64,000 nucleotides of DNA from Sphingorhabdus sp. (lineage in GTDB: Bacteria; Pseudomonadota; Alphaproteobacteria; Sphingomonadales; Sphingomonadaceae): positions 124,001-188,000 of the forward strand of contig JANQNO010000007.1 of the NCBI GenBank assembly GCA_028279555.1. The letters are read 5' to 3'. Each line of letters opens with the position of its first letter. The first letter of the stretch is position 1. Position numbers and translations under genes: made by a program. A model generated the notes under the pieces. It was not told the DNA's origin. It saw only the letters and a program-made list of their open reading frames with translations, and did not search any database. Of this stretch, positions 1-64,000 are shown piece after piece.

Positions 1-934
1 TTCCGTCGCCTCGGACTGGTTCTTCCAGATGGTGTTCTGCGCGACCACAGCATCGATCGTTTCCGGGACAGTCGCGGAGCGCATCAAGATCATGCCATTT
101 TTCATCTTCGTGACCCTACTCACCGCAATCATCTATCCGGTTGTCGTCAGCTGGGAGTGGGGTACGGGCTACCTTGACACCGAATGGGGCTTTTCCGACT
201 TTGCCGGCTCCACTCTCGTTCACTCGACAGGCGGCTGGGCGGCATTGGTCGGCGCGCTGATTATCGGACCGCGCCTCGGCCGATATGCTGGAGGAAAGGT
301 CAACGTATTCCCCGGTTCCAGCATACCGCTAGCCACCCTTGGTACCTTCGTTCTATGGCTCGGCTGGTTCGGATTCAATGGTGCGTCGCAGCTTGCGATG
401 GGCACAGTTGGCGATGTCTCGGATGTTTCGAAAATCTTCGTCAACACCAACATGGCGGCGGCGGGCGGCGTTGTCGTGGCGATCATCCTCACGCAGCTGC
501 GTTACAAAAAGGCGGATGTAACCATGGCGCTCAACGGTGCGCTGGCCGGCCTTGTATCGATCACAGCCGAACCGCTCGCACCGACAGTGGGCCAGTCGAT
601 CCTGATCGGCGGCATCGGCGGTGCTATCGTGGTCTTCACGGTTCCGCTGCTCGACAAGCTCAAGATTGACGACGTAGTCGGCGCTATCCCGGTTCACCTG
701 ATCGCCGGCATCTGGGGCACACTGATCGTTGCCTGGACTGGCGATGCCACCTTTACCGGTCAGCTGGTCGGCGTGTTGCTCACGGCCGTCTGGGTGTCGG
801 CAGCATCAGCAATCGTCTGGCTTGCGCTCAAATACACCATCGGCGTGCGTCCTTCGGAAGAAGACGAAATGGCCGGTATGGACATCACCGAGATCGGGGT
901 CGAGGCCTATCCCGAATTTTCCTCGAAGATGTAG
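1..934 (+). CDS. amt: Ammonium transporter Amt, C-terminal part (5' end outside window)
   Basis: The reading frame is open from the left edge, so the gene starts outside the window. About 310 residues of a polytopic inner-membrane ammonium channel are visible. The segment around bases 29-90 reads as the conserved Amt stretch SDWFFQ...FCATTASIVSG. Further on are the typical HSTGG (about base 225) and LxWxGWFGFNG (about 355-380) motifs lining the pore. The C-terminal cytoplasmic tail ends in PEEDE-type acidic residues, where GlnK usually binds. No glnK is visible because the upstream side is cut. A bidirectional terminator follows at 1076-1113. The family call is very secure. Confidence 0.96.
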   Translation, partial: SVASDWFFQMVFCATTASIVSGTVAERIKIMPFFIFVTLLTAIIYPVVVSWEWGTGYLDTEWGFSDFAGSTLVHSTGGWAALVGALIIGPRLGRYAGGKVNVFPGSSIPLATLGTFVLWLGWFGFNGASQLAMGTVGDVSDVSKIFVNTNMAAAGGVVVAIILTQLRYKKADVTMALNGALAGLVSITAEPLAPTVGQSILIGGIGGAIVVFTVPLLDKLKIDDVVGAIPVHLIAGIWGTLIVAWTGDATFTGQLVGVLLTAVWVSAASAIVWLALKYTIGVRPSEEDEMAGMDITEIGVEAYPEFSSKM

Positions 935-1075
935 ATATTCACCGGATGGCGGCCGCTCTTTTTTGGCCGGCATCCGGAACACAGCTTGGCGGCGGGGCGA
1001 TCCTCCTTCTCCTCTTCTCTCAGGGTTTGATCCCGCCGCCTCACATTGTTCCTCCCGCGAACAACAGACTTTAAA

Positions 1076-1113
1076 GGCCCGGGTCAGAAATGATCCGGGC
1101 CTCTTTTATTTTT
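1076..1113. terminator. Bidirectional rho-independent terminator
   Basis: An 11-bp stem (GGCCCGGGTCA / TGATCCGGGCC, one G-T pair) with a GAAA loop is followed by a T-rich run. It lies between the end of amt (+) and the end of the leftward DUF2282 genes, so it can serve both. A weaker hairpin sits just after the amt stop (about 950-982), without a T tail. Confidence 0.85.
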
Positions 1114-1444
1114 CGCTGATGTAAGGGTCTTCGGGCGGGAGCAATGTTCCGCCCTGATTGATACAGGCTCCCATTTCGACAAATTTCCATTTATCCGGAA
1201 GATAGTCTTCTTCCGCCGTACCCGCACAATCATTAAGTTTTTCTGTTGCGCAATCGTTGAATTGCGCTGGTGCAATCCCGTAGCATTTTTCACGCGCCGC
1301 GAGTTTGGGCTGAGGCATCTCCAGCCCTTTGTCGGTCTCATCATAACGAACCGTTTCACTGCCTTCGCCGCATGCAACAAGCGCGCCCACCGAAATGAGC
1401 GCGCTTGCCATCGATAACAGTTTTTTGTCAGCCGCCTGCCCCAT
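1106..1444 (-). CDS. DUF2282 bufferin-type small cysteine protein (second copy)
   Basis: This 112-residue protein has an N-terminal hydrophobic stretch (about residues 9-25, ending in VACGEGS) typical of a signal peptide or lipobox. Its mature part has four cysteines in the DUF2282 layout: KCYGI, NDC, DCAGT and GAC. It is a paralogue of the gene just upstream (1487-1825), with the same four-cysteine spacing. DUF2282 proteins (BufA1, bufferins) are periplasmic, copper-related peptides, modified by DUF692/MNIO enzymes in several bacteria. No DUF692 or DUF2063 partner is visible in this window. There is no clear ribosome-binding site for the ATG used here, so the start is uncertain. It probably shares the upstream promoter with its neighbour, 42 bases away. 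Confidence 0.72.
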   Translation of the reverse strand: MGQAADKKLLSMASALISVGALVACGEGSETVRYDETDKGLEMPQPKLAAREKCYGIAPAQFNDCATEKLNDCAGTAEEDYLPDKWKFVEMGACINQGGTLLPPEDPYISEK

Positions 1445-1486
1445 CCGCGCTGCTATAGTAGAGCGCTCAGGCCGCGGCCAGCCTCT

Positions 1487-1825
1487 TTAGGCAGGCGGGT
1501 TGTCCCGGTCCAGTTCAGTCAGCGAACCCTTGCGATCACCGGGCAGCTCGGCATTCAGACATGCTTCTTCGCTGTCAGTGTAGGTCCAGGCGTTGCCCTG
1601 ATAATCAACGGTCGACGTGCCGGCGCAGCTTGTGCCAGGGCCTGCTGCGCACTGATTCTGTTTAGCAAGCGAGATGCCATAGCACTTCACTTTCTCGGAT
1701 TTGGTTTCGGCTGCGGCGGTTTCGGTGCCTTCGCTCTCTGCCGGCGCGCGTTCGCCGCCACCGCCGCAAGCCGCCAATGCTGCCGCGCCAGCAAGGGCAG
1801 CAGCCATTCCAGTAAATTTGTTCAT
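1487..1825 (-). CDS. DUF2282 bufferin-type small cysteine protein (first copy)
   Basis: This protein is about 112 residues. The ATG at 1825 was chosen because AGGGAG lies six bases upstream and the product then begins [20 protein letters not shown], a signal peptide or lipobox; an in-frame ATG at 1849 lacks this. A linker rich in Glu and Ala follows, then the DUF2282 core with four cysteines (KCYGI, NQC, SCAGT, EAC). The family (bufferin BufA1) is associated with metal stress and is exported to the periplasm. The gene is divergent from tgt and lies about 60 bases downstream of a GTAACC-N16-CGAA promoter match. The maturation genes bufB and bufC usually follow; here a second DUF2282 copy follows instead, and then a terminator. 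Confidence 0.78.
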
Positions 1826-1891
1826 TTCAAACTCCCTAGTTTCTTTCAATCAAACGCTCAGGAGGAATTTCATCCCCTTGCACTCGCGTCA

Positions 1892-1917
1892 TTCGCCTCC
1901 AGTCCGGGAAAGGTTAC
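1892..1917 (-). promoter_or_regulatory. Candidate ECF sigma-F type promoter for the DUF2282 pair
   Basis: On the minus strand GTAACC (1917-1912), exactly 16 bases, then CGAA (1895-1892). As I recall, this is the consensus published for Caulobacter sigma-F, which drives DUF2282/DUF692 operons under heavy-metal stress. The expected transcript start is near 1885, giving a leader of about 60 bases. No sigma-F gene is visible in the window. Confidence 0.6.
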
Positions 1918-1985
1918 AAAAAAGGCCTATCAGCCGGTTCAAGGGGCAGCTTGGTTCATTTGCCATGGCTGCTACATGCAGCAAT

Positions 1986-3113
1986 ATGGCCAAGCGATTC
2001 GAGTTTAGCATCAATGCGGTAGACGGCAAGGCGCGATCGGGCAGCATTGCTATGCAGCGCGGCGAAATCCGCACGCCTGCCTTCATGCCGGTGGGAACCG
2101 CAGCCACGGTCAAGGCCACGCGCCCCGCAGAAGTGCGGGCAAGCGGCGCGGACATCATCCTGGGCAACACTTATCATCTGATGCTGCGCCCGGGCGCGGA
2201 GCGGATGAGAAAACTGGGCGGGCTGCATAAGTTCATGGGGTGGGAGCGTCCGATCCTGACCGACAGTGGCGGCTATCAGGTGATGAGCCTCGCCGCCTTG
2301 CGCAAGATTACAGAGGAAGGCGTATCCTTCCAGAGCCATCTCGATGGCTCCAAGCATATGCTCACGCCTGAACGCTCGATCGAAATCCAGCGGCTGCTCG
2401 GTAGCGACATCGTGATGGCTTTCGACGAATGCCCCCCCAATGGCGTGACCTATGACGGGGCGGCAAAGTCGATGGAACTGTCGATGCGCTGGGCGGGGCG
2501 CAGCCGCGGTGGCTTTGACGGCAGCAGCGACCATGCCGCGCGCGCAGCTTTGTTCGGCATTCAGCAAGGTTCGCTCAATGAGGAGCTCAGAAAACGCAGC
2601 GCCGAGGCCCTGATCGATATCGGGTTCGACGGCTATGCCATCGGCGGCCTGGCCGTTGGAGAAGGTCAGGAGGCGATGTTCGGCGTGCTCGATTTCGCGC
2701 CCGGCATGCTGCCGCAGGACAAGCCCCGCTATCTGATGGGAGTCGGTAAACCGGACGATCTGGTCGGTGCAGTCGAGCGCGGCATCGATATGTTTGACTG
2801 TGTGCTCCCCACCCGCTCGGGCCGCAATGGACAGGCCTTCACCTGGAATGGGCCGATCAATATCCGCAACGCCAAATTTGCCGAGGATGAAAGGCCGCTG
2901 GATGAAAATTGCGATTGCCCGGTGTGCACAGGGTGGAGCCGCGCCTATCTGCATCATCTTGTGCGCAGCCAGGAAATGCTGGGCGCGATGCTGATGACCC
3001 AGCATAATCTGCATTTCTACCAGGCTTTGATGCAGGCGATGCGCGATGCGATTGGTGAAGGCCGTTTTGACACCTTTGCGCAGGATTTCCGGCGGGGTTA
3101 TCTAAACAGATAA
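1986..3113 (+). CDS. tgt: Queuine (preQ1) tRNA-guanine transglycosylase
   Basis: This enzyme exchanges guanine-34 for preQ1 in the GUN anticodons of Asp, Asn, His and Tyr tRNAs. The protein carries the family motifs in order: [38 protein letters not shown] (first catalytic Asp), [18 protein letters not shown], and [13 protein letters not shown] (nucleophilic Asp). The C-terminal zinc site is visible as CDCPVC followed by HHL. The frame is open further upstream, but MAKRFEFSI at 1986 aligns with the usual family start. An ATG at 1965 would add seven residues, and neither has a good ribosome-binding site. Its stop overlaps the glnE start (TAATG). Confidence 0.96.
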
Positions 3114-5794
3114 TGGCCGATATCGCTTCAGCCCTGTCTCGAGCCAAGGCGAACAGCCCTTTCCTTGAGGGGTTGATCGACAAGCATGGCGATATCGTGA
3201 AGAAGATTGAGGACGATGGTTTTGGCGCGGCGCTGGCCCAAGCGCTGGCCTTCGAGGATAGCGATACGGGAAAGATGCTGCGTATCCGGCGGCAGGGCGT
3301 GGCGCTGGTTACCGCAATCGCCGATCTTTCCGGCGCGTGGGATCTGACGCGCGTCACGCGCGTGCTTTCGGATTTTGCCGACAGCGCGCTCGATACCGCC
3401 ATTACGCAAGCGATTCGCGAACGCTATGATCAAGAGCCGCGCGGATTTGCAGTGATCGCGCTGGGCAAACATGGCGGGCGCGAACTTAACTACTCCTCCG
3501 ACATTGATCCGATATTCCTCTATGATCCTGAAGTCCTGCCACACCGTGAACGGGAGGATGCAGGCGAAGCCGCCGTGCGCATCGGCAAGCGCGTGATCGA
3601 ACTTCTGAACAACCGCGATGAAAATGGCTATGTCTTCCGTGTCGACATGCGCCTCAGGCCAACACCGGAAGTCAGCCCGATCGCACTGCCGGTGGGCGGT
3701 GCAATCAGCTACTACGAGTCGAGCGCGCTGGCATGGGAGCAGGCCGCCTTCATCCGCGCGCGGGCTTGCGCCGGCGATCACAAGCTAGGCCAGTATTTCC
3801 TGGGCAGCATTCAGTCTTTCATCTGGCGGCGCAGTCTCGATTTCGGCCAGATCGAGAATATCCGCAAGATGACGCTGCAGATCCGCAGTCATTTTTCTGC
3901 AGGGCAAGAATTTGGGTCAGGCTACGACCTGAAGAAAGGCCGCGGCGGTATCCGTGAATGCGAATTTTTCGCGCAGGCCCATCAGCTGATTCATGGCGGG
4001 CGCAACCCGGAACTGCGCCTGGCCGACACGCGCGCTGCACTCGGCGCGCTTGCAGATGCCGGCGCGATTCAAGCCAAAACCGCCGGGGTGATTGCTACAG
4101 CCTATGAAAAACTGCGCCTTTGGGAACATCGGCTGCAAATGGTGGACGACCGCCAGACGCATAGCTTGCCAGAGGGCGATGAAGCATTGAACATATTGGC
4201 GAGGCTCGGCGGATTGCAGGACAGTGCCGAACTGCTTGATGATCTACGCCCGCATATCGGGGCGGTTGCCGAAATATATGACGATCTCGCCATAGACTCA
4301 GATGGCGGCGGTTTGAGCCTTTCCAGCGAGCAGGAGCCGCTGAAGAAACAGCTTGGAGATATCGGGTTTGCCAATCCGGCAGAAGCGCAGCGCCGCATTT
4401 CGCGTTGGCGCAGCGGCAAGCTTCCCGCCATCCGCAGCGAATCTGCCGTAGCGGCTTTCGAAGCCGTCCTGCCCGATATTATTAAAGCACTGGCCTCTGC
4501 ACCCGACCCGGAAAAGGCGCTGGCACGATTCGACAATCTGATCGAAAGGCTGCCCAGCGCGATCAATTTTTTCCATCTGCTGTTAGCCAGGCCCGCCTTG
4601 CTGCAATTGCTCGCTGACATATTGAGCTACGCACCGACATTGGCAGACGCACTAAGCAGCAAGATCGATCTCCTCGACCGGCTGGTCGATGCCAGCGCAC
4701 TCGAACTGCCCGGCAATGTTGCCGAACTCATATCGGAACTGGCGGGAAAATGCGCCGACCTGCCTTACGAAATGAAACTCGATACTGCGCGCGATTTTGT
4801 TGGCGAACATCGCTTTGCGCTCGGCGTGCAGCTGATCGAAGGGCAGCAATTCACCCTCTCGGTGGCCCGCAGCTATGCGCATCTTGCAGAGGCGGCGCTC
4901 AATGTCCTGACCGCTGCGGCGGTCGAAGAGTTTGAGAAAAGGCATGGCAAAGTCGCTGGCGGAGAGCTTGTCGTCCTTGCGCTCGGCCGTCTCGGAGGAG
5001 AGGCGCTCACCCATGCCTCCGATCTCGATCTCGTCTTCCTCTTCACGGGCAGCTTCGATGCCGAGTCAGACGGCGAGAAACGGCTTGGCGCAACGCAATA
5101 TTTCAATCGGCTCGCGCAGCGCGTCGTGGCGGCGCTGTCGGTGCCCACCGCCTCGGGCGCGCTTTATGAGGTCGATACGCGGCTGAGGCCGTCAGGAGAG
5201 CAGGGCCTGCTTTGTGCTTCGCTCGACAGCTTTGCCAAATATCAGCGCGAACAGGCCTGGACATGGGAGCATATGGCGCTGACCCGGGGGCGGCCGGTAT
5301 TCGGATCGGCCGCCGCGCGGCGCGAGCTGCAGAATGTCATCGAAACCACCTTGAGAAGCGACCGGGACAGCCGGAAACTGCAAAAAGAAGTGATCGAGAT
5401 GCGCCGCGAGATGGCGAAACACAAATCGCCGCAGGGCGATCTCGACGTGAAGCTGCTACCCGGCGGGCTGGTCGATCTGGAATTCATCATTCATTTTTTG
5501 CAGCTGCGGGAGCAAGTAGCCCTGTATCCGCAGCTGACCAAGGCAGCTGACGAGCTGGCTGCGCTGAATCATTTGCCGAATGAAACCCTATTTGCCCATG
5601 ATTTGCTGACAAAGATGCTGGTCACGATCCGGCTCGTTGCTCCCGACTGCAGCGAACCACCCGAAGCGGCAAGGGAGGTCGTGGCGCGCGCCGTTGGCCT
5701 GAAGGATTGGCAGGCGGTCCGGGCTGCGATAGAGGAAGCCCGCAAGCTGATTCTCGGCGAGTGGAAACGGCATTTGGGGACAAGGGATTTTTGA
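3113..5794 (+). CDS. glnE: Bifunctional glutamine synthetase adenylyltransferase / adenylyl-removing enzyme
   Basis: At 893 residues the length is slightly short of the usual 920-980. Two nucleotidyltransferase domains are visible. The N-terminal (deadenylylating) one has GKHGGRELNYSSDID near residues 117-131, and the C-terminal (adenylylating) one has GRLGGEALTHASDLD near 622-636. Each ends in the two-metal D-x-D motif. The enzyme adds or removes AMP on glutamine synthetase in response to PII, which fits the ammonium transporter upstream. Its ATG shares one base with the tgt stop. A Bcp gene follows after 20 bases, so tgt-glnE-bcp-DUF455 probably form one transcript. Confidence 0.96.
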   Translation: MADIASALSRAKANSPFLEGLIDKHGDIVKKIEDDGFGAALAQALAFEDSDTGKMLRIRRQGVALVTAIADLSGAWDLTRVTRVLSDFADSALDTAITQAIRERYDQEPRGFAVIALGKHGGRELNYSSDIDPIFLYDPEVLPHREREDAGEAAVRIGKRVIELLNNRDENGYVFRVDMRLRPTPEVSPIALPVGGAISYYESSALAWEQAAFIRARACAGDHKLGQYFLGSIQSFIWRRSLDFGQIENIRKMTLQIRSHFSAGQEFGSGYDLKKGRGGIRECEFFAQAHQLIHGGRNPELRLADTRAALGALADAGAIQAKTAGVIATAYEKLRLWEHRLQMVDDRQTHSLPEGDEALNILARLGGLQDSAELLDDLRPHIGAVAEIYDDLAIDSDGGGLSLSSEQEPLKKQLGDIGFANPAEAQRRISRWRSGKLPAIRSESAVAAFEAVLPDIIKALASAPDPEKALARFDNLIERLPSAINFFHLLLARPALLQLLADILSYAPTLADALSSKIDLLDRLVDASALELPGNVAELISELAGKCADLPYEMKLDTARDFVGEHRFALGVQLIEGQQFTLSVARSYAHLAEAALNVLTAAAVEEFEKRHGKVAGGELVVLALGRLGGEALTHASDLDLVFLFTGSFDAESDGEKRLGATQYFNRLAQRVVAALSVPTASGALYEVDTRLRPSGEQGLLCASLDSFAKYQREQAWTWEHMALTRGRPVFGSAAARRELQNVIETTLRSDRDSRKLQKEVIEMRREMAKHKSPQGDLDVKLLPGGLVDLEFIIHFLQLREQVALYPQLTKAADELAALNHLPNETLFAHDLLTKMLVTIRLVAPDCSEPPEAAREVVARAVGLKDWQAVRAAIEEARKLILGEWKRHLGTRDF

Positions 5795-5814
5795 AAAGGA
5801 AAAGGACTAAAGTG

Positions 5815-6273
5815 ATGGCAGAACTGGGCGATAGTCTTCCCCAAATTTCGGTTAAGGACAGCGACGACAGCGATGTAAATCTGGCTGCACTGGCCGGACC
5901 GCTTGTGCTCTATTTTTACCCGCGGGCCGATACACCCGGCTGCACCAATGAAGGCAAGGATTTCACCGCGCTCGCGGGTGAATTCGAAAAGCTGGGATGC
6001 GCGGTCTATGGCATGAGCAGGGACAAGCCTGCGAAACTGGCCAAATTCAAGGCCAAGTATGATTTTGACCTGACGCTGCTGTCCGATGAAGAAAGCGACG
6101 CCACCGAAAAGATGGGGGTCTGGGTCGAAAAGAATATGTATGGCCGCAAATATATGGGAATCGAGCGCGCGACATTCCTGGTCGGCAACGACGGCAAGAT
6201 CGCGCAGATCTGGCGCAAGGTGAAAGTCAAAGGTCATGCCGAAGCGGTGCTGGAGGCTGCCAGGGCGCTCTGA
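5815..6273 (+). CDS. bcp: Thioredoxin-dependent peroxiredoxin, Bcp/PrxQ type
   Basis: This is a 152-residue cytoplasmic peroxidase that reduces H2O2 and organic peroxides. The peroxidatic site is PRADTPGCTNE with Cys43. The usual resolving cysteine five residues later (C-T-x-E-x-C) is a Lys here. The only other cysteine nearby is Cys62 (KLGCAVYG), so resolution may use Cys62 or another thiol. Start at ATG 5815 (a GTG one codon earlier is possible), with AAGGA about ten bases upstream. The longer frame from 5707 would overlap glnE and has no support. The stop overlaps the next gene (TGATG). Confidence 0.93.
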   Translation: MAELGDSLPQISVKDSDDSDVNLAALAGPLVLYFYPRADTPGCTNEGKDFTALAGEFEKLGCAVYGMSRDKPAKLAKFKAKYDFDLTLLSDEESDATEKMGVWVEKNMYGRKYMGIERATFLVGNDGKIAQIWRKVKVKGHAEAVLEAARAL

Positions 6274-7052
6274 TGCGGTCTGTAGCCCAGGCCTGCCGGG
6301 AAGTTCTAAGGACACCGGAGCCGCGAGAAAAGCTGATGCAGGCGCGCCGTGCGGCACGCGAATGGCGGCTGGGCCGGCTGGCACATACATTCGACGTCGC
6401 CATGCCCAGCCACCCCGCGCGCCCGGAAAGGCCCGAATTGCTGCCGCCCGCCAAAATGCCCAAACGCGGGAAAGGCGGGTCCGAGCGCGGCAGGATCGCC
6501 CTGATCCACGCGCTCGCGCATATCGAATTTGTGGCGATCGACCTCGCCTTTGATCTGGTGGGCAGATTCGGCGGGGAGTTTCCGCGCGAATTTACCGATG
6601 ACTGGATGCGCGTGGGAGCCGATGAGGCCATGCATTTTGCTCTGCTTGACCGCCGTTTGTTGCAGCTTGGCAGCTATTATGGGGCGCTCCCCGCGCATGC
6701 CGGCCTTTGGGAAGCGGCCGAAAAAACGAGCGGCGATGTTCTTGCTCGTCTTGCCATTGTCCCCATGGTGCTGGAAGCGCGCGGCCTGGACGTTACGCCT
6801 GCCACGATAAGTCGTTTTACAAATGTCGCCGATATGGCCTCGGCGAGGATTCTGGAGCGCATCTACATTGACGAGATTCGGCATGTCGCAGCCGGGACAA
6901 AATGGTTTGAATCGGCTTGCCGGGTTAGGAATCTGTTAACCTTTGATACCTGGAAAAGCCTTGTTAAAAGCCACTTTAGGGGCGGTTTGAAAGGTCCATT
7001 CAACGACTCGGCGCGTTCCAAAGCCGGACTAACGACAGATTACTATGCATAG
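6273..7052 (+). CDS. DUF455 ferritin-like domain protein
   Basis: This 259-residue protein has the DUF455 pattern: an N-terminal KxxxARxxxREWRxGRL segment, then a helical bundle with putative metal ligands. These include HALAHIEFVAIDLAFD, ADEAMHFALLDRRL, VLEARGLDVTP and YIDEIRHVAAGTKWF, where Glu/His pairs recur as in di-iron ferritin-like folds. The family is distantly related to the tRNA hydroxylase MiaE, but its own reaction is not established. Its ATG overlaps the bcp stop, which suggests a co-transcribed redox-related role. Family assignment is good and function unknown. Confidence 0.88.
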   Translation: MRSVAQACREVLRTPEPREKLMQARRAAREWRLGRLAHTFDVAMPSHPARPERPELLPPAKMPKRGKGGSERGRIALIHALAHIEFVAIDLAFDLVGRFGGEFPREFTDDWMRVGADEAMHFALLDRRLLQLGSYYGALPAHAGLWEAAEKTSGDVLARLAIVPMVLEARGLDVTPATISRFTNVADMASARILERIYIDEIRHVAAGTKWFESACRVRNLLTFDTWKSLVKSHFRGGLKGPFNDSARSKAGLTTDYYA

Positions 7053-7176
7053 GTTGCATTTCTTTTCCTTTAAATTTTACATACACGCAAGATAAGGGGT
7101 GGGCAGAAAACTGCCGCTGGTTCAATCGAGGCTGCGCTTTTTGGCGTGGGTCGCAAACAAGGGTTAAAACACGCTT

Positions 7177-7902
7177 ATGAAACGCAGCGCTATGGCTTTT
7201 TGCCATTCACTGACAGGTAGAGCTTTTCTGGTAGCAGGCATTTTTGCCGCGACTGCCGCGTTTTCCGGTCCTGCCATGGCCAACAGCGCCTCGGCTTCGG
7301 ACAATTTCCGGATTTCACCTGAAGATGTCGAAGCGAACAAGACGGCACTGGGCGTTTCGGACCCGGAGTTTCGTGCATTGCACAATGGCTGGGGTGAAGC
7401 CGTCGGGCAGTCGACAAGGGTCGAGATTTCGGTTCCCTCGATCAACCCTGTTGAAGTGATGCGGTTGACGAGCGGTTTCGGCTATCGCCGTGCGCCGATT
7501 CGCGGGGCGAGCCGCAATCATAAGGGTATAGATATTGGCGGCCCTATTGGAACGCCGATCTACGCAACCGCCGATGGCGTTGTAAGCCTTGTGAAATGGG
7601 GCCGCGGTTACGGAAAATACATCAAGCTGGAACATGGCAACGAAATCCAGACCCGCTATGCCCATCTGTCAGCGTTCAATGTCAAGTTCGGCCAGCGTGT
7701 AAAAAAAGGCGATGTCATAGGATATATGGGCTCCACGGGCCGTTCTACGGGTAGCCATTTGCATTATGAGGTCCGCATCGGCGGCGTTGCGGTCAACCCG
7801 ACAGCATTCCTCGCGCCGGCAAAAAATGACAGAAATGTGTCAAAGACCTTGCTCGCAGCGAAAGATATTGATACCACCGCTCAAGGTGGTCCCGGAGAAT
7901 AG
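7177..7902 (+). CDS. M23-family metallopeptidase (LytM/peptidoglycan endopeptidase type)
   Basis: A 241-residue secreted protein. The N-terminus is a signal peptide (MKRSAMAF... hydrophobic core, cleavage near AMANS at about residue 35). The C-terminal LytM domain has the zinc ligands in GASRNHKGIDIGG (H-x3-D) and in SHLHYEVRI (H-x-H), with a TRYAHLS segment between. Members cut peptide cross-links in cell-wall peptidoglycan or act as amidase activators. No LysM or SH3 domain precedes the catalytic domain. A strong terminator follows at 7951-7991, so it is a single-gene unit. Confidence 0.92.
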   Translation: MKRSAMAFCHSLTGRAFLVAGIFAATAAFSGPAMANSASASDNFRISPEDVEANKTALGVSDPEFRALHNGWGEAVGQSTRVEISVPSINPVEVMRLTSGFGYRRAPIRGASRNHKGIDIGGPIGTPIYATADGVVSLVKWGRGYGKYIKLEHGNEIQTRYAHLSAFNVKFGQRVKKGDVIGYMGSTGRSTGSHLHYEVRIGGVAVNPTAFLAPAKNDRNVSKTLLAAKDIDTTAQGGPGE

Positions 7903-7950
7903 GACTTCGGCACTTCCGAACGCATCACCTTTGGGAGAGGGTGTATCTAG

Positions 7951-7991
7951 GGGGCAGATAAGGCGCGAAGCCGCTTTATCGCCCCTTTTTT
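7951..7991 (+). terminator. Rho-independent terminator after the M23 gene
   Basis: A long stem (GGGGC-GATAA-GCG paired with CGC-TTATC-GCCCC, with small bulges) and a GAAG-type loop precede six Ts. Confidence 0.82.
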
Positions 7992-8059
7992 CTCGGGAAA
8001 TGTAAAGTTCGAAAGCCGCGCAATTGAATAATGCGCACGATTTTCTTAGATAAAGGGGT

Positions 8060-8398
8060 ATGAGCGAAAATTCAGCCATTGCACTGCTGCCGGGTGCAGC
8101 CCGCCGGGTTACGCAGATTGCGGAGAAGCTCGGCAAGGACGCCGTGCTTCGGCTTTCAGTCGAAGGCGGCGGTTGCTCGGGCTTTCAATATCGATTCGGG
8201 CTCGCTGAGAAAATCGAATCGGACGATCTGATGGTTGAAGGCGAAGCAGGCGCACGCCTGGTGGTCGACCCGATGAGCCTCGATCTGGTGCGCGGGAGCG
8301 CGGTCGATTTTGTCGAATCGCTGGGCGGCAAAAGCTTTCAGGTGACAAATCCCAACGCGCAGGCGGGTTGCGGCTGCGGTTCAAGCTTCGCAGTCTGA
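8060..8398 (+). CDS. erpA: A-type iron-sulfur cluster carrier (HesB/IscA/ErpA)
   Basis: A 112-residue Fe-S cluster carrier that passes clusters from the assembly scaffold to target enzymes. The three conserved cysteines are present: [10 protein letters not shown] in the middle, and GCGCGSSF at the C-terminus. Length and motif order match ErpA better than IscA, but the distinction is not certain. AAAGGGG ends only one base before the ATG, unusually close, so the start could be leaderless or slightly downstream. The next gene overlaps its 3' end. Confidence 0.9.
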
Positions 8399-8868
8399 CA
8401 CACTCGGGTCAGCGGGATTTCCCCGAGGGGCTGGGTGAAAGCCTTGCTGAACTTTCCACAATCATGGCCAACATTTCGGGAGAATGGTGGCTGATCGGCA
8501 GCGCGGCTGTCCTGTTGCATGGCAGCGGCCCGACCAGCGTCGCCGACCTCGATATTCTGCTGCAGCATGACGATGCCAGGGCTATCGCGGACAAGCTCGG
8601 CATTGCCATCCGCCCGCCCCGCGCGGATAATCTCTTCCGTTCGGATATTTTCTTCACTTGCCATGACGCGCCGCTGCCGATCGAGTTTATGGCAGGCTTG
8701 CAACTGCGTATCGATGCGAAGTGGCATCGGGTGAAACCAACAACGCGCGAAGAAAGGCATGTTGCCGGATTTCCGCTTTTCCTGCCTTCGCGCGGCGAGC
8801 TGGCCGAGATTCTGGCCTTGTTCGGAAGGCCGAAGGATCTGGCAAGACGGAAGCTGCTGACAGGCTAG
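8368..8868 (+). CDS. Nucleotidyltransferase-fold hypothetical protein
   Basis: This protein is up to 166 residues. It contains [12 protein letters not shown]...[10 protein letters not shown], the G-S...D-x-D pattern of minimal nucleotidyltransferases (AbiEii/MNT-like fold). The rest has no distinctive partner domain. The start is uncertain: TTG at 8368 overlaps erpA by 31 bases and ATG 8464 would remove a helix ahead of the core. No toxin or antitoxin partner is visible next to it. It could be an orphan MNT-type enzyme or a non-catalytic relative. Confidence 0.6.
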
Positions 8869-8929
8869 GGGCAAGACGCTTCGCGCTTCGCCCTTGCCAG
8901 CCGGAGCCACCGGCTGTTAGGCAAACTCC

Positions 8930-9715
8930 ATGACGCGCATAGCCAGTTTCAATATCAATGGCGTGAAGGCCCGGCTCCCCCGGCTGATCGAATGGCTTGA
9001 GGAAACCAAGCCGGACATCGCCTGCCTTCAGGAAATCAAGTCGCAGGATGCGGGCTTTCCGGCAGATGCCTTCGAGAGAATCGGTTATGGCGCTATCTGG
9101 CACGGCCAGAAGAGCTTCAATGGCGTTGCAATCCTGGCGCGCGATGCGCGGCCCGAAGAGGTAAGGCGCGGCCTACCGCATTTGGATGCAGAAGATGCTG
9201 AAGACGAGCAGGCCCGCTATCTGGAGGCGAATGTGCATGGGCTGCGCGTGGCAACGATATATTTGCCCAATGGCAACCCACAGCCCGGCTCGAAATTCGA
9301 CTATAAGCTCAAATGGATGAAAAGATTGCGCGCACATGCAGCGGCCATCTGGTCCGAAGAAGTACCTACGATATTGGCGGGCGACTATAATGTCATCCCC
9401 AGACCGAATGACATCTGGTCGGACAAGGCGATGCTCGATGACGCGTTGCGCCAGCCGGAAAGCTTGGCTGCCTATCGCCGGATGCTTGGCGATGGCTGGA
9501 CCGATGCGCTCGGCGTCCAGTATCCTGCAGGCGGCATCTGGACTTATTGGGATTTTCAGGCCGGTGCATGGCAACAGGATCATGGCTTTCGGATCGACCA
9601 TTTGCTGCTCAGCCCGCTGGCTGCCGACCGGCTTGTCAGCAGCGGTGTCGACAAGGAGCATCGCGGCCGCGAAAAGCCGAGCGACCATGCGCCGACATGG
9701 GTCGAGCTCAGCTAG
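8930..9715 (+). CDS. xth: Exodeoxyribonuclease III
   Basis: A 261-residue DNA-repair nuclease (AP endonuclease and 3' exonuclease). Family motifs are all present: SFNINGVKARL at the N-terminus, CLQEIKSQ with the metal-binding Glu, AGDYNVIPRPNDIW, GFRIDHLLLS, and KPSDHAPTW with the catalytic His. The stop overlaps the end of the convergent VOC gene by four bases. Confidence 0.96.
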   Translation: MTRIASFNINGVKARLPRLIEWLEETKPDIACLQEIKSQDAGFPADAFERIGYGAIWHGQKSFNGVAILARDARPEEVRRGLPHLDAEDAEDEQARYLEANVHGLRVATIYLPNGNPQPGSKFDYKLKWMKRLRAHAAAIWSEEVPTILAGDYNVIPRPNDIWSDKAMLDDALRQPESLAAYRRMLGDGWTDALGVQYPAGGIWTYWDFQAGAWQQDHGFRIDHLLLSPLAADRLVSSGVDKEHRGREKPSDHAPTWVELS

Positions 9716-10107
9716 TTGTAGCTGACCACCTCAAATTCGATTCCGTCAAAATCGTAAAAGTAAAAGCGCCGCCCGGGCTCATAATCATCATGGCCCCAGG
9801 GATCGAGACCAGCAGCCTTCACTTTCGCTTCCACCGCATCGAGATCATCGACAACGATCCCGACATGGTTGAGCGGACGGCCTTTTTTGAAATTGCTGTC
9901 AGCATAGTTGAGATCGGGGTTGGTGTAGATTGCGAGATAAGCATCATCGGTGCCGACATGGATGGTGTCGCCGCCCAGCGCCGAATGGCCCTTCCAGCGA
10001 ATGTGCCAGCCAAACAGATCGATAAAAAGCTGCGCCAGCCGCTCCGGGTCACGCACCGTGATATTGACATGTTCCAATGTGCCTTTGGGAGAAGATGCTT
10101 GTGCCAT
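9712..10107 (-). CDS. VOC (glyoxalase/dioxygenase superfamily) protein, likely SoxR target
   Basis: This 131-residue protein is built as two beta-alpha-beta-beta-beta units. Putative metal ligands are His in LEHVNITV, His in RPLNHVGIVV and Glu near the C-terminus in GIEFEVVSY. Substrate cannot be told from sequence; relatives include glyoxalases, thiol transferases and dioxygenases. The start has GGAAGGA upstream. The promoter region contains a SoxR box placed between -35 and -10 elements that point to this gene, so induction by redox-cycling compounds is likely. Confidence 0.88.
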   Translation of the reverse strand: MAQASSPKGTLEHVNITVRDPERLAQLFIDLFGWHIRWKGHSALGGDTIHVGTDDAYLAIYTNPDLNYADSNFKKGRPLNHVGIVVDDLDAVEAKVKAAGLDPWGHDDYEPGRRFYFYDFDGIEFEVVSYN

Positions 10108-10180
10108 AATCCTTCCTTTCCTTAACCTTTGCTGCGCGAAATCTGGCGGCTAACGCAACATTCTCTGATAGTGATTGCGA

Positions 10181-10211
10181 TTTCTAGAACCTCAAGCTAA
10201 GTTGAGATCAA
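10181..10211 (-). promoter_or_regulatory. SoxR-box promoter directed at the VOC gene
   Basis: On the minus strand: -35 TTGATC (10211-10206), a 19-bp spacer, -10 TAGAAA (10186-10181). The spacer contains CTCAACTTAGCTTGAGG, a near match to the E. coli soxS operator. The over-long 19-bp spacer is the hallmark of MerR/SoxR-controlled promoters. The rightward elements are poorer, so the VOC gene is the better-supported target, although soxR may be autoregulated. Confidence 0.8.
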
Positions 10212-10234
10212 GATATTTTTTCAGGAGCTTTCCG

Positions 10235-10711
10235 ATGCGGCTCAAGGCCAGCGATTTTCTGACAATCGGGGAGCTCTCCAAGCGCACCGGCCTCAGCGTT
10301 TCGGCGATCCGTTTTTACGAAGAAAAGGGCCTCGTCGATCCGATGCGCACAGGCGGGAACCAGCGGCGCTTTCTGCGCAGCGACATTCGCCGCCTGTCTT
10401 TTATCCTGATCGCCCAGCGACTCGGCCTGTCGATCCAGGAAATCGGTGCGGAACTGCGCCGGCTCCCGATGGGACGCACACCAACCCAGCGCGACTGGCG
10501 ACGGATCAGCGGGCGGCTGCGCCAGGAAATAGACGCGCAAATCGCCGCGCTTGAACAAACCCGGGAGAATCTGGACGGCTGCATCGGCTGCGGCTGTCTG
10601 AGCCTGAAGAAATGCGCGCTCTATAATCCGGATGACACAGCAGCACGCAAGGGTGCCGGACCGCGCTATACCATGGGCGACCGGGCCATCATTGCAGACC
10701 CGGCAGGATGA
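10235..10711 (+). CDS. soxR: Redox-sensing transcriptional activator SoxR
   Basis: A 158-residue MerR-family regulator. The N-terminal winged helix (LTIGELSKRTGLSVSAIRFYEEKGL) is followed by a coiled-coil helix and the [2Fe-2S] cluster motif C-x2-C-x-C-x5-C at Cys116, 119, 121 and 127 (CIGCGCLSLKKC). This motif defines SoxR, which responds to redox-active compounds. ATG 10235 was chosen because AGGAG lies eight bases upstream; the frame extends upstream without support. No soxS is seen, as expected outside enterics. The stop overlaps the next ATG (ATGA), making a soxR-hydrolase operon. Confidence 0.95.
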   Translation: MRLKASDFLTIGELSKRTGLSVSAIRFYEEKGLVDPMRTGGNQRRFLRSDIRRLSFILIAQRLGLSIQEIGAELRRLPMGRTPTQRDWRRISGRLRQEIDAQIAALEQTRENLDGCIGCGCLSLKKCALYNPDDTAARKGAGPRYTMGDRAIIADPAG

Positions 10712-11541
10712 AACGCATGATTGTCTGGATCGCGAGCTTTGCAGCGACTTTCTATTTTGCGACTCTGATCATTCTCTATCTGGGCCAGCGCAGCTTCATC
10801 TATTTGCCCGAAACAAGGTGGATAGAACCGGAGCAAGTGGGTGCCAGCGATTTTGAAACCGTCGAAATCGCCAGCGGTCAAACCCGGCTCAAGGCATGGT
10901 GGAAGGCCCCGCCTGCCAAAGGCGCGCCGGTTATCCTGCATTTTCATGGCAATGGCGGATCGGTGGCTGACCGCGCAGGCATTTACCGGCAGTTGACCGG
11001 CGGCCGCTATGGGATATTGGCAGCCGAATATCCCGGTTATGCGGGCAATGGCGGAGAATTGAGCGAAGATAGCTTTTTCGCGGCAGGGCAGAGCTATTAT
11101 GACTGGCTGAAAGCGCAGGGGTATGAAGCCAGCCAGATTATCATCGCCGGCCAGTCGCTCGGCACCGGCGTTGCCGTCAATCTCGCCAGCGAGAATGCAG
11201 CGGCAGGGCTTCTTCTCGAAGCGCCCTATAGCTCGATAGCCGATGTCGCAGCGCGCGCCGTTCCCTGGATCCCGGTACGCTGGTTGCTGAAAGACCAGTA
11301 TGACAGCCAGTCGCGGATCGCCCGGATCGATATGCCGCTGGCCTGGGTTCATGGCGACCGCGACAATGTGATCGATATGAGCTTTGGCCAGAAGCTATTC
11401 GATGCGGCCCGAAATCCCAAATGCGCGCATATCATCGAAGGTGCCGGGCACAATGATCTATGGAACCATGACATTGCCGCTTTTTTCCATTCGAATATCG
11501 AAAGCATGATGGCAGGCAAGGGCTGCGTCTCCAAAGGCTGA
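10708..11541 (+). CDS. Alpha/beta hydrolase, BEM46/ABHD13-like, membrane-anchored
   Basis: A 277-residue protein. Residues 4-25 form a hydrophobic anchor. The hydrolase core has HFHGNGGS (oxyanion region), the nucleophile motif GQSLGTG with Ser150, an acid in WVHGDRDNV, and the catalytic His in GAGHNDLW. Likely a serine esterase or lipase-type enzyme of the inner membrane. It is translationally coupled to soxR (ATGA overlap), so it may take part in the redox-stress response, which is inference. Confidence 0.88.
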   Translation: MKRMIVWIASFAATFYFATLIILYLGQRSFIYLPETRWIEPEQVGASDFETVEIASGQTRLKAWWKAPPAKGAPVILHFHGNGGSVADRAGIYRQLTGGRYGILAAEYPGYAGNGGELSEDSFFAAGQSYYDWLKAQGYEASQIIIAGQSLGTGVAVNLASENAAAGLLLEAPYSSIADVAARAVPWIPVRWLLKDQYDSQSRIARIDMPLAWVHGDRDNVIDMSFGQKLFDAARNPKCAHIIEGAGHNDLWNHDIAAFFHSNIESMMAGKGCVSKG

Positions 11542-11577
11542 TCGGAAAAATGTTAGAGCAGGGATTGATCTATTCCC

Positions 11578-11601
11578 TTATTTCTGTATTTTCAGAAATA
11601 A
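11578..11601. promoter_or_regulatory. Inverted-repeat operator upstream of the GbsR/MarR gene
   Basis: Perfect 9-bp arms TTATTTCTG and CAGAAATAA are separated by six bases, 16 bases before the ATG at 11618. The same architecture recurs at 12259-12282. Confidence 0.65.
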
Positions 11602-11617
11602 CGAAAGGTGATTCGCA

Positions 11618-12211
11618 ATGGGCATCGAAAAATATCCCGAAGCGATGGAGTTTATTCTCCACTGGGGCGAGATGGGCACACAGTGGGGTGCCAACCGTTC
11701 CATGTCGCAGGTGCATGCGCTGCTCTATCTTTCAGACCAGCCGCTTGATGCCGAGGCGATTTGCGAAGCGCTGGACCTCGCGCGCTCCAATGTTTCCAAT
11801 TCGCTCAAAGAGCTGATCGCCTATGGCATTGTAAAGCGCACCCATATTCCTGGCGACCGGCGCGACCATTTTATTGCCGAGACCGACCTGTGGGACATGT
11901 TCATGTCAATTTCCGCCGAGCGGAAGAAGCGAGAGATCGATCCAACCGTCGCCAAGCTGGCCGAGCTGAAAGAACGTATGGCAAGCAACAAGCAGCTGCC
12001 AGGCCATGTGCGCGAGCGCATAGGCCGGATGCATCAATTCATCGCTACGCTGACCAGCTGGTATGACGATGTCCGGCGGATCAACAAGAGCACCCTGGTT
12101 GCGCTGATGAAACTCGGCAGCAAGGTCGCCCGTTTTGTCCCCGGCAAAGGGAAAGCCGCAACGGCGGATACACCGGCAGGCGGCAAACCCCGCATCCGCC
12201 AACTCGATTAA
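11618..12211 (+). CDS. GbsR/MarR-family transcriptional regulator
   Basis: A 197-residue regulator. The winged helix-turn-helix occupies about residues 25-95 (MSQVHALLYLSDQPLDAEAI ... ARSNVSNSLKELIAYGIV ... PGDRRDHFIAE). A long C-terminal helical part and a basic tail follow. GbsR-type proteins often control osmolyte or membrane-stress genes. A perfect inverted repeat lies just upstream of its own start and a degenerate copy lies before the next gene, which suggests autoregulation and control of that membrane protein. Confidence 0.88.
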   Translation: MGIEKYPEAMEFILHWGEMGTQWGANRSMSQVHALLYLSDQPLDAEAICEALDLARSNVSNSLKELIAYGIVKRTHIPGDRRDHFIAETDLWDMFMSISAERKKREIDPTVAKLAELKERMASNKQLPGHVRERIGRMHQFIATLTSWYDDVRRINKSTLVALMKLGSKVARFVPGKGKAATADTPAGGKPRIRQLD

Positions 12212-12258
12212 GCGAAAGGAGATCATATGAAACCACAGGGCTTCCCTCATTTATCCCC

Positions 12259-12282
12259 TAATTTCACTTTCTACAGAAATAA
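12259..12282. promoter_or_regulatory. Second copy of the GbsR/MarR operator motif
   Basis: The right arm CAGAAATAA is identical to that at 11593-11601. The left arm TAATTTCAC matches TTATTTCTG at six of nine positions, again with a six-base spacer. It lies 36 bases before the 12318 gene. Confidence 0.5.
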
Positions 12283-12317
12283 CTGATTGAACCGTCCAAG
12301 ACAGAAAGGACAAAGAA

Positions 12318-12746
12318 ATGACCATTCTTGCTTATAGCCTCTATCTCTTCATCGCCGTTGGCATGACAATCTGGGTCGCCTGGACACTCAGTACAAATGG
12401 CAAAATCTATCTGATCCGCTGTTTTGGCCACGACGCCGAACTTGCGACCAGCGTCAATCATTTGTTGGTGGTCGGATTCTATCTCGTCAATCTTGGCTTC
12501 ATCGCACTAGCATTGAGCACGGCCGGCGAAGTCACCGACGCAGCTGGAATGATGCGCTTTCTTGGCTGGTATGTCGGCCTTGCCGTCCTCGTGCTGGGCG
12601 GTATGCATTTCTTCAACATGGGCGCGGTGACGCGGCATGGCAAAAAGGTCGCCGACTGGGTACATGACCGGTTGCCGGAACCCGCCGCCGAAGCAGAAGC
12701 GCCCCGCGAGCCCGCCAAGGTGCGGCGTGAAAGCCTGCTGCGATAG
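12318..12746 (+). CDS. Small multi-pass membrane protein, GbsR-linked
   Basis: A 142-residue protein with three predicted membrane helices (about residues 3-23, 45-67 and 80-100) and a basic, proline-rich cytoplasmic tail. AAGGA lies eight bases before the ATG. I do not recognise a named family. It shares an operator-like inverted repeat with the upstream regulator, so it is probably its main target. Possible roles include a transporter accessory or a membrane-stress protein, but nothing in the sequence decides. Confidence 0.75.
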   Translation: MTILAYSLYLFIAVGMTIWVAWTLSTNGKIYLIRCFGHDAELATSVNHLLVVGFYLVNLGFIALALSTAGEVTDAAGMMRFLGWYVGLAVLVLGGMHFFNMGAVTRHGKKVADWVHDRLPEPAAEAEAPREPAKVRRESLLR

Positions 12747-12802
12747 TAGGGATACGGCGATGGCTCCTCCCGTTGGAGCCGTCGCCGGCCATTGGTTGAT
12801 CG

Positions 12803-13264
12803 ATGATGAAGACTGTTCACGCTCCTTACTCTTGGCGAACGGACCCGACCATTCCAGCCTTTGAAGACAATGGGCTGATTGCTGTAATGGATGCGCATTG
12901 CGCTCTTTGTGCTTTGGGTGCGAGGTGGATTGCCCGAAATGACAGCGACCGGAAATTTCAGATCATTCCTCTTCAATCAAAACGCGGCAAAGCGCTGATG
13001 CGGCATTTTGGCATGGAGCCCAATGATCCGATGAGCTGGCTATATCTCGAAGATGGTCAGGCATATAGCTCCCTAGATGCAATAATCAGAACAGGCAAAA
13101 AGCTGGGTGGTATTTGGCGGTTTTTGGCACTGTTGCAGCCGTTGCCCAAGCCCTTTCGGGACTGGCTGTATGGTTTTGTTGCACGCAACCGTTATCGATG
13201 GTTTGGCCGTGCAGATTTGTGCGCGCTGCCCGACCCGGAAGTCCAGCGAAGGTTATTGCTGTGA
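12803..13264 (+). CDS. DCC-family (DUF393) thiol-disulfide oxidoreductase-like protein
   Basis: This 153-residue protein has the family signature MDAHCALC (Cys33-x2-Cys36), followed by IPLQS and LYLEDGQAYSSLDAI. The C-terminal WLYGFVARNRYRWFGR segment is also typical. DCC proteins have a thioredoxin-like fold and are presumed redox enzymes, without a known physiological substrate. The stop overlaps the GTG start of the next gene (GTGA), so the two are translationally coupled. Confidence 0.9.
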   Translation: MMKTVHAPYSWRTDPTIPAFEDNGLIAVMDAHCALCALGARWIARNDSDRKFQIIPLQSKRGKALMRHFGMEPNDPMSWLYLEDGQAYSSLDAIIRTGKKLGGIWRFLALLQPLPKPFRDWLYGFVARNRYRWFGRADLCALPDPEVQRRLLL

Positions 13265-14922
13265 AGATCTTGATTCTGGGCGGCTATGGAAGCTTCGGCG
13301 GCAGGCTTGCCGAACTCTTGCTCGACATGGCCGGCCTGGAAATGCTCATCGCTGGACGATCATTCGATAACGCTGAAATGTTCTGCAACGCTCACACGGG
13401 GAAAGCCCTGCTGCGCCCTCTGCGGGTGGATAGGGCAGATATCGGCATGGCCCTGGAGCAAGAAAAGCCGGATTTGCTGGTCGACGCATCGGGGCCATTT
13501 CAATCCTATGGCCACCGGCCATATGCCGCCGCACAAGCATGTATCGCGCAACATGTCGATTATCTGGATCTGGCAGATTCGGCAGACTTTGTAGCTGGAT
13601 TCAAAATGCTGGACCCTGCTGCCAAGGCCTCCGATATCTTCGCTCTCAGCGGTGTGAGCAGTTTCCCCGTGCTCACCGCTGCAGTGCTGAGAGAAGTTAC
13701 GAATGACATGACCGTCAAAAATGTCACCGGCGGTATCGCACCCTCGCCCTATGCCGGCGTTGGACCGAATGTCATGCGCGCAGTGATGAGTTATGCAGGG
13801 TCGCCAGTGCCCCTTGTGCGAAATGGCGAGCCTTCCGTTGGCACGGGCCTCGCCGAAAGCATACGCTATACCATCGCGCCGCCAGGCCACCTGCCGCTCA
13901 GGAATATCCGTTTCTCGCTTGTTGATGTGCCGGATCTGCAGCTGCTGCCGCCCGCATATCCGGGATTGCTCGACATTTGGATGGGTGCAGGGCCTGTCCC
14001 CGAATATCTGCATCGGACCCTGAATTTGCTGGCAAAGACGAGAGCAAAGCTTGGCTTGTCAGCCATGACGCCGCTCGCGCCGTTGTTCTATAGAGTGCTC
14101 AATCGGCTGCGATATGGCGAACATCGCGGCGGGATGTTTATTGAAGCCAAGGGCGAAGTGACCGGTCAAAGCACTGAACGATCATGGCATCTTATCGCCG
14201 AAGGAGATGATGGCCCCTATATCCCGTCGATGGCCTGCGAGATCATTATTCGCAAGCTTATGGCCGGAACGCGTCCCATGCCCGGTGCGAGAGCAGCGAC
14301 AAACGAGATCTCGCTTGGTGACTATGAGAATATTTTTGAGAAGCGGGCGGTTTTCACAGGCTGGCGCGACGAAGACCGGATGGCTCAAAAGTCATTGTAT
14401 GAGCAGCTGCTCGGAAACGCGTATGAAAAGCTGCCGCGAGCCGTTCGGCAACTGCATGGCAGCCGCAAGCGGCGGCGCTGGTCAGGGCGGGCAAAAGTGA
14501 TCAGGGGGCGTAATCCGCTCGGAGTCCTTGTGGCATGGCTGATCGGCTTTCCACCACCCTCGGACGATGTCGATGTCGATGTCTCTTTTACACCCGATAC
14601 CGAAGGGGAATTTTGGGAGCGCAATTTTGGGGGCCGACGCTTTGGCAGCTATCAAATTGCAGGGAAGGGCAAGGATGACAGATTGCTGGTGGAGAGATTT
14701 GGTCCAATATCAGTGGCCTTGGCGCTGGTGGTTCAGCAGGATCGTCTCCTGGTGATACCGCGCAACTGGCGGATCGGCCCTATACCGTTACCCCGTGCAC
14801 TTTTGCCGTTTGGAGAAACATACGAATCGGAACAGGATGGCCGTTTCCATTTCAATGTCTCGATCAGCGCACCGATCATCGGACTTGTTGCCGAATATCG
14901 CGGCTGGCTGTCCCCTGCCTAA
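13261..14922 (+). CDS. Saccharopine dehydrogenase-like oxidoreductase with C-terminal DUF4166 domain
   Basis: A 553-residue protein. The GTG at 13261 begins the Rossmann fold at once (VKILILGGYGSFGGRLAELL, glycine-rich NAD(P) loop). This start fits better than the longer frame, which overlaps the DCC gene. The N-terminal half resembles saccharopine dehydrogenase; about residues 390-550 form a DUF4166 domain ending in a membrane-proximal tail. True lysine metabolism is unlikely; relatives act on lipids or are uncharacterised. The DCC gene immediately upstream overlaps it by four bases, which suggests a joint redox function. Confidence 0.86.
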   Translation: MKILILGGYGSFGGRLAELLLDMAGLEMLIAGRSFDNAEMFCNAHTGKALLRPLRVDRADIGMALEQEKPDLLVDASGPFQSYGHRPYAAAQACIAQHVDYLDLADSADFVAGFKMLDPAAKASDIFALSGVSSFPVLTAAVLREVTNDMTVKNVTGGIAPSPYAGVGPNVMRAVMSYAGSPVPLVRNGEPSVGTGLAESIRYTIAPPGHLPLRNIRFSLVDVPDLQLLPPAYPGLLDIWMGAGPVPEYLHRTLNLLAKTRAKLGLSAMTPLAPLFYRVLNRLRYGEHRGGMFIEAKGEVTGQSTERSWHLIAEGDDGPYIPSMACEIIIRKLMAGTRPMPGARAATNEISLGDYENIFEKRAVFTGWRDEDRMAQKSLYEQLLGNAYEKLPRAVRQLHGSRKRRRWSGRAKVIRGRNPLGVLVAWLIGFPPPSDDVDVDVSFTPDTEGEFWERNFGGRRFGSYQIAGKGKDDRLLVERFGPISVALALVVQQDRLLVIPRNWRIGPIPLPRALLPFGETYESEQDGRFHFNVSISAPIIGLVAEYRGWLSPA

Positions 14923-14933
14923 CATGTCAGTCG

Positions 14934-16091
14934 CTAGAGTGCTTTCTGGTAAATCCGGTAGACCTTGTTGACCTTTCCGCCCACGGCTTCGCCCACCGAG
15001 CGCATGGGCCCGTTGGAGGACAGCACCCAGCCGAATTCGCCGCGCGTCGCGCCATAATTGGCGCAGATATCGCGCCTGATATATTCGATCAGCATCATGG
15101 CAAGCTGGCTCGCCAGCCTGCTGCCCTGATATTTCTGCACCACGCCCATCAGTGGCACCCGGCCTGTCCGGCAAACCGGATTTCTGAGCCACCAGAGCAG
15201 CTTCGCCCAGTTGAAAGGCCAGAGCGATCCGCCATAATCCGCCAGCTTCTCATTCATATCCGGTATCGTCATCATGAAAGCCGCAGGCTCGCCATCGACC
15301 TCGGCAATCTTGATCAGGTCTTCACGGACAATGGGCTTCAACTTCTTGCCAGCATAGGCAATCTCGCTGTCGGTGAAGGGAACAAAGCCCCAATTGTCCG
15401 ACCAGGCATTGTTGAGGATCGACATGATCAGCGCGGCCTCTTCATCGAAACGCTTCTTGTCGACATTGCGGATGCGGATGCGGGATGATTTGTCGCCCAT
15501 GGCGACAAGCCGGTTGACCAGCTCGGGAAATCCATCGGAAATCTCGAGGGCATAGGTCCACAGATCTTCCGCCTTGGCATGCCCGGCAGCTTCCACCCAG
15601 GCCCCATATTCCGCTGCATGATATCCCATCATCACCGTTGGGGGGTGGTCATGCCCCTCGATCAGCAGGCCGGGCTCGTCCCACATGGAAAGGCTGACCG
15701 GGCCGACAATTCTGGTCATGCCCTTGGCGCGCATTGCCTCTTCAGCGGCATCAAACAAAGCGCGCGCAACATTTTCATCTTCCGCCTCGAACATACCCCA
15801 AAAGCCGGTGCCGGGCCCGAAACCCTGCTCTGCCGGCTGCGCAAGCGCAAGATCATCGATATGGGCTGAAATCCGCCCCACAACCCGGCCTGCACGCTCC
15901 GCCAGAAACAGCTCCGCCGAGCCATGTTCGAACCATGGGTTCTTTCCAGGGTCAATGAGGCCATAAACTTCATCCTTGAGCGGCGGTATCCAATTGGGGT
16001 TATCCGCATAGATCCGGTAGGGAAGCTCCACGAAAAGCTTCTTGTTGGCGGCTCCCGACACTGGCCGGATAATGATCTCATCGTCATGCAT
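14934..16091 (-). CDS. GNAT-fold acyltransferase, candidate bacterial ceramide synthase
   Basis: A 385-residue protein of the large GNAT-like family beginning with PYRIYADNPNWIPPL...DPGKNPWFEHG and ELFLAERAGRVVGRISA. A second GNAT half has GVVQKYQGSRLASQL (acyl-CoA binding loop) and GEFGWVLSSNGPMRS. As I recall, bacterial ceramide synthase of Caulobacter (bCerS) is a GNAT-fold protein in a sphingolipid locus, and this gene is about 8 kb from spt-acp-cerR. It is the last gene of the lptF-lptG-flippase operon, 12 bases after the flippase. The broad family also occurs in bacteria without sphingolipids, so the specific role is inference. Confidence 0.85.
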   Translation of the reverse strand: MHDDEIIIRPVSGAANKKLFVELPYRIYADNPNWIPPLKDEVYGLIDPGKNPWFEHGSAELFLAERAGRVVGRISAHIDDLALAQPAEQGFGPGTGFWGMFEAEDENVARALFDAAEEAMRAKGMTRIVGPVSLSMWDEPGLLIEGHDHPPTVMMGYHAAEYGAWVEAAGHAKAEDLWTYALEISDGFPELVNRLVAMGDKSSRIRIRNVDKKRFDEEAALIMSILNNAWSDNWGFVPFTDSEIAYAGKKLKPIVREDLIKIAEVDGEPAAFMMTIPDMNEKLADYGGSLWPFNWAKLLWWLRNPVCRTGRVPLMGVVQKYQGSRLASQLAMMLIEYIRRDICANYGATRGEFGWVLSSNGPMRSVGEAVGGKVNKVYRIYQKAL

Positions 16092-16103
16092 TGCCGCTCA
16101 ATC

Positions 16104-17642
16104 CTATAGTCTCAGCCATTTGGCAAGACCGCCCAATGCCTCCTTGTCTTCGGCAAGCATGCCAAAATGAAGCACCAGCCACAGCAGCGGCCAAAAGAGC
16201 AAAAGCAGGCCAATCGCCCGGACGGGCGCGCCATGGGGAGCCAGCAGAACCCCCGCCAGCCACATGGCAAGGCAGAACAGCAAGGCAGCAGCAGTCGCCC
16301 GCCAAAAGCCTTTCCCAAACGGCGAGAGATCATCGCTGATCTGCAACTCCACTGCCGCTGCCCAGGCGGTAACGACAACGCCGACAGCCACGGCAATGGC
16401 CATGCCGGTAACCCCGAACTCCGGGACCAGCCAGATGGCGAGAATTACCCAAATCACCAAGCCCAGCAGGCTATTGAGCAGAGGCAAGATGCGGTGGCCG
16501 ATCATCTCCACGATAGGCGTCGCCGGCCCGATCACCGCTTCCCCGGCGCGGGCAACCAGCAGCAGAATCAGAATAGGAAGGGCGGCCTCGGACCCCGGTG
16601 CAAAGCCGGAGAGAATGTCACTCGCGACCAGAATCATGAAACCGGCAATCGGCACCGCCAGGAGCAGCGACATATGCGTTGCAAAGCTATAGAGCGGCGC
16701 AACGCCGGTCCTGTCGGCCGCCCCCTGCGCAGATGACAACGGGGCCAATACGTAAAGGAATGACTGGCGCACAATGAGCGGGATCGAGGCGACCTTGCGG
16801 GAGATACCGTAAAGCCCGGCAGCCGTCGCACCGGCAGCGCCCGCCATCATGACGTTGAGCAAAATCGGAGGAAGATCATTAAAGGCCCGACGCGCCAGCG
16901 CCGGAGGAAGCAGGGCCAGTCCGCTGGCCAGCAGATTGCGCCTCAGCGCAGGCCTGGGCGGCGCGGCAAACACCAGCCGCAGATCATAATAGCGGTTCAG
17001 CAGTCGTAGCGCGAGAATGGCTGTCAGGAGCAGTGAGAGCAAATGCCCGAGAAGCAGGCCTTCCAGCCCAAACCCGGCGAGATACAGCAAGGTCACAAAT
17101 CCGAGCCGCGCCACCTGCTCCCAAAAAATGCGCAGCCGAATCTCCGGGCCAAAGGCCCGTTTAGCCCGCGCCGCAGCGGTCGCCGTCTCGACGAAAATCC
17201 ACAGCGGAAGCGTTGGAGCAAAAAGCATGATCGCCCGCGGCAAATTTTCAGCATTTTCGGGATCGGAGGAGATGAATCCGGCGAGCGGCTGAGCAAAGGC
17301 CATGAGCAAAAGCGCAGCCAACACGCCAAGACCAGTGGAAACCAGCAACGCGACGCGCAGCGCATAATGCTGCGCCTCACGCTCTTTTTCGGCTGGAATG
17401 ATCCGCTGAAGCGCCTGCCCCATGGCGAGATCAAGCAGATTCGCGAGAATGTTAACCGCGGCCCAAAGCACAATATACAAGCCGTAGCTGGTGAGGCCGA
17501 ACATCCATGTATATGCGGGCTGCGCGACGATTTCGATCAGTGCACCGAGCCGCGAAAGGCCGGCAAGTCCCGCTCCTTTCGCGACATCTGACCGGCTTAC
17601 CGCAGGGGCCGTGCCAGCGGCATCATCGCCCCACTGGGTCAT
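16104..17642 (-). CDS. Polysaccharide/lipid flippase (Wzx/MATE-like)
   Basis: A 512-residue integral membrane protein with about 12-14 hydrophobic helices. The N-terminus (SDVAKGAGLAGLSRLGALIE) is typical of polysaccharide-biosynthesis flippases of the MOP superfamily. These move lipid-linked sugars or lipids across the inner membrane. ATG 17642 was chosen because it overlaps the lptG stop (ATGA); the longer frame would run 60 bases into lptG. Its place between lptG and an acyltransferase suggests it moves an envelope glycolipid precursor. Confidence 0.87.
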   Translation of the reverse strand: MTQWGDDAAGTAPAVSRSDVAKGAGLAGLSRLGALIEIVAQPAYTWMFGLTSYGLYIVLWAAVNILANLLDLAMGQALQRIIPAEKEREAQHYALRVALLVSTGLGVLAALLLMAFAQPLAGFISSDPENAENLPRAIMLFAPTLPLWIFVETATAAARAKRAFGPEIRLRIFWEQVARLGFVTLLYLAGFGLEGLLLGHLLSLLLTAILALRLLNRYYDLRLVFAAPPRPALRRNLLASGLALLPPALARRAFNDLPPILLNVMMAGAAGATAAGLYGISRKVASIPLIVRQSFLYVLAPLSSAQGAADRTGVAPLYSFATHMSLLLAVPIAGFMILVASDILSGFAPGSEAALPILILLLVARAGEAVIGPATPIVEMIGHRILPLLNSLLGLVIWVILAIWLVPEFGVTGMAIAVAVGVVVTAWAAAVELQISDDLSPFGKGFWRATAAALLFCLAMWLAGVLLAPHGAPVRAIGLLLLFWPLLWLVLHFGMLAEDKEALGGLAKWLRL

Positions 17643-18736
17643 TCCTCGGTTCGCACCAAAACAGCTTCGCCGATGAGCAGGAATAACAGGAAGGGTGCCC
17701 ATGCTGCGACCAGCGGCGGGTAGGCCCCCAGATTGCCCATCGCGAGTGCAAAATTATCGGCAACAAAATAGGCGAAGCCGAGAGCCATACCAATAACCGC
17801 GCGGACAAAAAGCGCCCCTGACCGGGCCAGGCCGAAAGCCGCAACCGCGCCCAGCAGCGGCATCAACAGCGCCGACAGCGGCCCAGAAATCTTGTGCCAC
17901 ATAATGGCTTCGAGATTGCTGGTACGCCGCCCCGAGAGCTTCAGATCGGCAATCGCCTCGCGCAGCTCCAGAAATCCGAGCGCATCGCCATCGACCTTCT
18001 CATACTGGAACCGGTCGGGCGTAATCCCCTTGCCCACGGTGACTTCTTCGAACCGCTCCTCGCCATCGGCGCGGACCGGATCGAAACTGGTAACATTTTC
18101 CAGCCGCCAGACATCACCCTGATAGCTGCCGCTGTCTGCATGGATCACTTGCCTGAGCCCGCCGCGGTTGCGCAAATAGACGCTCACATCCTTCAGCTGG
18201 GTCGCATTCCCTTTGCCGCGCACTTCTTTGGCATGAAAGAGATCCTGTCCTTCGCGCACCCAGATATTGTACTTTACACCGCTTTCGCGCGGGATGGCGG
18301 CATATTCGACATCCTGCCAGCGTTTCAGCTCTGCGGTGGCCGGGGCCACGACGCGATCATTGAAAACAAAGGAAAAAATGGCGACCAGCAGAGCCGTCAT
18401 AAACATCGGCGCGAGTATTTGATGCGCAGAAAGCCCCGATGCTTTCATTGCGACCACCTCGCTATTCTGGCTAAGCGTGGTGAATGTGATGAGCGTCCCG
18501 AGCAGAACCGCGAATGGCATAAAACGCGCGATCAATTGCGGCACGCGAAGCCCGATATAGCGCCACAAATCGCCCTGCCCATTGCCATCCACTTCCAGAA
18601 TTTTTCCGCTTTCGCCGAGCAGATCGAGCGTCATCAAGACAAGCACAAGCATCGCCAGAACAGCGAAACTGCGCGTCAAAAACAGCTTGCCCATGTAAAG
18701 GCCGACCTGTCGCGAAGGGAAGAATTGCAAATGCAT
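17639..18736 (-). CDS. lptG: LptG, permease subunit of the Lpt lipid-export ABC transporter
   Basis: A 365-residue YjgP/YjgQ-family protein. Three N-terminal helices (about residues 20-40, 60-80, 100-125), a large periplasmic beta-jellyroll domain, then three C-terminal helices. Visible motifs include FMPFAVLLGTLITFTTLSQNSEVVAMKASGLS. With LptF and LptB it extracts LPS from the inner membrane. Sphingomonads use glycosphingolipids in place of LPS, so the substrate here may differ. Start overlaps the lptF stop (ATGA), and its own stop overlaps the flippase start. Confidence 0.94.
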   Translation of the reverse strand: MHLQFFPSRQVGLYMGKLFLTRSFAVLAMLVLVLMTLDLLGESGKILEVDGNGQGDLWRYIGLRVPQLIARFMPFAVLLGTLITFTTLSQNSEVVAMKASGLSAHQILAPMFMTALLVAIFSFVFNDRVVAPATAELKRWQDVEYAAIPRESGVKYNIWVREGQDLFHAKEVRGKGNATQLKDVSVYLRNRGGLRQVIHADSGSYQGDVWRLENVTSFDPVRADGEERFEEVTVGKGITPDRFQYEKVDGDALGFLELREAIADLKLSGRRTSNLEAIMWHKISGPLSALLMPLLGAVAAFGLARSGALFVRAVIGMALGFAYFVADNFALAMGNLGAYPPLVAAWAPFLLFLLIGEAVLVRTEE

Positions 18737-19959
18737 CAGGCTGGCTCGGCTTTCATCGGCGGGGAACGCCCGCGCCGAAAACGCAGCAACTTGCGAATAC
18801 CCTTTCCGACTTGTTCGGCAAATTTCTCAAGCGCGCCAATTGGCTGGCCGCCCGGCACATGGGCCAGCACATGATACATCCAAAGGATCAAGGCGGCGAA
18901 CACGAAAAACGGCACCCAAAGGGCAATCAGCGGATCGACGATTCCAAGTCCGCCGATATCCTCGCCATATTCGTTGACCTTGTGATAAGTCACCACCATC
19001 ACAATGGAGAGGAACACCCCAAGCGCCGAGGTCGACCGTTTGGGCGGAACTGCCAGCGCCAGCGCCAAAAGCGGCATCAGCAGCATCATTATGACCTCCA
19101 CCATACGAAAATGGAAATTCGCCTCTGCCTTGTTGCGGATATCGGCGGGCTGCGATGAATCGCCGCTAATGCTCAAAAGCTCGGGAATCGTATATTCGCG
19201 GTCCTTGCCGCCGCGATCCCGGAAGGCTTCGATCTTTGGCAGGGGGATGGGAACATCATGGTTGGTGAAAGTCAAAACGCGCGGATTGCGGTAGTTGGGC
19301 GCATCATGCACCAATGTTCCATTTTGCAGCCGCAATATGATGGTATCGGGATCATCGGTGCGCAGAAATGTCCCGCGTTCCGCAGTAACGGCAATCGATT
19401 GCTCGCTCTGCGATTCGCCATAAACGAACAGCCCCGACAGATTCTTGCCATCATCGCGGCTTTCATCGATGCGGATCGTCAAATTCTTGCCCAGATTGTT
19501 AAATTCACCCACCTTGATCGACGCGCCCAATGCGCCTGAACGCAGGTCGAAACGCAGCTCTTCATAGAGATAGCGCGAATAGGGCTGGACAAAACCGACG
19601 ATCGCAAGATTGATGGCCGCCAGCGCAAAGGCAAACATATAGGGGACGCGAAGCAGGCGCCAATAGCTCTTGCCCACAGCGCGATAGATATCCAGCTCGG
19701 ATGACAGGGCGAGTCGCCGGAAAGCAAGCAAAATGCCCAGTAGCAGCCCGATCGGTATGCCGAGCGACAGATATTCCGGCATCAAATTGGCCAGCATCCG
19801 CCACACTACGCTGACCGGTCCGCCTTCGGCCGCCACAAAGTCGAAAAGCCGCAGCATCTTCTCAAGAAGCAACAACATCGCGGCGATAATGAGCGTGCCC
19901 ATCATCGGTACGAAAATGAGCCGGGCGATATAGCGATCAGTGGCTGTCAGGAATTTCAA
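18736..19959 (-). CDS. lptF: LptF, permease subunit of the Lpt lipid-export ABC transporter
   Basis: A 407-residue YjgP/YjgQ-family protein, first gene of the leftward operon lptF-lptG-flippase-acyltransferase. The N-terminal helices contain IPIGLLLGILLAFRRLALSSELDIYRAVG, the segment conserved in LptF/LptG that contacts LptB. A periplasmic jellyroll domain (about residues 130-260) and three C-terminal helices follow. The C-terminal tail is basic. The 127-base gap to the divergent DUF2141 gene must hold the operon promoter. LptF versus LptG was assigned by gene order and length. Confidence 0.92.
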   Translation of the reverse strand: MKFLTATDRYIARLIFVPMMGTLIIAAMLLLLEKMLRLFDFVAAEGGPVSVVWRMLANLMPEYLSLGIPIGLLLGILLAFRRLALSSELDIYRAVGKSYWRLLRVPYMFAFALAAINLAIVGFVQPYSRYLYEELRFDLRSGALGASIKVGEFNNLGKNLTIRIDESRDDGKNLSGLFVYGESQSEQSIAVTAERGTFLRTDDPDTIILRLQNGTLVHDAPNYRNPRVLTFTNHDVPIPLPKIEAFRDRGGKDREYTIPELLSISGDSSQPADIRNKAEANFHFRMVEVIMMLLMPLLALALAVPPKRSTSALGVFLSIVMVVTYHKVNEYGEDIGGLGIVDPLIALWVPFFVFAALILWMYHVLAHVPGGQPIGALEKFAEQVGKGIRKLLRFRRGRSPPMKAEPA

Positions 19960-20086
19960 ACTGTTGTCGCTCTGTTACCCTATTTTGGCCGCAAATCATT
20001 CCGATAAGCGAGTTTAGGTTCAGGGGCAATATCCGTGGTGCGTTCGCGCTGAATCGCGCCCTCATATATGTCTCAGGAGTAAAGAC

Positions 20087-20560
20087 GTGAAAAATTTCAT
20101 TCTCCCAGCCGCGGCACTCGGTCTGTTATCGATGGGTAGCGCGGTTCAGGCCGGCAAGATCGGCAACAATCTCTCGCGCTGCAGCGCGGGTAAGGGGCCT
20201 GCTGTCCTTATTACTGTCAGGGGTATCAAATCCTCCACCGGCAAGATGCGGGTGCAAAGCTATCCTGCAACAAAAGCCGCCTGGCTCAAGAAAGGCCGCT
20301 GGCTCAACCGTATCGAGAATCGTGCGCGTGCAGGCACCATGACCTTTTGCATGCCGGTACCCAAATCCGGGAATTACGGCATCGCTATCCGGCATGACAA
20401 GAATGGCAATGGCAAGACCGACATCAGAAAAGATGGCGGCGGCATGTCGCGCAATCCCAGCATCAATATTTTTAATCTGGGCAAACCTTCGGTGAACAAG
20501 GTGTCATTCTATGTCGGCAATGGCGTGAAGCGCATCACCATCAATATGCGATATATGTAA
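20087..20560 (+). CDS. DUF2141 periplasmic protein
   Basis: A 157-residue secreted protein. GTG start at 20087 with CAGGAG eight bases upstream; signal peptide MKNFILPAAALGLLSMGSA with cleavage near VQAG. The core shows DUF2141 features: a strand LITVRGIKSSTGKMRVQ and IRHDKNGNGKTD, an EF-hand-like Asp/Asn-rich loop. Role unknown; such proteins are found near envelope-lipid genes. It lies 10 bases before the lipid-kinase gene and is divergent from lptF. Confidence 0.85.
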   Translation: MKNFILPAAALGLLSMGSAVQAGKIGNNLSRCSAGKGPAVLITVRGIKSSTGKMRVQSYPATKAAWLKKGRWLNRIENRARAGTMTFCMPVPKSGNYGIAIRHDKNGNGKTDIRKDGGGMSRNPSINIFNLGKPSVNKVSFYVGNGVKRITINMRYM

Positions 20561-20570
20561 GGCTACTGCT

Positions 20571-21539
20571 TTGGCTCTTGTTGCGCTCCTTTCCAATCCG
20601 CATTCCACTGGCAACAAGTCTTTGTTGCCCAAGGTGCGGTGCTTTTGCGCGCGCAATCCCGACATTTTCCACTATGAGGTGGAAGAGATGCATCAGATCA
20701 GCCGGGCGCTGGAGATGATCGCCCGCGTCAAGCCCAAGGTTCTGGTCATCAATGGCGGCGACGGCACGGTGCAGACCGCGCTGACCGAACTTTATCATGG
20801 CGGGCATTTTGACGGGGCACCGCCGCCGGTTGCCGTATTGCCGAACGGGAAAACAAACCTCATCGCGCTCGATCTGGGCGCGCAGGGCAACCCCCTGGAA
20901 GCATTGTCGGAAATATTGGAGATCGCAAAAGGCGATGTTTCCGGCCATGTGGTTGCACGCGAATTGATTGCACTGTCAGACGGCAGCGAGAATGCCAAAC
21001 CGGTTCTAGGCATGTTTCTGGGCGGCGCAGGGCTGGCCGACACGATGCTTTACTGCCGCCACAAAATCTATCCGCTGGGCCTTCCCAACGGGCTGAGCCA
21101 TGTGTTGGCGGTTTTTGCCACGCTGTTTTCCGTGCTTGTCGGTTTCCGCGCAAAATTCCTTCCGCAGCGCGCCGATCCGGTGCGGATTTCGCATCTGCGC
21201 GATGGCGAGCTCAAAGGAAGCTTTTCGGTGCTCGTAGTGACGACGCTCGAAAAACTGCTGCTTGGCGCGCGACCTGGCCGGCAAAAGGAGGGGCATTTGA
21301 AATTTCTTGCCGTCGACCAGAGCATCGGTGCCATGTTCAAGGTCGTGGCTGCTTCGATTGCCGGAAGGCTTGGCAAGCAGGCGATGCGCGGTGTCCATCT
21401 CGCGCAGGGCGATATCATCCGCATCGACGGCGCACACAGCAATGTTATTCTGGATGGGGAGTTGTTTGAGGCCAATGACAAAAAGCCAATCATTCTCAAA
21501 TCTACACCGCCCATACCCTTCCTGAAAATCGCCGCCTGA
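20571..21539 (+). CDS. Lipid kinase with DAG-kinase catalytic domain (possible ceramide kinase)
   Basis: A 322-residue cytoplasmic lipid kinase. The ATP-binding glycine loop NGGDGTVQTAL is at residues 61-71, and the C-terminal beta-sandwich ends in ILDGELFEANDK. The TTG start at 20571 is supported by TAAGG eight bases upstream, and no other start exists in frame. Such enzymes phosphorylate diacylglycerol, sphingosine or ceramide. Caulobacter has a DAG-kinase-type ceramide kinase (CpgB) in its sphingolipid locus. The lptFG/acyltransferase operon on one side and spt-acp-cerR on the other make a ceramide substrate plausible, but the sequence does not prove it. Confidence 0.87.
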   Translation: MALVALLSNPHSTGNKSLLPKVRCFCARNPDIFHYEVEEMHQISRALEMIARVKPKVLVINGGDGTVQTALTELYHGGHFDGAPPPVAVLPNGKTNLIALDLGAQGNPLEALSEILEIAKGDVSGHVVARELIALSDGSENAKPVLGMFLGGAGLADTMLYCRHKIYPLGLPNGLSHVLAVFATLFSVLVGFRAKFLPQRADPVRISHLRDGELKGSFSVLVVTTLEKLLLGARPGRQKEGHLKFLAVDQSIGAMFKVVAASIAGRLGKQAMRGVHLAQGDIIRIDGAHSNVILDGELFEANDKKPIILKSTPPIPFLKIAA

Positions 21540-21593
21540 CAAGGCGTAAACGGACAATCGACAAAAGCATTGGCGCGATATAGAGGCGGCCAT

Positions 21594-22523
21594 ATGGCGT
21601 CGTTACAACAACTTGTTGCCCGCGAACTGGCCGAACCGGCAAGGCAGGAAGTGCAGGCATTTGCCCGGCATATAGCGGCGCAATATGAGGGCGCGGCCCG
21701 CGCTGTGCTTTTTTACGGTTCCTGTCTACGCTCGGAGCGGCTCGAAGGCGAGATGCTCGATTTTTATCTGATTGTGTCGGACTATGCGCCAGCTTACGAC
21801 AAAAAATGGCTGGCCAAATGGAATCGGCGCCTGCCGCCCAATGTATTCCCCTGCCAGCATGAAGGGTTGATGGCGAAGGTCGCTGTGCTCAGCGAGAATG
21901 ACTTTCATGCGCTCAATCGTCCAGGCGCATCGGCAGTGTCAGTCTGGGCCCGCTTTTCTCAGCCTTCACGCCTTGTCTGGGTTGCCGATGATGATGAGGC
22001 GCGGCGCAAGGCGGTGCTGGCGATTGCCGGTGCAGCGCCGACATTGCTGAATGCAGCTTTGGCGCATAATGACCGGGAGGCTGTTCCGCTGGCCGATCTG
22101 TGGCAGTCGGGCTTCGCGCTCACCTATGGCGCGGAGCTGCGCGCCGAGCGTAAGGACCGCCCGGCCTCTGTGATAGACTTTGATCCGGAGCGCTATGAGA
22201 CATTCGGGCGCGCCGCTCTGCATCATACGGCGATCGCCAATGAAATACGCGGCGATCGGGTCTATCTCGGTGAGGATCCCGAAGGCCGCATCGAGCAGGA
22301 GCGCGCACGCTGGCCCGCGCTGCGCCGGCGCGGCAAATTTCTGACGCTCGCGCGCCTCGCCAAGGCCAGCTTCACCTATTCAGGCGGGATCGACTATATC
22401 GCCTGGAAGGTGAGCCGTCACTCGGGCGAGGAACTCAAGGTCAGGGCATGGCAGCGGCGCTGGCCGATCCTTGGGGCAGCGGTGATGCTCCCAAAATTGT
22501 GGATGAAGGGCGCTGTACGCTGA
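21594..22523 (+). CDS. Tam41-like nucleotidyltransferase (putative CDP-lipid synthase)
   Basis: A 309-residue protein I assign by eye to the Tam41/Mmp37 family of CDP-diacylglycerol synthases. The signature YGS (residues 41-43) and EMLDFYLIV (53-61) aligns with the Tam41 YGS...MLDF motif. Later segments KVAVLSENDF, RFSQPSRLVW and FTYSGGIDYIAWK resemble the conserved downstream strands. The ATG at 21594 has GAGG upstream. The gene directly follows a lipid kinase, so together they could turn a lipid into its phosphate and then the CDP-activated form. If the lipid is ceramide this would be unusual. A plain nucleotidyltransferase without lipid activity remains possible. Confidence 0.72.
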   Translation: MASLQQLVARELAEPARQEVQAFARHIAAQYEGAARAVLFYGSCLRSERLEGEMLDFYLIVSDYAPAYDKKWLAKWNRRLPPNVFPCQHEGLMAKVAVLSENDFHALNRPGASAVSVWARFSQPSRLVWVADDDEARRKAVLAIAGAAPTLLNAALAHNDREAVPLADLWQSGFALTYGAELRAERKDRPASVIDFDPERYETFGRAALHHTAIANEIRGDRVYLGEDPEGRIEQERARWPALRRRGKFLTLARLAKASFTYSGGIDYIAWKVSRHSGEELKVRAWQRRWPILGAAVMLPKLWMKGAVR

Positions 22524-22563
22524 TTTATGTTATCCTTCCCGCTGAATCGAGGGAGGTGATGAT

Positions 22564-22955
22564 ATGCCGAGGCAGCTAAAAAATATCCAATCCATCTGGG
22601 GCTGGGCGGGGCCGCCATAGAGCAGCCGGAAATAACCGGCGGGATGGAATGGTATGAAGGCTATGGCCAGCGCCATGGTGAGGATGGCCGCGAGGGGCGG
22701 CTGGTTTCGATGTATAGCTTCACCGAAAGCTGGGATGCCTGGGAGATGCATCCCAAGGGGCATGAAATCGTTCTGTGCATCGAGGGTGAAATCACATTGG
22801 TCCAGGAAGTGGGCGGCGGGGAAAGGCGCGTGACGCTGGCACCCGGGGAATATGCGATCAACGATCCCGGCGTCTGGCACACAGCGGATGTCGACGGGGA
22901 GGTGACGGCGTTGTTCATCACCGCAGGCGAAGGCACACAGCACCGGCCTCGCTAG
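22564..22955 (+). CDS. Cupin-domain protein with a -1 frameshift at an A6 run
   Basis: The cupin part is clear from ATG 22644 (103 residues, [36 protein letters not shown]), but that start has no ribosome-binding site and the frame is protein-like further upstream. GGGAGG, seven bases before ATG 22564, is the strong site; from there the product starts MPRQL and enters AAAAAA (22578-22583). A -1 shift on A AAA AAT joins it to [11 protein letters not shown] and on into the cupin. Without the shift the frame from 22564 ends at 22620. It is therefore a sequencing indel, a broken gene, or programmed frameshifting. The product would be a small single-domain cupin, possibly metal-binding. Confidence 0.7.
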
Positions 22956-23809
22956 TTTTTGAATACCACCGTCCGATTGCCGTTGAGCAATATTCGGTCT
23001 TCCAAATGCGCTCTCACCGCTTCTGCCAGCACGCGGGACTCAATGTCGCGGCCCTTTGCGACCAGCTCTTCGGGCGTGTCAGAATGGCTGATATGTTCGA
23101 CATCCTGCGCAATGATTGGCCCTTCATCCAGGTCAGCGGTCACATAATGGGCCGATGCGCCGATCATTTTAACACCGCGAGCATGGGCCTGATGATACGG
23201 CTTTGCTCCTTTGAAACCAGGCAGAAAGCTGTGATGAATATTGATGCAGCGACCGGAGAGGTAACCGGCAAAATCATCTGACAGTATCTGCATATAGCGT
23301 GCCAGTATCACAAGCTCAGCCCCCGTTTGCTCGATCAGTGCCTTCAGCCGGTCTTCCTGTTCAGGCTTGGTCTCCGGCGTTATGGGGTAATGATACCAAG
23401 GCGTATCTCCTACCAGCGAGGGTTTTGCATCATCGCGCGGATGGTTTGACGCGACAGCAACCACATCCATATTCAGCTCGCCCACGCGCTGACGGTAGAG
23501 CAAGTCCTCCAGACAATGGTCGAATTTCGACACCAGTATCAGCACTTTTTTGCTCATAGATGCAGGTCGCAAACACCATTCCATTTCATAAGCGGCTGCC
23601 ACTCTGCTGAAGGCTATCTTTAGCTGCGATTCGCTGGGCGCGGAGGCCAATGCCTCATATTTGACGCGCATGAAAAATCGTCCGGAATCGATGTCATTAT
23701 ATTGCTGCGAATTGAGGATATTGCACCCATTATCGGCGAAGAAACCGGAAACCGCCGCAACCAGGCCAGGCTGATCGGGGCAGGATAGCGTAAGAACATA
23801 TTCAGACAT
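22952..23809 (-). CDS. purU: Formyltetrahydrofolate deformylase
   Basis: A 285-residue enzyme that hydrolyses 10-formyl-THF to formate and THF, supplying formate for purine synthesis and balancing one-carbon units. An N-terminal ACT domain ([19 protein letters not shown]) is followed by a formyltransferase-type domain with [19 protein letters not shown] and [13 protein letters not shown]. These match PurU rather than PurN because of the ACT domain. The stop overlaps the cupin end by four bases in convergent orientation. Confidence 0.95.
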
Positions 23810-23824
23810 AGTCGTTCTTGCACC

Positions 23825-25024
23825 CTAAATAATACCCACGGCTTTTCCAGCTGCCTCAAACATCCCCAGTATCTCGCCGACCTGCTCGCTTGAATGTTCG
23901 GCGCAGAGCGAGCATCTGAGCAGCGTCATGCCAGCTGGCGTGGCGGGCGGACGGGCGAGATTGACATAGAGCCCTTCTTTGAGCAGCGCCTCCCACATCA
24001 TCGCCCCGCGCTCCAGATCGGGCATGATCACCGCGATGATCGCGCTCTCAGGTTCGTCTGTGCCCAGCTGGAACCCCAAATCGCGCAGGCCCCTGTGCAG
24101 AGCCTTACTGTTCTCCCACAAATGCGCGCGCTTGTTCGATCCATGCATCAGCTTGCGGATCGATGTCGCGGCAGTCGCGACCACCGAGGGCGGCAGGCTG
24201 GCGGTAAAGACATAGGGACGGCAGACCAGCCGCATCACCTCGAACTTCGGATGGTTCGACACGCAGAAACCGCCGACCGTGCCGACGCTTTTTGAGAATG
24301 TTCCGACGATGAAATCGCAATCATCTATCACCCCCTGCGCTTCGCACACACCGCGGCCATTCTCGCCGATAAAGCCCATCGAATGCGCTTCGTCGACCAG
24401 CACCATCGCCCCTGCTTCCTTGGAGATACGCACCATCTCCTTGAGCGGCGCGACATCGCCGAGCATCGAATAGACGCCTTCGAGCACGACCAGCTTGCCG
24501 GCATCTTCAGGCAGGCGCTTCAGCCTTTTTTCCAGCGCTTCGACATCATTGTGGCGGAAGGGCACGATTTCGGCATTGCCCATCGCGCAGCCGTCATAGA
24601 TCGAGGCATGGCTGTCGATATCGAGGATGACATAGTCGCCCTTGCCCGCAATGGTGCTGATCACACCCAGATTGGCCTGATAGCCAGTGGAAAAGACCAT
24701 CGCATGGTCCATGGCGTAAAATTCCTTCAGCGCCTCCTCGCATTCCTTGTGCCCCTGATAGGTGCCGTTGAGAACGCGGCTGCCGGTCGTGCCGCTGCCG
24801 AAATTGTCAAGCGCATCCTTGCCTGCCGCGATGACATCATCGTCGAAGGTCATGCCCATATAGTTATAGGTGCCGAGCAGGATCGTGTCGCGCCCGTTGC
24901 AGATGGCGCGGGTCGGAGAGATTACCTCCTCCATCACCAGATTATAGGGATCGGTCACACCGGTCGAAAGCAACGTCTCGCGCGTCTGGATGATGTCATC
25001 AAACTTGGAGAAAAGGTCTGTCAT
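23825..25024 (-). CDS. spt: Serine palmitoyltransferase
   Basis: A 399-residue PLP enzyme of the alpha-oxoamine synthase family that joins serine and palmitoyl-thioester to give 3-ketosphinganine, the first step of sphingolipid synthesis. The PLP lysine is Lys245 in GTFSKSVGTVGGF; His139 (DSHASIYDG) stacks on PLP and Asp211 (VDEAHSMG) binds the ring nitrogen. The sequence is recognisably close to the soluble Sphingomonas paucimobilis SPT, with a shorter N-terminus. It lies next to a dedicated acyl carrier protein and a ceramide-reductase-like gene on the same strand, as in Caulobacter. This is the main reason for a Sphingomonadales assignment. Confidence 0.96.
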   Translation of the reverse strand: MTDLFSKFDDIIQTRETLLSTGVTDPYNLVMEEVISPTRAICNGRDTILLGTYNYMGMTFDDDVIAAGKDALDNFGSGTTGSRVLNGTYQGHKECEEALKEFYAMDHAMVFSTGYQANLGVISTIAGKGDYVILDIDSHASIYDGCAMGNAEIVPFRHNDVEALEKRLKRLPEDAGKLVVLEGVYSMLGDVAPLKEMVRISKEAGAMVLVDEAHSMGFIGENGRGVCEAQGVIDDCDFIVGTFSKSVGTVGGFCVSNHPKFEVMRLVCRPYVFTASLPPSVVATAATSIRKLMHGSNKRAHLWENSKALHRGLRDLGFQLGTDEPESAIIAVIMPDLERGAMMWEALLKEGLYVNLARPPATPAGMTLLRCSLCAEHSSEQVGEILGMFEAAGKAVGII

Positions 25025-25037
25025 AAGGTCAATCCAA

Positions 25038-25072
25038 AACTGTCATTCCCGCGAAAGCAGGAGTGACCACGA
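25038..25072. repeat. Short REP-like element between spt and acp
   Basis: GTCATTCCCGCGAAAGC followed by AGGAGTGACC, a partial copy of the palindromic family seen at 42.7, 49.8, 51.1 and 55.7 kb. Confidence 0.5.
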
Positions 25073-25075
25073 GTG

Positions 25076-25321
25076 TCAGGAGTCCACCAGCTTCGTTACC
25101 GCATCAACAAGCTGACCGACATTTTCGATCTCGGCCTGCATATTCATGGTGATGACAATATCGAACTCGTCTTCAACCTCGGCCACAAAATCCATTACGG
25201 TCAGGCTATCCCATTCGAGATCGCCTGCAAATGTCGTCGTCTCCGTCAGATCGACACCCTTTTTGTTGAATGGTTCGATCAGGCCCTTGAGCTTGTCAAA
25301 CATGGCGCTGCGGTCAGTCAT
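25076..25321 (-). CDS. Acyl carrier protein dedicated to sphingolipid synthesis
   Basis: An 81-residue ACP with the phosphopantetheine attachment site EWDSLTVMDF (Ser39). It is distinct from housekeeping AcpP (shorter helix II, E-W-DSL) and resembles the ACP that supplies acyl chains to Spt in Caulobacter. It sits between spt and the reductase gene, all leftward, so the three are probably one operon. The short REP-like element in the acp-spt gap does not look like a terminator. Confidence 0.9.
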   Translation of the reverse strand: MTDRSAMFDKLKGLIEPFNKKGVDLTETTTFAGDLEWDSLTVMDFVAEVEDEFDIVITMNMQAEIENVGQLVDAVTKLVDS

Positions 25322-25429
25322 AGTCGCATCCTGTCATTTCTGGTTGGCCTCTTTGGCCAGTTGTGGCGGCACTTGGCAAGCGAATATGGCGGCAAAAGGG
25401 CGCAATTGGAGCGCGCGCCTTCCGGCGGC

Positions 25430-26347
25430 CTAAAGCCATCCCTGCGCCTTGTACCAACGCGCGGTATCCTTCAGCCCCTGGCGCGTCTTGATTTCGGGTT
25501 GCCAAAGCGATGCCGGCGGGAGCATTTGCCGGTCGACAACCCAGTCTGGATGGGAAAGATAACGCGCGCGGTCCGGCGTTAATTTTGCCTTGCCGCGCCG
25601 CGCACCCCGGTCCCCATAGGCCGCAAGCAACAGGAGCGCTTTGGGCGCGGATATTGCCGTCACCCGCCGCCCCATTGCCCAGCCAACAGCGCGGCCGAAA
25701 CCGGTGTGGCTCCACCCGCGCGGCTCACCATCATCCGCTTCGAATATCTGGCCCGTCACTGCCTCGCTGGAGGGCAGGAGGGCGACCAGAAGCCGGGCAA
25801 GATCATCGACATGGATAAAGGATGCGCGCCCCTTTGGTGGCAACAGAACAAAGCCGCGTTTCGCCAGCCGGAAAAGATCCAGCATTTCGGTATCGCCCGG
25901 GCCAAAAACACCCGGCGGGCGGATAATCGTCCAGTCCAGAAGCGACGTTGCGACATGTTTCTCGGCGCGAAATTTGCTCATGCCATAATCGGAGAGTTTG
26001 GGCTGCCTGGCAGCGAGCGAGGAAACATGGACGAAGCGCTTCACGCCGGTTTCGCGCGCTGCTGCCAGCATATTTTCCGTGCCCGCCACATTGCCTTCTT
26101 CAAAACCGGCCTTGTCGGGCGCATTCACAACACCGGCAATATGCAGCACCGCGTCGGCACCATCGCACAGATTCTCCAGTGATTCGACTTTGTCGAGCGC
26201 TCCCGGGATCCAGGTAACGCCCGGCTTTTCGGCCTGCTCGCGCCGCGTCAAGGCGCGGATATGCCAGCCCTGCGCCAGCAGGCATTCCATCGTTGCCTGC
26301 CCGACAAATCCGGTTGCACCGGTCATGGCGACGGTTTTCCCTACCAT
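25430..26347 (-). CDS. cerR: NAD(P)-dependent epimerase/dehydratase family protein, likely ceramide reductase
   Basis: A 305-residue extended short-chain dehydrogenase. The nucleotide loop is VAMTGATGFVGQATMECLLAQ, and the catalytic motif is YGMSKFRAEK (Y-x3-K). Length and fold match CerR, which reduces 3-keto-ceramide in bacterial sphingolipid synthesis. The assignment rests mainly on its position upstream of acp and spt, the order known from Caulobacter. Its stop lies 109 bases before the acp start. Confidence 0.85.
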   Translation of the reverse strand: MVGKTVAMTGATGFVGQATMECLLAQGWHIRALTRREQAEKPGVTWIPGALDKVESLENLCDGADAVLHIAGVVNAPDKAGFEEGNVAGTENMLAAARETGVKRFVHVSSLAARQPKLSDYGMSKFRAEKHVATSLLDWTIIRPPGVFGPGDTEMLDLFRLAKRGFVLLPPKGRASFIHVDDLARLLVALLPSSEAVTGQIFEADDGEPRGWSHTGFGRAVGWAMGRRVTAISAPKALLLLAAYGDRGARRGKAKLTPDRARYLSHPDWVVDRQMLPPASLWQPEIKTRQGLKDTARWYKAQGWL

Positions 26348-26349
26348 TG

Positions 26350-28526
<2,177 letters not shown>

Positions 28527-28645
28527 TTAGGGCAGCATAAGAGCTTTGGCCAGATGAGCCTGCATTCGGCCTGACAGATGGTACCGACCGTAACTTTCTT
28601 TGCCGCAGCTGCGAATGCTGGCAGGACGGCTCTGGGAGAAAAACA

Positions 28646-30145
28646 ATGCCTGATTCGATTCTGAGTGTGCTCAGCACGCTGACCTATATCTTCATTTTTG
28701 CGATTGGCCTTGGTCTGCTTGGCATTGTTGTGCTCTTCATCGCGGATATTTCGCAAACCGGAGACGCCGTGCGGCGGAACTATCCGGTGATCGGCCGGTT
28801 CCGGGGCATTTTTACCGAATTGGGCGAATTTTTCCGGCAATATTTCTTTGCTATGGACCGGGAGGAAATGCCTTTCAACCGAGCCGAGCGCGACTGGGTC
28901 TATCGCGCAGCCAAGGGCAAGGACAACACGATTGCCTTCGGTTCGACCAAGAATCTGACGCCGTCCGGCACGCCCATCTTCGTCAACTGCCCCTTCCCTA
29001 CGCTCAGCACCGATGCCGCGCCGACCCAACCGCTGATTATCGGGCCCTATGCCCGTAAGCCCTACTCGGCCAAATCGCTTTTCAATATTTCGGGCATGAG
29101 CTTCGGCGCGCTTTCCACCCCAGCCGTACGCGCGCTGTCGCATGGCGCAAAGATTGCCGGATGCTGGATGAATACCGGCGAAGGCGCGGTGTCGCCCTAT
29201 CATCTGGAAAGCGGCTGCGACATTGTCTTCCAGATCGGGACTGCGAAATATGGCGTTCGCAATGATGATGGCAGCCTGAGCGATGAAAGGCTGAAGGCGG
29301 TTGCCGGGCATGACCAGATACGGATGTTCGAGATCAAGCTGTCGCAGGGCGCGAAGCCGGGCAAGGGCGGAATACTGCCCGGCGACAAAGTCACCGAAGA
29401 AATCGCGGCGGTGCGCGGTATTCCGGTCGGTGAGGATTCGATCTCGCCCAACCGCCACCCTGAAGTCAACAATATAGAAGAACTGCTCGATTTCATCGCC
29501 CATGTCCGGGAGGTCACGGGAAAACCCACAGGTATCAAGGCGGTGGTTGGCGCTTATGGCTGGCTTGAGGAGTTGAGCGAGAAAATCCATGCGCGCGGCG
29601 TCGAAAGCGCACCCGATTTTTTCACTCTGGACAGCGGCGATGGCGGAACGGGTGCAGCCCCGATGCCGCTGATGGACAATGTCGGGCTCTGCCTGACCGA
29701 GAGCCTGCCCATGGTTTCAGATATTTTCCGCCGCTACGGCCTGCGCGATCGCATTCGCATCATCGCTTCGGGCAAGCGGGTGACGCCGAGCGAAGTAGCC
29801 TGGGCGCTGTGCGCGGGCGCGGACTTTATCAATTCGGCGCGCGGCTTCATGTTTTCTCTGGGCTGCATCCAGGCGCTCAAATGCAACAAGAATACCTGCC
29901 CGACCGGAATTACGACGCACAATCCGCGGCTGCAAAAGGGACTGGATCCTGAAGACAAGAAGGCGAAGGTTGCCAGTTACGCGCTGAACCTGGTGCATGA
30001 GGTCGAGACAATTGCGCATAGTTGCGGCGTCGACGAACCGCGCCAGCTCGGCCGCAAGCATGTGCGCATCGTCCAGGACGACGGCAGGTCTGTCCCGCTC
30101 GACGAACTTTACCCGCAGCCTGAAGTGCTGGCGGAACATCAGTAA
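28646..30145 (+). CDS. FMN-binding glutamate-synthase-family protein, membrane-anchored
   Basis: A 499-residue protein. Residues 10-34 form a membrane helix. The remainder is the FMN-binding (GltB-like) domain with SFGALSTPAVRALSHGAK, SGDGGTGAAPMPLMDNVG and an iron-sulfur-type cluster region CNKNTCPTGITTHNP. It lacks the glutaminase domain, so it is not a full glutamate synthase. Relatives are anchored archaeal and bacterial homologues of unknown electron partner. No gltD-like gene is next to it. Confidence 0.88.
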   Translation: MPDSILSVLSTLTYIFIFAIGLGLLGIVVLFIADISQTGDAVRRNYPVIGRFRGIFTELGEFFRQYFFAMDREEMPFNRAERDWVYRAAKGKDNTIAFGSTKNLTPSGTPIFVNCPFPTLSTDAAPTQPLIIGPYARKPYSAKSLFNISGMSFGALSTPAVRALSHGAKIAGCWMNTGEGAVSPYHLESGCDIVFQIGTAKYGVRNDDGSLSDERLKAVAGHDQIRMFEIKLSQGAKPGKGGILPGDKVTEEIAAVRGIPVGEDSISPNRHPEVNNIEELLDFIAHVREVTGKPTGIKAVVGAYGWLEELSEKIHARGVESAPDFFTLDSGDGGTGAAPMPLMDNVGLCLTESLPMVSDIFRRYGLRDRIRIIASGKRVTPSEVAWALCAGADFINSARGFMFSLGCIQALKCNKNTCPTGITTHNPRLQKGLDPEDKKAKVASYALNLVHEVETIAHSCGVDEPRQLGRKHVRIVQDDGRSVPLDELYPQPEVLAEHQ

Positions 30146-30245
30146 ATGGCTGGCGATTGCTCGAACTGGTGTGCTTCGGCGGGCAGACCTTCGCCCTATG
30201 TTGCGCTCCGGCTGGCTTGCCAGCCGAAGCCCGAAGGGCGAAGGC

Positions 30246-30321
30246 TGGTGGAGCCTAGGGGAGTCGAACCCCTGACCTCTTCGCTGCCAGCGAAGCGCTC
30301 TACCAGCTGAGCTAAGGCCCC
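30246..30321 (-). tRNA. tRNA-Ala (anticodon GGC)
   Basis: Read on the minus strand: acceptor GGGGCCT pairs with AGGCTCC, including the G3-U70 pair that identifies alanine tRNA. The D-arm AGCTCAGCTGGTAGAGC, the anticodon stem CTTCG/CGAAG with loop CTGGCAG (GGC), and the T-arm with GTTCGACTC are all present. CCA is encoded. Confidence 0.97.
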
Positions 30322-30397
30322 CTATTGCCGCGCAACCTGGTGCTTGTGCGCGGCGGGAATTTGCGAGAAGCGCGTCTAGCCGCAGGCGCGCCCCGCG

Positions 30398-30721
30398 TCA
30401 ATTATCGTCTTTGTCTTCCTCGTCATCGGCCTTCTTCACGCCGAGATCCTCATCGCCGCCCAGATCGACATCATTGTCGGGCGAATCGTTGGAATCGACA
30501 GCATCGACATCGATGTCGAGATCGTCATCGCTGTTCGAACTCTCGGATTCCTTTTCCTTTTTCTCTTCGAAAGGCAACGGCTGTTTCGACTTCAGAACCG
30601 GTTCTGGATGCCATTGATTGCCGCATTCGATACATTCGACCGGATCATCCTTGCCCAGATCGTAGAAACGCGTACCGCATTTCGGGCATACTCTTTTGGT
30701 TCCCCATTCAGGCTTAACCAT
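30398..30721 (-). CDS. TIGR02300 (FYDLN acid) family protein
   Basis: About 107 residues from ATG 30721, chosen because AAGGA lies upstream and the product starts at MVKPEWGTKRVCPKCG, as in the family; a longer frame to 30802 has no support. Two zinc-knuckle pairs (CPKCG, CIECG) frame the RFYDLGKDD signature. The C-terminal half is strongly acidic. The family is alphaproteobacterial and of unknown function, probably nucleic-acid or protein binding. It is divergent from aroA. Confidence 0.9.
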   Translation of the reverse strand: MVKPEWGTKRVCPKCGTRFYDLGKDDPVECIECGNQWHPEPVLKSKQPLPFEEKKEKESESSNSDDDLDIDVDAVDSNDSPDNDVDLGGDEDLGVKKADDEEDKDDN

Positions 30722-30912
30722 TTCGGCTTTATTCCTTTTGTAATCTGCTTGGTCGGCGGCCAATTTCAGGACTCGCCCTTTGATCGGCGCTGCCCCTGCC
30801 ACAATGGACAGGCGCTGTCAAAAGCTAAGCACCGCCTGGGCTGAATGCATGCCCGCTTCGCTCTATTCCCGCGTTGACTTGGCGAGTGCAAAGCCGCAAT
30901 GCGGACGCGATT

Positions 30913-32247
30913 ATGCAAGGCAATCTCGCCCCGAACAGCTTCGTTGCCAGCGGGCCGCTGCGCGGCAATATCCATGTGCCGGGCGACAAGTCCATTTCGC
31001 ACCGGGCGATCATGCTATCCGCGCTCGCAGTGGGCGAAAGCCGGATAACCGGGCTGCTCGAAGGCGAGGACGTGCTGGCGACAGCAGCGGCGATGCGGGC
31101 CATGGGCGCAACTATCGAACGCGGCGAAGGAATTTGGAGCGTACACGGCGTCGGCGTCGGCGGCTTGCTGCAACCGGAAAGCGCGCTCGATATGGGCAAT
31201 AGCGGAACGTCGACCCGGCTGCTGATGGGCCTGCTTTCGAGCCACCCGCTCACCGTGGCATTTACCGGCGATACCAGCCTTTCCGCTCGCCCGATGGCGC
31301 GGGTGATCGATCCGCTTTCGCTAACGGGCGCAGAATTCAGCGCATCGCCGGGAGCCAAAAAAAACCGGACCCTGCCGCTGATGCTGCGCGGCATTTGCCC
31401 GGCTGTGCCGATAAGTTACCGCCTGCCTGTAGCGAGCGCGCAGGTAAAAAGCGCCATCTTACTGGCCGGATTGAATACGCCTGGCATCACGGAGGTGATA
31501 GAACCGGTGCCGACGCGCGATCATTCCGAACGCATGCTCAAGGGATTTGGTGCGGATTTGACCATCGAGACGGATGGCAAGGGTGTGCGCCATATTCGCC
31601 TGATGGGAGAGGCAGAGCTCAGCCCGCAGCAGATCGAAGTGCCGGGCGACCCTTCATCTGCTGCTTTTCCGATTGTTGCGGCTCTGATCACGCCCGGAAG
31701 CGAGGTGACCGTGACCAATGTCGGCATGAACCCGACGCGCACAGGGCTTTTCAAAATGCTCGAAGAAATGGGCGCTGATCTGACCTATGCGGGCGAGCGC
31801 GAAGTCGGCGGCGAGCCAGTTGCCGATGTCACCGCGCGGCATTCGACGCTTGCCGGCATCGAAGTGCCGCCTGACATCGCGCCAAGCATGATCGACGAGT
31901 TTCCGGTTTTCTTTGTTGCGGCAACCTTTGCCGAAGGAAAGACAATCACATCTGGCCTTGAAGAGCTCCGCGTCAAGGAATCGGACCGGCTGGCACTGAT
32001 GGCAGACAGTCTGACGGCGATCGGCGCGGCAGTCGAAGAGCGCGAAGACGGTCTCGCCGTCAATGGAACCGGCGGCGAGGCGCTCAAGGGAGGAGCAACC
32101 ATCCGCAGCGCACTCGATCACCGTATTGCGATGAGCTTTGCGATTGCCGGACAGCATTGCAGCAAGCCGGTAACGGTGGATGATATGTCGCCCATTGCCA
32201 CCAGCTTTCCGGGATTTGAAGCGATGGTTGCAGGGCTGGCCCAATGA
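30913..32247 (+). CDS. aroA: 3-phosphoshikimate 1-carboxyvinyltransferase (EPSP synthase)
   Basis: A 444-residue enzyme of the shikimate pathway that adds PEP to shikimate-3-phosphate. Motifs: GDKSISHRAIMLSALAVGESRITGLL, NSGTSTRLLMGLL, and RVKESDRLALMADSLTAIG. The ATG at 30913 precedes MQGNLAPNSFVASGPLRG; a TTG 39 bases upstream also exists. It lies between aromatic amino-acid supply and translation genes. The stop overlaps the cmk start (ATGA). Confidence 0.94.
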   Translation: MQGNLAPNSFVASGPLRGNIHVPGDKSISHRAIMLSALAVGESRITGLLEGEDVLATAAAMRAMGATIERGEGIWSVHGVGVGGLLQPESALDMGNSGTSTRLLMGLLSSHPLTVAFTGDTSLSARPMARVIDPLSLTGAEFSASPGAKKNRTLPLMLRGICPAVPISYRLPVASAQVKSAILLAGLNTPGITEVIEPVPTRDHSERMLKGFGADLTIETDGKGVRHIRLMGEAELSPQQIEVPGDPSSAAFPIVAALITPGSEVTVTNVGMNPTRTGLFKMLEEMGADLTYAGEREVGGEPVADVTARHSTLAGIEVPPDIAPSMIDEFPVFFVAATFAEGKTITSGLEELRVKESDRLALMADSLTAIGAAVEEREDGLAVNGTGGEALKGGATIRSALDHRIAMSFAIAGQHCSKPVTVDDMSPIATSFPGFEAMVAGLAQ

Positions 32248-32870
32248 TCATCGCCGTCGACGGACCTACTGCCTCGGGCAAGGGCACGATTGCAAAGGCA
32301 CTGGCCGGGCATTTCGGCCTGCCGCATCTCGATACCGGGCTGCTCTACCGCGCGGTGGGGCGGCAGGTCGCAATGAATGGCGGCGATGCAGATGATGCCG
32401 CCGATGCGCTGGCGGCCTGCGATTTTCCCGATAGTCTGCTTGGCGATCCTGCCCTGCGCGATGAAGATACCGGCAGCCTGGCCAGCCGGGTGTCCGTGCA
32501 TCAAGACGTACGCGCTGCGCTCAGGCAGCGGCAGGTCGATTTTGCGCGGCAACCGGGCGGCGCCGTCCTCGATGGCCGCGATATCGGCACTGTCATCGCG
32601 CCCGATGCCGATGTGAAGCTGTTCGTCACCGCATCGCCGAAAACCCGGGCGCAGCGGCGCTACAGGGAAATGGCTCGCACCAACACTAAAGGAAGCTATG
32701 AAGAGATGCTGGCCGATATCCGGGCGCGCGACGAGCGCGACACCAACCGATCTGAGGCACCTTTGAAGCCGGCGAAAGATGCGCACTTGCTTGATACCAG
32801 CGATTTGACTATAGGCGACGCCGTTCAAGCCGCGATAAAGCTGATAGAAGGCCATCTTCACAGCGATTGA
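32244..32870 (+). CDS. cmk: Cytidylate kinase
   Basis: A 208-residue CMP/dCMP kinase. Walker-type loop AVDGPTASGKGTIAKALA; LDTGLLYRAV binds the nucleotide; VLDGRDIGTVIAP is the conserved later strand. aroA-cmk-rpsA order is widespread in Proteobacteria. It starts within the aroA stop (ATGA). The region to rpsA holds a repeat hairpin and the rpsA leader. Confidence 0.96.
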   Translation: MIIAVDGPTASGKGTIAKALAGHFGLPHLDTGLLYRAVGRQVAMNGGDADDAADALAACDFPDSLLGDPALRDEDTGSLASRVSVHQDVRAALRQRQVDFARQPGGAVLDGRDIGTVIAPDADVKLFVTASPKTRAQRRYREMARTNTKGSYEEMLADIRARDERDTNRSEAPLKPAKDAHLLDTSDLTIGDAVQAAIKLIEGHLHSD

Positions 32871-32896
32871 CCGGCGGGTGTGAAAGCAAAATCACA

Positions 32897-32988
32897 CGTC
32901 ATGCTGAACTTGTTTCAGCATCCATTCCGCCTAACAGACCATCGGTCAAGACGGATAGATGGGCCCTGAAACAAGTTCAGGGTGACGA
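32897..32988. repeat. REP-like palindrome upstream of rpsA
   Basis: Perfect 15-bp arms CTGAACTTGTTTCAG and CTGAAACAAGTTCAG enclose about 44 bases; the outer ends are GTCATG and GGTGAC. The arms belong to the same wide family as other intergenic hairpins here. It lies in the cmk-rpsA gap, about 130 bases ahead of rpsA; effect on expression is unknown. Confidence 0.8.
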
Positions 32989-33115
32989 TTGGTTTTTGTA
33001 GCAACGCTCTTAAAAAGAACGCCTTTATCGACATTCGGTCATAAGGGCAGTCTGGTCAAAGACCGCCGGAACCAACCGGCTGGCCGGAAAATGTTAAATC
33101 AAGGACTTTAAACCC

Positions 33116-34822
33116 ATGGCAACTTCGCCAACACCCAGCCGCGAGGATTTCGCGGCACTTCTCGACGAATCACTTGGCGGTGCAGATGGCGGCTTTGAAG
33201 GCCGCGTCGTCAAAGGCACCGTAACCGCAATCGACAATGACCACGCGACCATCGATGTCGGCCTGAAAAGCGAAGGCCGCGTTCCCTTGCGCGAATTCTC
33301 GTCCCCTGGAAAGCCTGCCGAGCTCAAAGTCGGCGACGAGGTGGAGGTTTTTGTCGACCGCGTTGAAAATGCCAATGGCGAAGCCATGCTCAGCCGCGAC
33401 CGCGCCCGCCGCGAGGCCGCATGGGATGTGCTCGAAGGCGAATTCGATGCCGGCAACCGCGTGGACGGTACGATCTTTGGCCGCGTGAAAGGCGGCTTCA
33501 CCGTCGATCTTGGCGGCGCTGTAGCCTTCCTGCCGGGCAGCCAGGTCGATGTGCGCCCGGTCCGCGATGTCACCCCGCTGATGGATATCGTGCAGCCATT
33601 CGTCATTTTGAAAATGGACCGCAAGCGCGGCAATATCGTCGTATCGCGCCGTGCAATTCTGGAAGAGACGCGCGCCGAACAGCGCAGCGGGCTTATTCAG
33701 AATCTGACCGAGAACCAGGTGATCGAAGGCGTTGTCAAGAATATCACCGACTATGGTGCCTTCGTGGATCTGGGCGGTATCGACGGGCTGCTGCATGTCA
33801 CCGACATCAGCTACAAGCGCATCAACCACCCGAGCGAAGTCATCAATATCGGCGATACGGTGAAGGTGCAGATCGTCCGCATCAACCGCGAAACGCAGCG
33901 TATCAGCCTTGGCATGAAACAGCTGGAAACCGATCCATGGGACAATGCGATCGAGAAATACACGGTTGGAACAAAGCTGACCGGTTCGGTAACCAACATT
34001 ACCGAGTATGGCGCTTTCATCGAGCTCGAGCCCGGTATCGAAGGCCTGGTCCATGTTTCGGAAATGAGCTGGACCAAAAAGAATGTTCACCCCGGCAAGA
34101 TTGTTTCCACTTCGCAGGAAGTCGAAGTCGTCGTGCTCGAGGTCGATCTTGAAAAACGCCGCATTTCGCTGGGCCTCAAACAGGCACAGGACAACCCTTG
34201 GGGCAGCTTTGAAGAGAAGTATCCAGTCGGCTCGACTGTCGAGGGCGAGGTCAAGAATGCGACCGAATTCGGACTCTTCATCGGACTAGAAGGCGATGTC
34301 GATGGCATGGTCCACATGTCGGATATTGCCTGGGGCATCTCCGGAGAGGAAGCGCTCCATCTGCACCGCAAGGGCGAAACGATCAAAGCCATCGTCCTCG
34401 ATATCGACACCGAGAAGGAACGCATCTCGCTGGGTATCAAGCAGCTTGAGAAAGGCGCACCATCTGCAAGCGGTGCGGCTTCTGCAAGCGGGCTGAAGAA
34501 GGGTTCGACGATCACGGTGACAGTACTCGATGTGCGCGACGGCGGATTGGAAGTTCAGGCCGGCGACGATGGCGCAACGGGCTTTATCAAGCGCAGCGAT
34601 CTTGGCCGCGACCGCGACGAACAGCGCCCGGACCGTTTTCAGGTTGGGCAGAAATTCGACGCCATGGTCACAGGATTCGACCGTTCGAAAAAGCCCAACT
34701 TCTCGATCAAGGCATTGCAGCTGGCCGAAGAGAAGCAGGCCGTCGAGCAATATGGCTCGTCCGATTCCGGCGCCTCGCTCGGCGATATTCTGGGTGAAGC
34801 GCTCAAGAAGAAGGACAGCTAG
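33116..34822 (+). CDS. rpsA: 30S ribosomal protein S1
   Basis: A 568-residue translation-initiation protein. Six S1 RNA-binding repeats can be followed; central ones read VVKNITDYGAFVDLGGIDGLLH, SVTNITEYGAFIELEPGIEGLVH and EVKNATEFGLFIGLEGDVDGMVH. The N-terminal two repeats bind the ribosome. Length is slightly above that of E. coli S1. It follows aroA and cmk; a terminator at 34873 ends it. The leader has no obvious strong ribosome-binding site, which is common for rpsA. Confidence 0.97.
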   Translation: MATSPTPSREDFAALLDESLGGADGGFEGRVVKGTVTAIDNDHATIDVGLKSEGRVPLREFSSPGKPAELKVGDEVEVFVDRVENANGEAMLSRDRARREAAWDVLEGEFDAGNRVDGTIFGRVKGGFTVDLGGAVAFLPGSQVDVRPVRDVTPLMDIVQPFVILKMDRKRGNIVVSRRAILEETRAEQRSGLIQNLTENQVIEGVVKNITDYGAFVDLGGIDGLLHVTDISYKRINHPSEVINIGDTVKVQIVRINRETQRISLGMKQLETDPWDNAIEKYTVGTKLTGSVTNITEYGAFIELEPGIEGLVHVSEMSWTKKNVHPGKIVSTSQEVEVVVLEVDLEKRRISLGLKQAQDNPWGSFEEKYPVGSTVEGEVKNATEFGLFIGLEGDVDGMVHMSDIAWGISGEEALHLHRKGETIKAIVLDIDTEKERISLGIKQLEKGAPSASGAASASGLKKGSTITVTVLDVRDGGLEVQAGDDGATGFIKRSDLGRDRDEQRPDRFQVGQKFDAMVTGFDRSKKPNFSIKALQLAEEKQAVEQYGSSDSGASLGDILGEALKKKDS

Positions 34823-34872
34823 GCTGGGACTGCCCCAATGGCCTGCCGCAAAATGCGGCGGATTTCGACAAC

Positions 34873-34905
34873 AGGCCCGCGCAGGAAACTGTGCGGGCCT
34901 TTTTC
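34873..34905 (+). terminator. Rho-independent terminator after rpsA
   Basis: AGGCCCGCGCAG pairs with CTGTGCGGGCCT with a GAAA loop, followed by TTTTT. Confidence 0.88.
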
Positions 34906-34958
34906 GACAACCCTGCCCCAATGTGATACACCTATGCTTTGGATGACTCAAAAAATGT

Positions 34959-34987
34959 CGATTTTATACAATAGCATTGTAAAATCG
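34959..34987. promoter_or_regulatory. AT-rich inverted repeat in the rpsA-ihfB gap
   Basis: CGATTTTA...CAAT and ATTG...TAAAATCG form an interrupted palindrome. It is very AT-rich against a GC-rich background and lies 115 bases before ihfB. A binding site for a DNA-bending protein (possibly IHF itself) or a regulator is plausible but unproven. Confidence 0.4.
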
Positions 34988-35100
34988 TTTTATATCGGTA
35001 TCTAACCAACCGGTTTAAAAAAAAGTCGGTCCGGCTGCATGCTTTTGGTCGCATAGCGTGAATTCGGATGGGATAGAAACTTCAGGAGAGGACCCGGCCC

Positions 35101-35379
35101 ATGATCCGTTCCGAATTGATCAAAAAGCTAGAGGCAGATAATCCCGAGCTTAGAACCGAAGAGGTTGAACGCATCGTTGATCTCTTCTTCAATCAGATAA
35201 TACAAAGACTTGCAGATGGCGGTCGCGTAGAATTACGCGGCTTCGGCGCTTTTTCCACGCGCCATCGCGAACCGCGCGTAGGCCGCAATCCGCGGACGGG
35301 GGAATCGGTGCAGGTTCCTGCAAAACGGGTTCCCTATTTCAAGCCCGGCAAAGATGTGCGCGAACGGCTCAACGACTGA
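35101..35379 (+). CDS. ihfB: Integration host factor, beta subunit
   Basis: A 92-residue DNA-bending protein of the HU/IHF family. Signature [27 protein letters not shown] with the beta-arm Pro and the C-terminal [13 protein letters not shown], plus the start [10 protein letters not shown], match IhfB rather than HU. AGGAGAGG lies upstream. It is the classic neighbour of rpsA. Confidence 0.95.
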
Positions 35380-35482
35380 TCGCCGGCCAGAAAACTCCAA
35401 AAAAACTTGCAACGCCGCGCTTGCGGCTTGACCCGCCATGCACAATGATGTTTGCGCATAATCGGGCAAGAAGGATAGCTGT

Positions 35483-35569
35483 GCGGACGTGGCGGAATCG
35501 GTAGACGCTGCAGACTTAAAATCTGTTTTCCAACTGGAAGTGCGGGTTCAAGTCCCGCCGTCCGCACCA
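35483..35569 (+). tRNA. tRNA-Leu (anticodon TAA)
   Basis: 87 bases with acceptor GCGGACG/CGTCCGC, a D-arm, the anticodon loop CTTAAAA (TAA), a long variable arm (GTTTTCCAACTGGAAGT) typical of class-II tRNAs, the T-arm GCGGGTTCAAGTCCCGC, and an encoded CCA. Confidence 0.97.
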
Positions 35570-35611
35570 TAATCGCTTGAGTGTCATGGCTCTTGCGCTA
35601 GCATACGTTCG

Positions 35612-37150
35612 ATGCGCCTTTTCATCGTCCTTTGTCTGCTTGTTCTGGCCGCTTGCGGAGCCGGCCCCGCTGATCGCAAGGCTGGGGAAGAGGCGATTAT
35701 CCGTCTTTCCGATGCCGATGCGCGCGGGCTGGATCCGCAGCTGGTTTCAGATCTTGCCTCGACCCGCATCGCGTCCGACCAGTTTGAAGGACTGACGCGA
35801 TTTGACAAAAAGGGTAACGCCGAGCCGGGCCTTGCGGAGAACTGGACCGTCAGCGAAAGTGGCAAAAGCTGGCTGTTCCGCCTTCGCCCGAGCATTACCT
35901 TTTCGGACGGCGAGCCTATCGAAGCCCGTCACTTTGTCAGCGCTCTGGAGCGCATCCGCAATCCAGAAACGGCTTCGCCGCATGTCGCTCTCTTCGCCAT
36001 TATCGAGCGTATCGAAGCGGAAGGTAGCGGGACCGTTGCGGCAACGCTCAATCAACCTTTTCCGCAGCTTCCCGCACTGCTTGCCCATCCCGCCATGGCT
36101 GCCCTCCCTTTTCACGAAATAGAAAAACACGGCGAAAAATGGACGGCGCAGCGACCGCTGGTCACCAGCGGGCCCTACCGGCTGACCGACTGGCAACTGG
36201 CCGAGGCCATTACCCTGGAAGCCAATCCGCGCTGGCATGACGGAAAACCGCAGACCGCCCGGATCATCTGGCGGGCGATGGAAAATCCGCAAAGCGCCTT
36301 GCGGTTGATGCTTGCAGGCGGCGCGGATGTCAGCAGCAATTTTCCCGCGAGCAGGCTCGGCTGGCTCAAGGAAAACCGCCCCGATCTCTTGCGCATGCAT
36401 GATTATCTCGGCAGCTATTATTTCGCCTTCAACACGCGGCGGCCACCCTTCGATGATGCGCGAGTCCGGCGCGCCCTATCGATCGCGGTTGACCGCAAAT
36501 GGATCGCCGAAGAAATGATCGCAGCGGGCAACAGGCCGGCATGGAACCTGCTTCCGCCAAAACTATCGGCCTCTGGCAAGCCGGCAGCAGACGGCAATGG
36601 CCGAACCCGCAAAGAACGGCTGGAGCAGGCGCGCATGTTGCTCGAAGAGGCGGGCTATGGCGAAGCCAACCCGCTGAGATTCGAGATCCGGTTCAACAGC
36701 AGCCCGGAGCATCGCCGGGCCGCAGTCGCGATGGCAACGATGTGGCGCGAGATTGGCGTCGATGCCGCCCTGCTCAACAGCGAGGCCAGCTTGCATTTCG
36801 ACGCGCTCCGCCGGGGCGATTTCGACCTTGCCCGTTCCGGGTGGATAGCCGATTTGCCCGCACCGGAAAATTTCCTGGCAGTGCACAGGGCGGATGCCGG
36901 ACCACAGAATTATTCAGGCTACACCAATGCCAAATATGATACGGCGCTCAATGCGGCCCTGTCCGAAAGCGACCCGGAAAAAAGAACAAAAATGATGCAG
37001 ATTGCCGAGGGCATTTTGCTTGCCGACATGCCGATTCTGCCGCTTTACTTTTATGTTTCGCGCAGCCTGGTCCAGCCCAGCATAACCGGTTGGCAGGATA
37101 ATGATTCCAATATGCATCCCAGCCGTTTTCTGCGAAGAAGGGCGCGATGA
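35612..37150 (+). CDS. Peptide/nickel-type ABC transporter solute-binding lipoprotein
   Basis: A 512-residue DppA/OppA-family protein. Lipobox LVLAACG near residue 15 predicts a lipoprotein. The body carries the SBP_bac_5 fold: IIRLSDADARGLDPQLVSD, EGLTRFDKKGNAEPGLAENW, and the late SYYFAFNTRRPPFDDARVRRALSIAVDR signature. No ABC permease or ATPase gene is near. The next gene is a second solute-binding protein that overlaps its stop (ATGA). Confidence 0.92.
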   Translation: MRLFIVLCLLVLAACGAGPADRKAGEEAIIRLSDADARGLDPQLVSDLASTRIASDQFEGLTRFDKKGNAEPGLAENWTVSESGKSWLFRLRPSITFSDGEPIEARHFVSALERIRNPETASPHVALFAIIERIEAEGSGTVAATLNQPFPQLPALLAHPAMAALPFHEIEKHGEKWTAQRPLVTSGPYRLTDWQLAEAITLEANPRWHDGKPQTARIIWRAMENPQSALRLMLAGGADVSSNFPASRLGWLKENRPDLLRMHDYLGSYYFAFNTRRPPFDDARVRRALSIAVDRKWIAEEMIAAGNRPAWNLLPPKLSASGKPAADGNGRTRKERLEQARMLLEEAGYGEANPLRFEIRFNSSPEHRRAAVAMATMWREIGVDAALLNSEASLHFDALRRGDFDLARSGWIADLPAPENFLAVHRADAGPQNYSGYTNAKYDTALNAALSESDPEKRTKMMQIAEGILLADMPILPLYFYVSRSLVQPSITGWQDNDSNMHPSRFLRRRAR

Positions 37151-38595
37151 AGATGCGTCTGGCCTGGATTCTGGCATTGCTGCCTGTGCTGGCCGGATGT
37201 TCTGGCGGTGTCGACAATGACAGGCTGCGTGCGGATATCATCAGTGACGAACGCGGTTTCAGCGTCGCCAAATTTCCGCTCAATCGCCAGTCTGCCTATC
37301 TTCGTGCAGCAACAGCGCAGGGATTGGTGACATTCGACCGCGAAGGCCGCATCGTGCCTGCACTGGCATCGCGCTGGATGCAGGCGGACAATGGCCGTTC
37401 CTTTATTTTCCGTTTGAACAAGGCGCGGTGGAACAATGGCATAGAGGTAGACGCCGACGATGTCGCGGCTGCGCTCAACAGCCGCATCGAAGAATTGCGC
37501 GAGAGCAGATTTGGCGAAGCGCTCGGCAATGTGACGCGCGTCGACAGGATGACGGGCCGCGTAATCCAGTTCCGTTTGAGGGCACCGATGCCCAATCTGC
37601 TGGAATATCTGGCCCAACCCGAATTTGGCGTCATCCACAATGGCAACGGAAGCGGGCCAATGTTCGCGCGCCAGCAGGGCGCGGCGATGACGCTCCGGCT
37701 GCGCGAGGAAGAAAGTATCGATGAGATCATCCTTTCCGAAAGACGGATTTTTGCCAATGGTCACCGCGCATCGATCGCGCTGGCACGGCTTCAGGCGGGC
37801 GATACGGATATTGTGCTGGACGGTAATTTCGATACCCTTCCGCTTCTCGAAGCCGCCGATCCGGGCTCGATCACGACCGATTATGGTATGATGCTGGGTC
37901 AGTTCGGTCTGCTGCTGGTAGAGGCCGGTCCTTTTCTTTCCGAACCTGCCAATCTGGAGGCAATAGCGATGGGCATTGACCGGCCCCGCATGCTGACGGC
38001 CTTTTCAGGGACGACCTGGCGCGAGCAGATTTCGCTTGTCCAGGAAAATATCGAAGATCGCGGCGAAGTCGCACGGCCAGCCTGGGCAAGCCAGAATATG
38101 AATGACCGGAAAATGCGTGCCCGCGCCATCATCTCGGGATGGAAGGCGGCCAATGGCAATATTCGTCCGCTGCGCTTCGCCATGCCAGGCGGGCCCGGGG
38201 GCAGAGTGATGTTTGCCTGGCTGAGTGCCGATCTCGCCGCCATCGGGCTCGATGCTGTGCGCGTTGCCCCCGATGCAGACGCCGATTTTCGCCTCATCGA
38301 CCGGATCGCCGACAGCAGCAGCGCCGCATGGTTTTTGAGCCAGCTTTCCTGCCAGCAAACACCGGTTTGCAGCGAAGAGGCCGATATGCTGGTTGCCGAT
38401 GCCCGGCTGGCAGCAACGGCGGCGCAACGCCGTATATTGCTGGGCGAAGCAGAGGCCATATTGCAGCAGCAACGCAATTTCATCCCCATCGCCAATCCAT
38501 TGCGCTGGACGGCCTATCGCACGGGATTGCTTGGCTATCAGGGCAACCCGCGCGGCTGGCATTACTTGCAATATCTGGGCCGCGACCCCACATAA
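37147..38595 (+). CDS. Second solute-binding lipoprotein, divergent
   Basis: A 482-residue SBP_bac_5-like protein with lipobox LPVLAGCSGG. It keeps the RAATAQGLVTFDREGRIVPALASRW and AIAMGIDRPRML segments but is otherwise much diverged. Pairing of two solute-binding proteins in an ATGA overlap, without a permease, is unusual. One could be a degenerate partner, or both might serve a non-transport role (chaperone or receptor). Confidence 0.86.
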   Translation: MKMRLAWILALLPVLAGCSGGVDNDRLRADIISDERGFSVAKFPLNRQSAYLRAATAQGLVTFDREGRIVPALASRWMQADNGRSFIFRLNKARWNNGIEVDADDVAAALNSRIEELRESRFGEALGNVTRVDRMTGRVIQFRLRAPMPNLLEYLAQPEFGVIHNGNGSGPMFARQQGAAMTLRLREEESIDEIILSERRIFANGHRASIALARLQAGDTDIVLDGNFDTLPLLEAADPGSITTDYGMMLGQFGLLLVEAGPFLSEPANLEAIAMGIDRPRMLTAFSGTTWREQISLVQENIEDRGEVARPAWASQNMNDRKMRARAIISGWKAANGNIRPLRFAMPGGPGGRVMFAWLSADLAAIGLDAVRVAPDADADFRLIDRIADSSSAAWFLSQLSCQQTPVCSEEADMLVADARLAATAAQRRILLGEAEAILQQQRNFIPIANPLRWTAYRTGLLGYQGNPRGWHYLQYLGRDPT

Positions 38596-38628
38596 GATAG
38601 GACCCGGCGCTCTAAGGAGTTCATTTTT

Positions 38629-39057
38629 ATGCCAATTTCTCAGGATCAACTGAATGAGATGGCACGAAATCTCCCCGCCATGTCCGGCGATCCCCAAGCC
38701 GTGCGGCAGCGCGTCGAGGCTATGGAACTATTGCTGGAGCGGTCCTTTCGGATTCCCGGCGTCAATCTGCCGGTCGGGCTCGATTCGATCATCGGTCTCA
38801 TCCCAGTGCTCGGCGATATCATCACCGCCGCGATGGGCGCTTATATGGTGTGGGAAGCACGCAACCTGGGCATGAGCCGGTGGCAGCTGATGCGCATGGC
38901 GGCAAATGTCGGGATCGATACCGCTCTTGGTGCAGTCCCTGTCGCTGGCGATGCTTTCGACTTTTTCTGGCGTTCCAACACCAAAAATCTGCGGATCATC
39001 AAGAAGCATCTCGACAAGCACCATCCCGGCACCAAGCTGATAGACATCGAGGCCTAG
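38629..39057 (+). CDS. DUF4112 domain protein
   Basis: A 142-residue protein with two hydrophobic helices (GLDSIIGLIPVLGDIITAAMG and ANVGIDTALGAVPVAGDAFDF), the DUF4112 repeat motif (D-x2-x-G-x-x-P-x-x-G-D). Probably a small inner-membrane protein; function unknown. AAGGAG precedes the ATG. It is convergent with the RNase T2 gene. Confidence 0.9.
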   Translation: MPISQDQLNEMARNLPAMSGDPQAVRQRVEAMELLLERSFRIPGVNLPVGLDSIIGLIPVLGDIITAAMGAYMVWEARNLGMSRWQLMRMAANVGIDTALGAVPVAGDAFDFFWRSNTKNLRIIKKHLDKHHPGTKLIDIEA

Positions 39058-39061
39058 CTCC

Positions 39062-39859
39062 CTAGCGGCCCCGCCAAATCCTGACTTCGGATTTTGCCGC
39101 TGCGCCCTTGACGAATGACGGGCATCGCCGCGGCATGAAGTTCTTTCCGAGACAAATCCGCATTTCCCGCAGCCAGCCGCGGCGATTTGTTTTTACGCGG
39201 ACCGCATTCGCGGGCAGCCCTTCATTGATATCGGCAAAAGCCTCGGCCAGGGTGCCCGCATTGACGCCGCGCCGCGACAGCCGGTCCATATCCGGAAATT
39301 CAATGGCGTTATACATGAGCCGCGCAGCGCCAAAATAGGTCTCCGGCTTGCGCGCCATGCAGCTGCCATGCTTGGCCCATTCATGCTGCAACAGCTGCAC
39401 ATCAGGCGTCATACAGATGTTGCGCCGGATTACGGCGCGCGGCAGCACACCAACCGTGCGGCACCAGCGCGGATAATTCGGCCCCCTCGCCTCGGGCCAG
39501 AGACCGTGCAGGATAAAGCCGAAATCGCCGATCTTTCCATTGCATTGCAGCCTGCCCGAGGCGCGCGGCCCGAGGCTCTTGCAATATTCCCGGCTCCAGC
39601 TGAGCGCGAGAATATAACCATCGACGGTCGTGCGGCGGATTTCGCCCCTGGGCGGAAGCACCAGATTGGGCCGCGAGAGTTTCTGCGGTGCGCGGCATTG
39701 CCAGGCTTGCGCCTGTACGGGTTGGTGGGTGGAGGAAGCACAAAGAACTGCCAAGACAAACATGGAAACTAAAAACCGTAGTGCTGAGCCTGTCGAAGCA
39801 CGCTTGTCCGATAGGCACCCTTCGACAGGCTCAGGGCTACGGAGGAAAATCTCCTTCAT
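39062..39859 (-). CDS. RNase T2-family protein with a repeat hairpin in its 5' end
   Basis: The mature part shows both catalytic motifs of RNase T2: FGFILHGLWPEAR (CAS I) and LLQHEWAKHGSC (CAS II, with His, Glu, Lys, His). It should cut single-stranded RNA and be secreted, with a hydrophobic segment SMFVLAVLCASSTHQPVQAQ. A hairpin repeat (39785-39833) lies between an AAGGAG site and that segment. I chose ATG 39859, which reads through the repeat in frame; ATG 39763 directly before the hydrophobic segment is the other option, and ATG 39874 a third. The gene follows nadC closely. Confidence 0.85.
   Translation of the reverse strand: MKEIFLRSPEPVEGCLSDKRASTGSALRFLVSMFVLAVLCASSTHQPVQAQAWQCRAPQKLSRPNLVLPPRGEIRRTTVDGYILALSWSREYCKSLGPRASGRLQCNGKIGDFGFILHGLWPEARGPNYPRWCRTVGVLPRAVIRRNICMTPDVQLLQHEWAKHGSCMARKPETYFGAARLMYNAIEFPDMDRLSRRGVNAGTLAEAFADINEGLPANAVRVKTNRRGWLREMRICLGKNFMPRRCPSFVKGAAAKSEVRIWRGR
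39785..39833. repeat. Palindromic repeat within the RNase T2 5' region
   Basis: Perfect 14-bp arms TGAGCCTGTCGAAG and CTTCGACAGGCTCA with a 21-base loop. This arm sequence is a widespread alphaproteobacterial intergenic repeat type, and a split variant occurs inside the cassettes at 49.9, 51.1 and 55.8 kb. Confidence 0.85.
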
Positions 39860-39860
39860 G

Positions 39861-40721
39861 TCAAACCTGCGCAAAATCGAGGCCTATATCGGCAGCAGGT
39901 GCGCTCTGGGTCAGGCGGCCGACAGAGATAAAATCCACGCCTGCTTCCGCCTTGGCGCGGACCGTCTCCAGCGTCACGCCGCCTGAGGCCTCTGTCGGCA
40001 CCCGGCCTTCAGAAATTCTGGCCGCCAGCGCTACCGCTTGGCGCAGCATATCGGGCTCCATATTGTCGAGCAGCAGGTGGGTGGCACCTGCGGCCAGCCC
40101 CGGCTCGATCTGGTCGATTCGGTCGACTTCCAGGATAATGCGCTCGACGCCGGCATCGACTGCGCGTTTCACCGCCTCGGCAACGCCGCCCGCCACCGCG
40201 ACATGATTATCCTTGATCATCGCTGCATCCCAAAGGCCGAGCCGGTGATTCTGCGCGCCGCCCATGCGGGTTGCATATTTCTGCAAATGCCTGAGCCCCG
40301 GAATGGTCTTTCGGGTGTCGAGGAGCGTGCAGCCGGTGCCGTCAATCCGGTCCACATAAGCGCGCGTCATCGTCGCAATCCCGGTCAAATTCTGAGCGAT
40401 ATTGAGCGCGCTGCGCTCTGCGGTCAGCATGGCCCGCCCCTTGCCCCTGAGCCGCATCAGGTCGGCCCCTGCCGGAACAGAATCGCCCTCGCCCGCCAGC
40501 GTTTCGATCTCCACATCAGGATCGAGCGCGCGAAAAAAGGCTTCCGCCACTGGTAGCCCGGCGATCACGCATTCATGCCGTGCATCCATCACGCCGCTGA
40601 AGACCGCATCGGCGGGGATCACGCTTTCCGAAGTGACATCGCGGCCCGTTGGGCCCAAATCCTCGGCGATGGTCGATTTGACGAATGCGTCGAGATCGAA
40701 ATGATCGATTTTGAATGTCAT
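39861..40721 (-). CDS. nadC: Nicotinate-nucleotide pyrophosphorylase (quinolinate phosphoribosyltransferase)
   Basis: A 286-residue enzyme making nicotinate mononucleotide from quinolinate and PRPP. Motifs: EDLGPTGRDVTSE at the N-terminus, LNIAQNLTGIATMTRAYV, TCTLLDTRKTIPGLR-type segment, and NHRLGLWDAAMIKDNH. ATG 40721 aligns with the family start; the longer frame is not supported. nadA lies 2.3 kb upstream on the same strand, separated by a beta-lactamase-like gene and a toxin-antitoxin pair. Confidence 0.95.
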   Translation of the reverse strand: MTFKIDHFDLDAFVKSTIAEDLGPTGRDVTSESVIPADAVFSGVMDARHECVIAGLPVAEAFFRALDPDVEIETLAGEGDSVPAGADLMRLRGKGRAMLTAERSALNIAQNLTGIATMTRAYVDRIDGTGCTLLDTRKTIPGLRHLQKYATRMGGAQNHRLGLWDAAMIKDNHVAVAGGVAEAVKRAVDAGVERIILEVDRIDQIEPGLAAGATHLLLDNMEPDMLRQAVALAARISEGRVPTEASGGVTLETVRAKAEAGVDFISVGRLTQSAPAADIGLDFAQV

Positions 40722-40779
40722 GCAACATCTTCTGCCATCAGCCGAGGCTATTGTCGACAATCGCTCAATGCCATTTTGT

Positions 40780-40830
40780 CATCCCCGCGAAAGGCTCAAC
40801 TGAGTTTATCGAAGTGCGGGAATCCGGAAG
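40780..40830. repeat. REP-like element between nadC and the serine hydrolase gene
   Basis: GTCATCCCCGC and GCGGGAATCC flank a GGCTCAACTGAGTTTATCGA segment related to the cassettes at 49.9-55.8 kb. Confidence 0.6.
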
Positions 40831-40834
40831 AATG

Positions 40835-42001
40835 CTATTGACCTGCTTCCGCAGTTTCCCAATCGATCACGCTGCGCGTCACCGCCTGCATCAGTTCCTG
40901 CCGCTCCTTCACGGGCCGGTTGGTTGCTCCGATCATCACCACCAGCGCATAGCGCCGCCCTGATGGCGATATCAGGATACCAACATCATTATAGGCCGTA
41001 GCCAGCAATTTAAGCACCTGCCCGGTGCCCGTCTTGTGCGGCAGGCTCCAGCCCTGTGACAGCCCTCCACGCAGCCGCTTCGGCCCGGTTTTCGACGCGG
41101 CCATCAGATCGATCAGATATCTCGACGATGCAGGAGAAAGCAGCCGTCCCTCACTGAGCTTTTTGAGGCCGTCTGCTATTCCCAATGGCGTCGCGCCATC
41201 GGGCGGATTGGCGAGATAGACGCCCATCGTCTGCATCCGCTGCGCAAAGGGAACGCGCTTGCGCGCCTGCCAGAAATTGCGGCCGTAAGAGTAGCTATCG
41301 CGCCACTGCATGCCGGTAATCGACATTTGCAGATCCTTCTCGCCCGATGCCATCGCGATGTCGGAAAGACCCCTGCTCGCAAGAAAGCGCTGGATACCCG
41401 CCTGCCCGCCCACAGCATCGAACAGCGCGGCATTGGCGGTATTGTCGCTCTGCGTCATCGCGCGGCGCAGCAAATCTGCGATCGTGGTCGTATAGGCCCC
41501 GCGCGCCAGAATTTGCTTGCGGATGGGCTGGTGAAAGATCGAAAGATCGGCTGCGGTCAGCGTGACTTGGCTATTCAGCGAAATTTCGCCCGCATCGACG
41601 CGGTCCAAGAGAGCCGCGGCAACCCATAATTTGGACAGGCTTTGCTGCGGCAAGAGCAAATCGCCATTATGCGCCGCGGTCCAGCCATCGTCGATCGAGC
41701 GCACGACAATCCCGACATCCCCGTCGAAAGTGCGCCCCAAGGCGGTCACGGTGGTTTGCAGCGCGGCGGGGGCGGGCGGCTGATCAGGACGGTTTGCAGC
41801 AGCCGTTTCGCCTGCGCTGCCCTGTGCTGTTGCTTGCGCGGCGGGGACTATTTCGGTCTGGACAGCGGCAGCCTGCACCGCCGGCTCGTCTGTGAGCGCG
41901 CGCAGCCAGACATAGCCCGCCACCACCGCCATGATCAGCGGAAAGGCAATCCAGGGCCAGGTGAGCGGCCCGCTCAAAGCTATGCGAGAATTCCGCGCCA
42001 T
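40835..42001 (-). CDS. Class-A beta-lactamase-like serine hydrolase, membrane-anchored
   Basis: A 388-residue protein. An N-terminal helix (about residues 17-33) and an Ala/Pro-rich linker precede the catalytic domain. All three active-site motifs are present: S121-L-S-K124, S185-D-N187 and K323-T-G. A general-base candidate is Glu221 in EKDLQ, where class-A enzymes have E-x-x-L-N, so the Asn is Gln here. It may hydrolyse beta-lactams or act as a DD-peptidase. It is longer than typical TEM-like enzymes because of the anchor. No dedicated regulator adjoins it; the BlaI/BlaR1 pair is 7 kb away. Confidence 0.88.
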   Translation of the reverse strand: MARNSRIALSGPLTWPWIAFPLIMAVVAGYVWLRALTDEPAVQAAAVQTEIVPAAQATAQGSAGETAAANRPDQPPAPAALQTTVTALGRTFDGDVGIVVRSIDDGWTAAHNGDLLLPQQSLSKLWVAAALLDRVDAGEISLNSQVTLTAADLSIFHQPIRKQILARGAYTTTIADLLRRAMTQSDNTANAALFDAVGGQAGIQRFLASRGLSDIAMASGEKDLQMSITGMQWRDSYSYGRNFWQARKRVPFAQRMQTMGVYLANPPDGATPLGIADGLKKLSEGRLLSPASSRYLIDLMAASKTGPKRLRGGLSQGWSLPHKTGTGQVLKLLATAYNDVGILISPSGRRYALVVMIGATNRPVKERQELMQAVTRSVIDWETAEAGQ

Positions 42002-42091
42002 CGACGCATTATAGCGCGAAATGCTGGCGGAACTAAGCCGGTTAACCTTGTTACTCCCGCAGCAGCGACATTCTTGCCATAGCGGGGCTGC

Positions 42092-42120
42092 TTGACCGAA
42101 CTATGTGAATCACATATAAA
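42092..42120 (+). promoter_or_regulatory. Promoter and palindromic operator of the BrnT operon
   Basis: -35 TTGACC, 17-bp spacer, -10 TATAAA. The palindrome TATGTGAATCACATA (42102-42116) overlaps the spacer and the -10. The -10 reaches the ATG at 42120, so the transcript would begin inside the annotated gene or be leaderless; the actual start needs testing. Autoregulation by the HTH antitoxin is likely. Confidence 0.6.
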
Positions 42121-42404
42121 TGAAGATTGAATACGACAAAACGAAAGACGAGGCAAACCGGTTCAAGCACCGGCTATCCTTGGCTTTCGGGAAACGGATA
42201 TTTGATGATCCATTTCACCGGATTCTGCCATCGATAAGGGAGCAGGACGGTGAGAATAGATACAAGGCAATCGGGCTGGTTGACGGCAAGCTTCACACTG
42301 CCGTTTATGTGATGCGAGAAGATACAGTCCGGTTGATCTCAGTTCGCAGGAGTAACGCAAGTGAGCAAAGAGACTATGATCGCAATTCCCGCCGACCCCA
42401 ATGA
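42120..42404 (+). CDS. brnT: BrnT-family toxin (RelE-fold ribonuclease)
   Basis: A 94-residue protein with the BrnT pattern: IEYDKTKDEANRFKHRLSL at the N-terminus, an acidic RYKAIGLVDG segment, and the C-terminal RLISVRRSNASEQRDYDR motif with Arg residues needed for RNA cleavage. It overlaps the antitoxin gene by 44 bases. No ribosome-binding site precedes the ATG, which fits the leaderless-promoter picture. Confidence 0.86.
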   Translation: MKIEYDKTKDEANRFKHRLSLAFGKRIFDDPFHRILPSIREQDGENRYKAIGLVDGKLHTAVYVMREDTVRLISVRRSNASEQRDYDRNSRRPQ

Positions 42405-42645
42405 CCCCGAAGACTTTGATGTATCAGTCGCTGGGCTGGAACGGGCGAATATGGGGCAGCGCTTTCGTGTTCTGCGCCATCGCCTTGGGCTGACACAGGA
42501 GCAGTTTGCAAAGACATTCGGGATAGCACTGCACAGCCTGCGCCAATATGAAATTGGCAGGCATATGCCGCCGCCGGCCACACGCGCCTATCTGAAGGTG
42601 ATCGAGGCAGAACCGGAAATGTGCAAACGGGTTATTGCGGGGTGA
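42361..42645 (+). CDS. HTH-domain antitoxin partner of BrnT
   Basis: A 94-residue protein with GTG start at 42361 and GGAG upstream. The C-terminal half is a helix-turn-helix (LGLTQEQFAKTFGIALHSLRQYEIGRHMPP) of the Xre/HigA type. Canonical BrnA is a ribbon-helix-helix protein, so this is a variant pairing. It likely neutralises BrnT and represses from the palindrome at 42102. Confidence 0.85.
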   Translation: MSKETMIAIPADPNDPEDFDVSVAGLERANMGQRFRVLRHRLGLTQEQFAKTFGIALHSLRQYEIGRHMPPPATRAYLKVIEAEPEMCKRVIAG

Positions 42646-42728
42646 TCGGAAGCTATTCCTTTCAACGGTTTGAAGAGAATATCATCAAGCAAATGACCTG
42701 CCAGAGCATGATCCAATTTAATTGAACC

Positions 42729-42950
42729 AAACCGAAGCCCCAGCGCAGGCTGGGGCCTATCCCAAATTGCGGTCAGGAACGGAACCTTCCGTTCTCGATT
42801 TCCGGTCCGGGATAGACTCCGGCCTGCGCCGGAGCGACGATAAGGATTTGCACCACAAGCATATTCCACGTCATTCCCGCGCAGGCGGGATCCAGCCCTG
42901 CTCCCACGGCATCGTATCTGGACCCCCGCTTTCGCGGGGGTGACGATAGA
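42729..42950. repeat. Two tandem REP-like palindromes between the antitoxin gene and nadA
   Basis: The first (about 42736-42842) has arms CCCCAGCGCAGGCTGGGG and CTCCGGCCTGCGCCGGAG with GGCCTATCCC/GGGATAGACT joints. The second (about 42870-42950) has GTCATTCCCGCGCAGGCGGGA and CCCCCGCTTTCGCGGGGGTGAC. A half element follows to about 43005 (GTCATGCCAGCGAAAGCTGG). The whole 366-base gap 42646-43011 holds only these repeats and no supported gene. Confidence 0.8.
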
Positions 42951-43011
42951 GGGAAGTGATGCCCCTTAACTCGACGTCATGCCAGCGAAAGCTGGTATCT
43001 AGGGCAGTAGC

Positions 43012-44025
43012 TCACCCGCCCTCATGCGCCAGATCTTTCGGGCCCAGATCGCCCTGGCCGACCTTGCCCGCGCTCATTTCCAGCATCCTGTCGAGGCTTT
43101 TCTTCGCGCCGAGGCGAACCTCTTCATCGAGCTCGATTTGCGGCTCCAGATCGCGCAGGCAGAGATAAAGCTTCTCCAGCGTGTTGAGTGCCATATAGGG
43201 GCAGATATTGCAGGCGCAGTTGCCATCCGCGCCGGGCGCGCCGATGAAATTCTTCTCCGGCACCGCCTTTTCCATCTGGTGGATAATATGCGGCTCGGTC
43301 GCGATGATGACGGTATCGGCCTCGGTCTCCTTGGAAAATTTGAGGATCGAACTGGTCGAACCGACATGGTCTGCATGATCGATGATATGCGGCGGACATT
43401 CGGGATGCGCGGCAACGGGCGCACCCGGATGTTCGGCCTTGAGCTTCAATAGCTCGGTCTCGCTGAAGGCTTCATGGACGATGCACACGCCGGGCCAGAG
43501 CAGCATTTCGCGGCCGAATTTGCGGCTCATATAGCCGCCGAGATGCCGGTCGGGGCCGAAGATGATCTTCTGATCCTCCGGGATTTGCGCAATGATCGCC
43601 TCGGCGCTCGAGCTGGTCACGATAATGTCGCTCAATGCCTTCACCTCTGCCGAGCAGTTGATGTAGGTGAGCGCGATATGATCGGGGTGCTTCTCGCGGA
43701 AGGCCCTGAATTTATTGGGCGGGCAGCTATCCTCAAGGCTGCATCCGGCATTGAGGTCGGGGAGCACCACGGTCTTTTCGGGCGAGAGGATTTTCGCGGT
43801 CTCGGCCATGAATTTGACCCCGCAAAAGGCGATAACTTCGGCGTCGGTTTCAGCGGCCTTGCGCGAAAGCTCCAGCGAATCGCCCACAAAATCCGCCAGA
43901 TCCTGAATCTGCGGCTTCTGGTAATAATGCGCAAGAATGATTGCATTGCGCTCCTGTTTCAGCCGCTCGATTTCGGCCAGCAGGTCGATGCCGGAGAGGT
44001 CTTCGCGTTTGGCGGGAGCATTCAT
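43012..44025 (-). CDS. nadA: Quinolinate synthase
   Basis: A 337-residue [4Fe-4S] enzyme that condenses iminoaspartate and dihydroxyacetone phosphate into quinolinate. The family segments [59 protein letters not shown] and [15 protein letters not shown] (last cluster Cys) are present. nadB is not in the window. The upstream gap to the divergent acyl-CoA ligase is 114 bases. Confidence 0.95.
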
Positions 44026-44139
44026 AAGCGATTCCTTTGATTTATCTGCCTCCCATATAGGTAGCCAAAGCGCATTTGTCTTGTGTCCAGCGCCCCAACC
44101 CGCTTAATTTCCTGTCGCAAGCAAGAGGAGAGCGCGCTG

Positions 44140-45756
44140 ATGTACAAGCTTGAACTGACCGAATCCTATTTTCCTGCGCAGGCCAACACACCCTACCGCG
44201 AGATGACCATCGATCAGGTTCTGCGCGAACAGGCGGAGCGGATCGGCGAGCGGAAAGCGCTGCGTGAGTTGCTCGACGATGGCGAGATTGGCCGCGAATG
44301 GACCTATGCCGAATTGCTGGCGGATGCGGAAGAAATGGGCCGCGCGCTAGCATCGCGGCATGCGGCAGGCGCGCGGATAGCAATCTTTGCCAGCAATTGC
44401 CCGGAATGGGTGCTGATCGAATATGGTGCCGCGATGGCCGGGATAACGCTGGTGACGATCAATCCGTCATTCACGCCGCGCGAGGTGAAATTCGTGCTCG
44501 AACAGTCGAACTCTGAAGGCGTCTATTACATGCCCCATGTGCGCGGAACCGAGCTGCGCCCCATCGTCGATAAAGCCTGCAAGGATTTGCCCGCCATCAA
44601 ACACAGGATCGACATCACCGACGAGGAGGCGCTGATGGCCGGATCGGGCAGCGGCGAACTGCGCGAAACCGAGCCCTTTTCGATTGTCCAGATCCAATAT
44701 ACCTCGGGAACGACCGGCTTTCCCAAGGGCGTGCTCCTGCATCAACAGGGCCTGCTGCAGAGCAATTTCGACGTGTTCAACAGGATCGGCGTCGAGGATG
44801 GCGACAGCTATCTCTGTCCCTTTCCCTTGTTCCATACGGCCGGCAGCGCGGTCAGCGTGCTGGGGAGTCTGACCCAGGGCATGACGATGATCCTTGCGCG
44901 CAATTTCGATCCGGCGGCGATTGTCAAATGCATAGAACGTGAAAAGCCGCGGATATTGGGCGGCGTGCCGACAATGCTCGTCGCGATAATCGAGGCGGCG
45001 CGCGCGATGGGCGCAGATTGTAGCTCGATCGCGCGCAGCGTCAGCGGCGGCGCATTGGTTGCGCCTGAACTGGTGCGCGGCGGGCGCGAAATTTTCGGTG
45101 CCCCAATCCTGATTGTCTATGGCCAGACCGAGGCATCTCCGGGCGTCACCCACACCTGGCCCACCGACAGCGAAGAGGATCTGACCCAGACCATCGGCCA
45201 GCCCCTGCCGCATATGGAGGTCTCCATTCGCGATACAAATGACAATTCGGTGTGCGATATCGGCGCGCAGGGCGAAATCTGCGTGCGCGGCTATCACGTC
45301 ATGGAAGGCTATAACAACAACCCGGAAGCGACTGCCGAGGCTATCGACGGGGATGGGTGGCTGCATACCGGCGATCTCGGCACCATGGATGCGCGCGGCT
45401 ATTTCAGAATAACCGGCCGGGTGAAGGAGATGATTATTCGCGGCGGCGAAAACCTCTTCCCGGCAGAGATCGAGGCAGCAATGCTGGAGCATCCAATGGT
45501 CGCCGAAGTGGCTGTTGCCGGTGTGCCCGACGAGAAATGGGGCGAGATTGTCGCCTGTTTCATGCGCGCCGCCGGGGGAGAAAAGCCGTCGGTCGACGAA
45601 CTCCGCGCCTTTATTCGCGAGCGATTGTCCCCGCAAAAGACGCCTGCGCACTGGGTATGGGTGGAAGAATGGCCGCTCACCGGGTCGGGAAAGATCCAGA
45701 AATTCGCGCTGGGAGAAGCCTTCGCGCGCGGCGAATTTGCCGACCGGCTGGCCTAA
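44140..45756 (+). CDS. AMP-forming acyl-CoA synthetase
   Basis: A 538-residue acyl-CoA ligase. ATG 44140 has GAGGAG about nine bases upstream; the longer frame from 44083 is not supported. The AMP-binding P-loop IQYTSGTTGFPKGVLL, GQTEASPGVT, and HTGDLGTMDARGYFRITGRVKEMIIRGGENLFPAEIE are the family signatures. It resembles short/medium-chain acyl-CoA ligases of the FadK/AcsA type; substrate unknown. It ends in convergent overlap with a DUF4230 gene. Confidence 0.92.
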   Translation: MYKLELTESYFPAQANTPYREMTIDQVLREQAERIGERKALRELLDDGEIGREWTYAELLADAEEMGRALASRHAAGARIAIFASNCPEWVLIEYGAAMAGITLVTINPSFTPREVKFVLEQSNSEGVYYMPHVRGTELRPIVDKACKDLPAIKHRIDITDEEALMAGSGSGELRETEPFSIVQIQYTSGTTGFPKGVLLHQQGLLQSNFDVFNRIGVEDGDSYLCPFPLFHTAGSAVSVLGSLTQGMTMILARNFDPAAIVKCIEREKPRILGGVPTMLVAIIEAARAMGADCSSIARSVSGGALVAPELVRGGREIFGAPILIVYGQTEASPGVTHTWPTDSEEDLTQTIGQPLPHMEVSIRDTNDNSVCDIGAQGEICVRGYHVMEGYNNNPEATAEAIDGDGWLHTGDLGTMDARGYFRITGRVKEMIIRGGENLFPAEIEAAMLEHPMVAEVAVAGVPDEKWGEIVACFMRAAGGEKPSVDELRAFIRERLSPQKTPAHWVWVEEWPLTGSGKIQKFALGEAFARGEFADRLA

Positions 45757-46439
45757 TGCGCGGTGGATGATTTGCCGAGCGGGCGCGCATCATTCCAGGT
45801 GCTGAAGGCTTCGTCCTTTTCCTCGTCGGGATAAAAGGCCTCGACCCGGGCGGTCAGCTCGACCGCGCGCAGCGGCAGCTCAAACAGCTGCTCCATCGCC
45901 CGGCGATGCGCATCGCGCGCGAGCTTCATGGGCAGTTCCGCCTGCGCCTGACGCAACAGCTCGGCTTGCCCCTTTTCGCGATTGGCCGCATCGAGCACGC
46001 TGTCGACATTGGTCACCATGCGGAGCAGGCCGCCATCGTCATATTCGCGTATCTTGGTCATGTCGATTTCAGGCCCGGTCAGGATCACCGGCGGCAGGCG
46101 GATCAGCAATTTGTTGCTGCGCGGTGCCCAGCGAATATCCTCCGCCTGCAATTCTTCGAGATCGATTTCATAGCGCACCAGCCCTTCGATGATCAGCGTC
46201 TTTTTCGCGCTCAGCCCGAAGCGCTCCTGCTCGCTGGTGACGGCTGCGACATAATTGGCGGTGAAGGCCGACAGGCGCTTCTGTTCTTTGACGCTTTCCA
46301 GCGCGGCGCTGGCGACGGTTTGCGGTGCCGGTGGGCCCATCCCGCCAAAGCTGCGCAGGCCCATTCCGATCGCAAAGATCAGCCCCAGCAGCAGCGCCCC
46401 GCTGACAATGGCGTAATTCAGGAGTTTGTTATCGCCCAT
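45753..46439 (-). CDS. DUF4230 domain protein, single-pass membrane
   Basis: A 228-residue protein with an N-terminal membrane helix (about residues 8-26) and a periplasmic domain that begins with QKRLSAFTANYVAAVTSEQERFG and contains RLPPVILTGPEIDMTKI. Function unknown. Its gene overlaps the MBL gene upstream (start 46439 inside its 3' end), so the two are probably co-transcribed. Confidence 0.88.
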   Translation of the reverse strand: MGDNKLLNYAIVSGALLLGLIFAIGMGLRSFGGMGPPAPQTVASAALESVKEQKRLSAFTANYVAAVTSEQERFGLSAKKTLIIEGLVRYEIDLEELQAEDIRWAPRSNKLLIRLPPVILTGPEIDMTKIREYDDGGLLRMVTNVDSVLDAANREKGQAELLRQAQAELPMKLARDAHRRAMEQLFELPLRAVELTARVEAFYPDEEKDEAFSTWNDARPLGKSSTAH

Positions 46440-47350
46440 AAATCCCCGTCATTATCCGCCATGCCGCGCGTCTGAAGATCGATCAGATGCGCCAGCACCG
46501 AACGGCCCGCCGCTCCATGCAGCCTCTTATCCAGCCCCTTATACATTTCGAGCACCATCGATGGAATATGACCCTCGCCCTTTTCGAGCAGATTGAGTAT
46601 CTGCCGCTCGCGCTGGCGGCGATGCCCGATCATGCCGCGCACCAGTTGTTTGGGCTTCTCCACCGCCGGGCCGTGAGCGGGATAATAGACGCTGTCACCC
46701 CGGTCATAAAGCTTCTGCAAGCTTGCCATATAGGCGCGCATGTCTCCATCGGGCGGGCTGACCACGCTGGTCGACCATTTCATGACATGGTCGCCGGTGA
46801 ACAGCGCGCCCGTCTCGATCAAAGCAAAGCAAAGATGGTTCGATGTATGCCCCGGCGTTGCCACTGCTTCGAGCGTCCAACCATCGCCGGAAACTGTCTC
46901 CCCGTCCGTCAGCACCCTGTTGGGCGTATAATCGGGATCGAAGGCGCTGTCGGCACGCGGGCCGGAATCCTCGATCACCAGCGGCGCGCAGCCAATAATG
47001 GGAGCGCCTGTCTCCTGCTTCAGCGGCGCAGCGGCAGGCGAATGATCGCGGTGGGTGTGGGTACACATAATGGCCGTGACCTTTTGCCCCGCCACAGCTC
47101 GCAAGATCGCCTCGACATGACCTTCGCCATGGGCATCATCGGACTTGAAGGGATCGCCGGCGCTCTTGCCGCTGCCTGTCGGACCCGGGTCGATCACCGC
47201 AACATCCTTGCCGGCCCCCACCAGCCAGGTCTGCGTTCCGGTATAGGTATAGGGCGAGGGGTTGGGGGCGAGCACGCGGCGCACCAGGGGCTCAAGCTGC
47301 TCGGTCTCTCCCGCGCGGATGCTGTCAGGCCATTCCCTCTCGCTCATCAT
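46418..47350 (-). CDS. MBL-fold metallo-hydrolase
   Basis: A 310-residue enzyme with the zinc motif HTHRDHS (about residues 95-101), a later GHTSNHLCF and FTGDHVM segment. It resembles LACTB2-like/ beta-CASP-lacking hydrolases that act on thioesters or RNA. C-terminal winged-helix-like part (HRRQRERQILNLLEKGEGHI) matches LACTB2. The 3' end overlaps the DUF4230 start. Confidence 0.9.
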   Translation of the reverse strand: MMSEREWPDSIRAGETEQLEPLVRRVLAPNPSPYTYTGTQTWLVGAGKDVAVIDPGPTGSGKSAGDPFKSDDAHGEGHVEAILRAVAGQKVTAIMCTHTHRDHSPAAAPLKQETGAPIIGCAPLVIEDSGPRADSAFDPDYTPNRVLTDGETVSGDGWTLEAVATPGHTSNHLCFALIETGALFTGDHVMKWSTSVVSPPDGDMRAYMASLQKLYDRGDSVYYPAHGPAVEKPKQLVRGMIGHRRQRERQILNLLEKGEGHIPSMVLEMYKGLDKRLHGAAGRSVLAHLIDLQTRGMADNDGDLWAITNS

Positions 47351-47377
47351 CGCCCCCTATGGCGCAAGCGCCAGCAA

Positions 47378-47412
47378 AGGAAAAGGGGCAGGAGATGCGT
47401 ATCCTGCCCCTT
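47378..47412 (-). terminator. Terminator after blaR1-type gene
   Basis: On the minus strand GGGGCAGGA and TCCTGCCCC enclose eight bases and are followed by TTTTCC. Confidence 0.7.
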
Positions 47413-47472
47413 CCCCATCCGGAAAACCAATATAGGGGAGCTTGAACTTACCGGATTTATCGCTGGCCGCGG

Positions 47473-49140
47473 TTACGCAATAAGATCGCGTTCCAGCCTG
47501 CGAATATTATTCTCCAGCTTCTTCTCGACTTCACGCCGTACCTTCTCGGGCAGGCTCCTGTCGTCTTTCAGATCGTCACAGGCTTCGCGCAAACTATCGA
47601 GCGCGGCCTTGCGCGCCTTCATAACCTCGGCCTTGCCGCAAAGATGGATGCTTACGGCAGCGTAATTCTGCCCGCCATGATTGCGATAGGACCGGCTGAT
47701 ATGCCGCTGCTTGCCGGCCTTGCACTCGCCAGCGATCTCGCCGATGCGGATTTCCGGCACGGTAACCGAGGCGAGCGCGGACAAGGCAGCCGGATGTGCC
47801 AGCCGCTGCGGTGGCGCTGGCGGCGTCACGGCCAGTGCGGTGCGGCGAGCCGCGCGGGCTTCCTTCAGCGCAGCCGCCTTCTTCTTGCGAATTATGACCT
47901 TGCGCTTTTCCGCATCCCTGGCTTCGACTTCCTGTCTGATCTCGACGCGAATCTGCTCGGCATCCTCAGCTTCTTTCAGCGCCTTGGCCCGCTCTTTTTC
48001 TGCCTCTTCGATCATTTTCTCGATTTTTTTATCATCGATTTTCTTGGTCGATTTCACGGTGATGGTCTTGCCATCCTTCTTGATCGTCTTGGTATAGAAT
48101 TTGGTCTTGGCATTTTTTTTGCCTTTTTCCGCATCGAGCATGATGACATGCATATCCTCATCATGTTTCCCGTGCTTTTTGGCCTCGTCATGCTGCGCAT
48201 GGTCTTTGGCGGGATCATGCGCCCACACCGGCACCACCGTCGCAGTCATCGGCAGGGCAACGCCGATAGCCGCAAAAATGCCGATCCGTCCGGCGATCCG
48301 GCGGCTTTTGTCGTCATTATTCATGGCGAGCCGCTTCAGCCTCTCGATCACTGTTTTCGGCGAGTTGAGCGCCGTGGCGAAGGTCGGCAGATCCTCATGC
48401 GCGGCGCGGGCCAGCGTGCGGCCATAGGTTTCGCGCGTGCCTTCATCCTTTCCGGAAAGCACGCGCGCGTCGCAGGCGGCCTCCTGGTCGAGGCGGAAGG
48501 CCCGCCAGGCAAACCAGGCGATAGGATTGAACCAGTTGAGGCAGAGCACAATGAAGGCCAGCAGATTGATCAGCAGATCGCCGCTCTTGTGGTGCGACAG
48601 CTCATGCTCGATCGCCAGCGCCGCCTCCTCCTCGGCAAAATGCGATGTGAAATTCTCGGGCACGGCAATAAAACGCCGCAGCAGGCCAAAGGCCAGCGGC
48701 CCTGTCACCCTGTCCGAAGAAATCAGGCGAACGCCATCGATCTCGCCCATATCCTCGGCATCACCCAAAAGCTGATCGCGCATGTCGCTGTAGCGGATCA
48801 TCTGCAGAATAAAGAGAAGCGCGGCTCCGCCAAGCCAGAGGGTAATGCCGATCCCCACCCAGTCGACGCTTGACGCTGCTGCCGGGAGCGCCGCACCTGC
48901 CGTGATATCGGCCATCATGCTGCTCGCCTCGGGAAGATTCCCGGCGGGCAATGCAGTCGCAGCTGCAGGCGCTTCGATGGTTTTTTCGATGCTGGGCATG
49001 AACAGCCGCGCGGCGGGCAGCAGCCAGAGCCAATAGGCGACCGAAGGGCCCAGTGCCTGCGCTACCGGACGGCGCACAAGCAGCACCAGCAGCATCAGCA
49101 ATGTCGTCATCAAAATCGTATCCGAGAGCCATTCCATCAT
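47473..49140 (-). CDS. M56-family (BlaR1/MecR1-like) membrane metallopeptidase
   Basis: A 555-residue protein. N-terminal helices carry the M56 peptidase with zinc motif HELSHH (about residues 177-182) and FNPIAWFAWRAFRLDQEAACDARVL, as in BlaR1. After a membrane helix (about 300-320) the region of residues 320-440 is a highly charged, Lys/Glu/His-rich coil, not a penicillin-binding sensor domain. It should cleave the BlaI-type repressor encoded just upstream, but in response to another signal. Start overlaps the repressor stop (ATGA). Confidence 0.92.
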   Translation of the reverse strand: MMEWLSDTILMTTLLMLLVLLVRRPVAQALGPSVAYWLWLLPAARLFMPSIEKTIEAPAAATALPAGNLPEASSMMADITAGAALPAAASSVDWVGIGITLWLGGAALLFILQMIRYSDMRDQLLGDAEDMGEIDGVRLISSDRVTGPLAFGLLRRFIAVPENFTSHFAEEEAALAIEHELSHHKSGDLLINLLAFIVLCLNWFNPIAWFAWRAFRLDQEAACDARVLSGKDEGTRETYGRTLARAAHEDLPTFATALNSPKTVIERLKRLAMNNDDKSRRIAGRIGIFAAIGVALPMTATVVPVWAHDPAKDHAQHDEAKKHGKHDEDMHVIMLDAEKGKKNAKTKFYTKTIKKDGKTITVKSTKKIDDKKIEKMIEEAEKERAKALKEAEDAEQIRVEIRQEVEARDAEKRKVIIRKKKAAALKEARAARRTALAVTPPAPPQRLAHPAALSALASVTVPEIRIGEIAGECKAGKQRHISRSYRNHGGQNYAAVSIHLCGKAEVMKARKAALDSLREACDDLKDDRSLPEKVRREVEKKLENNIRRLERDLIA

Positions 49141-49520
49141 GACTTCATCTCCCTGAGCAACCGCTCGATCTCCGCAATATCTTCATCCGACAAATTTTCC
49201 TTCTCGGCGAGATGCGCGACAAGCGGCATGAATTTGCCCCCGAACAGGCGGTCGACGAGACGGCGTGATTCCCCGGTCACATAGTCCTCGCGTTCGACCG
49301 CAGGTGTATATAGAAACTGGCGTCCATCCTGCCGGTGCGTCACCGCGGCCTTGGCGGCGAGACGGGACAATAACGTCTTCACCGTCGTGAGCGACCATTG
49401 GCGGCTTTCCTCCAGCTTTCCGGCTATATCCTTGGCGGCGAGCGGCGATTGCTCCCACAGCACCTCCATAACCGCAAGCTCGGCATCGCTGATCCGCTCC
49501 GGATTTGCCTTATCCTGCAT
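49137..49520 (-). CDS. BlaI/MecI/CopY-family repressor
   Basis: A 127-residue winged-helix repressor: ISDAELAVMEVLWEQSPLAAKDI at the N-terminus and SLTTVKTLLSRLAAKAAVTHRQDGRQF in the recognition-helix region. BlaI-type proteins are inactivated by proteolysis by the partner M56 protein. It is the first gene of the pair; no beta-lactamase lies directly beside it. Confidence 0.93.
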   Translation of the reverse strand: MQDKANPERISDAELAVMEVLWEQSPLAAKDIAGKLEESRQWSLTTVKTLLSRLAAKAAVTHRQDGRQFLYTPAVEREDYVTGESRRLVDRLFGGKFMPLVAHLAEKENLSDEDIAEIERLLREMKS

Positions 49521-49681
49521 TTCGAATCTCCTGACTACGCATGTAATCGATGTGGCTGCGGCTGTAAACAGAAATTTTGGGCGGCCCGATGCCGCCTTCT
49601 TGTCGAGAGATTTTACACCAGCAAAAAAGTGAACGCATCGTTAACCATCCAAGTCATTGAAATTAAACAGCCGGGTAGTTT

Positions 49682-49697
49682 TGGCACGGGGGGTGCA
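49682..49697 (+). promoter_or_regulatory. Possible sigma-54 promoter
   Basis: TGGCACGGGGGGTGCA matches the -24/-12 consensus (TGGCAC-N5-TTGCA) with one mismatch in the -12 element. No coding gene follows within 250 bases on the plus strand; a strong stem-loop ends about 85 bases downstream (49734-49781). Confidence 0.35.
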
Positions 49698-49733
49698 TTG
49701 CTATAGACGTTCAACAAGCACACCCAAAGTTAC

Positions 49734-49781
49734 GGACGGGGTAGGTTGCTTCTGGTCTCGCACCGCCCCGTCCCTGCTTTT
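49734..49781 (+). terminator. Candidate terminator of a short transcript
   Basis: GGACGGGG and CCCCGTCC form an 8-bp stem with a loop of 24 bases, then CTGCTTTT. The large loop and weak T tail make it a moderate candidate only. Confidence 0.4.
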
Positions 49782-49807
49782 CTCCAATTTCAACGAAACT
49801 CAAATAG

Positions 49808-49942
49808 GCGTCACTCCCGCGGAGGCGGGAGTCTATCCCAAGCTGATTTCGCGACTAACTCGTGGGATAGACCCCAGCCTGCATCGAAGATGCAGTTTAT
49901 CCTGAGCGACGCCACAGGCGGCGTCGAAGGGCTGGGGTGACG
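49808..49942. repeat. REP-like palindrome with nested hairpin cassette
   Basis: Outer arms GCGTCACTCCCGC and CTGGGGTGACG style ends; an inner cassette has TGCATCGAAGATGCA, then CCTGAGC, a hairpin GACGCC/GGCGTC and GAAGG. The same cassette with another inner stem is at 51122 and 55762. Confidence 0.75.
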
Positions 49943-49961
49943 AATACTGATTGCCAGAATT

Positions 49962-51047
49962 CTACTCTTCCGCCATTCCGGCAAGCCGTTTGGCCCGGTC
50001 TTCGGCGATCAGCGCATCGACCAGCTCGCCCAGCCCCTCGCCCGCGATAATTTCGGGCAGCTTGTGCAGGGTCAGGTTGATGCGGTGGTCGGTCACCCGG
50101 CCTTGCGGAAAGTTATAGGTGCGGATGCGCTCCGAGCGGTCACCCGAACCGACCATCGACTTGCGCGCCTCGGCCTCTTCGCTTTGCGCTTCGTCGCGCT
50201 GCTTTTCATAAAGCCGCACAGCGAGCACCTTCATCGCCTGATCCTTGTTCTTGTGCTGCGATTTCCCGTCCTGGCAGGTCACCACGATATTGGTCGGCAG
50301 GTGGGTAATGCGCACGGCGCTGTCGGTCTTGTTGACATGCTGACCGCCAGCGCCCGAGGCGCGGTAGGTATCGATGCGCAGATCCTCGCTGTTGATCCGC
50401 ACGTCTACCTCTTCCGGCTCGGGCAGGATCGCGACGGTCGCCGCGGAGGTATGGATGCGGCCTCCGGACTCTGTTTCAGGCACACGCTGGACGCGGTGCA
50501 CACCGCTTTCGAATTTCAGCATGGCAAAGACGCCCTTGCCATTGACGCTGGCCACCACCTCTTTGAAGCCGCCTTGATCCGATGCATTGGCCGAGATCAG
50601 CTCGACCTTCCAGCCCTGGATCGCGGCGAAACGCTCATACATGCGCAGCAGATCGCCCGCGAAAAGCGCCGCCTCGTCGCCGCCCGTGCCGGCGCGGATT
50701 TCGAGCATGGCCGGACGGTCATCGGCGGCATCGCGCGGCAGCAGCAGGATAGCAAGGCGCTGCTCTGCATCCGCCATCTGGTGCGAGACATCCTGCAATT
50801 CCTCGACCGCCATGTCCTTCAGCTCGGCATCGGCGCTGCTGTCCTTGACCATGGCGTCGAGCGTGCCGACCTCTGCGCGCAAGCGGCGCACCTGTTTGGC
50901 CGCGGCTGCCACGGGCTCGAGCTCGGCATATTCCTTGGACAGCGCAACGAATGCGTCGCCCTCGACCGTTCCCGAAGCCATCCGCGCCTCCAGCTCGGCA
51001 AAACGCGCCTCGATCTGCGCGATCCTTTCGGCGGCGATTTGGGTCAT
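49962..51047 (-). CDS. prfA: Peptide chain release factor 1
   Basis: A 361-residue RF1. The GGQ motif ([18 protein letters not shown], about residue 233) and the PxT-type region for stop recognition (about 186-188, in [18 protein letters not shown]) are present. It terminates at UAA and UAG. It follows hisS on the same strand, separated by REP elements. A prmC methylase gene is not adjacent. Confidence 0.96.
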
Positions 51048-51063
51048 GCTTTTCGCCCGTGAT

Positions 51064-51188
51064 CGTCATTCCCGCGCAGGCGGGAATCCAGCTGCAAACG
51101 CCGAATGACTGGACTCCCGCCTGCATCGAAGATGCAGTTTATCCTGAGCGGCTGCTGCAAGCAGCCAGCCGAAGGGCGGGAGTGACGG
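51064..51188. repeat. REP-like palindrome with nested cassette (prfA-hisS gap)
   Basis: GTCATTCCCGCGCAGGCGGGA is followed by the cassette TGCATCGAAGATGCA ... GGCTGCTGCAAGCAGCC ... GAAGG and GGCGGGAGTGACG. The 60-base cassette is almost identical to that at 55762. Confidence 0.8.
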
Positions 51189-51228
51189 GTTGGGTGAACG
51201 CGGAGATGCAAACGCGTTGAAACAACGT

Positions 51229-51313
51229 CATGCCAGCGCAGGCTGGCATCTATCCCGCCTGTCTGCTCGACTGCAATTTGGGATAGACCCTCGCCTTCGC
51301 GGGGGTGACGGAT
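51229..51313. repeat. Second REP-like palindrome before hisS 3' end
   Basis: GTCATGCCAGCGCAGGCTGGC and CTCGCCTTCGCGGGGGTGACG with GCATCTATCCC/GGGATAGAC joints. It ends 35 bases from the hisS stop. Confidence 0.75.
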
Positions 51314-51347
51314 TGGGTTCACGCGGCGACGCGGAGGCGCGGAGACT

Positions 51348-52703
51348 TCAAACATCAAGCGGGTAGACCTTTATTTCGTCGCCATACATTGAGTCGAAAG
51401 TATCCTTAGATGCCAAAAAGCCTGCGTCAGTGATTGTTTGGTCCAGAACACTGGCAATACTTTCAAAATCTTGAGGGTGTCCTACCCTTACTTTGAAGCG
51501 GATGTTTCCAATATTCTGATCACTTGTCACATAGTCATCACAGATCACGATAACCTTGGGGTTGAGTTTCGCTGCTTTTTCGAAGCGTTTTTTCTTTGAT
51601 CCGGTCGAGAAAGTGGCCGCCGACAATCCAAACTTTCGTACAGCTTTAGCAAGTGCGATAACAAGGTTTCCAAACAAGTTTGACTCGTCAACCAGAGCAA
51701 AGTCGAGTGCGACGCCTTCCGGCGCATCCACCAACATCGCCAGCCGCTCGATACCCGCTGCCCAGCCGACCGCAGGCGTCGGCGGACCGCCCAGATTTTC
51801 GATCAGCCCGTCATAGCGCCCACCGCCGAGAATGGTCGAGTGGCTGCCGAGCTTTTTGGCCTGCTCGCTGCCCTGATCGGGAATGAATTCGAATGCCGTA
51901 TGGCGGTAATAGTCGAGCCCGCGCACCAGCTTGTGGTCGCGTTTCGGTTTGATACCAGCAGCTTCCAGCCCTTCGGTCACGGCCGCGAAAAATTCCTGCG
52001 CTTCGCCGCTCAGAAATTCATCGATCTTGGGCGCATCATGCGCGATGCCGCGATCATCGGGATCCTTGCTGTCGAGAATACGCAGCGGGTTTTTCTCCAG
52101 CCGCTCCACGCTTTCGGGGCTGAGGGCATCGCGATAGTCATTGAAATAGGCTATCAGCCCTGCACGCCAGGCATCGCGGCTGTCCGCATCGCCCAGCGTA
52201 TTGAGATGCAGCGTCACACCATTGCCGATGCCCAACTCATTGAGGAGCTGATCCGCCATCACCAATAGCTCGACATCCGCAGCGGGTTCGGCCGCCCCGA
52301 TAATCTCCGCATCGATCTGGTGGAATTGCCGGTAGCGTCCCTTTTGCGGGCGTTCATAGCGGAATAGCGGCCCGTGGCAGGATAGCTTCATCGGCGTATG
52401 CTGCTGCCATCCATTCGACAGGTAAGCGCGGGCAATCCCGGCGGTGAATTCCGGGCGCAGCGTGATCGAATCTCCGCCGCGATCCTCGAAAGTATACATT
52501 TCCTTCGATACGACATCGGTGGTCTCGCCCAGGCTGCGCGCAAATACCGCTGTCGGCTCGATCACCGGCAGCTGCAGCCCCTTGAAGCCATAAAGCCGCC
52601 GCACGTGTTCGAAGCAATCGACGACATGCGCGAAGCGTTCCTCGGCCTCGCCATACATGTCCTGCGTGCCGCGCACCGGGTTTATCTTTTGCGTCTTGGC
52701 CAT
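51348..52703 (-). CDS. hisS: Histidyl-tRNA synthetase, with atypical low-GC C-terminal domain
   Basis: A 451-residue class-II synthetase. The catalytic domain is normal: [30 protein letters not shown] (motif 2 region), [19 protein letters not shown] and [14 protein letters not shown]. The last 125 residues are a poor match to the usual anticodon domain; [21 protein letters not shown] is the best parallel to its conserved GSLKKQ...VIVGDDE stretch. DNA for 51361-51720 is about 46% GC, against above 60% just beyond, a sharp break. A recombination event that replaced the 3' part is likely. No second hisS is seen. Confidence 0.93.
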
Positions 52704-52792
52704 GATGCCGATGCTCTAGCCCCCTTTGGCGCAAGGGAAAAGCCCATAGATTATCGCTGGACCGGCCCGCCAAAATGCGCTTGTTAGAAGCC

Positions 52793-54757
52793 ATGATCAG
52801 AATATCCGCTATCCTCGCCTGCGCGCTGGCCGCGCTTTGCCTTTCTGCGGGGGCCGCCACAGCGCATACGCCCCCACCGCAGCCCGTGCCCTTCGAGAAC
52901 AAAATCCCCAAGGCGCTCGATATTCCCTACCCCGGCGTGATGCAGCTGACGGTGGACGCCAGCGACACAAGCCGCGCAATATTTCGGGTGAAACAGGTGA
53001 TACCGGTTCCCCCGACCATTTTCCCCACGCTGCCTGCTGTACCGGCAGAGCCAGCGCGCATGACTTTGCTCTATCCCGAATGGCTTCCAGGCAAGCATGC
53101 TCCGCGCGGCGCGATTGCCGAACTGGCGGGTCTCAAAATCACTGCTGGCGGCAAGCCGGTGAGCTGGAAACGCGATATCGTCGATGTCTATGCCTTTCAT
53201 GTCGATGTGCCCGATGGCGCGAAGCAGATCACGGCGGAATTTCAGTTTCTCTCGGCTCTGCGCCCTTCGGAAGGCCGCCGGGTCGTCACGCCGGAATTGA
53301 TGAATATCCAGTGGGAGCAGGTCTCGCTCTATCCGGCTGGCTATTTCACCCGCAATATCCGCATAAAACCCTCGATCATTCTGCCAAAGGGCTGGACCGG
53401 CGTGGCCGCGATCGATGGCGCCAGGGTAAGCGGCAACCGGATCGATTATGGCGAAACCAGCTACGAGGATTTCATCGACAGCCCGATGTTCGCTGGCCGG
53501 CATTACCGAAAATGGGATCTCGGCAATAATGTGACCTTGAATGTCTGGGCGGATGAAGCGAAATATCTGGAGGCAAAGCCCGAGCATATCGAGGCGCACC
53601 GCGCACTCGTCGATGAGGCGATCGCGCTTTATGGAAACCGGCCATTTGACCGCTATGAGTTTCTGCTGGGGCTGACAAGGGAGCTTGGCGGCATCGGGCT
53701 GGAACATCACCGTTCAAGCGAGAATACGCGCGAGACCGACTATTTCGTCGGCTGGGACAAGAATGGCCATGAGCGCGGGCTGCTCCCGCACGAACTGATC
53801 CATACCTGGAATGGCAAGCATCGCCGGCCAGCCGGCATGTGGACGCCGGACTATAAGACGCCGATGCGCACGCAGCTGTTATGGGTCTATGAAGGGCAAA
53901 CCAGCTATTGGGATCTGGTATTGGGTGCACGGTCGGGTCTTCAGTCCAAGGAGCTGATTTTGGGCGAGTTGGCACGCAGCGCTGCACGCTATCAGGTCCA
54001 GCCGGGGCGCAGCTGGCGCAGCGTTGAGGACACCACGCAGGATCCGGTGATCGCGGCGCGCAAGGCCAAGCCATTTTATAGCCATTCGCGCGGCGAGGAT
54101 TATTATGTGGAAGGCGCGCTCACTTGGCTGGCGGCCGACATGATCATTCGCGAACGCTCTGGCGGGCGGCGCTCGCTTGATGACTTTGCCAAGGCTTTTT
54201 TCGGCAGCGGCCGCGATGGCGACTGGATTGTCGATACCTATGATTTTGACGAGGTCGTGGCGACGCTTGGCCGCATCGAGCCCTATGACTGGGCCGGCTT
54301 TCTGGATGAAAAGCTGCGCAAACCCGGTCAGCCAGCGCCCTTGCTCGGCATCGAGAAAGGCGGCTACCGGTTGGTATACAAGGACGAGCCCAACGCCTTC
54401 GAGAAAGAGATGTGGGCCGAAAGCAAGAGCCTCGATCTCTGGTATAGTCTGGGCCTGAGGCTGAATAGGAGCGGCGAGGTAACCGCGACGCTTTGGGACA
54501 GCCCGGCCTTCAAGGCATCGCTTGTCAACCGCACGAAGATCCTCGCCGTTAATGACCGCGAATATAACCGCGACCGGCTGAAAGAGGCGATCACTGCCAA
54601 TAGCGAGGGCAAGGCACCGATCCGCCTGCTGGTCAAGCGCGATGGGCGCTTTCGCACCGTCACAATCGACTATCGCGGCGGGCTGCGTTATCCGCATCTG
54701 GAACCGGTGAGCAGCGAAGAACAGCGGCTCGACCGGCTATTGAAACCGCTACGTTAG
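52793..54757 (+). CDS. M61-family (glycyl aminopeptidase-like) metallopeptidase
   Basis: A 654-residue secreted zinc peptidase. ATG 52793 begins a signal peptide (MIRISAILACALAALCLSAG, cleavage near ATAHT); an ATG 18 bases earlier is also possible. The zinc motif HELIHTWNGKH is at residue 336, with the downstream Glu in YEGQTSYWD (about 367). A C-terminal PDZ-like segment follows (LWDSPAFKASLVNRTKILAVND). Members remove N-terminal Gly/Ala residues. Divergent from hisS. Confidence 0.92.
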   Translation: MIRISAILACALAALCLSAGAATAHTPPPQPVPFENKIPKALDIPYPGVMQLTVDASDTSRAIFRVKQVIPVPPTIFPTLPAVPAEPARMTLLYPEWLPGKHAPRGAIAELAGLKITAGGKPVSWKRDIVDVYAFHVDVPDGAKQITAEFQFLSALRPSEGRRVVTPELMNIQWEQVSLYPAGYFTRNIRIKPSIILPKGWTGVAAIDGARVSGNRIDYGETSYEDFIDSPMFAGRHYRKWDLGNNVTLNVWADEAKYLEAKPEHIEAHRALVDEAIALYGNRPFDRYEFLLGLTRELGGIGLEHHRSSENTRETDYFVGWDKNGHERGLLPHELIHTWNGKHRRPAGMWTPDYKTPMRTQLLWVYEGQTSYWDLVLGARSGLQSKELILGELARSAARYQVQPGRSWRSVEDTTQDPVIAARKAKPFYSHSRGEDYYVEGALTWLAADMIIRERSGGRRSLDDFAKAFFGSGRDGDWIVDTYDFDEVVATLGRIEPYDWAGFLDEKLRKPGQPAPLLGIEKGGYRLVYKDEPNAFEKEMWAESKSLDLWYSLGLRLNRSGEVTATLWDSPAFKASLVNRTKILAVNDREYNRDRLKEAITANSEGKAPIRLLVKRDGRFRTVTIDYRGGLRYPHLEPVSSEEQRLDRLLKPLR

Positions 54758-54847
54758 GAAATACACTCCGACCAAAGCCCTATTGGGTAGGCGGCCTTAC
54801 CCGGCTATTGAAATGGGGCCTTCGTTCATCTGTCCCCAGGGAAGCTC

Positions 54848-55381
54848 ATGAATATCGACAAAATACCCACCGGTGACAATCCACCCGAAAGCCTGAATGT
54901 CATCATCGAGGTTCCGGTCGGCGGCGAGCCGGTTAAATATGAATTCGACAAGGCATCGGGCGCGCTCTTTGTCGATCGCATTTTGCATACGCCGATGCGC
55001 TATCCTGCCAATTACGGTTTCGTCCCGCATACGCTGTCTCCCGACGGCGATCCACTAGACGCATTGGTCGTCGCGCGCTCCCCCTTCATGCCCGGCAGCG
55101 TCGTTCGCTCCCGCCCGATCGCTGTGCTCAATCTGGAGGATGAACATGGCGGCGATGAAAAGCTGCTCTGCGTGCCGATCGACGCCACCTTCCCCTATTA
55201 CCGCAAGATCGGCGAAGGCGGCGATCTGCCCGAAATCGTGATGCAGCAGGTCGAGCATTTCTTTACGCATTACAAGGATCTCGAACCGGAAAAATGGGTG
55301 CGCATCGGCAAATGGGGCGATGCCGAAGAGGCGAAGCAGGTGGTCCTGGAAGCAATTGAGCTTGCCAAAAAGAGCGGCTAG
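54848..55381 (+). CDS. ppa: Inorganic pyrophosphatase
   Basis: A 177-residue family-I PPase. Active-site signatures: YEFDKASGALFVDRILH, the DGDPLDALV metal motif (in SPDGDPLDALVV), and PIAVLNLEDEHGGDEKLL. It is the housekeeping cytoplasmic enzyme that pulls biosynthetic reactions forward. A lipoprotein gene starts 10 bases after its stop. Confidence 0.96.
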   Translation: MNIDKIPTGDNPPESLNVIIEVPVGGEPVKYEFDKASGALFVDRILHTPMRYPANYGFVPHTLSPDGDPLDALVVARSPFMPGSVVRSRPIAVLNLEDEHGGDEKLLCVPIDATFPYYRKIGEGGDLPEIVMQQVEHFFTHYKDLEPEKWVRIGKWGDAEEAKQVVLEAIELAKKSG

Positions 55382-55390
55382 ATAGCGGCA

Positions 55391-55708
55391 ATGAACAAAG
55401 CCATTTATGCCCTTCTACCCATCACCCTTGCTCTTTCCGCCTGCGCCACGCCGGAAACACGGATCAAGACGGCGCTCACCGATGCCGGTCTCTCAGAACC
55501 GATGGCAGCCTGCATGGCCGACCGTATGGTGGACCGGCTGTCGCTGATGCAGCTCAACAAGCTGCGCGGGCTCAAAAAGCTCAAAAATACCGATGTGAAG
55601 AAACTGAGCGTCGACGAGTTTCTGAAGCGTACCAAATCGCTGCAGGATCCCGAGATATTGAGTGTAACGAGCACGTCGGCTGCGATCTGCGCGGTAAAGT
55701 CGCTCTAG
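55391..55708 (+). CDS. Small putative lipoprotein
   Basis: A 105-residue protein starting MNKAIYALLPITLALSACATP, with a clear lipobox (LSAC). The mature part has two helices and two further cysteines but no known domain. It follows ppa closely, and an REP element and the convergent sppA gene follow. Confidence 0.75.
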   Translation: MNKAIYALLPITLALSACATPETRIKTALTDAGLSEPMAACMADRMVDRLSLMQLNKLRGLKKLKNTDVKKLSVDEFLKRTKSLQDPEILSVTSTSAAICAVKSL

Positions 55709-55744
55709 GGTCAGGACCCTAAATCGATTGCCAGGCCGGACAGA

Positions 55745-55828
55745 CGGGATAGACACTCGCCTGCATCGAAGATGCAGTTTATCCTGAGCGGCTGCTGCAA
55801 GCAGCCAGCCGAAGGGCGGGTGTGACGA
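55745..55828. repeat. REP-like palindrome with nested cassette (before sppA)
   Basis: Outer pieces GGGATAGACACTCGCC and GGCGGGTGTGACG; cassette TGCATCGAAGATGCA ... GGCTGCTGCAAGCAGCC ... GAAGGGC, identical to that at 51122. Confidence 0.8.
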
Positions 55829-55870
55829 CTCAGCTTGCGTGGATCATGCTCTGGGAGCGGCAGTATCAGC

Positions 55871-57760
55871 CTAGCGCGCGAGAAAGGACCACCAGCGCGC
55901 GGCATCCAGATCGGCGGCTGGATTTGGAGCGTTTGCCGGCGCGAAAACCGCGCATTCGAGGCAGCGGGCCTGAATGCCCTTGACCGAGAGCAGTCCAGCG
56001 AGATCGGCAAATATCATCTGCTGCGCCAGAGTCTGCTGCCAGCTTGCACGGGCGAAGAGGTCCATCGGCGGCAGATCGGCATAGCGAGCCCCAACAAAAC
56101 TGCCGAGCCAGCCGAAGCGCATATCGGCGGGCGGATCGAAATAGCGCGCATGCCAGCCATCTTCATCCAGCTTGGCGCGCTTGGCCGCTTCGGCGAGCGC
56201 GTCTTCCATCGCGCCAAGCCGGTCGACAAGACCTAGCTGCCGCGCGGTTCCGCCCGCCCAGATGCGCCCCTGCGCAATAGCATCGACCTGCTCGGCCGTC
56301 TTGCCGCGCGAATCGGCCACGCGGCCCAGAAAATCGCGATAGCCGTCTTCCACAACGCTTTGTGCTACGCGGTCGAAATCTTCGCTGAAACCGCCAAAGA
56401 CATCCGGCTCGCCCGCAAGCGGAGAGGTTCGTACGCCGTCCGATGTAATGCCGATCTTGGCCAGCGCATTCTCTGCGCTCGGCAGCACCCCGAAAATACC
56501 TATGGAGCCTGTAATTGTGCCGGGTTCGGCGAAAATGACATCGGCGGGTGTGGATATCCAATATCCGCCGCTGGCCGCCAGATTGGCCATCGACACGATG
56601 ATCGGCAGTTTCTTTTGCTTGGCGGCTTGCAGCGCCAGCCTGATCTGCTCTGAGGCAAACACCGATCCTCCGGGGCTGTCGACGCGCAGCACCAGCGCCT
56701 TTACATCCTCATCGTCGATCGCGCGGTAAATGGTGCGGCTCACCGTTTCTCCGGCGGCAACACCGGGCCCTGCATTGCCGTCGACAATTTCGCCGGCTGC
56801 CGTAACCACGGCAATCGCGCCGCCACCGCTTTCAGGCAACTTGCTGGCAAGCATTGCATCTACACCGAAGCTTGCAAAACTTCCCGGTTCCTCGTCTTCG
56901 CCTTCGCCATATTTCTCGGCCAGAAAATCACCAAAGGCGATCCGGTCCCCCAGCCTGTCAACGAGCCCATTGTCCTTTGCCAATTTGGCCAGATCGCCGC
57001 TGGCCCCTTCAATCTCGCCAGCAGGATCGGTAAGTAGTGCATCGATCTTCGCCTTTGGCCGCGCCTTTTTCATCACCGACAGCGTGTGGTCCCAATATTC
57101 GTCATAGACCGCACTCAAAGCCTCCTTGGCTTCGGGCGACTGATCCTCGCGCAGATAGGGTTCCACCGCGCTTTTATAGGTGCCGACGCGGTAGATATGG
57201 GCCTCGATGCCGCTCTTGTCGAGCAGCCCTTTATAGTAGGTGCGCGAACCGCCGGGACCGGTGATCAAAACCCCGCCGAGCGGATTCATCCAGATTTCGC
57301 TCGCATGCGCGGCCAGTTGATAGCTGCTGTCGAAATAGCCGGTGGCATAGGCATAGACCGGTTTGCCGGCCTTCTTGACGGCTTCCAGCTTTTCACCAAT
57401 CGCCCCAAGGCTGACCTTCCCGCCTCCGGTGAAGCGGTCGAGATCGAGCGCGACGGCCTTTACGCGGTCATCCTCTGCGGCCAGCTCCAGCGCGCGCACG
57501 ATGTCCCGCTGCCGATATTGGCGCATGGGAGCTGCACCGGAAAGCAGGGCCTGAAGCGGGTCGACGGCTGCGGGCTGTTCGACAATACTGCCTTCGAGCG
57601 AGAGATTGAGCACGCCGTCGCGCACATTACCGGGATTTGGAGCGCTATTTAGTGCTGCAAAAAGCAGGGCAAAGAAAAGCAGGAGGAGGAGCAGAACCAG
57701 AAAGTCCTTCACCCCGACGACAAATTTCCACAAGATTCGCGCTACATCGACCATAGTCAT
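55871..57760 (-). CDS. sppA: Signal peptide peptidase SppA, 67-kDa type
   Basis: A 629-residue inner-membrane serine protease with Ser-Lys dyad. Residues 15-38 form the membrane anchor. The duplicated ClpP-like domains are visible: VALDLDRFTGGGKVSLGAIGEKLE and ALVLRVDSPGGSVFASEQIRLA (N- and C-terminal oxyanion strands), then MANLAASGGYWISTPADVIFAEPGTITGSIGIFG with the catalytic Ser near SGGYW. The catalytic Lys is in the first half. It degrades cleaved signal peptides. ATG 57760 or 57754. Confidence 0.94.
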   Translation of the reverse strand: MTMVDVARILWKFVVGVKDFLVLLLLLLFFALLFAALNSAPNPGNVRDGVLNLSLEGSIVEQPAAVDPLQALLSGAAPMRQYRQRDIVRALELAAEDDRVKAVALDLDRFTGGGKVSLGAIGEKLEAVKKAGKPVYAYATGYFDSSYQLAAHASEIWMNPLGGVLITGPGGSRTYYKGLLDKSGIEAHIYRVGTYKSAVEPYLREDQSPEAKEALSAVYDEYWDHTLSVMKKARPKAKIDALLTDPAGEIEGASGDLAKLAKDNGLVDRLGDRIAFGDFLAEKYGEGEDEEPGSFASFGVDAMLASKLPESGGGAIAVVTAAGEIVDGNAGPGVAAGETVSRTIYRAIDDEDVKALVLRVDSPGGSVFASEQIRLALQAAKQKKLPIIVSMANLAASGGYWISTPADVIFAEPGTITGSIGIFGVLPSAENALAKIGITSDGVRTSPLAGEPDVFGGFSEDFDRVAQSVVEDGYRDFLGRVADSRGKTAEQVDAIAQGRIWAGGTARQLGLVDRLGAMEDALAEAAKRAKLDEDGWHARYFDPPADMRFGWLGSFVGARYADLPPMDLFARASWQQTLAQQMIFADLAGLLSVKGIQARCLECAVFAPANAPNPAADLDAARWWSFLAR

Positions 57761-57800
57761 TCCCGATCATCTGCTTTCCTTCGATGTAGGGGCGGCATTC

Positions 57801-57837
57801 CAAAATGAAAAGGACCACCAGTTGGCTCTGGTGGTCC
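57801..57837 (-). terminator. Terminator downstream of a small leftward transcript
   Basis: GGACCACCAG and CTGGTGGTCC form a perfect 10-bp stem with a 6-base loop; on the minus strand TTTTCATTTT follows. Confidence 0.75.
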
Positions 57838-57858
57838 CTTGCATGGGTCAGCGGTCGG

Positions 57859-58000
57859 TTAAGCCGCCGCCGGAAGTGTTGCCATCACCCTGGCCAAAGC
57901 GACGAGGCCGCGCTCATCGCCAGGGCGTTGCTGAATTTTCGGCTCAGCGAACCTGCTCCCGAACGGACATGACCGACCCCTTAACTGAACCATGAGACAT
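57859..58000 (-). CDS. Candidate small protein gene with full ribosome-binding site
   Basis: The minus strand has AGGAGG exactly seven bases before ATG 58000, starting an 18-codon frame (58000-57944) that ends at TGA. The next frame, from ATG 57993, runs 44 codons to 57859 and ends in ARVMATLPAAA. Reading one base on at the TGA joins them, as in prfB-type +1 frameshifting, or the two are alternatives. The unit ends before a strong terminator (57801-57837). Protein family not recognised, coding status uncertain; the perfect initiation site argues that something is translated. Confidence 0.4.
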
Positions 58001-58155
58001 CGGATCACCTCCTTTCGATTGTTGAAAAAATGTTGCTTTGCGCATTGCTTTGCCCTCCGCAACCACAGGTGTGAATCAGCGGGCACGCATAAACAAGACT
58101 TGATTTAATTTTTTTTCCGGCCAAAGATGGAGTTTCCGGCCTGAGCGCGGCCGCA

Positions 58156-58698
58156 TCAGCGCCTGCAATCCTCGACAATCCGGCCAATTTCCGACCAGAC
58201 AGGCAGCGCGAGCGAGAGCTCCCCGCTTGTCTGCAGCGCTATCCTGCCGCGGCTATAGGCTATCGCATCAAGAATTGGATCGTTCGGCATGATCTCCGCC
58301 GCCATATAGGGGCGCTGCCCGCCGGTACTGCGCGCTGGCAGCTCCTTCAGCCGCGCCGAGCTTCGCAAGGTAAATTGCCCGCTTCGCTGCGAAGAAGCCC
58401 GGCCCAGATAAATCCGCCCGCGCTGTATATCGCAGCGCAATGTCACCAGTGCATCGCCGCCGGCAGGCCCGAAAAGCGCGATCGATCCGCGGCCATCCTG
58501 CCGGTATGCCCAGTCGCCGGGCGTGATCGGCCATTCGGTCCAGTGACCGCTGGGCTGGGCCGGAGCAGCCGCCACGGGCGCGGGAACGACCGGCGCGGGC
58601 ACCGCCGCCGGTTCGGGCTGCGGCGGAGGAGGCGCTGCGCAAGATGCGAGCGTAGCCGCCGCGGCGAAGCCATAGATAAAGGAGAATCGCGCCTGCAT
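58156..58698 (-). CDS. Putative lipoprotein with proline-rich linker
   Basis: A 180-residue protein. ATG 58698 begins MQARFSFIYGFAAAATLASCA (lipobox ASC); a Pro/Ala-rich linker follows (about residues 22-50), then a folded domain with repeated beta strands (WTEWPITPGDWAYRQDGRGSIALFG). The frame runs further upstream, but that extension lies opposite the tlyA-like gene and is not supported. Function unknown. Divergent from tlyA. Confidence 0.78.
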   Translation of the reverse strand: MQARFSFIYGFAAAATLASCAAPPPPQPEPAAVPAPVVPAPVAAAPAQPSGHWTEWPITPGDWAYRQDGRGSIALFGPAGGDALVTLRCDIQRGRIYLGRASSQRSGQFTLRSSARLKELPARSTGGQRPYMAAEIMPNDPILDAIAYSRGRIALQTSGELSLALPVWSEIGRIVEDCRR

Positions 58699-58746
58699 AG
58701 CCGCCTTATGGCCAAAGGCAGCTATGGTGGCTAGAGCGATAACCAT

Positions 58747-59496
58747 ATGCCGGCAAAGAAAATCAGGATCGATCAACTGCTTGTCGAGCGCGGCCTGGCG
58801 GAAAGCCGGACGCGCGCGCAGGCGCTGGTCATGGCCGGGCTGGTGACGGCGAATGAAACAAAAATCGACAAGGCCGGGCAGCAGGTCGCGCCGGACGCCG
58901 ATATAAGCGTGAAGGGCCGCGACCATCCCTGGGTGTCGCGCGGCGGGCTGAAGCTCGATCACGCGCTTTCCGAATTCGGTATCGATGTCGCTGGCAAGGT
59001 CGCCATCGATGTCGGCAGCTCGACGGGCGGCTTTACCGATGTTCTGCTCTCGCGCGGCGCGGTGCGCGTCTATGCGGTGGACAGCGGTACCAATCAGCTC
59101 GCCTGGAAATTGCGGAACGACGAGCGCGTCATTGTGCATGAACAGACGAGCGCGCGGATACTGACCGGCGAACATATCCCCGAAAAGGTGGATATGATCG
59201 TTTGCGATGCCAGCTTTATCGGCCTTGCCAAGGTGCTTGAGCGGCCACTGGCTTTCGCCAAGCAAGGTGCGCAGCTCGTGGCACTGATCAAGCCGCAGTT
59301 CGAGGCCGCGCGGCAGGAAGTCGGCAAGGGCGGTGTGGTCCGCGATACGGCTGTGCATGACCGCGTCTGCCGAGAGGTATCCGGCTGGCTAGAGCATTCT
59401 GGTTGGGCAGTGCACGGCCTGACGCAAAGCCCGACCACTGGCCCCAAAGGCAATATCGAATTTCTGATCTGGGCCGCAAACTCAGGCGGTTCCTAG
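58747..59496 (+). CDS. TlyA-family 23S/16S rRNA methyltransferase (hemolysin A type)
   Basis: A 249-residue protein. N-terminal S4 RNA-binding domain (RIDQLLVERGLAESRTRAQALVMAG) and an FtsJ/RrmJ-like SAM domain with AIDVGSSTGGFTDVLLSRGA and VRVYAVDSGT. Family members 2'-O-methylate rRNA cytidines. A 67-base segment almost matching its last codons recurs at 60991-61057 beyond the next gene. Confidence 0.92.
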   Translation: MPAKKIRIDQLLVERGLAESRTRAQALVMAGLVTANETKIDKAGQQVAPDADISVKGRDHPWVSRGGLKLDHALSEFGIDVAGKVAIDVGSSTGGFTDVLLSRGAVRVYAVDSGTNQLAWKLRNDERVIVHEQTSARILTGEHIPEKVDMIVCDASFIGLAKVLERPLAFAKQGAQLVALIKPQFEAARQEVGKGGVVRDTAVHDRVCREVSGWLEHSGWAVHGLTQSPTTGPKGNIEFLIWAANSGGS

Positions 59497-59509
59497 GCCG
59501 GCCTTGTGC

Positions 59510-60739
59510 CTAAGCCGGTTCGCGTTCCGGCTGCGCCTCGCCCCATGCGGGGAAAGGGTCTTCGAGCCAGGCCCATTCGTCAGGAACGAAATCATCCTCA
59601 GCTACAAGGCATGCATCGAGCGCGGATGTGATCTGCGCCTGATCCATGCCGATGCCAATAAAGACCAGCTCCTGACGGCGGTCACCCCAGACGGGGTCCC
59701 AATGCTTGACCACGAATTCTTCGAATGTGCCATCTTCCGGCCAATGATGTTTGGGAACCGCAGCCCACCAGCGGCCCATCCGGCTCACGGTTTTTTGCAA
59801 TCCCGCAATCGCCAATTCGCCCAGATAGTCGGGGCGCGTTGCCAGCCAGAAATGCCCTTTCGAGCGAATGACCTTGTCGAGACTTTCGCCGACAAGGAAG
59901 CGATAGAATTTGGCCGGGTCGAATGGCCGCCGCGCGCGGTAGACAAAGCTCTCGACGCCATATTCCTCGCTTTCGGGCCGGTGGCTGGCATAGTCATAGA
60001 GCTCCTTGAGCCAGAGCGGATGCTGCTCGGCCTGCTCTTCATCGAACAGGCCGGTGTCGAGGACGGCATCCAGATCCACCTTGCCATAATCCGCCTCGAT
60101 GATCCGCGCATCGCCGTTCAAAGACGCGACGACTTTCTTGACCATCGCAAGCTGTTCGGCGCTTACATCGCTTGCCTTGTTCACAATCACAACATCGGCA
60201 AACTCGATTTGCTCGACAAGCAGGCCGACGAGGCTGCGGTCATCGCCTTCACCCGCGGTCTCGCCTCGCGCAGAAAGCAGGTCGCTGCTCGAATAGTCAG
60301 CGAGCAGATTGACCGCATCGACGACCGTAACCATGGTGTCGAGCTGCGACACATCGCCAAGGCTCTCGCCATCTTCATCGCGGAAAGAAAATGTAGCGGC
60401 CACAGGAAGCGGCTCGGAAATACCGGTGCTCTCGATGACAAGATAGTCGAAACGGCCATCTTCGGCCAGCGCGCGAACCTCTTTCAACAGATCATCGCGC
60501 AAGGTGCAGCAGATGCAGCCATTGGTCATTTCGACCAGCGTTTCTTCCGAGCGCGACAGGGTTGCCTCTCCGCCGCGCACAAGATCGGCATCGATATTCA
60601 CCTCCGACATGTCATTCACGATCACAGCCACTTTCTTGCCCTCACGGTTGGTGAGGATGTGGTTCAGAAGGGTCGTCTTTCCTGCACCGAGAAAGCCGGA
60701 GAGAACGGTAACGGGCAAGCGCTTTTCGGGAGGCATCAT
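59510..60739 (-). CDS. CobW/COG0523 family GTPase, probable zinc-metallochaperone
   Basis: A 409-residue G3E GTPase. Walker [16 protein letters not shown] (residues 15-29), the metal motif [12 protein letters not shown] (C-x-C-C, about residue 76), and NKASD (G4). C-terminal CobW_C domain. COG0523 proteins deliver zinc to target enzymes under zinc limitation. A near-perfect 21-bp palindrome of Zur type lies 19 bases upstream (60758-60778). The gene is in the gap between tlyA and a second copy of the tlyA 3' end. Confidence 0.9.
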
Positions 60740-60757
60740 CGGGGAATCCCTATGTTT

Positions 60758-60778
60758 AAATGGTATAGTATATCATTT
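60758..60778 (-). promoter_or_regulatory. Zur-like palindrome upstream of the CobW-type gene
   Basis: Outer arms AAATG and CATTT, inner arms TATA and TATA, 21 bp overall with one mismatched pair. Typical Zur boxes have the same AAATG...CATTT frame with a TATAA core. Fur binding remains possible. Confidence 0.6.
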
Positions 60779-60990
60779 CTCTACACGTGAGAGTTGGAGC
60801 CGACAATAGAAGATTGGGTGCTGTGCCAGCATCAATCGGTAAAGCGCCTCCACCCTCGGTAGTGCCTTTTTGCATCTCGCGATAGCGCGTGATTTCAAAT
60901 GGCAGTTCTTTATCATAATCCACAAGACAACTCCGGCGAACGAGATAATAAGACGGGGCCGGTCCTTACATGCATTTACCATACGTTCCA

Positions 60991-61057
60991 GACGCAAAGC
61001 CCAATTACGGGCCGCACAGGCAATATCGAATTTCTGGTCTGGGCATCGGCATCGTAG
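60991..61057 (+). pseudogene. Fragment of a tlyA 3' end (divergent copy)
   Basis: Begins GACGCAAAGCCC and continues GGCAATATCGAATTTCTG, then TAG. The translation TQSPITGRTGNIEFLVWAS aligns with TQSPTTGPKGNIEFLIWAA at the TlyA C-terminus. There is no start or upstream coding match, so it is a remnant. The sequences differ at many third positions, so it comes from another allele rather than a recent duplication. Confidence 0.82.
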
Positions 61058-61266
61058 GATGCCTAAGATTGCACTATTCGAATTTTCAAAAGTAGTTCGT
61101 TGCTCATGCTCTGCAAAGAAACCGCGTCCGCTATAGATGGTGTCGCCCATCAATTTATATTCCAAACACTTGAAGAATTACTACCCGGATTCATCTATGA
61201 CTGGTTTGGGTAATGAAAGGCGGCTAGTCCCGGACAGGTTGATTCGACTATGGGAGCTTTCGTCCA

Positions 61267-61761
61267 GTGAATATAGTTTTGGATGTTCTTGTTGGAGGCG
61301 TCTGCCTCGCCATGGTGGTCGCCGGTGTCATTTGGCAGGGCATGACATATGCTTCTTTGGACAAAGGGGGCGATTCTCTACCCATTAGACTCTGGATTGG
61401 TTTTCCGATCGGAGCTCTACTTGCGTTCGGATATGTGTTTGTTCAAATTGCAAACTGGTTTTCCAGTGAGCCATCCAATACGTTTCTGGGAACTGTAGGT
61501 GTGTTTCTGTCGATATTGGCAGTAACGCTTGTTTGGCACCTAAAGAATGTTGTGGGCCAATTTTTGGTCGGCATCTCGGCCGCTTGGGCAACATACCGCT
61601 ATTATGTTGCCGGAGAATTTGACGTCCTTCCGCTCTTTGGTTGGGTCGTTGATTTCTTGCTTTACTGGGCGCCGCCATCAATTCAAATTGCGTATGTGGC
61701 TGGTTCCTTTGTGGTTTTTATTGTATCCGGGATTCTTGCCTTGCTACAGTTTGACTGGTGA
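61267..61761 (+). CDS. Hypothetical polytopic membrane protein in a low-GC patch
   Basis: A 164-residue protein with GTG start and five to six hydrophobic helices; no known family. Base composition is about 43% GC, well below the neighbouring genes. The patch 60780-61830 otherwise contains only the tlyA fragment. It may be a recent acquisition. No ribosome-binding site better than GTCCA precedes the start. Confidence 0.6.
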   Translation: MNIVLDVLVGGVCLAMVVAGVIWQGMTYASLDKGGDSLPIRLWIGFPIGALLAFGYVFVQIANWFSSEPSNTFLGTVGVFLSILAVTLVWHLKNVVGQFLVGISAAWATYRYYVAGEFDVLPLFGWVVDFLLYWAPPSIQIAYVAGSFVVFIVSGILALLQFDW

Positions 61762-61829
61762 ACAACATTGGGTCGACAACAAACATCACAATACGTCTCT
61801 TGACTTTGGCAAAACGGACCTGGTGCTGC

Positions 61830-63638
61830 CTACCCTTTATACATCCCGTCAAGCTTCACCTGATAGCGCTCCTTTATCACATGCCGGCGGATTTTCATGC
61901 TCGGCGTCATTTCTCCATTTTCAATGGCAAAGGGTTCGTCGGTAAATTCATATTTGCGCACTTTTTCCACCACCGAAAGATCGGCATTGACGCGGTCGAC
62001 CGCGGCGCGGATGGCGGCGCGGAATTCGGGATTATCCTGCATCTCGGCAAAATCATATTTCTTGCCCTGTTCGCGCGCCCATTCGAGCGCCCATTCCGGA
62101 TCGGGCACGATCAGCCCGACAATATAGGGCCGCTTGTCGCCCGACACCATTGCCTGCAAGATTTCCGGCTGCAATGTCAGCATGCCTTCCACCTTTTGCG
62201 GCGCGACATTGTCACCCTTGTCATTGACGATCAGGTCTTTCTTGCGATCGGTGATGACGATGCGCCCGGCCTCGTCGATATGCCCGACATCGCCGGTATG
62301 CAGCCAGCCATCCTTGATCACGCGCCGGGTTTCCGCCTTGTTGCGCCAATAGCCCTGCATCACCAGCTCGCCGCGGACACAAATCTCGCCATCTTCGGCG
62401 ATGCGCACCTCGGTATTTTTGAGCGGAGGGCCAACGGTGTCCATCTTGAGCCCGGTTTTGGGGCGGTTGCAGCTGATCACCGGGCCGGCTTCGGTCTGGC
62501 CATAGCCCTGCAATAACGTGACGCCCAGCGACTGAAAGAATATGCCGATATCGGGATTGAGCGGCGCGCCGCCAGACACCATCGCCTTGATCCGGCCGCC
62601 CAGCCGCTTGCGAATTTTCGGTTTCAATGTGCGCGAAAGCAGCATGCGCATGGCAAAATCGCGTTTTCTCTTCTTGCCGGTAAAGTCGCGCTCGCCAATT
62701 GTCAGAGCCTTGTCCAGCAGATAGCCCGGCATCTTCCCCTGTTTCTCGACCGCCTTGATCATGCGCGCGCGCAGCACCTCGAACAGGCGCGGAACCACGA
62801 CCATGATGGTTGGCCGCACCTCCTCTATATTGCTCGCCAGCTTCTCCAGCCCCTCGCTATAATAGATCTCGGCGCCCACGCCGATCGGCAAAAACTGTCC
62901 GCCTGAATGCTCATAGGCATGACTGAGCGGCAGGAAAGACAGGAATATTTCGTCGCCGAGGCCGAAATCCTCGCGCAGCACAGTGCCCGAACCTTCGACA
63001 TTATGCAGGATCGCACCGTGATGCTGCATTACGCCGCGCGGCGCGCCGCCCGTTCCGCTGGTATAGATAAGGCAGGCCAGATCGTCGCGCCCGACATCTT
63101 CCATCGCTTCGGCAAGCGCAGCGACATCCGCGTCCGTCCCCTGCACGAGGTCCGACCAGTCGTGTATCGCAAGCTGCCCGGTCTGAGCTACCCTGAGCGG
63201 CTCCATGCCGATGATGAATTCGGCCTGGGAGGACCGCACAGCGGCCGGCATAAGCGTTTCTGCAAGCTTGGCCGTCGAGACAATGATCGCCCGCGAGGCG
63301 CTGTTGTCGAGAATATGCTGGTGATCGCGCTCGGTATTGGTCGTGTAGGTCGGCACGGTGACGCAGCCAGCGGCCATGATAGCAAGATCGGCTATGCACC
63401 ATTCGGGCCGGTTTTCCGAAACCAGCATCACCCGGTCGCCCTTTTCGAGCCCGAGTTTTTTGAGCGATTTGGCAAGCCCGGCAACGCGCCGCGCCACTTC
63501 GTTCCAGCTCAGGCTGACCCATTCGCCGTCCTGCTTTCGCCAAAGAAAGGGGCGGTCGCCGCGCGCCTCGGCTTTGGCGAGGAACAGCGCCACCAGATTG
63601 TCATGGCCTTCAAAATCGTCGAATTTCCCTGCGCCCAC
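61830..63638 (-). CDS. Long-chain fatty-acid-CoA ligase (FAA1/FadD15-type)
   Basis: A 602-residue AMP-forming ligase. P-loop LIYTSGTGGAPRGVMQHH, HAYEHSGGQF, GYGQTEAGPVISCN, and HTGDVGHIDEAGRIVITDRKKDLIVNDKGDNVAPQKVE near the C-terminus match the long-chain acyl-CoA ligases. It activates fatty acids for degradation or lipid synthesis. A partial gene, possibly a TetR regulator, lies upstream on the same strand. Confidence 0.94.
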   Translation of the reverse strand: MGAGKFDDFEGHDNLVALFLAKAEARGDRPFLWRKQDGEWVSLSWNEVARRVAGLAKSLKKLGLEKGDRVMLVSENRPEWCIADLAIMAAGCVTVPTYTTNTERDHQHILDNSASRAIIVSTAKLAETLMPAAVRSSQAEFIIGMEPLRVAQTGQLAIHDWSDLVQGTDADVAALAEAMEDVGRDDLACLIYTSGTGGAPRGVMQHHGAILHNVEGSGTVLREDFGLGDEIFLSFLPLSHAYEHSGGQFLPIGVGAEIYYSEGLEKLASNIEEVRPTIMVVVPRLFEVLRARMIKAVEKQGKMPGYLLDKALTIGERDFTGKKRKRDFAMRMLLSRTLKPKIRKRLGGRIKAMVSGGAPLNPDIGIFFQSLGVTLLQGYGQTEAGPVISCNRPKTGLKMDTVGPPLKNTEVRIAEDGEICVRGELVMQGYWRNKAETRRVIKDGWLHTGDVGHIDEAGRIVITDRKKDLIVNDKGDNVAPQKVEGMLTLQPEILQAMVSGDKRPYIVGLIVPDPEWALEWAREQGKKYDFAEMQDNPEFRAAIRAAVDRVNADLSVVEKVRKYEFTDEPFAIENGEMTPSMKIRRHVIKERYQVKLDGMYKG

Positions 63639-63706
63639 CTATTCCCTCCCTCACTCTTCAAAGGAAGCTAGCGCGGCTTTTTGCGGAGTGCAATCGGAGA
63701 CCTTGA

Positions 63707-64000
63707 CTATGCGGGGTCGTTTGCCGGCAGCTGGCGGGCCTCATATTCGATGAAGGATTGCTCGAGCCTTTTTCCGGCAATCTCCCTGCCTGCCGTGCGA
63801 TCGAGCCCAAGCGAAGCCGATAGCGGTGCGCCGAGCAGGGAATCGCCGAGCGCGAGCAATACCATCTCCAACGTCAGCAAATGCAAATTTCGGTCGGCAT
63901 GGCCATCTTCGGCGATATCGTCGACCAGCGCATGTATGGTCTCGACGATCGGATCGAGCGCATCCTCGTTACCCGATAGCAACATCCAGGAAGCCAGCGC
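63707..64000 (-). CDS. C-terminal part of a protein cut by the window edge, possibly a TetR-type regulator
   Basis: The frame enters from the right edge (ALASWMLLSGNEDALDPIVETI...) and ends at 63707. About 97 residues are visible, all helical, in keeping with a TetR/AcrR C-terminal ligand domain, but no DNA-binding part is in the window. The position next to a fatty-acid ligase fits a fatty-acid-responsive regulator; this is a weak inference. Confidence 0.55.
   Translation of the reverse strand, partial: ALASWMLLSGNEDALDPIVETIHALVDDIAEDGHADRNLHLLTLEMVLLALGDSLLGAPLSASLGLDRTAGREIAGKRLEQSFIEYEARQLPANDPA

Follow-up and report, generated by a model that had tools for sequence, protein, structure and literature searches.

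A sphingolipid-type LptF-LptG pair beside ceramide genes in Sphingorhabdus sp. and its probable role in sphingolipid export

Background

Two described systems lie closest to the locus analysed here. The first is the lipopolysaccharide (LPS) exporter LptB2FG of E. coli, whose lptF-lptG products belong to the same permease family as a pair encoded within the window (the whole 64,000-nucleotide stretch of Sphingorhabdus sp. DNA that was analysed): the window's LptF and LptG pass the NCBIfam equivalog cut-offs (TIGR04407, 252.7 bits against 230; TIGR04408, 316.8 bits against 240), and share 19% (LptF) and 26% (LptG) identity with the E. coli proteins. The second is a gene cluster of Caulobacter crescentus, for which excerpts of one study (PMC11324152) propose a role of LptF2/LptG2 in sphingolipid export and report that mutants of CC_1156 (LptF2) have a cofitness of 0.60 with CC_1159 mutants. 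Excerpts of that study and of another (PMC11087976) describe the way in which bacterial sphingolipids get to the outer membrane as unknown.

Judged by locus numbers in the same excerpts (PMC11324152), the neighbourhood of CC_1154 (cerS), CC_1155 (LptG2) and CC_1156 (LptF2) is as in the window, and the likeness extends to ceramide kinase CC_1160 and CC_1161, and to spt-acpR-cerR; purely by gene order, we infer that the window genes are orthologues of these. The two systems differ in that Caulobacter makes LPS too, LptF2/LptG2 being second versions there, whereas the window's sphingolipid-type pair is the sole one, and in that the flippase proposed for Caulobacter (CC_1166) sits at the other side of the cluster, not between LptG2 and cerS (PMC11324152).

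The analysis presented here indicates that the four-gene operon containing this pair very probably encodes the inner-membrane engine for sphingolipid export; an earlier sequence-only reading of the locus is thereby supported in part. The export role had already been proposed for Caulobacter; our comparison adds a class-wide split of LptF-LptG pairs into two clades, together with a lead toward a Tam41-fold headgroup enzyme.

Results and discussion

Layout of the locus

The four open reading frames that the sequence-only reading described are all present, head to tail on the minus strand in the order lptF, lptG, flippase, acyltransferase (Table 1). Two of its three junctions stand as it gave them--an ATGA at 17642-17639 shared by lptG and the flippase gene, and 12 bases separating the stop of the flippase gene from the start of the acyltransferase gene--but lptF and lptG meet at 18736 in a 1-base TGATG overlap (18738-18734), not in an ATGA. 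Given the ATGA junction, translation of the flippase (512 aa) probably begins at 17642, and not at 17702, the start assigned mechanically to its open reading frame. The overlaps also suggest joint transcription of the four genes; a promoter scan found no site ahead of lptF on the lptF strand, and the promoter and terminator scan was uninformative. Facing the block are cpgB-like and cpgC-like genes, together with the run purU-spt-acpR-cerR. Synthesis and export genes had been read as transcribed together, which applies to the acyltransferase as the only synthesis gene in the exporter's run, but not to the other ceramide genes, which lie outside that run.

Table 1. Features of the locus (positions within the window)
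Feature	Coordinates	Strand	Remark
Tandem-GNAT acyltransferase, probable bacterial ceramide synthase (cerS/bCerS)	14934..16091	-	
Wzx-type flippase (PF01943)	16104..17642	-	start set by ATGA overlap with lptG
lptG, sphingolipid-type clade	17639..18736	-	
lptF, sphingolipid-type clade	18736..19959	-	starts with TTG; 1-base overlap of its stop with lptG
DUF2141 protein	20087..20560	+	often kept divergent from lptF
DAGK_cat lipid kinase, GGDG motif; probable ceramide kinase	20571..21539	+	cpgB position
Tam41-fold nucleotidyltransferase	21570..22523	+	no Pfam/NCBIfam match; cpgC position
Formyl_trans_N and ACT domain protein (purU-like)	22952..23809	-	probably unrelated neighbour
spt, serine palmitoyltransferase	23825..25024	-	NF047603, 812.9 bits, cut-off 670
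acpR-like acyl carrier protein	25076..25321	-	PP-binding
NAD-dependent epimerase/SDR	25430..26347	-	cerR position

Gene order across the order and class

LptF/LptG were found in 144, and the acyltransferase in 146, of 147 Sphingomonadales genomes. In 124 of the 129 genomes of the order in which both have places among the matches listed, the acyltransferase lies at most 5 kb downstream of the best-listed LptF/LptG match on the same strand, so that their linkage is beyond chance. (Outside the 129 are 16 acyltransferase-bearing genomes without a listed LptF/LptG place, G058, which has no listed acyltransferase place, and G081, which lacks the acyltransferase.) Moreover, of 40 loci fetched from the order as stretches of at most 19 kb, 19 hold spt, lptF, lptG and the acyltransferase together. 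The block also recurs in class relatives outside the order and, according to the excerpts on that genus (PMC11324152), in Caulobacter. A scan for named relatives yielded no usable Caulobacter locus, the best 80 of 580 matches being mostly Sphingomonadales and some unclassified; one record titled as a Caulobacteraceae MAG, 65% identical to the window's protein, is likely misassigned and was set aside.

The flippase

The flippase, which matches Pfam Polysacc_synt, is optional and no constant partner of the export pair. It had been read, like the Lpt machinery, as dedicated to exporting ceramide-based glycolipids, but strong matches (E<1e-40) occur in only 12 of 86 Sphingomonadaceae, beside lptG in four and elsewhere in eight; they occur in 38 of 61 other Sphingomonadales genomes, and four other sampled genomes of the window's own genus gave no match. 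This patchy distribution, along with a Pfam family of the Wzx type, lends some weight to the view--one that we hold somewhat short of even--that the protein is unrelated to sphingolipids, serves a surface polysaccharide by flipping undecaprenyl-linked oligosaccharide, and stands here by descent. Against this are the order lptG-flippase-acyltransferase, which is found in sampled genomes of six families of the order (f2 and f4-f8, with f8 having mostly lost it) and, outside the order, of family f38, and a flippase tree (leaving out locus L072 of genome G026) that is compatible with descent plus loss. Recent acquisition of the flippase here was rejected: in the tree it groups with other lptG-adjacent flippases inside the order.

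Two clades of LptF-LptG pairs

The window's pair is the only LptF/LptG in its genome. In a concatenated LptF+LptG tree, alphaproteobacterial pairs form two clades: an LPS-type clade (SH-aLRT 100), whose rows all come from LPS makers (23/23), and a sphingolipid-type clade (99), whose rows, the window's included, are all either pairs beside ceramide genes or pairs from genomes without LpxC (39/39). Trees of LptF only (99, 96) and of LptG only (99, 97) give the identical split, which also survives removal of six rows (57 rows, 100); forcing the Sphingomonadales pairs into the LPS type is rejected (p-AU 0.001). The tree is a quick search without bootstrap, for which the program warned, for a number of rows, of long branches and uneven composition. 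It represents the window's own order by 15 of the 33 loci having both genes (the window included), and leaves out the second pair of G167 (in pieces on small contigs), a divergent pair of G163 (L218) and the partial G160; the rows for G173 and G168 each join a pair from two places. Ten of the 11 rows termed 'pair near ceramide genes' were so named by neighbours in the locus or contig, and one (G335) by likeness to G250.

Judged by LpxC, the sole marker used for LPS capacity, the bacterium appears unable to make LPS: LpxC is absent from its own genome and from all 147 Sphingomonadales genomes, and for this reason LPS is not indicated as the LptF/LptG substrate. Thus lpxA-lpxD genes with normal LPS, which would have spoken against the sequence-only reading, did not come to light through LpxC.

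In most sampled genomes, the number of pairs follows the marker genes for the two lipid classes. A 40-genome class sample comprised 27 acyltransferase-bearing genomes (all strong matches outside the order in a 192-genome sample, three weak matches, G198, G256 and G268, being left out) and 13 acyltransferase-free genomes, hand-picked from those listed among 159 such genomes. Two LptF/LptG pairs occur in 11 of the 13 genomes with both acyltransferase and LpxC, a single pair in 13 of the 14 with the acyltransferase only and in 11 of the 12 with LpxC only, and none in the single genome with neither; overall, 36 of the 40 agree with one pair serving LPS and another serving sphingolipid. The exceptions are G173 and G209, which have acyltransferase and LpxC, yet only an LPS-type pair; G200, which has acyltransferase and spt, and no match for LptF/LptG, LptD, LptC or LpxC; and G163, which has four LptF/LptG matches (two of them weak) and no acyltransferase. 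More than two LptF/LptG matches occur in 16 of the 147 LpxC-less genomes of the order. The two-clade tree, the absence of LpxC and these counts together support the proposal that the Lpt pair is dedicated to ceramide-based lipids.

It is nevertheless conceivable, though improbable, that the pair is a generalist, as Lpt in LPS-less bacteria would be if it exported whatever bulky outer-membrane glycolipid is made, its ceramide-gene neighbourhood being an inherited order without substrate specificity. Part of the machine does look generic: 47 of 49 genomes have a single LptD (the window's own has one copy), unsplit by lipid class, so that the outer-membrane gate is probably common to both lipids; and the NCBIfam LPS-export models score both clades similarly, two of the sphingolipid-type LptF proteins scored falling just below the 230-bit cut-off. 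A generalist, however, sits poorly with two clades into which all 62 alphaproteobacterial rows sort according to lipid class, and with the two pairs kept by most genomes making both lipids. (LptC was not found in the window's genome by Pfam, whose model is too insensitive to tell whether there are two.)

Unlike the canonical LPS exporter, the window's pair lies outside the alphaproteobacterial LPS-type clade, in a genome without LpxC, and its LptG residues 40/41 (E. coli numbering) are not both basic. Both are basic in 17 of 23 LPS-type rows and in none of 39 sphingolipid-type rows; this is weak evidence of specificity, because K40E/K41E did not impair E. coli, according to part of a published report (PMC5548808), and because, in either clade, most rows carry an acidic residue at the K34 position. 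Other candidate specificity positions are few.

The acyltransferase

The acyltransferase matches Pfam Acetyltransf_1, and its predicted structure (mean pLDDT 92.4) shows a tandem-GNAT fold (best Foldseek E 3.9e-15). It is probably a bacterial ceramide synthase, resembling bCerS/CerS (CC_1154), which we take to be a GNAT-type protein, in fold type, in following spt in its distribution and in its neighbours. Outside the order, 26 of the 27 genomes with the acyltransferase have a clear spt, as against none of the 13 without it, the dividing line having been chosen after a gap was seen between 440 and 263 bits; the exception, G173, has a 263-bit match. Hence the conserved gene order in genomes without spt, which would have counted against the sequence-only reading, was not borne out in this partial test. 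That the enzyme instead acts on a different substrate, for instance a sugar or protein amine, is very unlikely: GNAT folds are versatile and a PDB search by sequence gave no meaningful relative, but this alternative must contend with the distribution of spt, with a fatty-acid hydroxylase adjoining the acyltransferase in 19 of 27 fetched class loci, and with Caulobacter cerS likewise adjoining LptG2 in the excerpts consulted (PMC11324152).

A proposed export route

In the route that we favour, Spt (with AcpR) would form a long-chain base, which the tandem-GNAT acyltransferase would N-acylate at the cytoplasmic face, yielding an (oxidised) ceramide; this would then be modified by headgroup enzymes, the CpgB-like kinase and the Tam41-fold protein among them. 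A flippase--here perhaps the Wzx-type protein, elsewhere another--would bring the lipid to the periplasmic leaflet of the inner membrane, from which the sphingolipid-type LptF-LptG, with LptB, would draw it onto the Lpt bridge; the cell's single LptD would place it in the outer membrane, in place of LPS. Gene content, clade membership, the lack of LpxC, a single LptD and, in most sampled genomes, one pair for each lipid class are direct observations; from them we infer the substrate, direction, order of steps, and use of LptB and LptD. A broader reading, to which we assign roughly even chances, joins three elements: a modular Lpt system across Alphaproteobacteria, with one LptF-LptG engine per outer-membrane lipid class and a shared LptD; retention of the sphingolipid engine alone by lineages that lose LPS; and synthesis of CDP-ceramide from ceramide-1-phosphate (the CpgC step) by the Tam41-fold protein.

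If this is true, LptD, regarded as an LPS translocon, would serve in whole orders as a translocon for sphingolipids. A single LptD in genomes with both engines raises the question of competition between LPS and sphingolipid at a common gate. More generally, the two-clade split turns a single-species guess into a class-wide, testable assignment and points to residues and swaps for testing; automatic annotation as 'LPS export permease' may mislead for bacteria without LPS.

Headgroup chemistry

The locus does not bear out the glycolipid cargo suggested by the sequence-only reading: none of 12 genes tested between 13276 and 26347 (one of which lacks any match) is a glycosyltransferase by Pfam. 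With a gene for a lipid kinase and another for a Tam41-fold protein, the headgroup genes at the locus look phospho-type, though glycosylation may be encoded elsewhere in the genome; relatives of a Zymomonas ceramide glucuronosyltransferase occur across Sphingomonadales, according to part of one report (PMC13028669).

A PDB sequence search with the lipid kinase gave nothing useful. For the protein at 21570-22523, the best five Foldseek chains (three entries) are all Tam41 CDP-DAG synthase (E 4e-8 to 5e-7), with moderate TM-scores (0.48-0.52 by query) and only 12-15% identity. The G-S...D motif, presumably a nucleotidyltransferase signature, is present along with the Tam41 fold, which suggests a candidate for the CDP-ceramide step; its CpgC-like label rests on gene order. 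Since the gene adjoins spt and the lipid kinase, the likely substrate is ceramide-1-phosphate and not, as for Tam41, phosphatidic acid. Weaker Foldseek matches of this protein are aminoglycoside nucleotidyltransferases.

Organisation of the locus

The four genes that the sequence-only reading had grouped as an export operon (lptF, lptG, a Wzx-type flippase gene and a gene for an acyltransferase that is probably a bacterial ceramide synthase, cerS) are tightly packed: lptF and lptG share a single base (TGATG), lptG and the flippase gene overlap by ATGA, and 12 bases separate the flippase stop from the acyltransferase start. The locus holds two separate runs, one consisting of the exporter genes and the acyltransferase gene, the other of spt (812.9 bits against a curated-model cut-off of 670), acpR (encoding an acyl carrier protein of 81 residues) and cerR. 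Placement of the acyltransferase gene within the exporter run, apart from spt, acpR and cerR, agrees with PMC11324152, which describes cerS as always lying outside the operon of de novo ceramide synthesis genes.

Genes of the exporter locus and its surroundings (positions within the window)
Feature	Position	Strand	Remark
lptF	19959-18736	minus	curated model match
lptG	18736-17639	minus	curated model match
Wzx-type flippase	17642-16104	minus	Pfam Polysacc_synt
Acyltransferase	16091-14934	minus	Pfam Acetyltransf_1
DUF2141 gene, lipid kinase (GGDG motif), unannotated gene	20087-22523	plus	facing lptF
purU-like gene, spt, acyl carrier protein, SDR at cerR position	beyond plus-strand trio	minus	
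Saccharopine dehydrogenase-like domain fused to DUF4166	13276-14922	plus	convergent with acyltransferase

One LptF/LptG pair per lipid class in most sampled genomes

Within a sample of 192 alphaproteobacterial genomes, 33 matched the acyltransferase (three weakly, and three others from Sphingomonadales); the remaining 27, together with 13 hand-picked acyltransferase-free genomes, constituted a 40-genome test in which LPS capacity was scored by LpxC alone. Two LptF/LptG pairs were found in 11 of 13 genomes with both the acyltransferase and LpxC, a single pair in 13 of 14 with the acyltransferase and no LpxC, a single pair in 11 of 12 with LpxC and no acyltransferase, and no pair in the lone genome with neither. 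Therefore 36 of the 40 genomes obey a rule of one pair per lipid class. Four do not: G173 and G209 have one pair each, G200 has no pair, and G163 has four matches, of which two are weak. Matches to spt exceeded 430 bits in 26 of the 27 acyltransferase-bearing genomes (G173 having only a 263-bit match) and in none of the 13 acyltransferase-free genomes, where the best reached 246 bits; within Sphingomonadales they exceeded 560 bits in 39 of 40 genomes, G014 being the exception.

The 14 acyltransferase-bearing genomes without an LpxC match (G174, G176, G192, G200, G206, G210, G223, G257, G277, G283, G284, G299, G305 and G307) represent 10 families outside Sphingomonadales, which suggests that loss of LPS with retention of sphingolipids is wider than the textbook case. 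The G200 genome is a single contig of 5.4 Mb with a completeness rating of 100%. It carries the acyltransferase gene together with spt, acpR and cerR-like genes (locus L227) and yielded no match for LptF/LptG, LptD, LptC or LpxC.

Two clades of exporter permeases

LptF and LptG were aligned separately and concatenated per genome, and a tree of 63 rows, E. coli included, was obtained by a quick search, with SH-aLRT as its sole measure of support. The LPS makers contributed 23 pairs (11 from LPS-only genomes, the second pairs of 10 two-pair genomes, and those of G173 and G209), and all of these form one group (SH-aLRT 100), termed here LPS-type; all 39 remaining pairs form another (SH-aLRT 99), termed sphingolipid-type. 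The latter comprises 15 pairs from Sphingomonadales, the window's among them, 13 from other LpxC-less genomes and 11 from two-pair genomes; ten of these 11 owe their label to ceramide or cluster genes on the same locus or contig, and the G335 pair was assigned through its likeness to that of G250. The split is identical in LptF-only and LptG-only trees, and it survives the removal of six rows, namely E. coli and five others that are mostly long-branched. When the Sphingomonadales pairs are constrained into the LPS type, the tree becomes worse by 72.65 log units (p-AU 0.001). For several rows of the 63-row tree, the program warned of long branches and of an uneven letter make-up. Family f30 is mixed: G168 has an LPS-type pair and LpxC, and G277 a sphingolipid-type pair and no LpxC.

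According to structures of the enterobacterial exporter (PMC6744409), LptG K40 lies at the lipid A 4'-phosphate, whereas K41 lies at the inner core. Two basic residues occupy these positions in 17 of 23 LPS-type rows and in none of 39 sphingolipid-type rows; all 23 of the former have a basic residue in at least one of them, and 26 of the latter have an acidic residue in one or both. Caution against over-reading this pattern comes from the report that E. coli growth is unaffected by K40E/K41E (PMC5548808), and from the position of K34, an important lysine, where most rows of either clade carry an acidic residue.

LptD was single in 47 of 49 genomes searched, two-pair genomes included (the G335 copy being in two pieces at contig ends), and was not found in G200 or G151; in several LPS makers it adjoins the LPS-type pair. 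Most simply, the two engines would share a single outer-membrane gate, although a second, unrelated gate may exist. The Pfam LptC profile, a weak detector that would not have resolved a second LptC in any of the two-pair genomes, matched in 42 of the 49 genomes and not in the window's own.

PMC11324152 names CC_1168, CC_1156 and CC_1155 of Caulobacter as a second LptC, LptF and LptG, respectively, and suggests, as a proposal only, that this set together with CC_1166 carries sphingolipids; within the open-licence literature searched, it is the only earlier work on two LptF/LptG types that came up. The idea of sphingolipid export has already been voiced for one species. What is new is the evidence, namely the split into two clades across the class, the number of pairs per genome and the finding of a single LptD; the core of the sequence-only reading, that this Lpt pair is devoted to ceramide-based lipids, is well supported.

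Conservation across Sphingomonadales

The window's own genome (2.75 Mb, 99.91% complete) gave no LpxC match and exactly two LptF/LptG matches, those of the window pair, and the organism, judged by LpxC alone, appears to be without LPS. LpxC was found in none of 147 sampled Sphingomonadales genomes, the E. coli and Caulobacter controls being positive; the acyltransferase was found in 146 and LptF/LptG in 144 (127 genomes have exactly two matches, 16 have more, one has a single match and three have none). Those 16 genomes (e.g., G071 and G084) have three to five matches and no LpxC; the extra matches could represent a third type or come from split genes.

Among the 129 Sphingomonadales genomes with both places among the matches listed, the acyltransferase gene lies at most 5 kb downstream, on the same strand, of the best-listed LptF/LptG match in 124 (79/82 in Sphingomonadaceae and 45/47 in other families). 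The proposed gene arrangement is real in the window, and its exporter-acyltransferase link is conserved. Of 40 fetched loci from the order, each at most about 19 kb, 19 combine spt, lptF, lptG and the acyltransferase gene (15 of 22 from other families, 4 of 18 from Sphingomonadaceae), in most cases with the lipid kinase gene and the unannotated gene as well. PMC11324152 describes the genes of S. wittichii, Z. mobilis and similar Sphingomonadales as scattered. In the present data the exporter-acyltransferase link is kept in nearly all judgeable genomes of the order, and the wider block forms a compact cluster in the window, as it does in those 15 other-family loci.

Nature of the cargo

The headgroup genes found at the locus are the lipid kinase gene (DAGK_cat) and the unannotated gene at 21570-22523, whose order beside spt is that of CpgB and CpgC in Caulobacter. 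CpgB is the ceramide kinase CC_1160 (PMC10331486); CpgC is described as acting on ceramide-1-phosphate 'through a yet unidentified mechanism' (PMC12275187). The 21570-22523 protein (plus strand) has no Pfam or NCBIfam match and is conserved beside spt and the lipid kinase. The five best solved chains for its structural model (mean pLDDT 90.6) are of the CDP-DAG synthase Tam41 (three entries, E 4e-8 to 5e-7, TM-score about 0.5), and Y49-G50-S51, R54 and D64 are invariant across 21 sequences. We propose this protein as a candidate CDP-ceramide synthase, an activity that would explain CpgC, its orthology with CpgC being drawn from gene order alone.

These headgroup genes look phospho-type. A purely phospho headgroup is weakened, however, by the glycosphingolipids reported in place of LPS in sphingomonads (PMC11087976) and by the Zymomonas ceramide glucuronosyltransferase, relatives of which are said to occur across Sphingomonadales (PMC13028669). 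The glycolipid part of the original proposal is not secured, and the cargo is best called a ceramide-based lipid, its headgroup left unfixed.

The flippase

A strong flippase relative (E <1e-40) occurs in 12 of 86 Sphingomonadaceae and in 38 of 61 other Sphingomonadales genomes, 21 further genomes of the order having weak matches only. Within Sphingomonadaceae it adjoins lptG in four genomes (G000, G057, G089 and G100) and lies elsewhere in eight; the four other genomes of the window's genus have neither a flippase gene next to lptG nor any strong relative. Because the four lptG-adjacent copies group together in the flippase tree, inside the order, and because family f38, outside the order, has a flippase at the same site, the flippase is probably an old member of the block that was lost or moved in most sampled sphingomonads. 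The LptF/LptG pair can, to judge from this distribution, do without it; the flippase part of the original proposal is not secured.

The acyltransferase and its neighbours

Modelled with AlphaFold (mean pLDDT 92.4), the acyltransferase is a tandem GNAT protein, as are its five best solved chains (13-15% identity). In outgroup families an additional gene, for a PF04116 fatty-acid hydroxylase, separates the flippase and acyltransferase genes, and a hydroxylase gene adjoins the acyltransferase gene in 19 of 27 acyltransferase-holding class loci fetched (a weak partial match in L211 excluded). Six of seven lptG-acyltransferase gaps examined in Sphingomonadaceae contain an opposite-strand ORF of 364-432 residues; both of the two checked against Pfam belong to PF00487, the fatty-acid desaturase family. 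Since a DesA-family protein of Caulobacter, CC_0202, reportedly adds a hydroxyl group to the amide-linked acyl chain (PMC11324152), desaturase-type and hydroxylase-type neighbours would both fit ceramide tailoring.

The two oxygenase families alternate beside the acyltransferase gene (L055, L057, L062, L063, L067 and L071 versus L037, L040, L041, L051, L258 and the class loci, Pfam having been run on some of these ORFs); in the window the acyltransferase gene has no immediate neighbour of the PF00487 or PF04116 type. In L062, L063, L068 and L069, lptG is immediately followed by a small additional GNAT-like gene, the L063 copy having a Pfam match.
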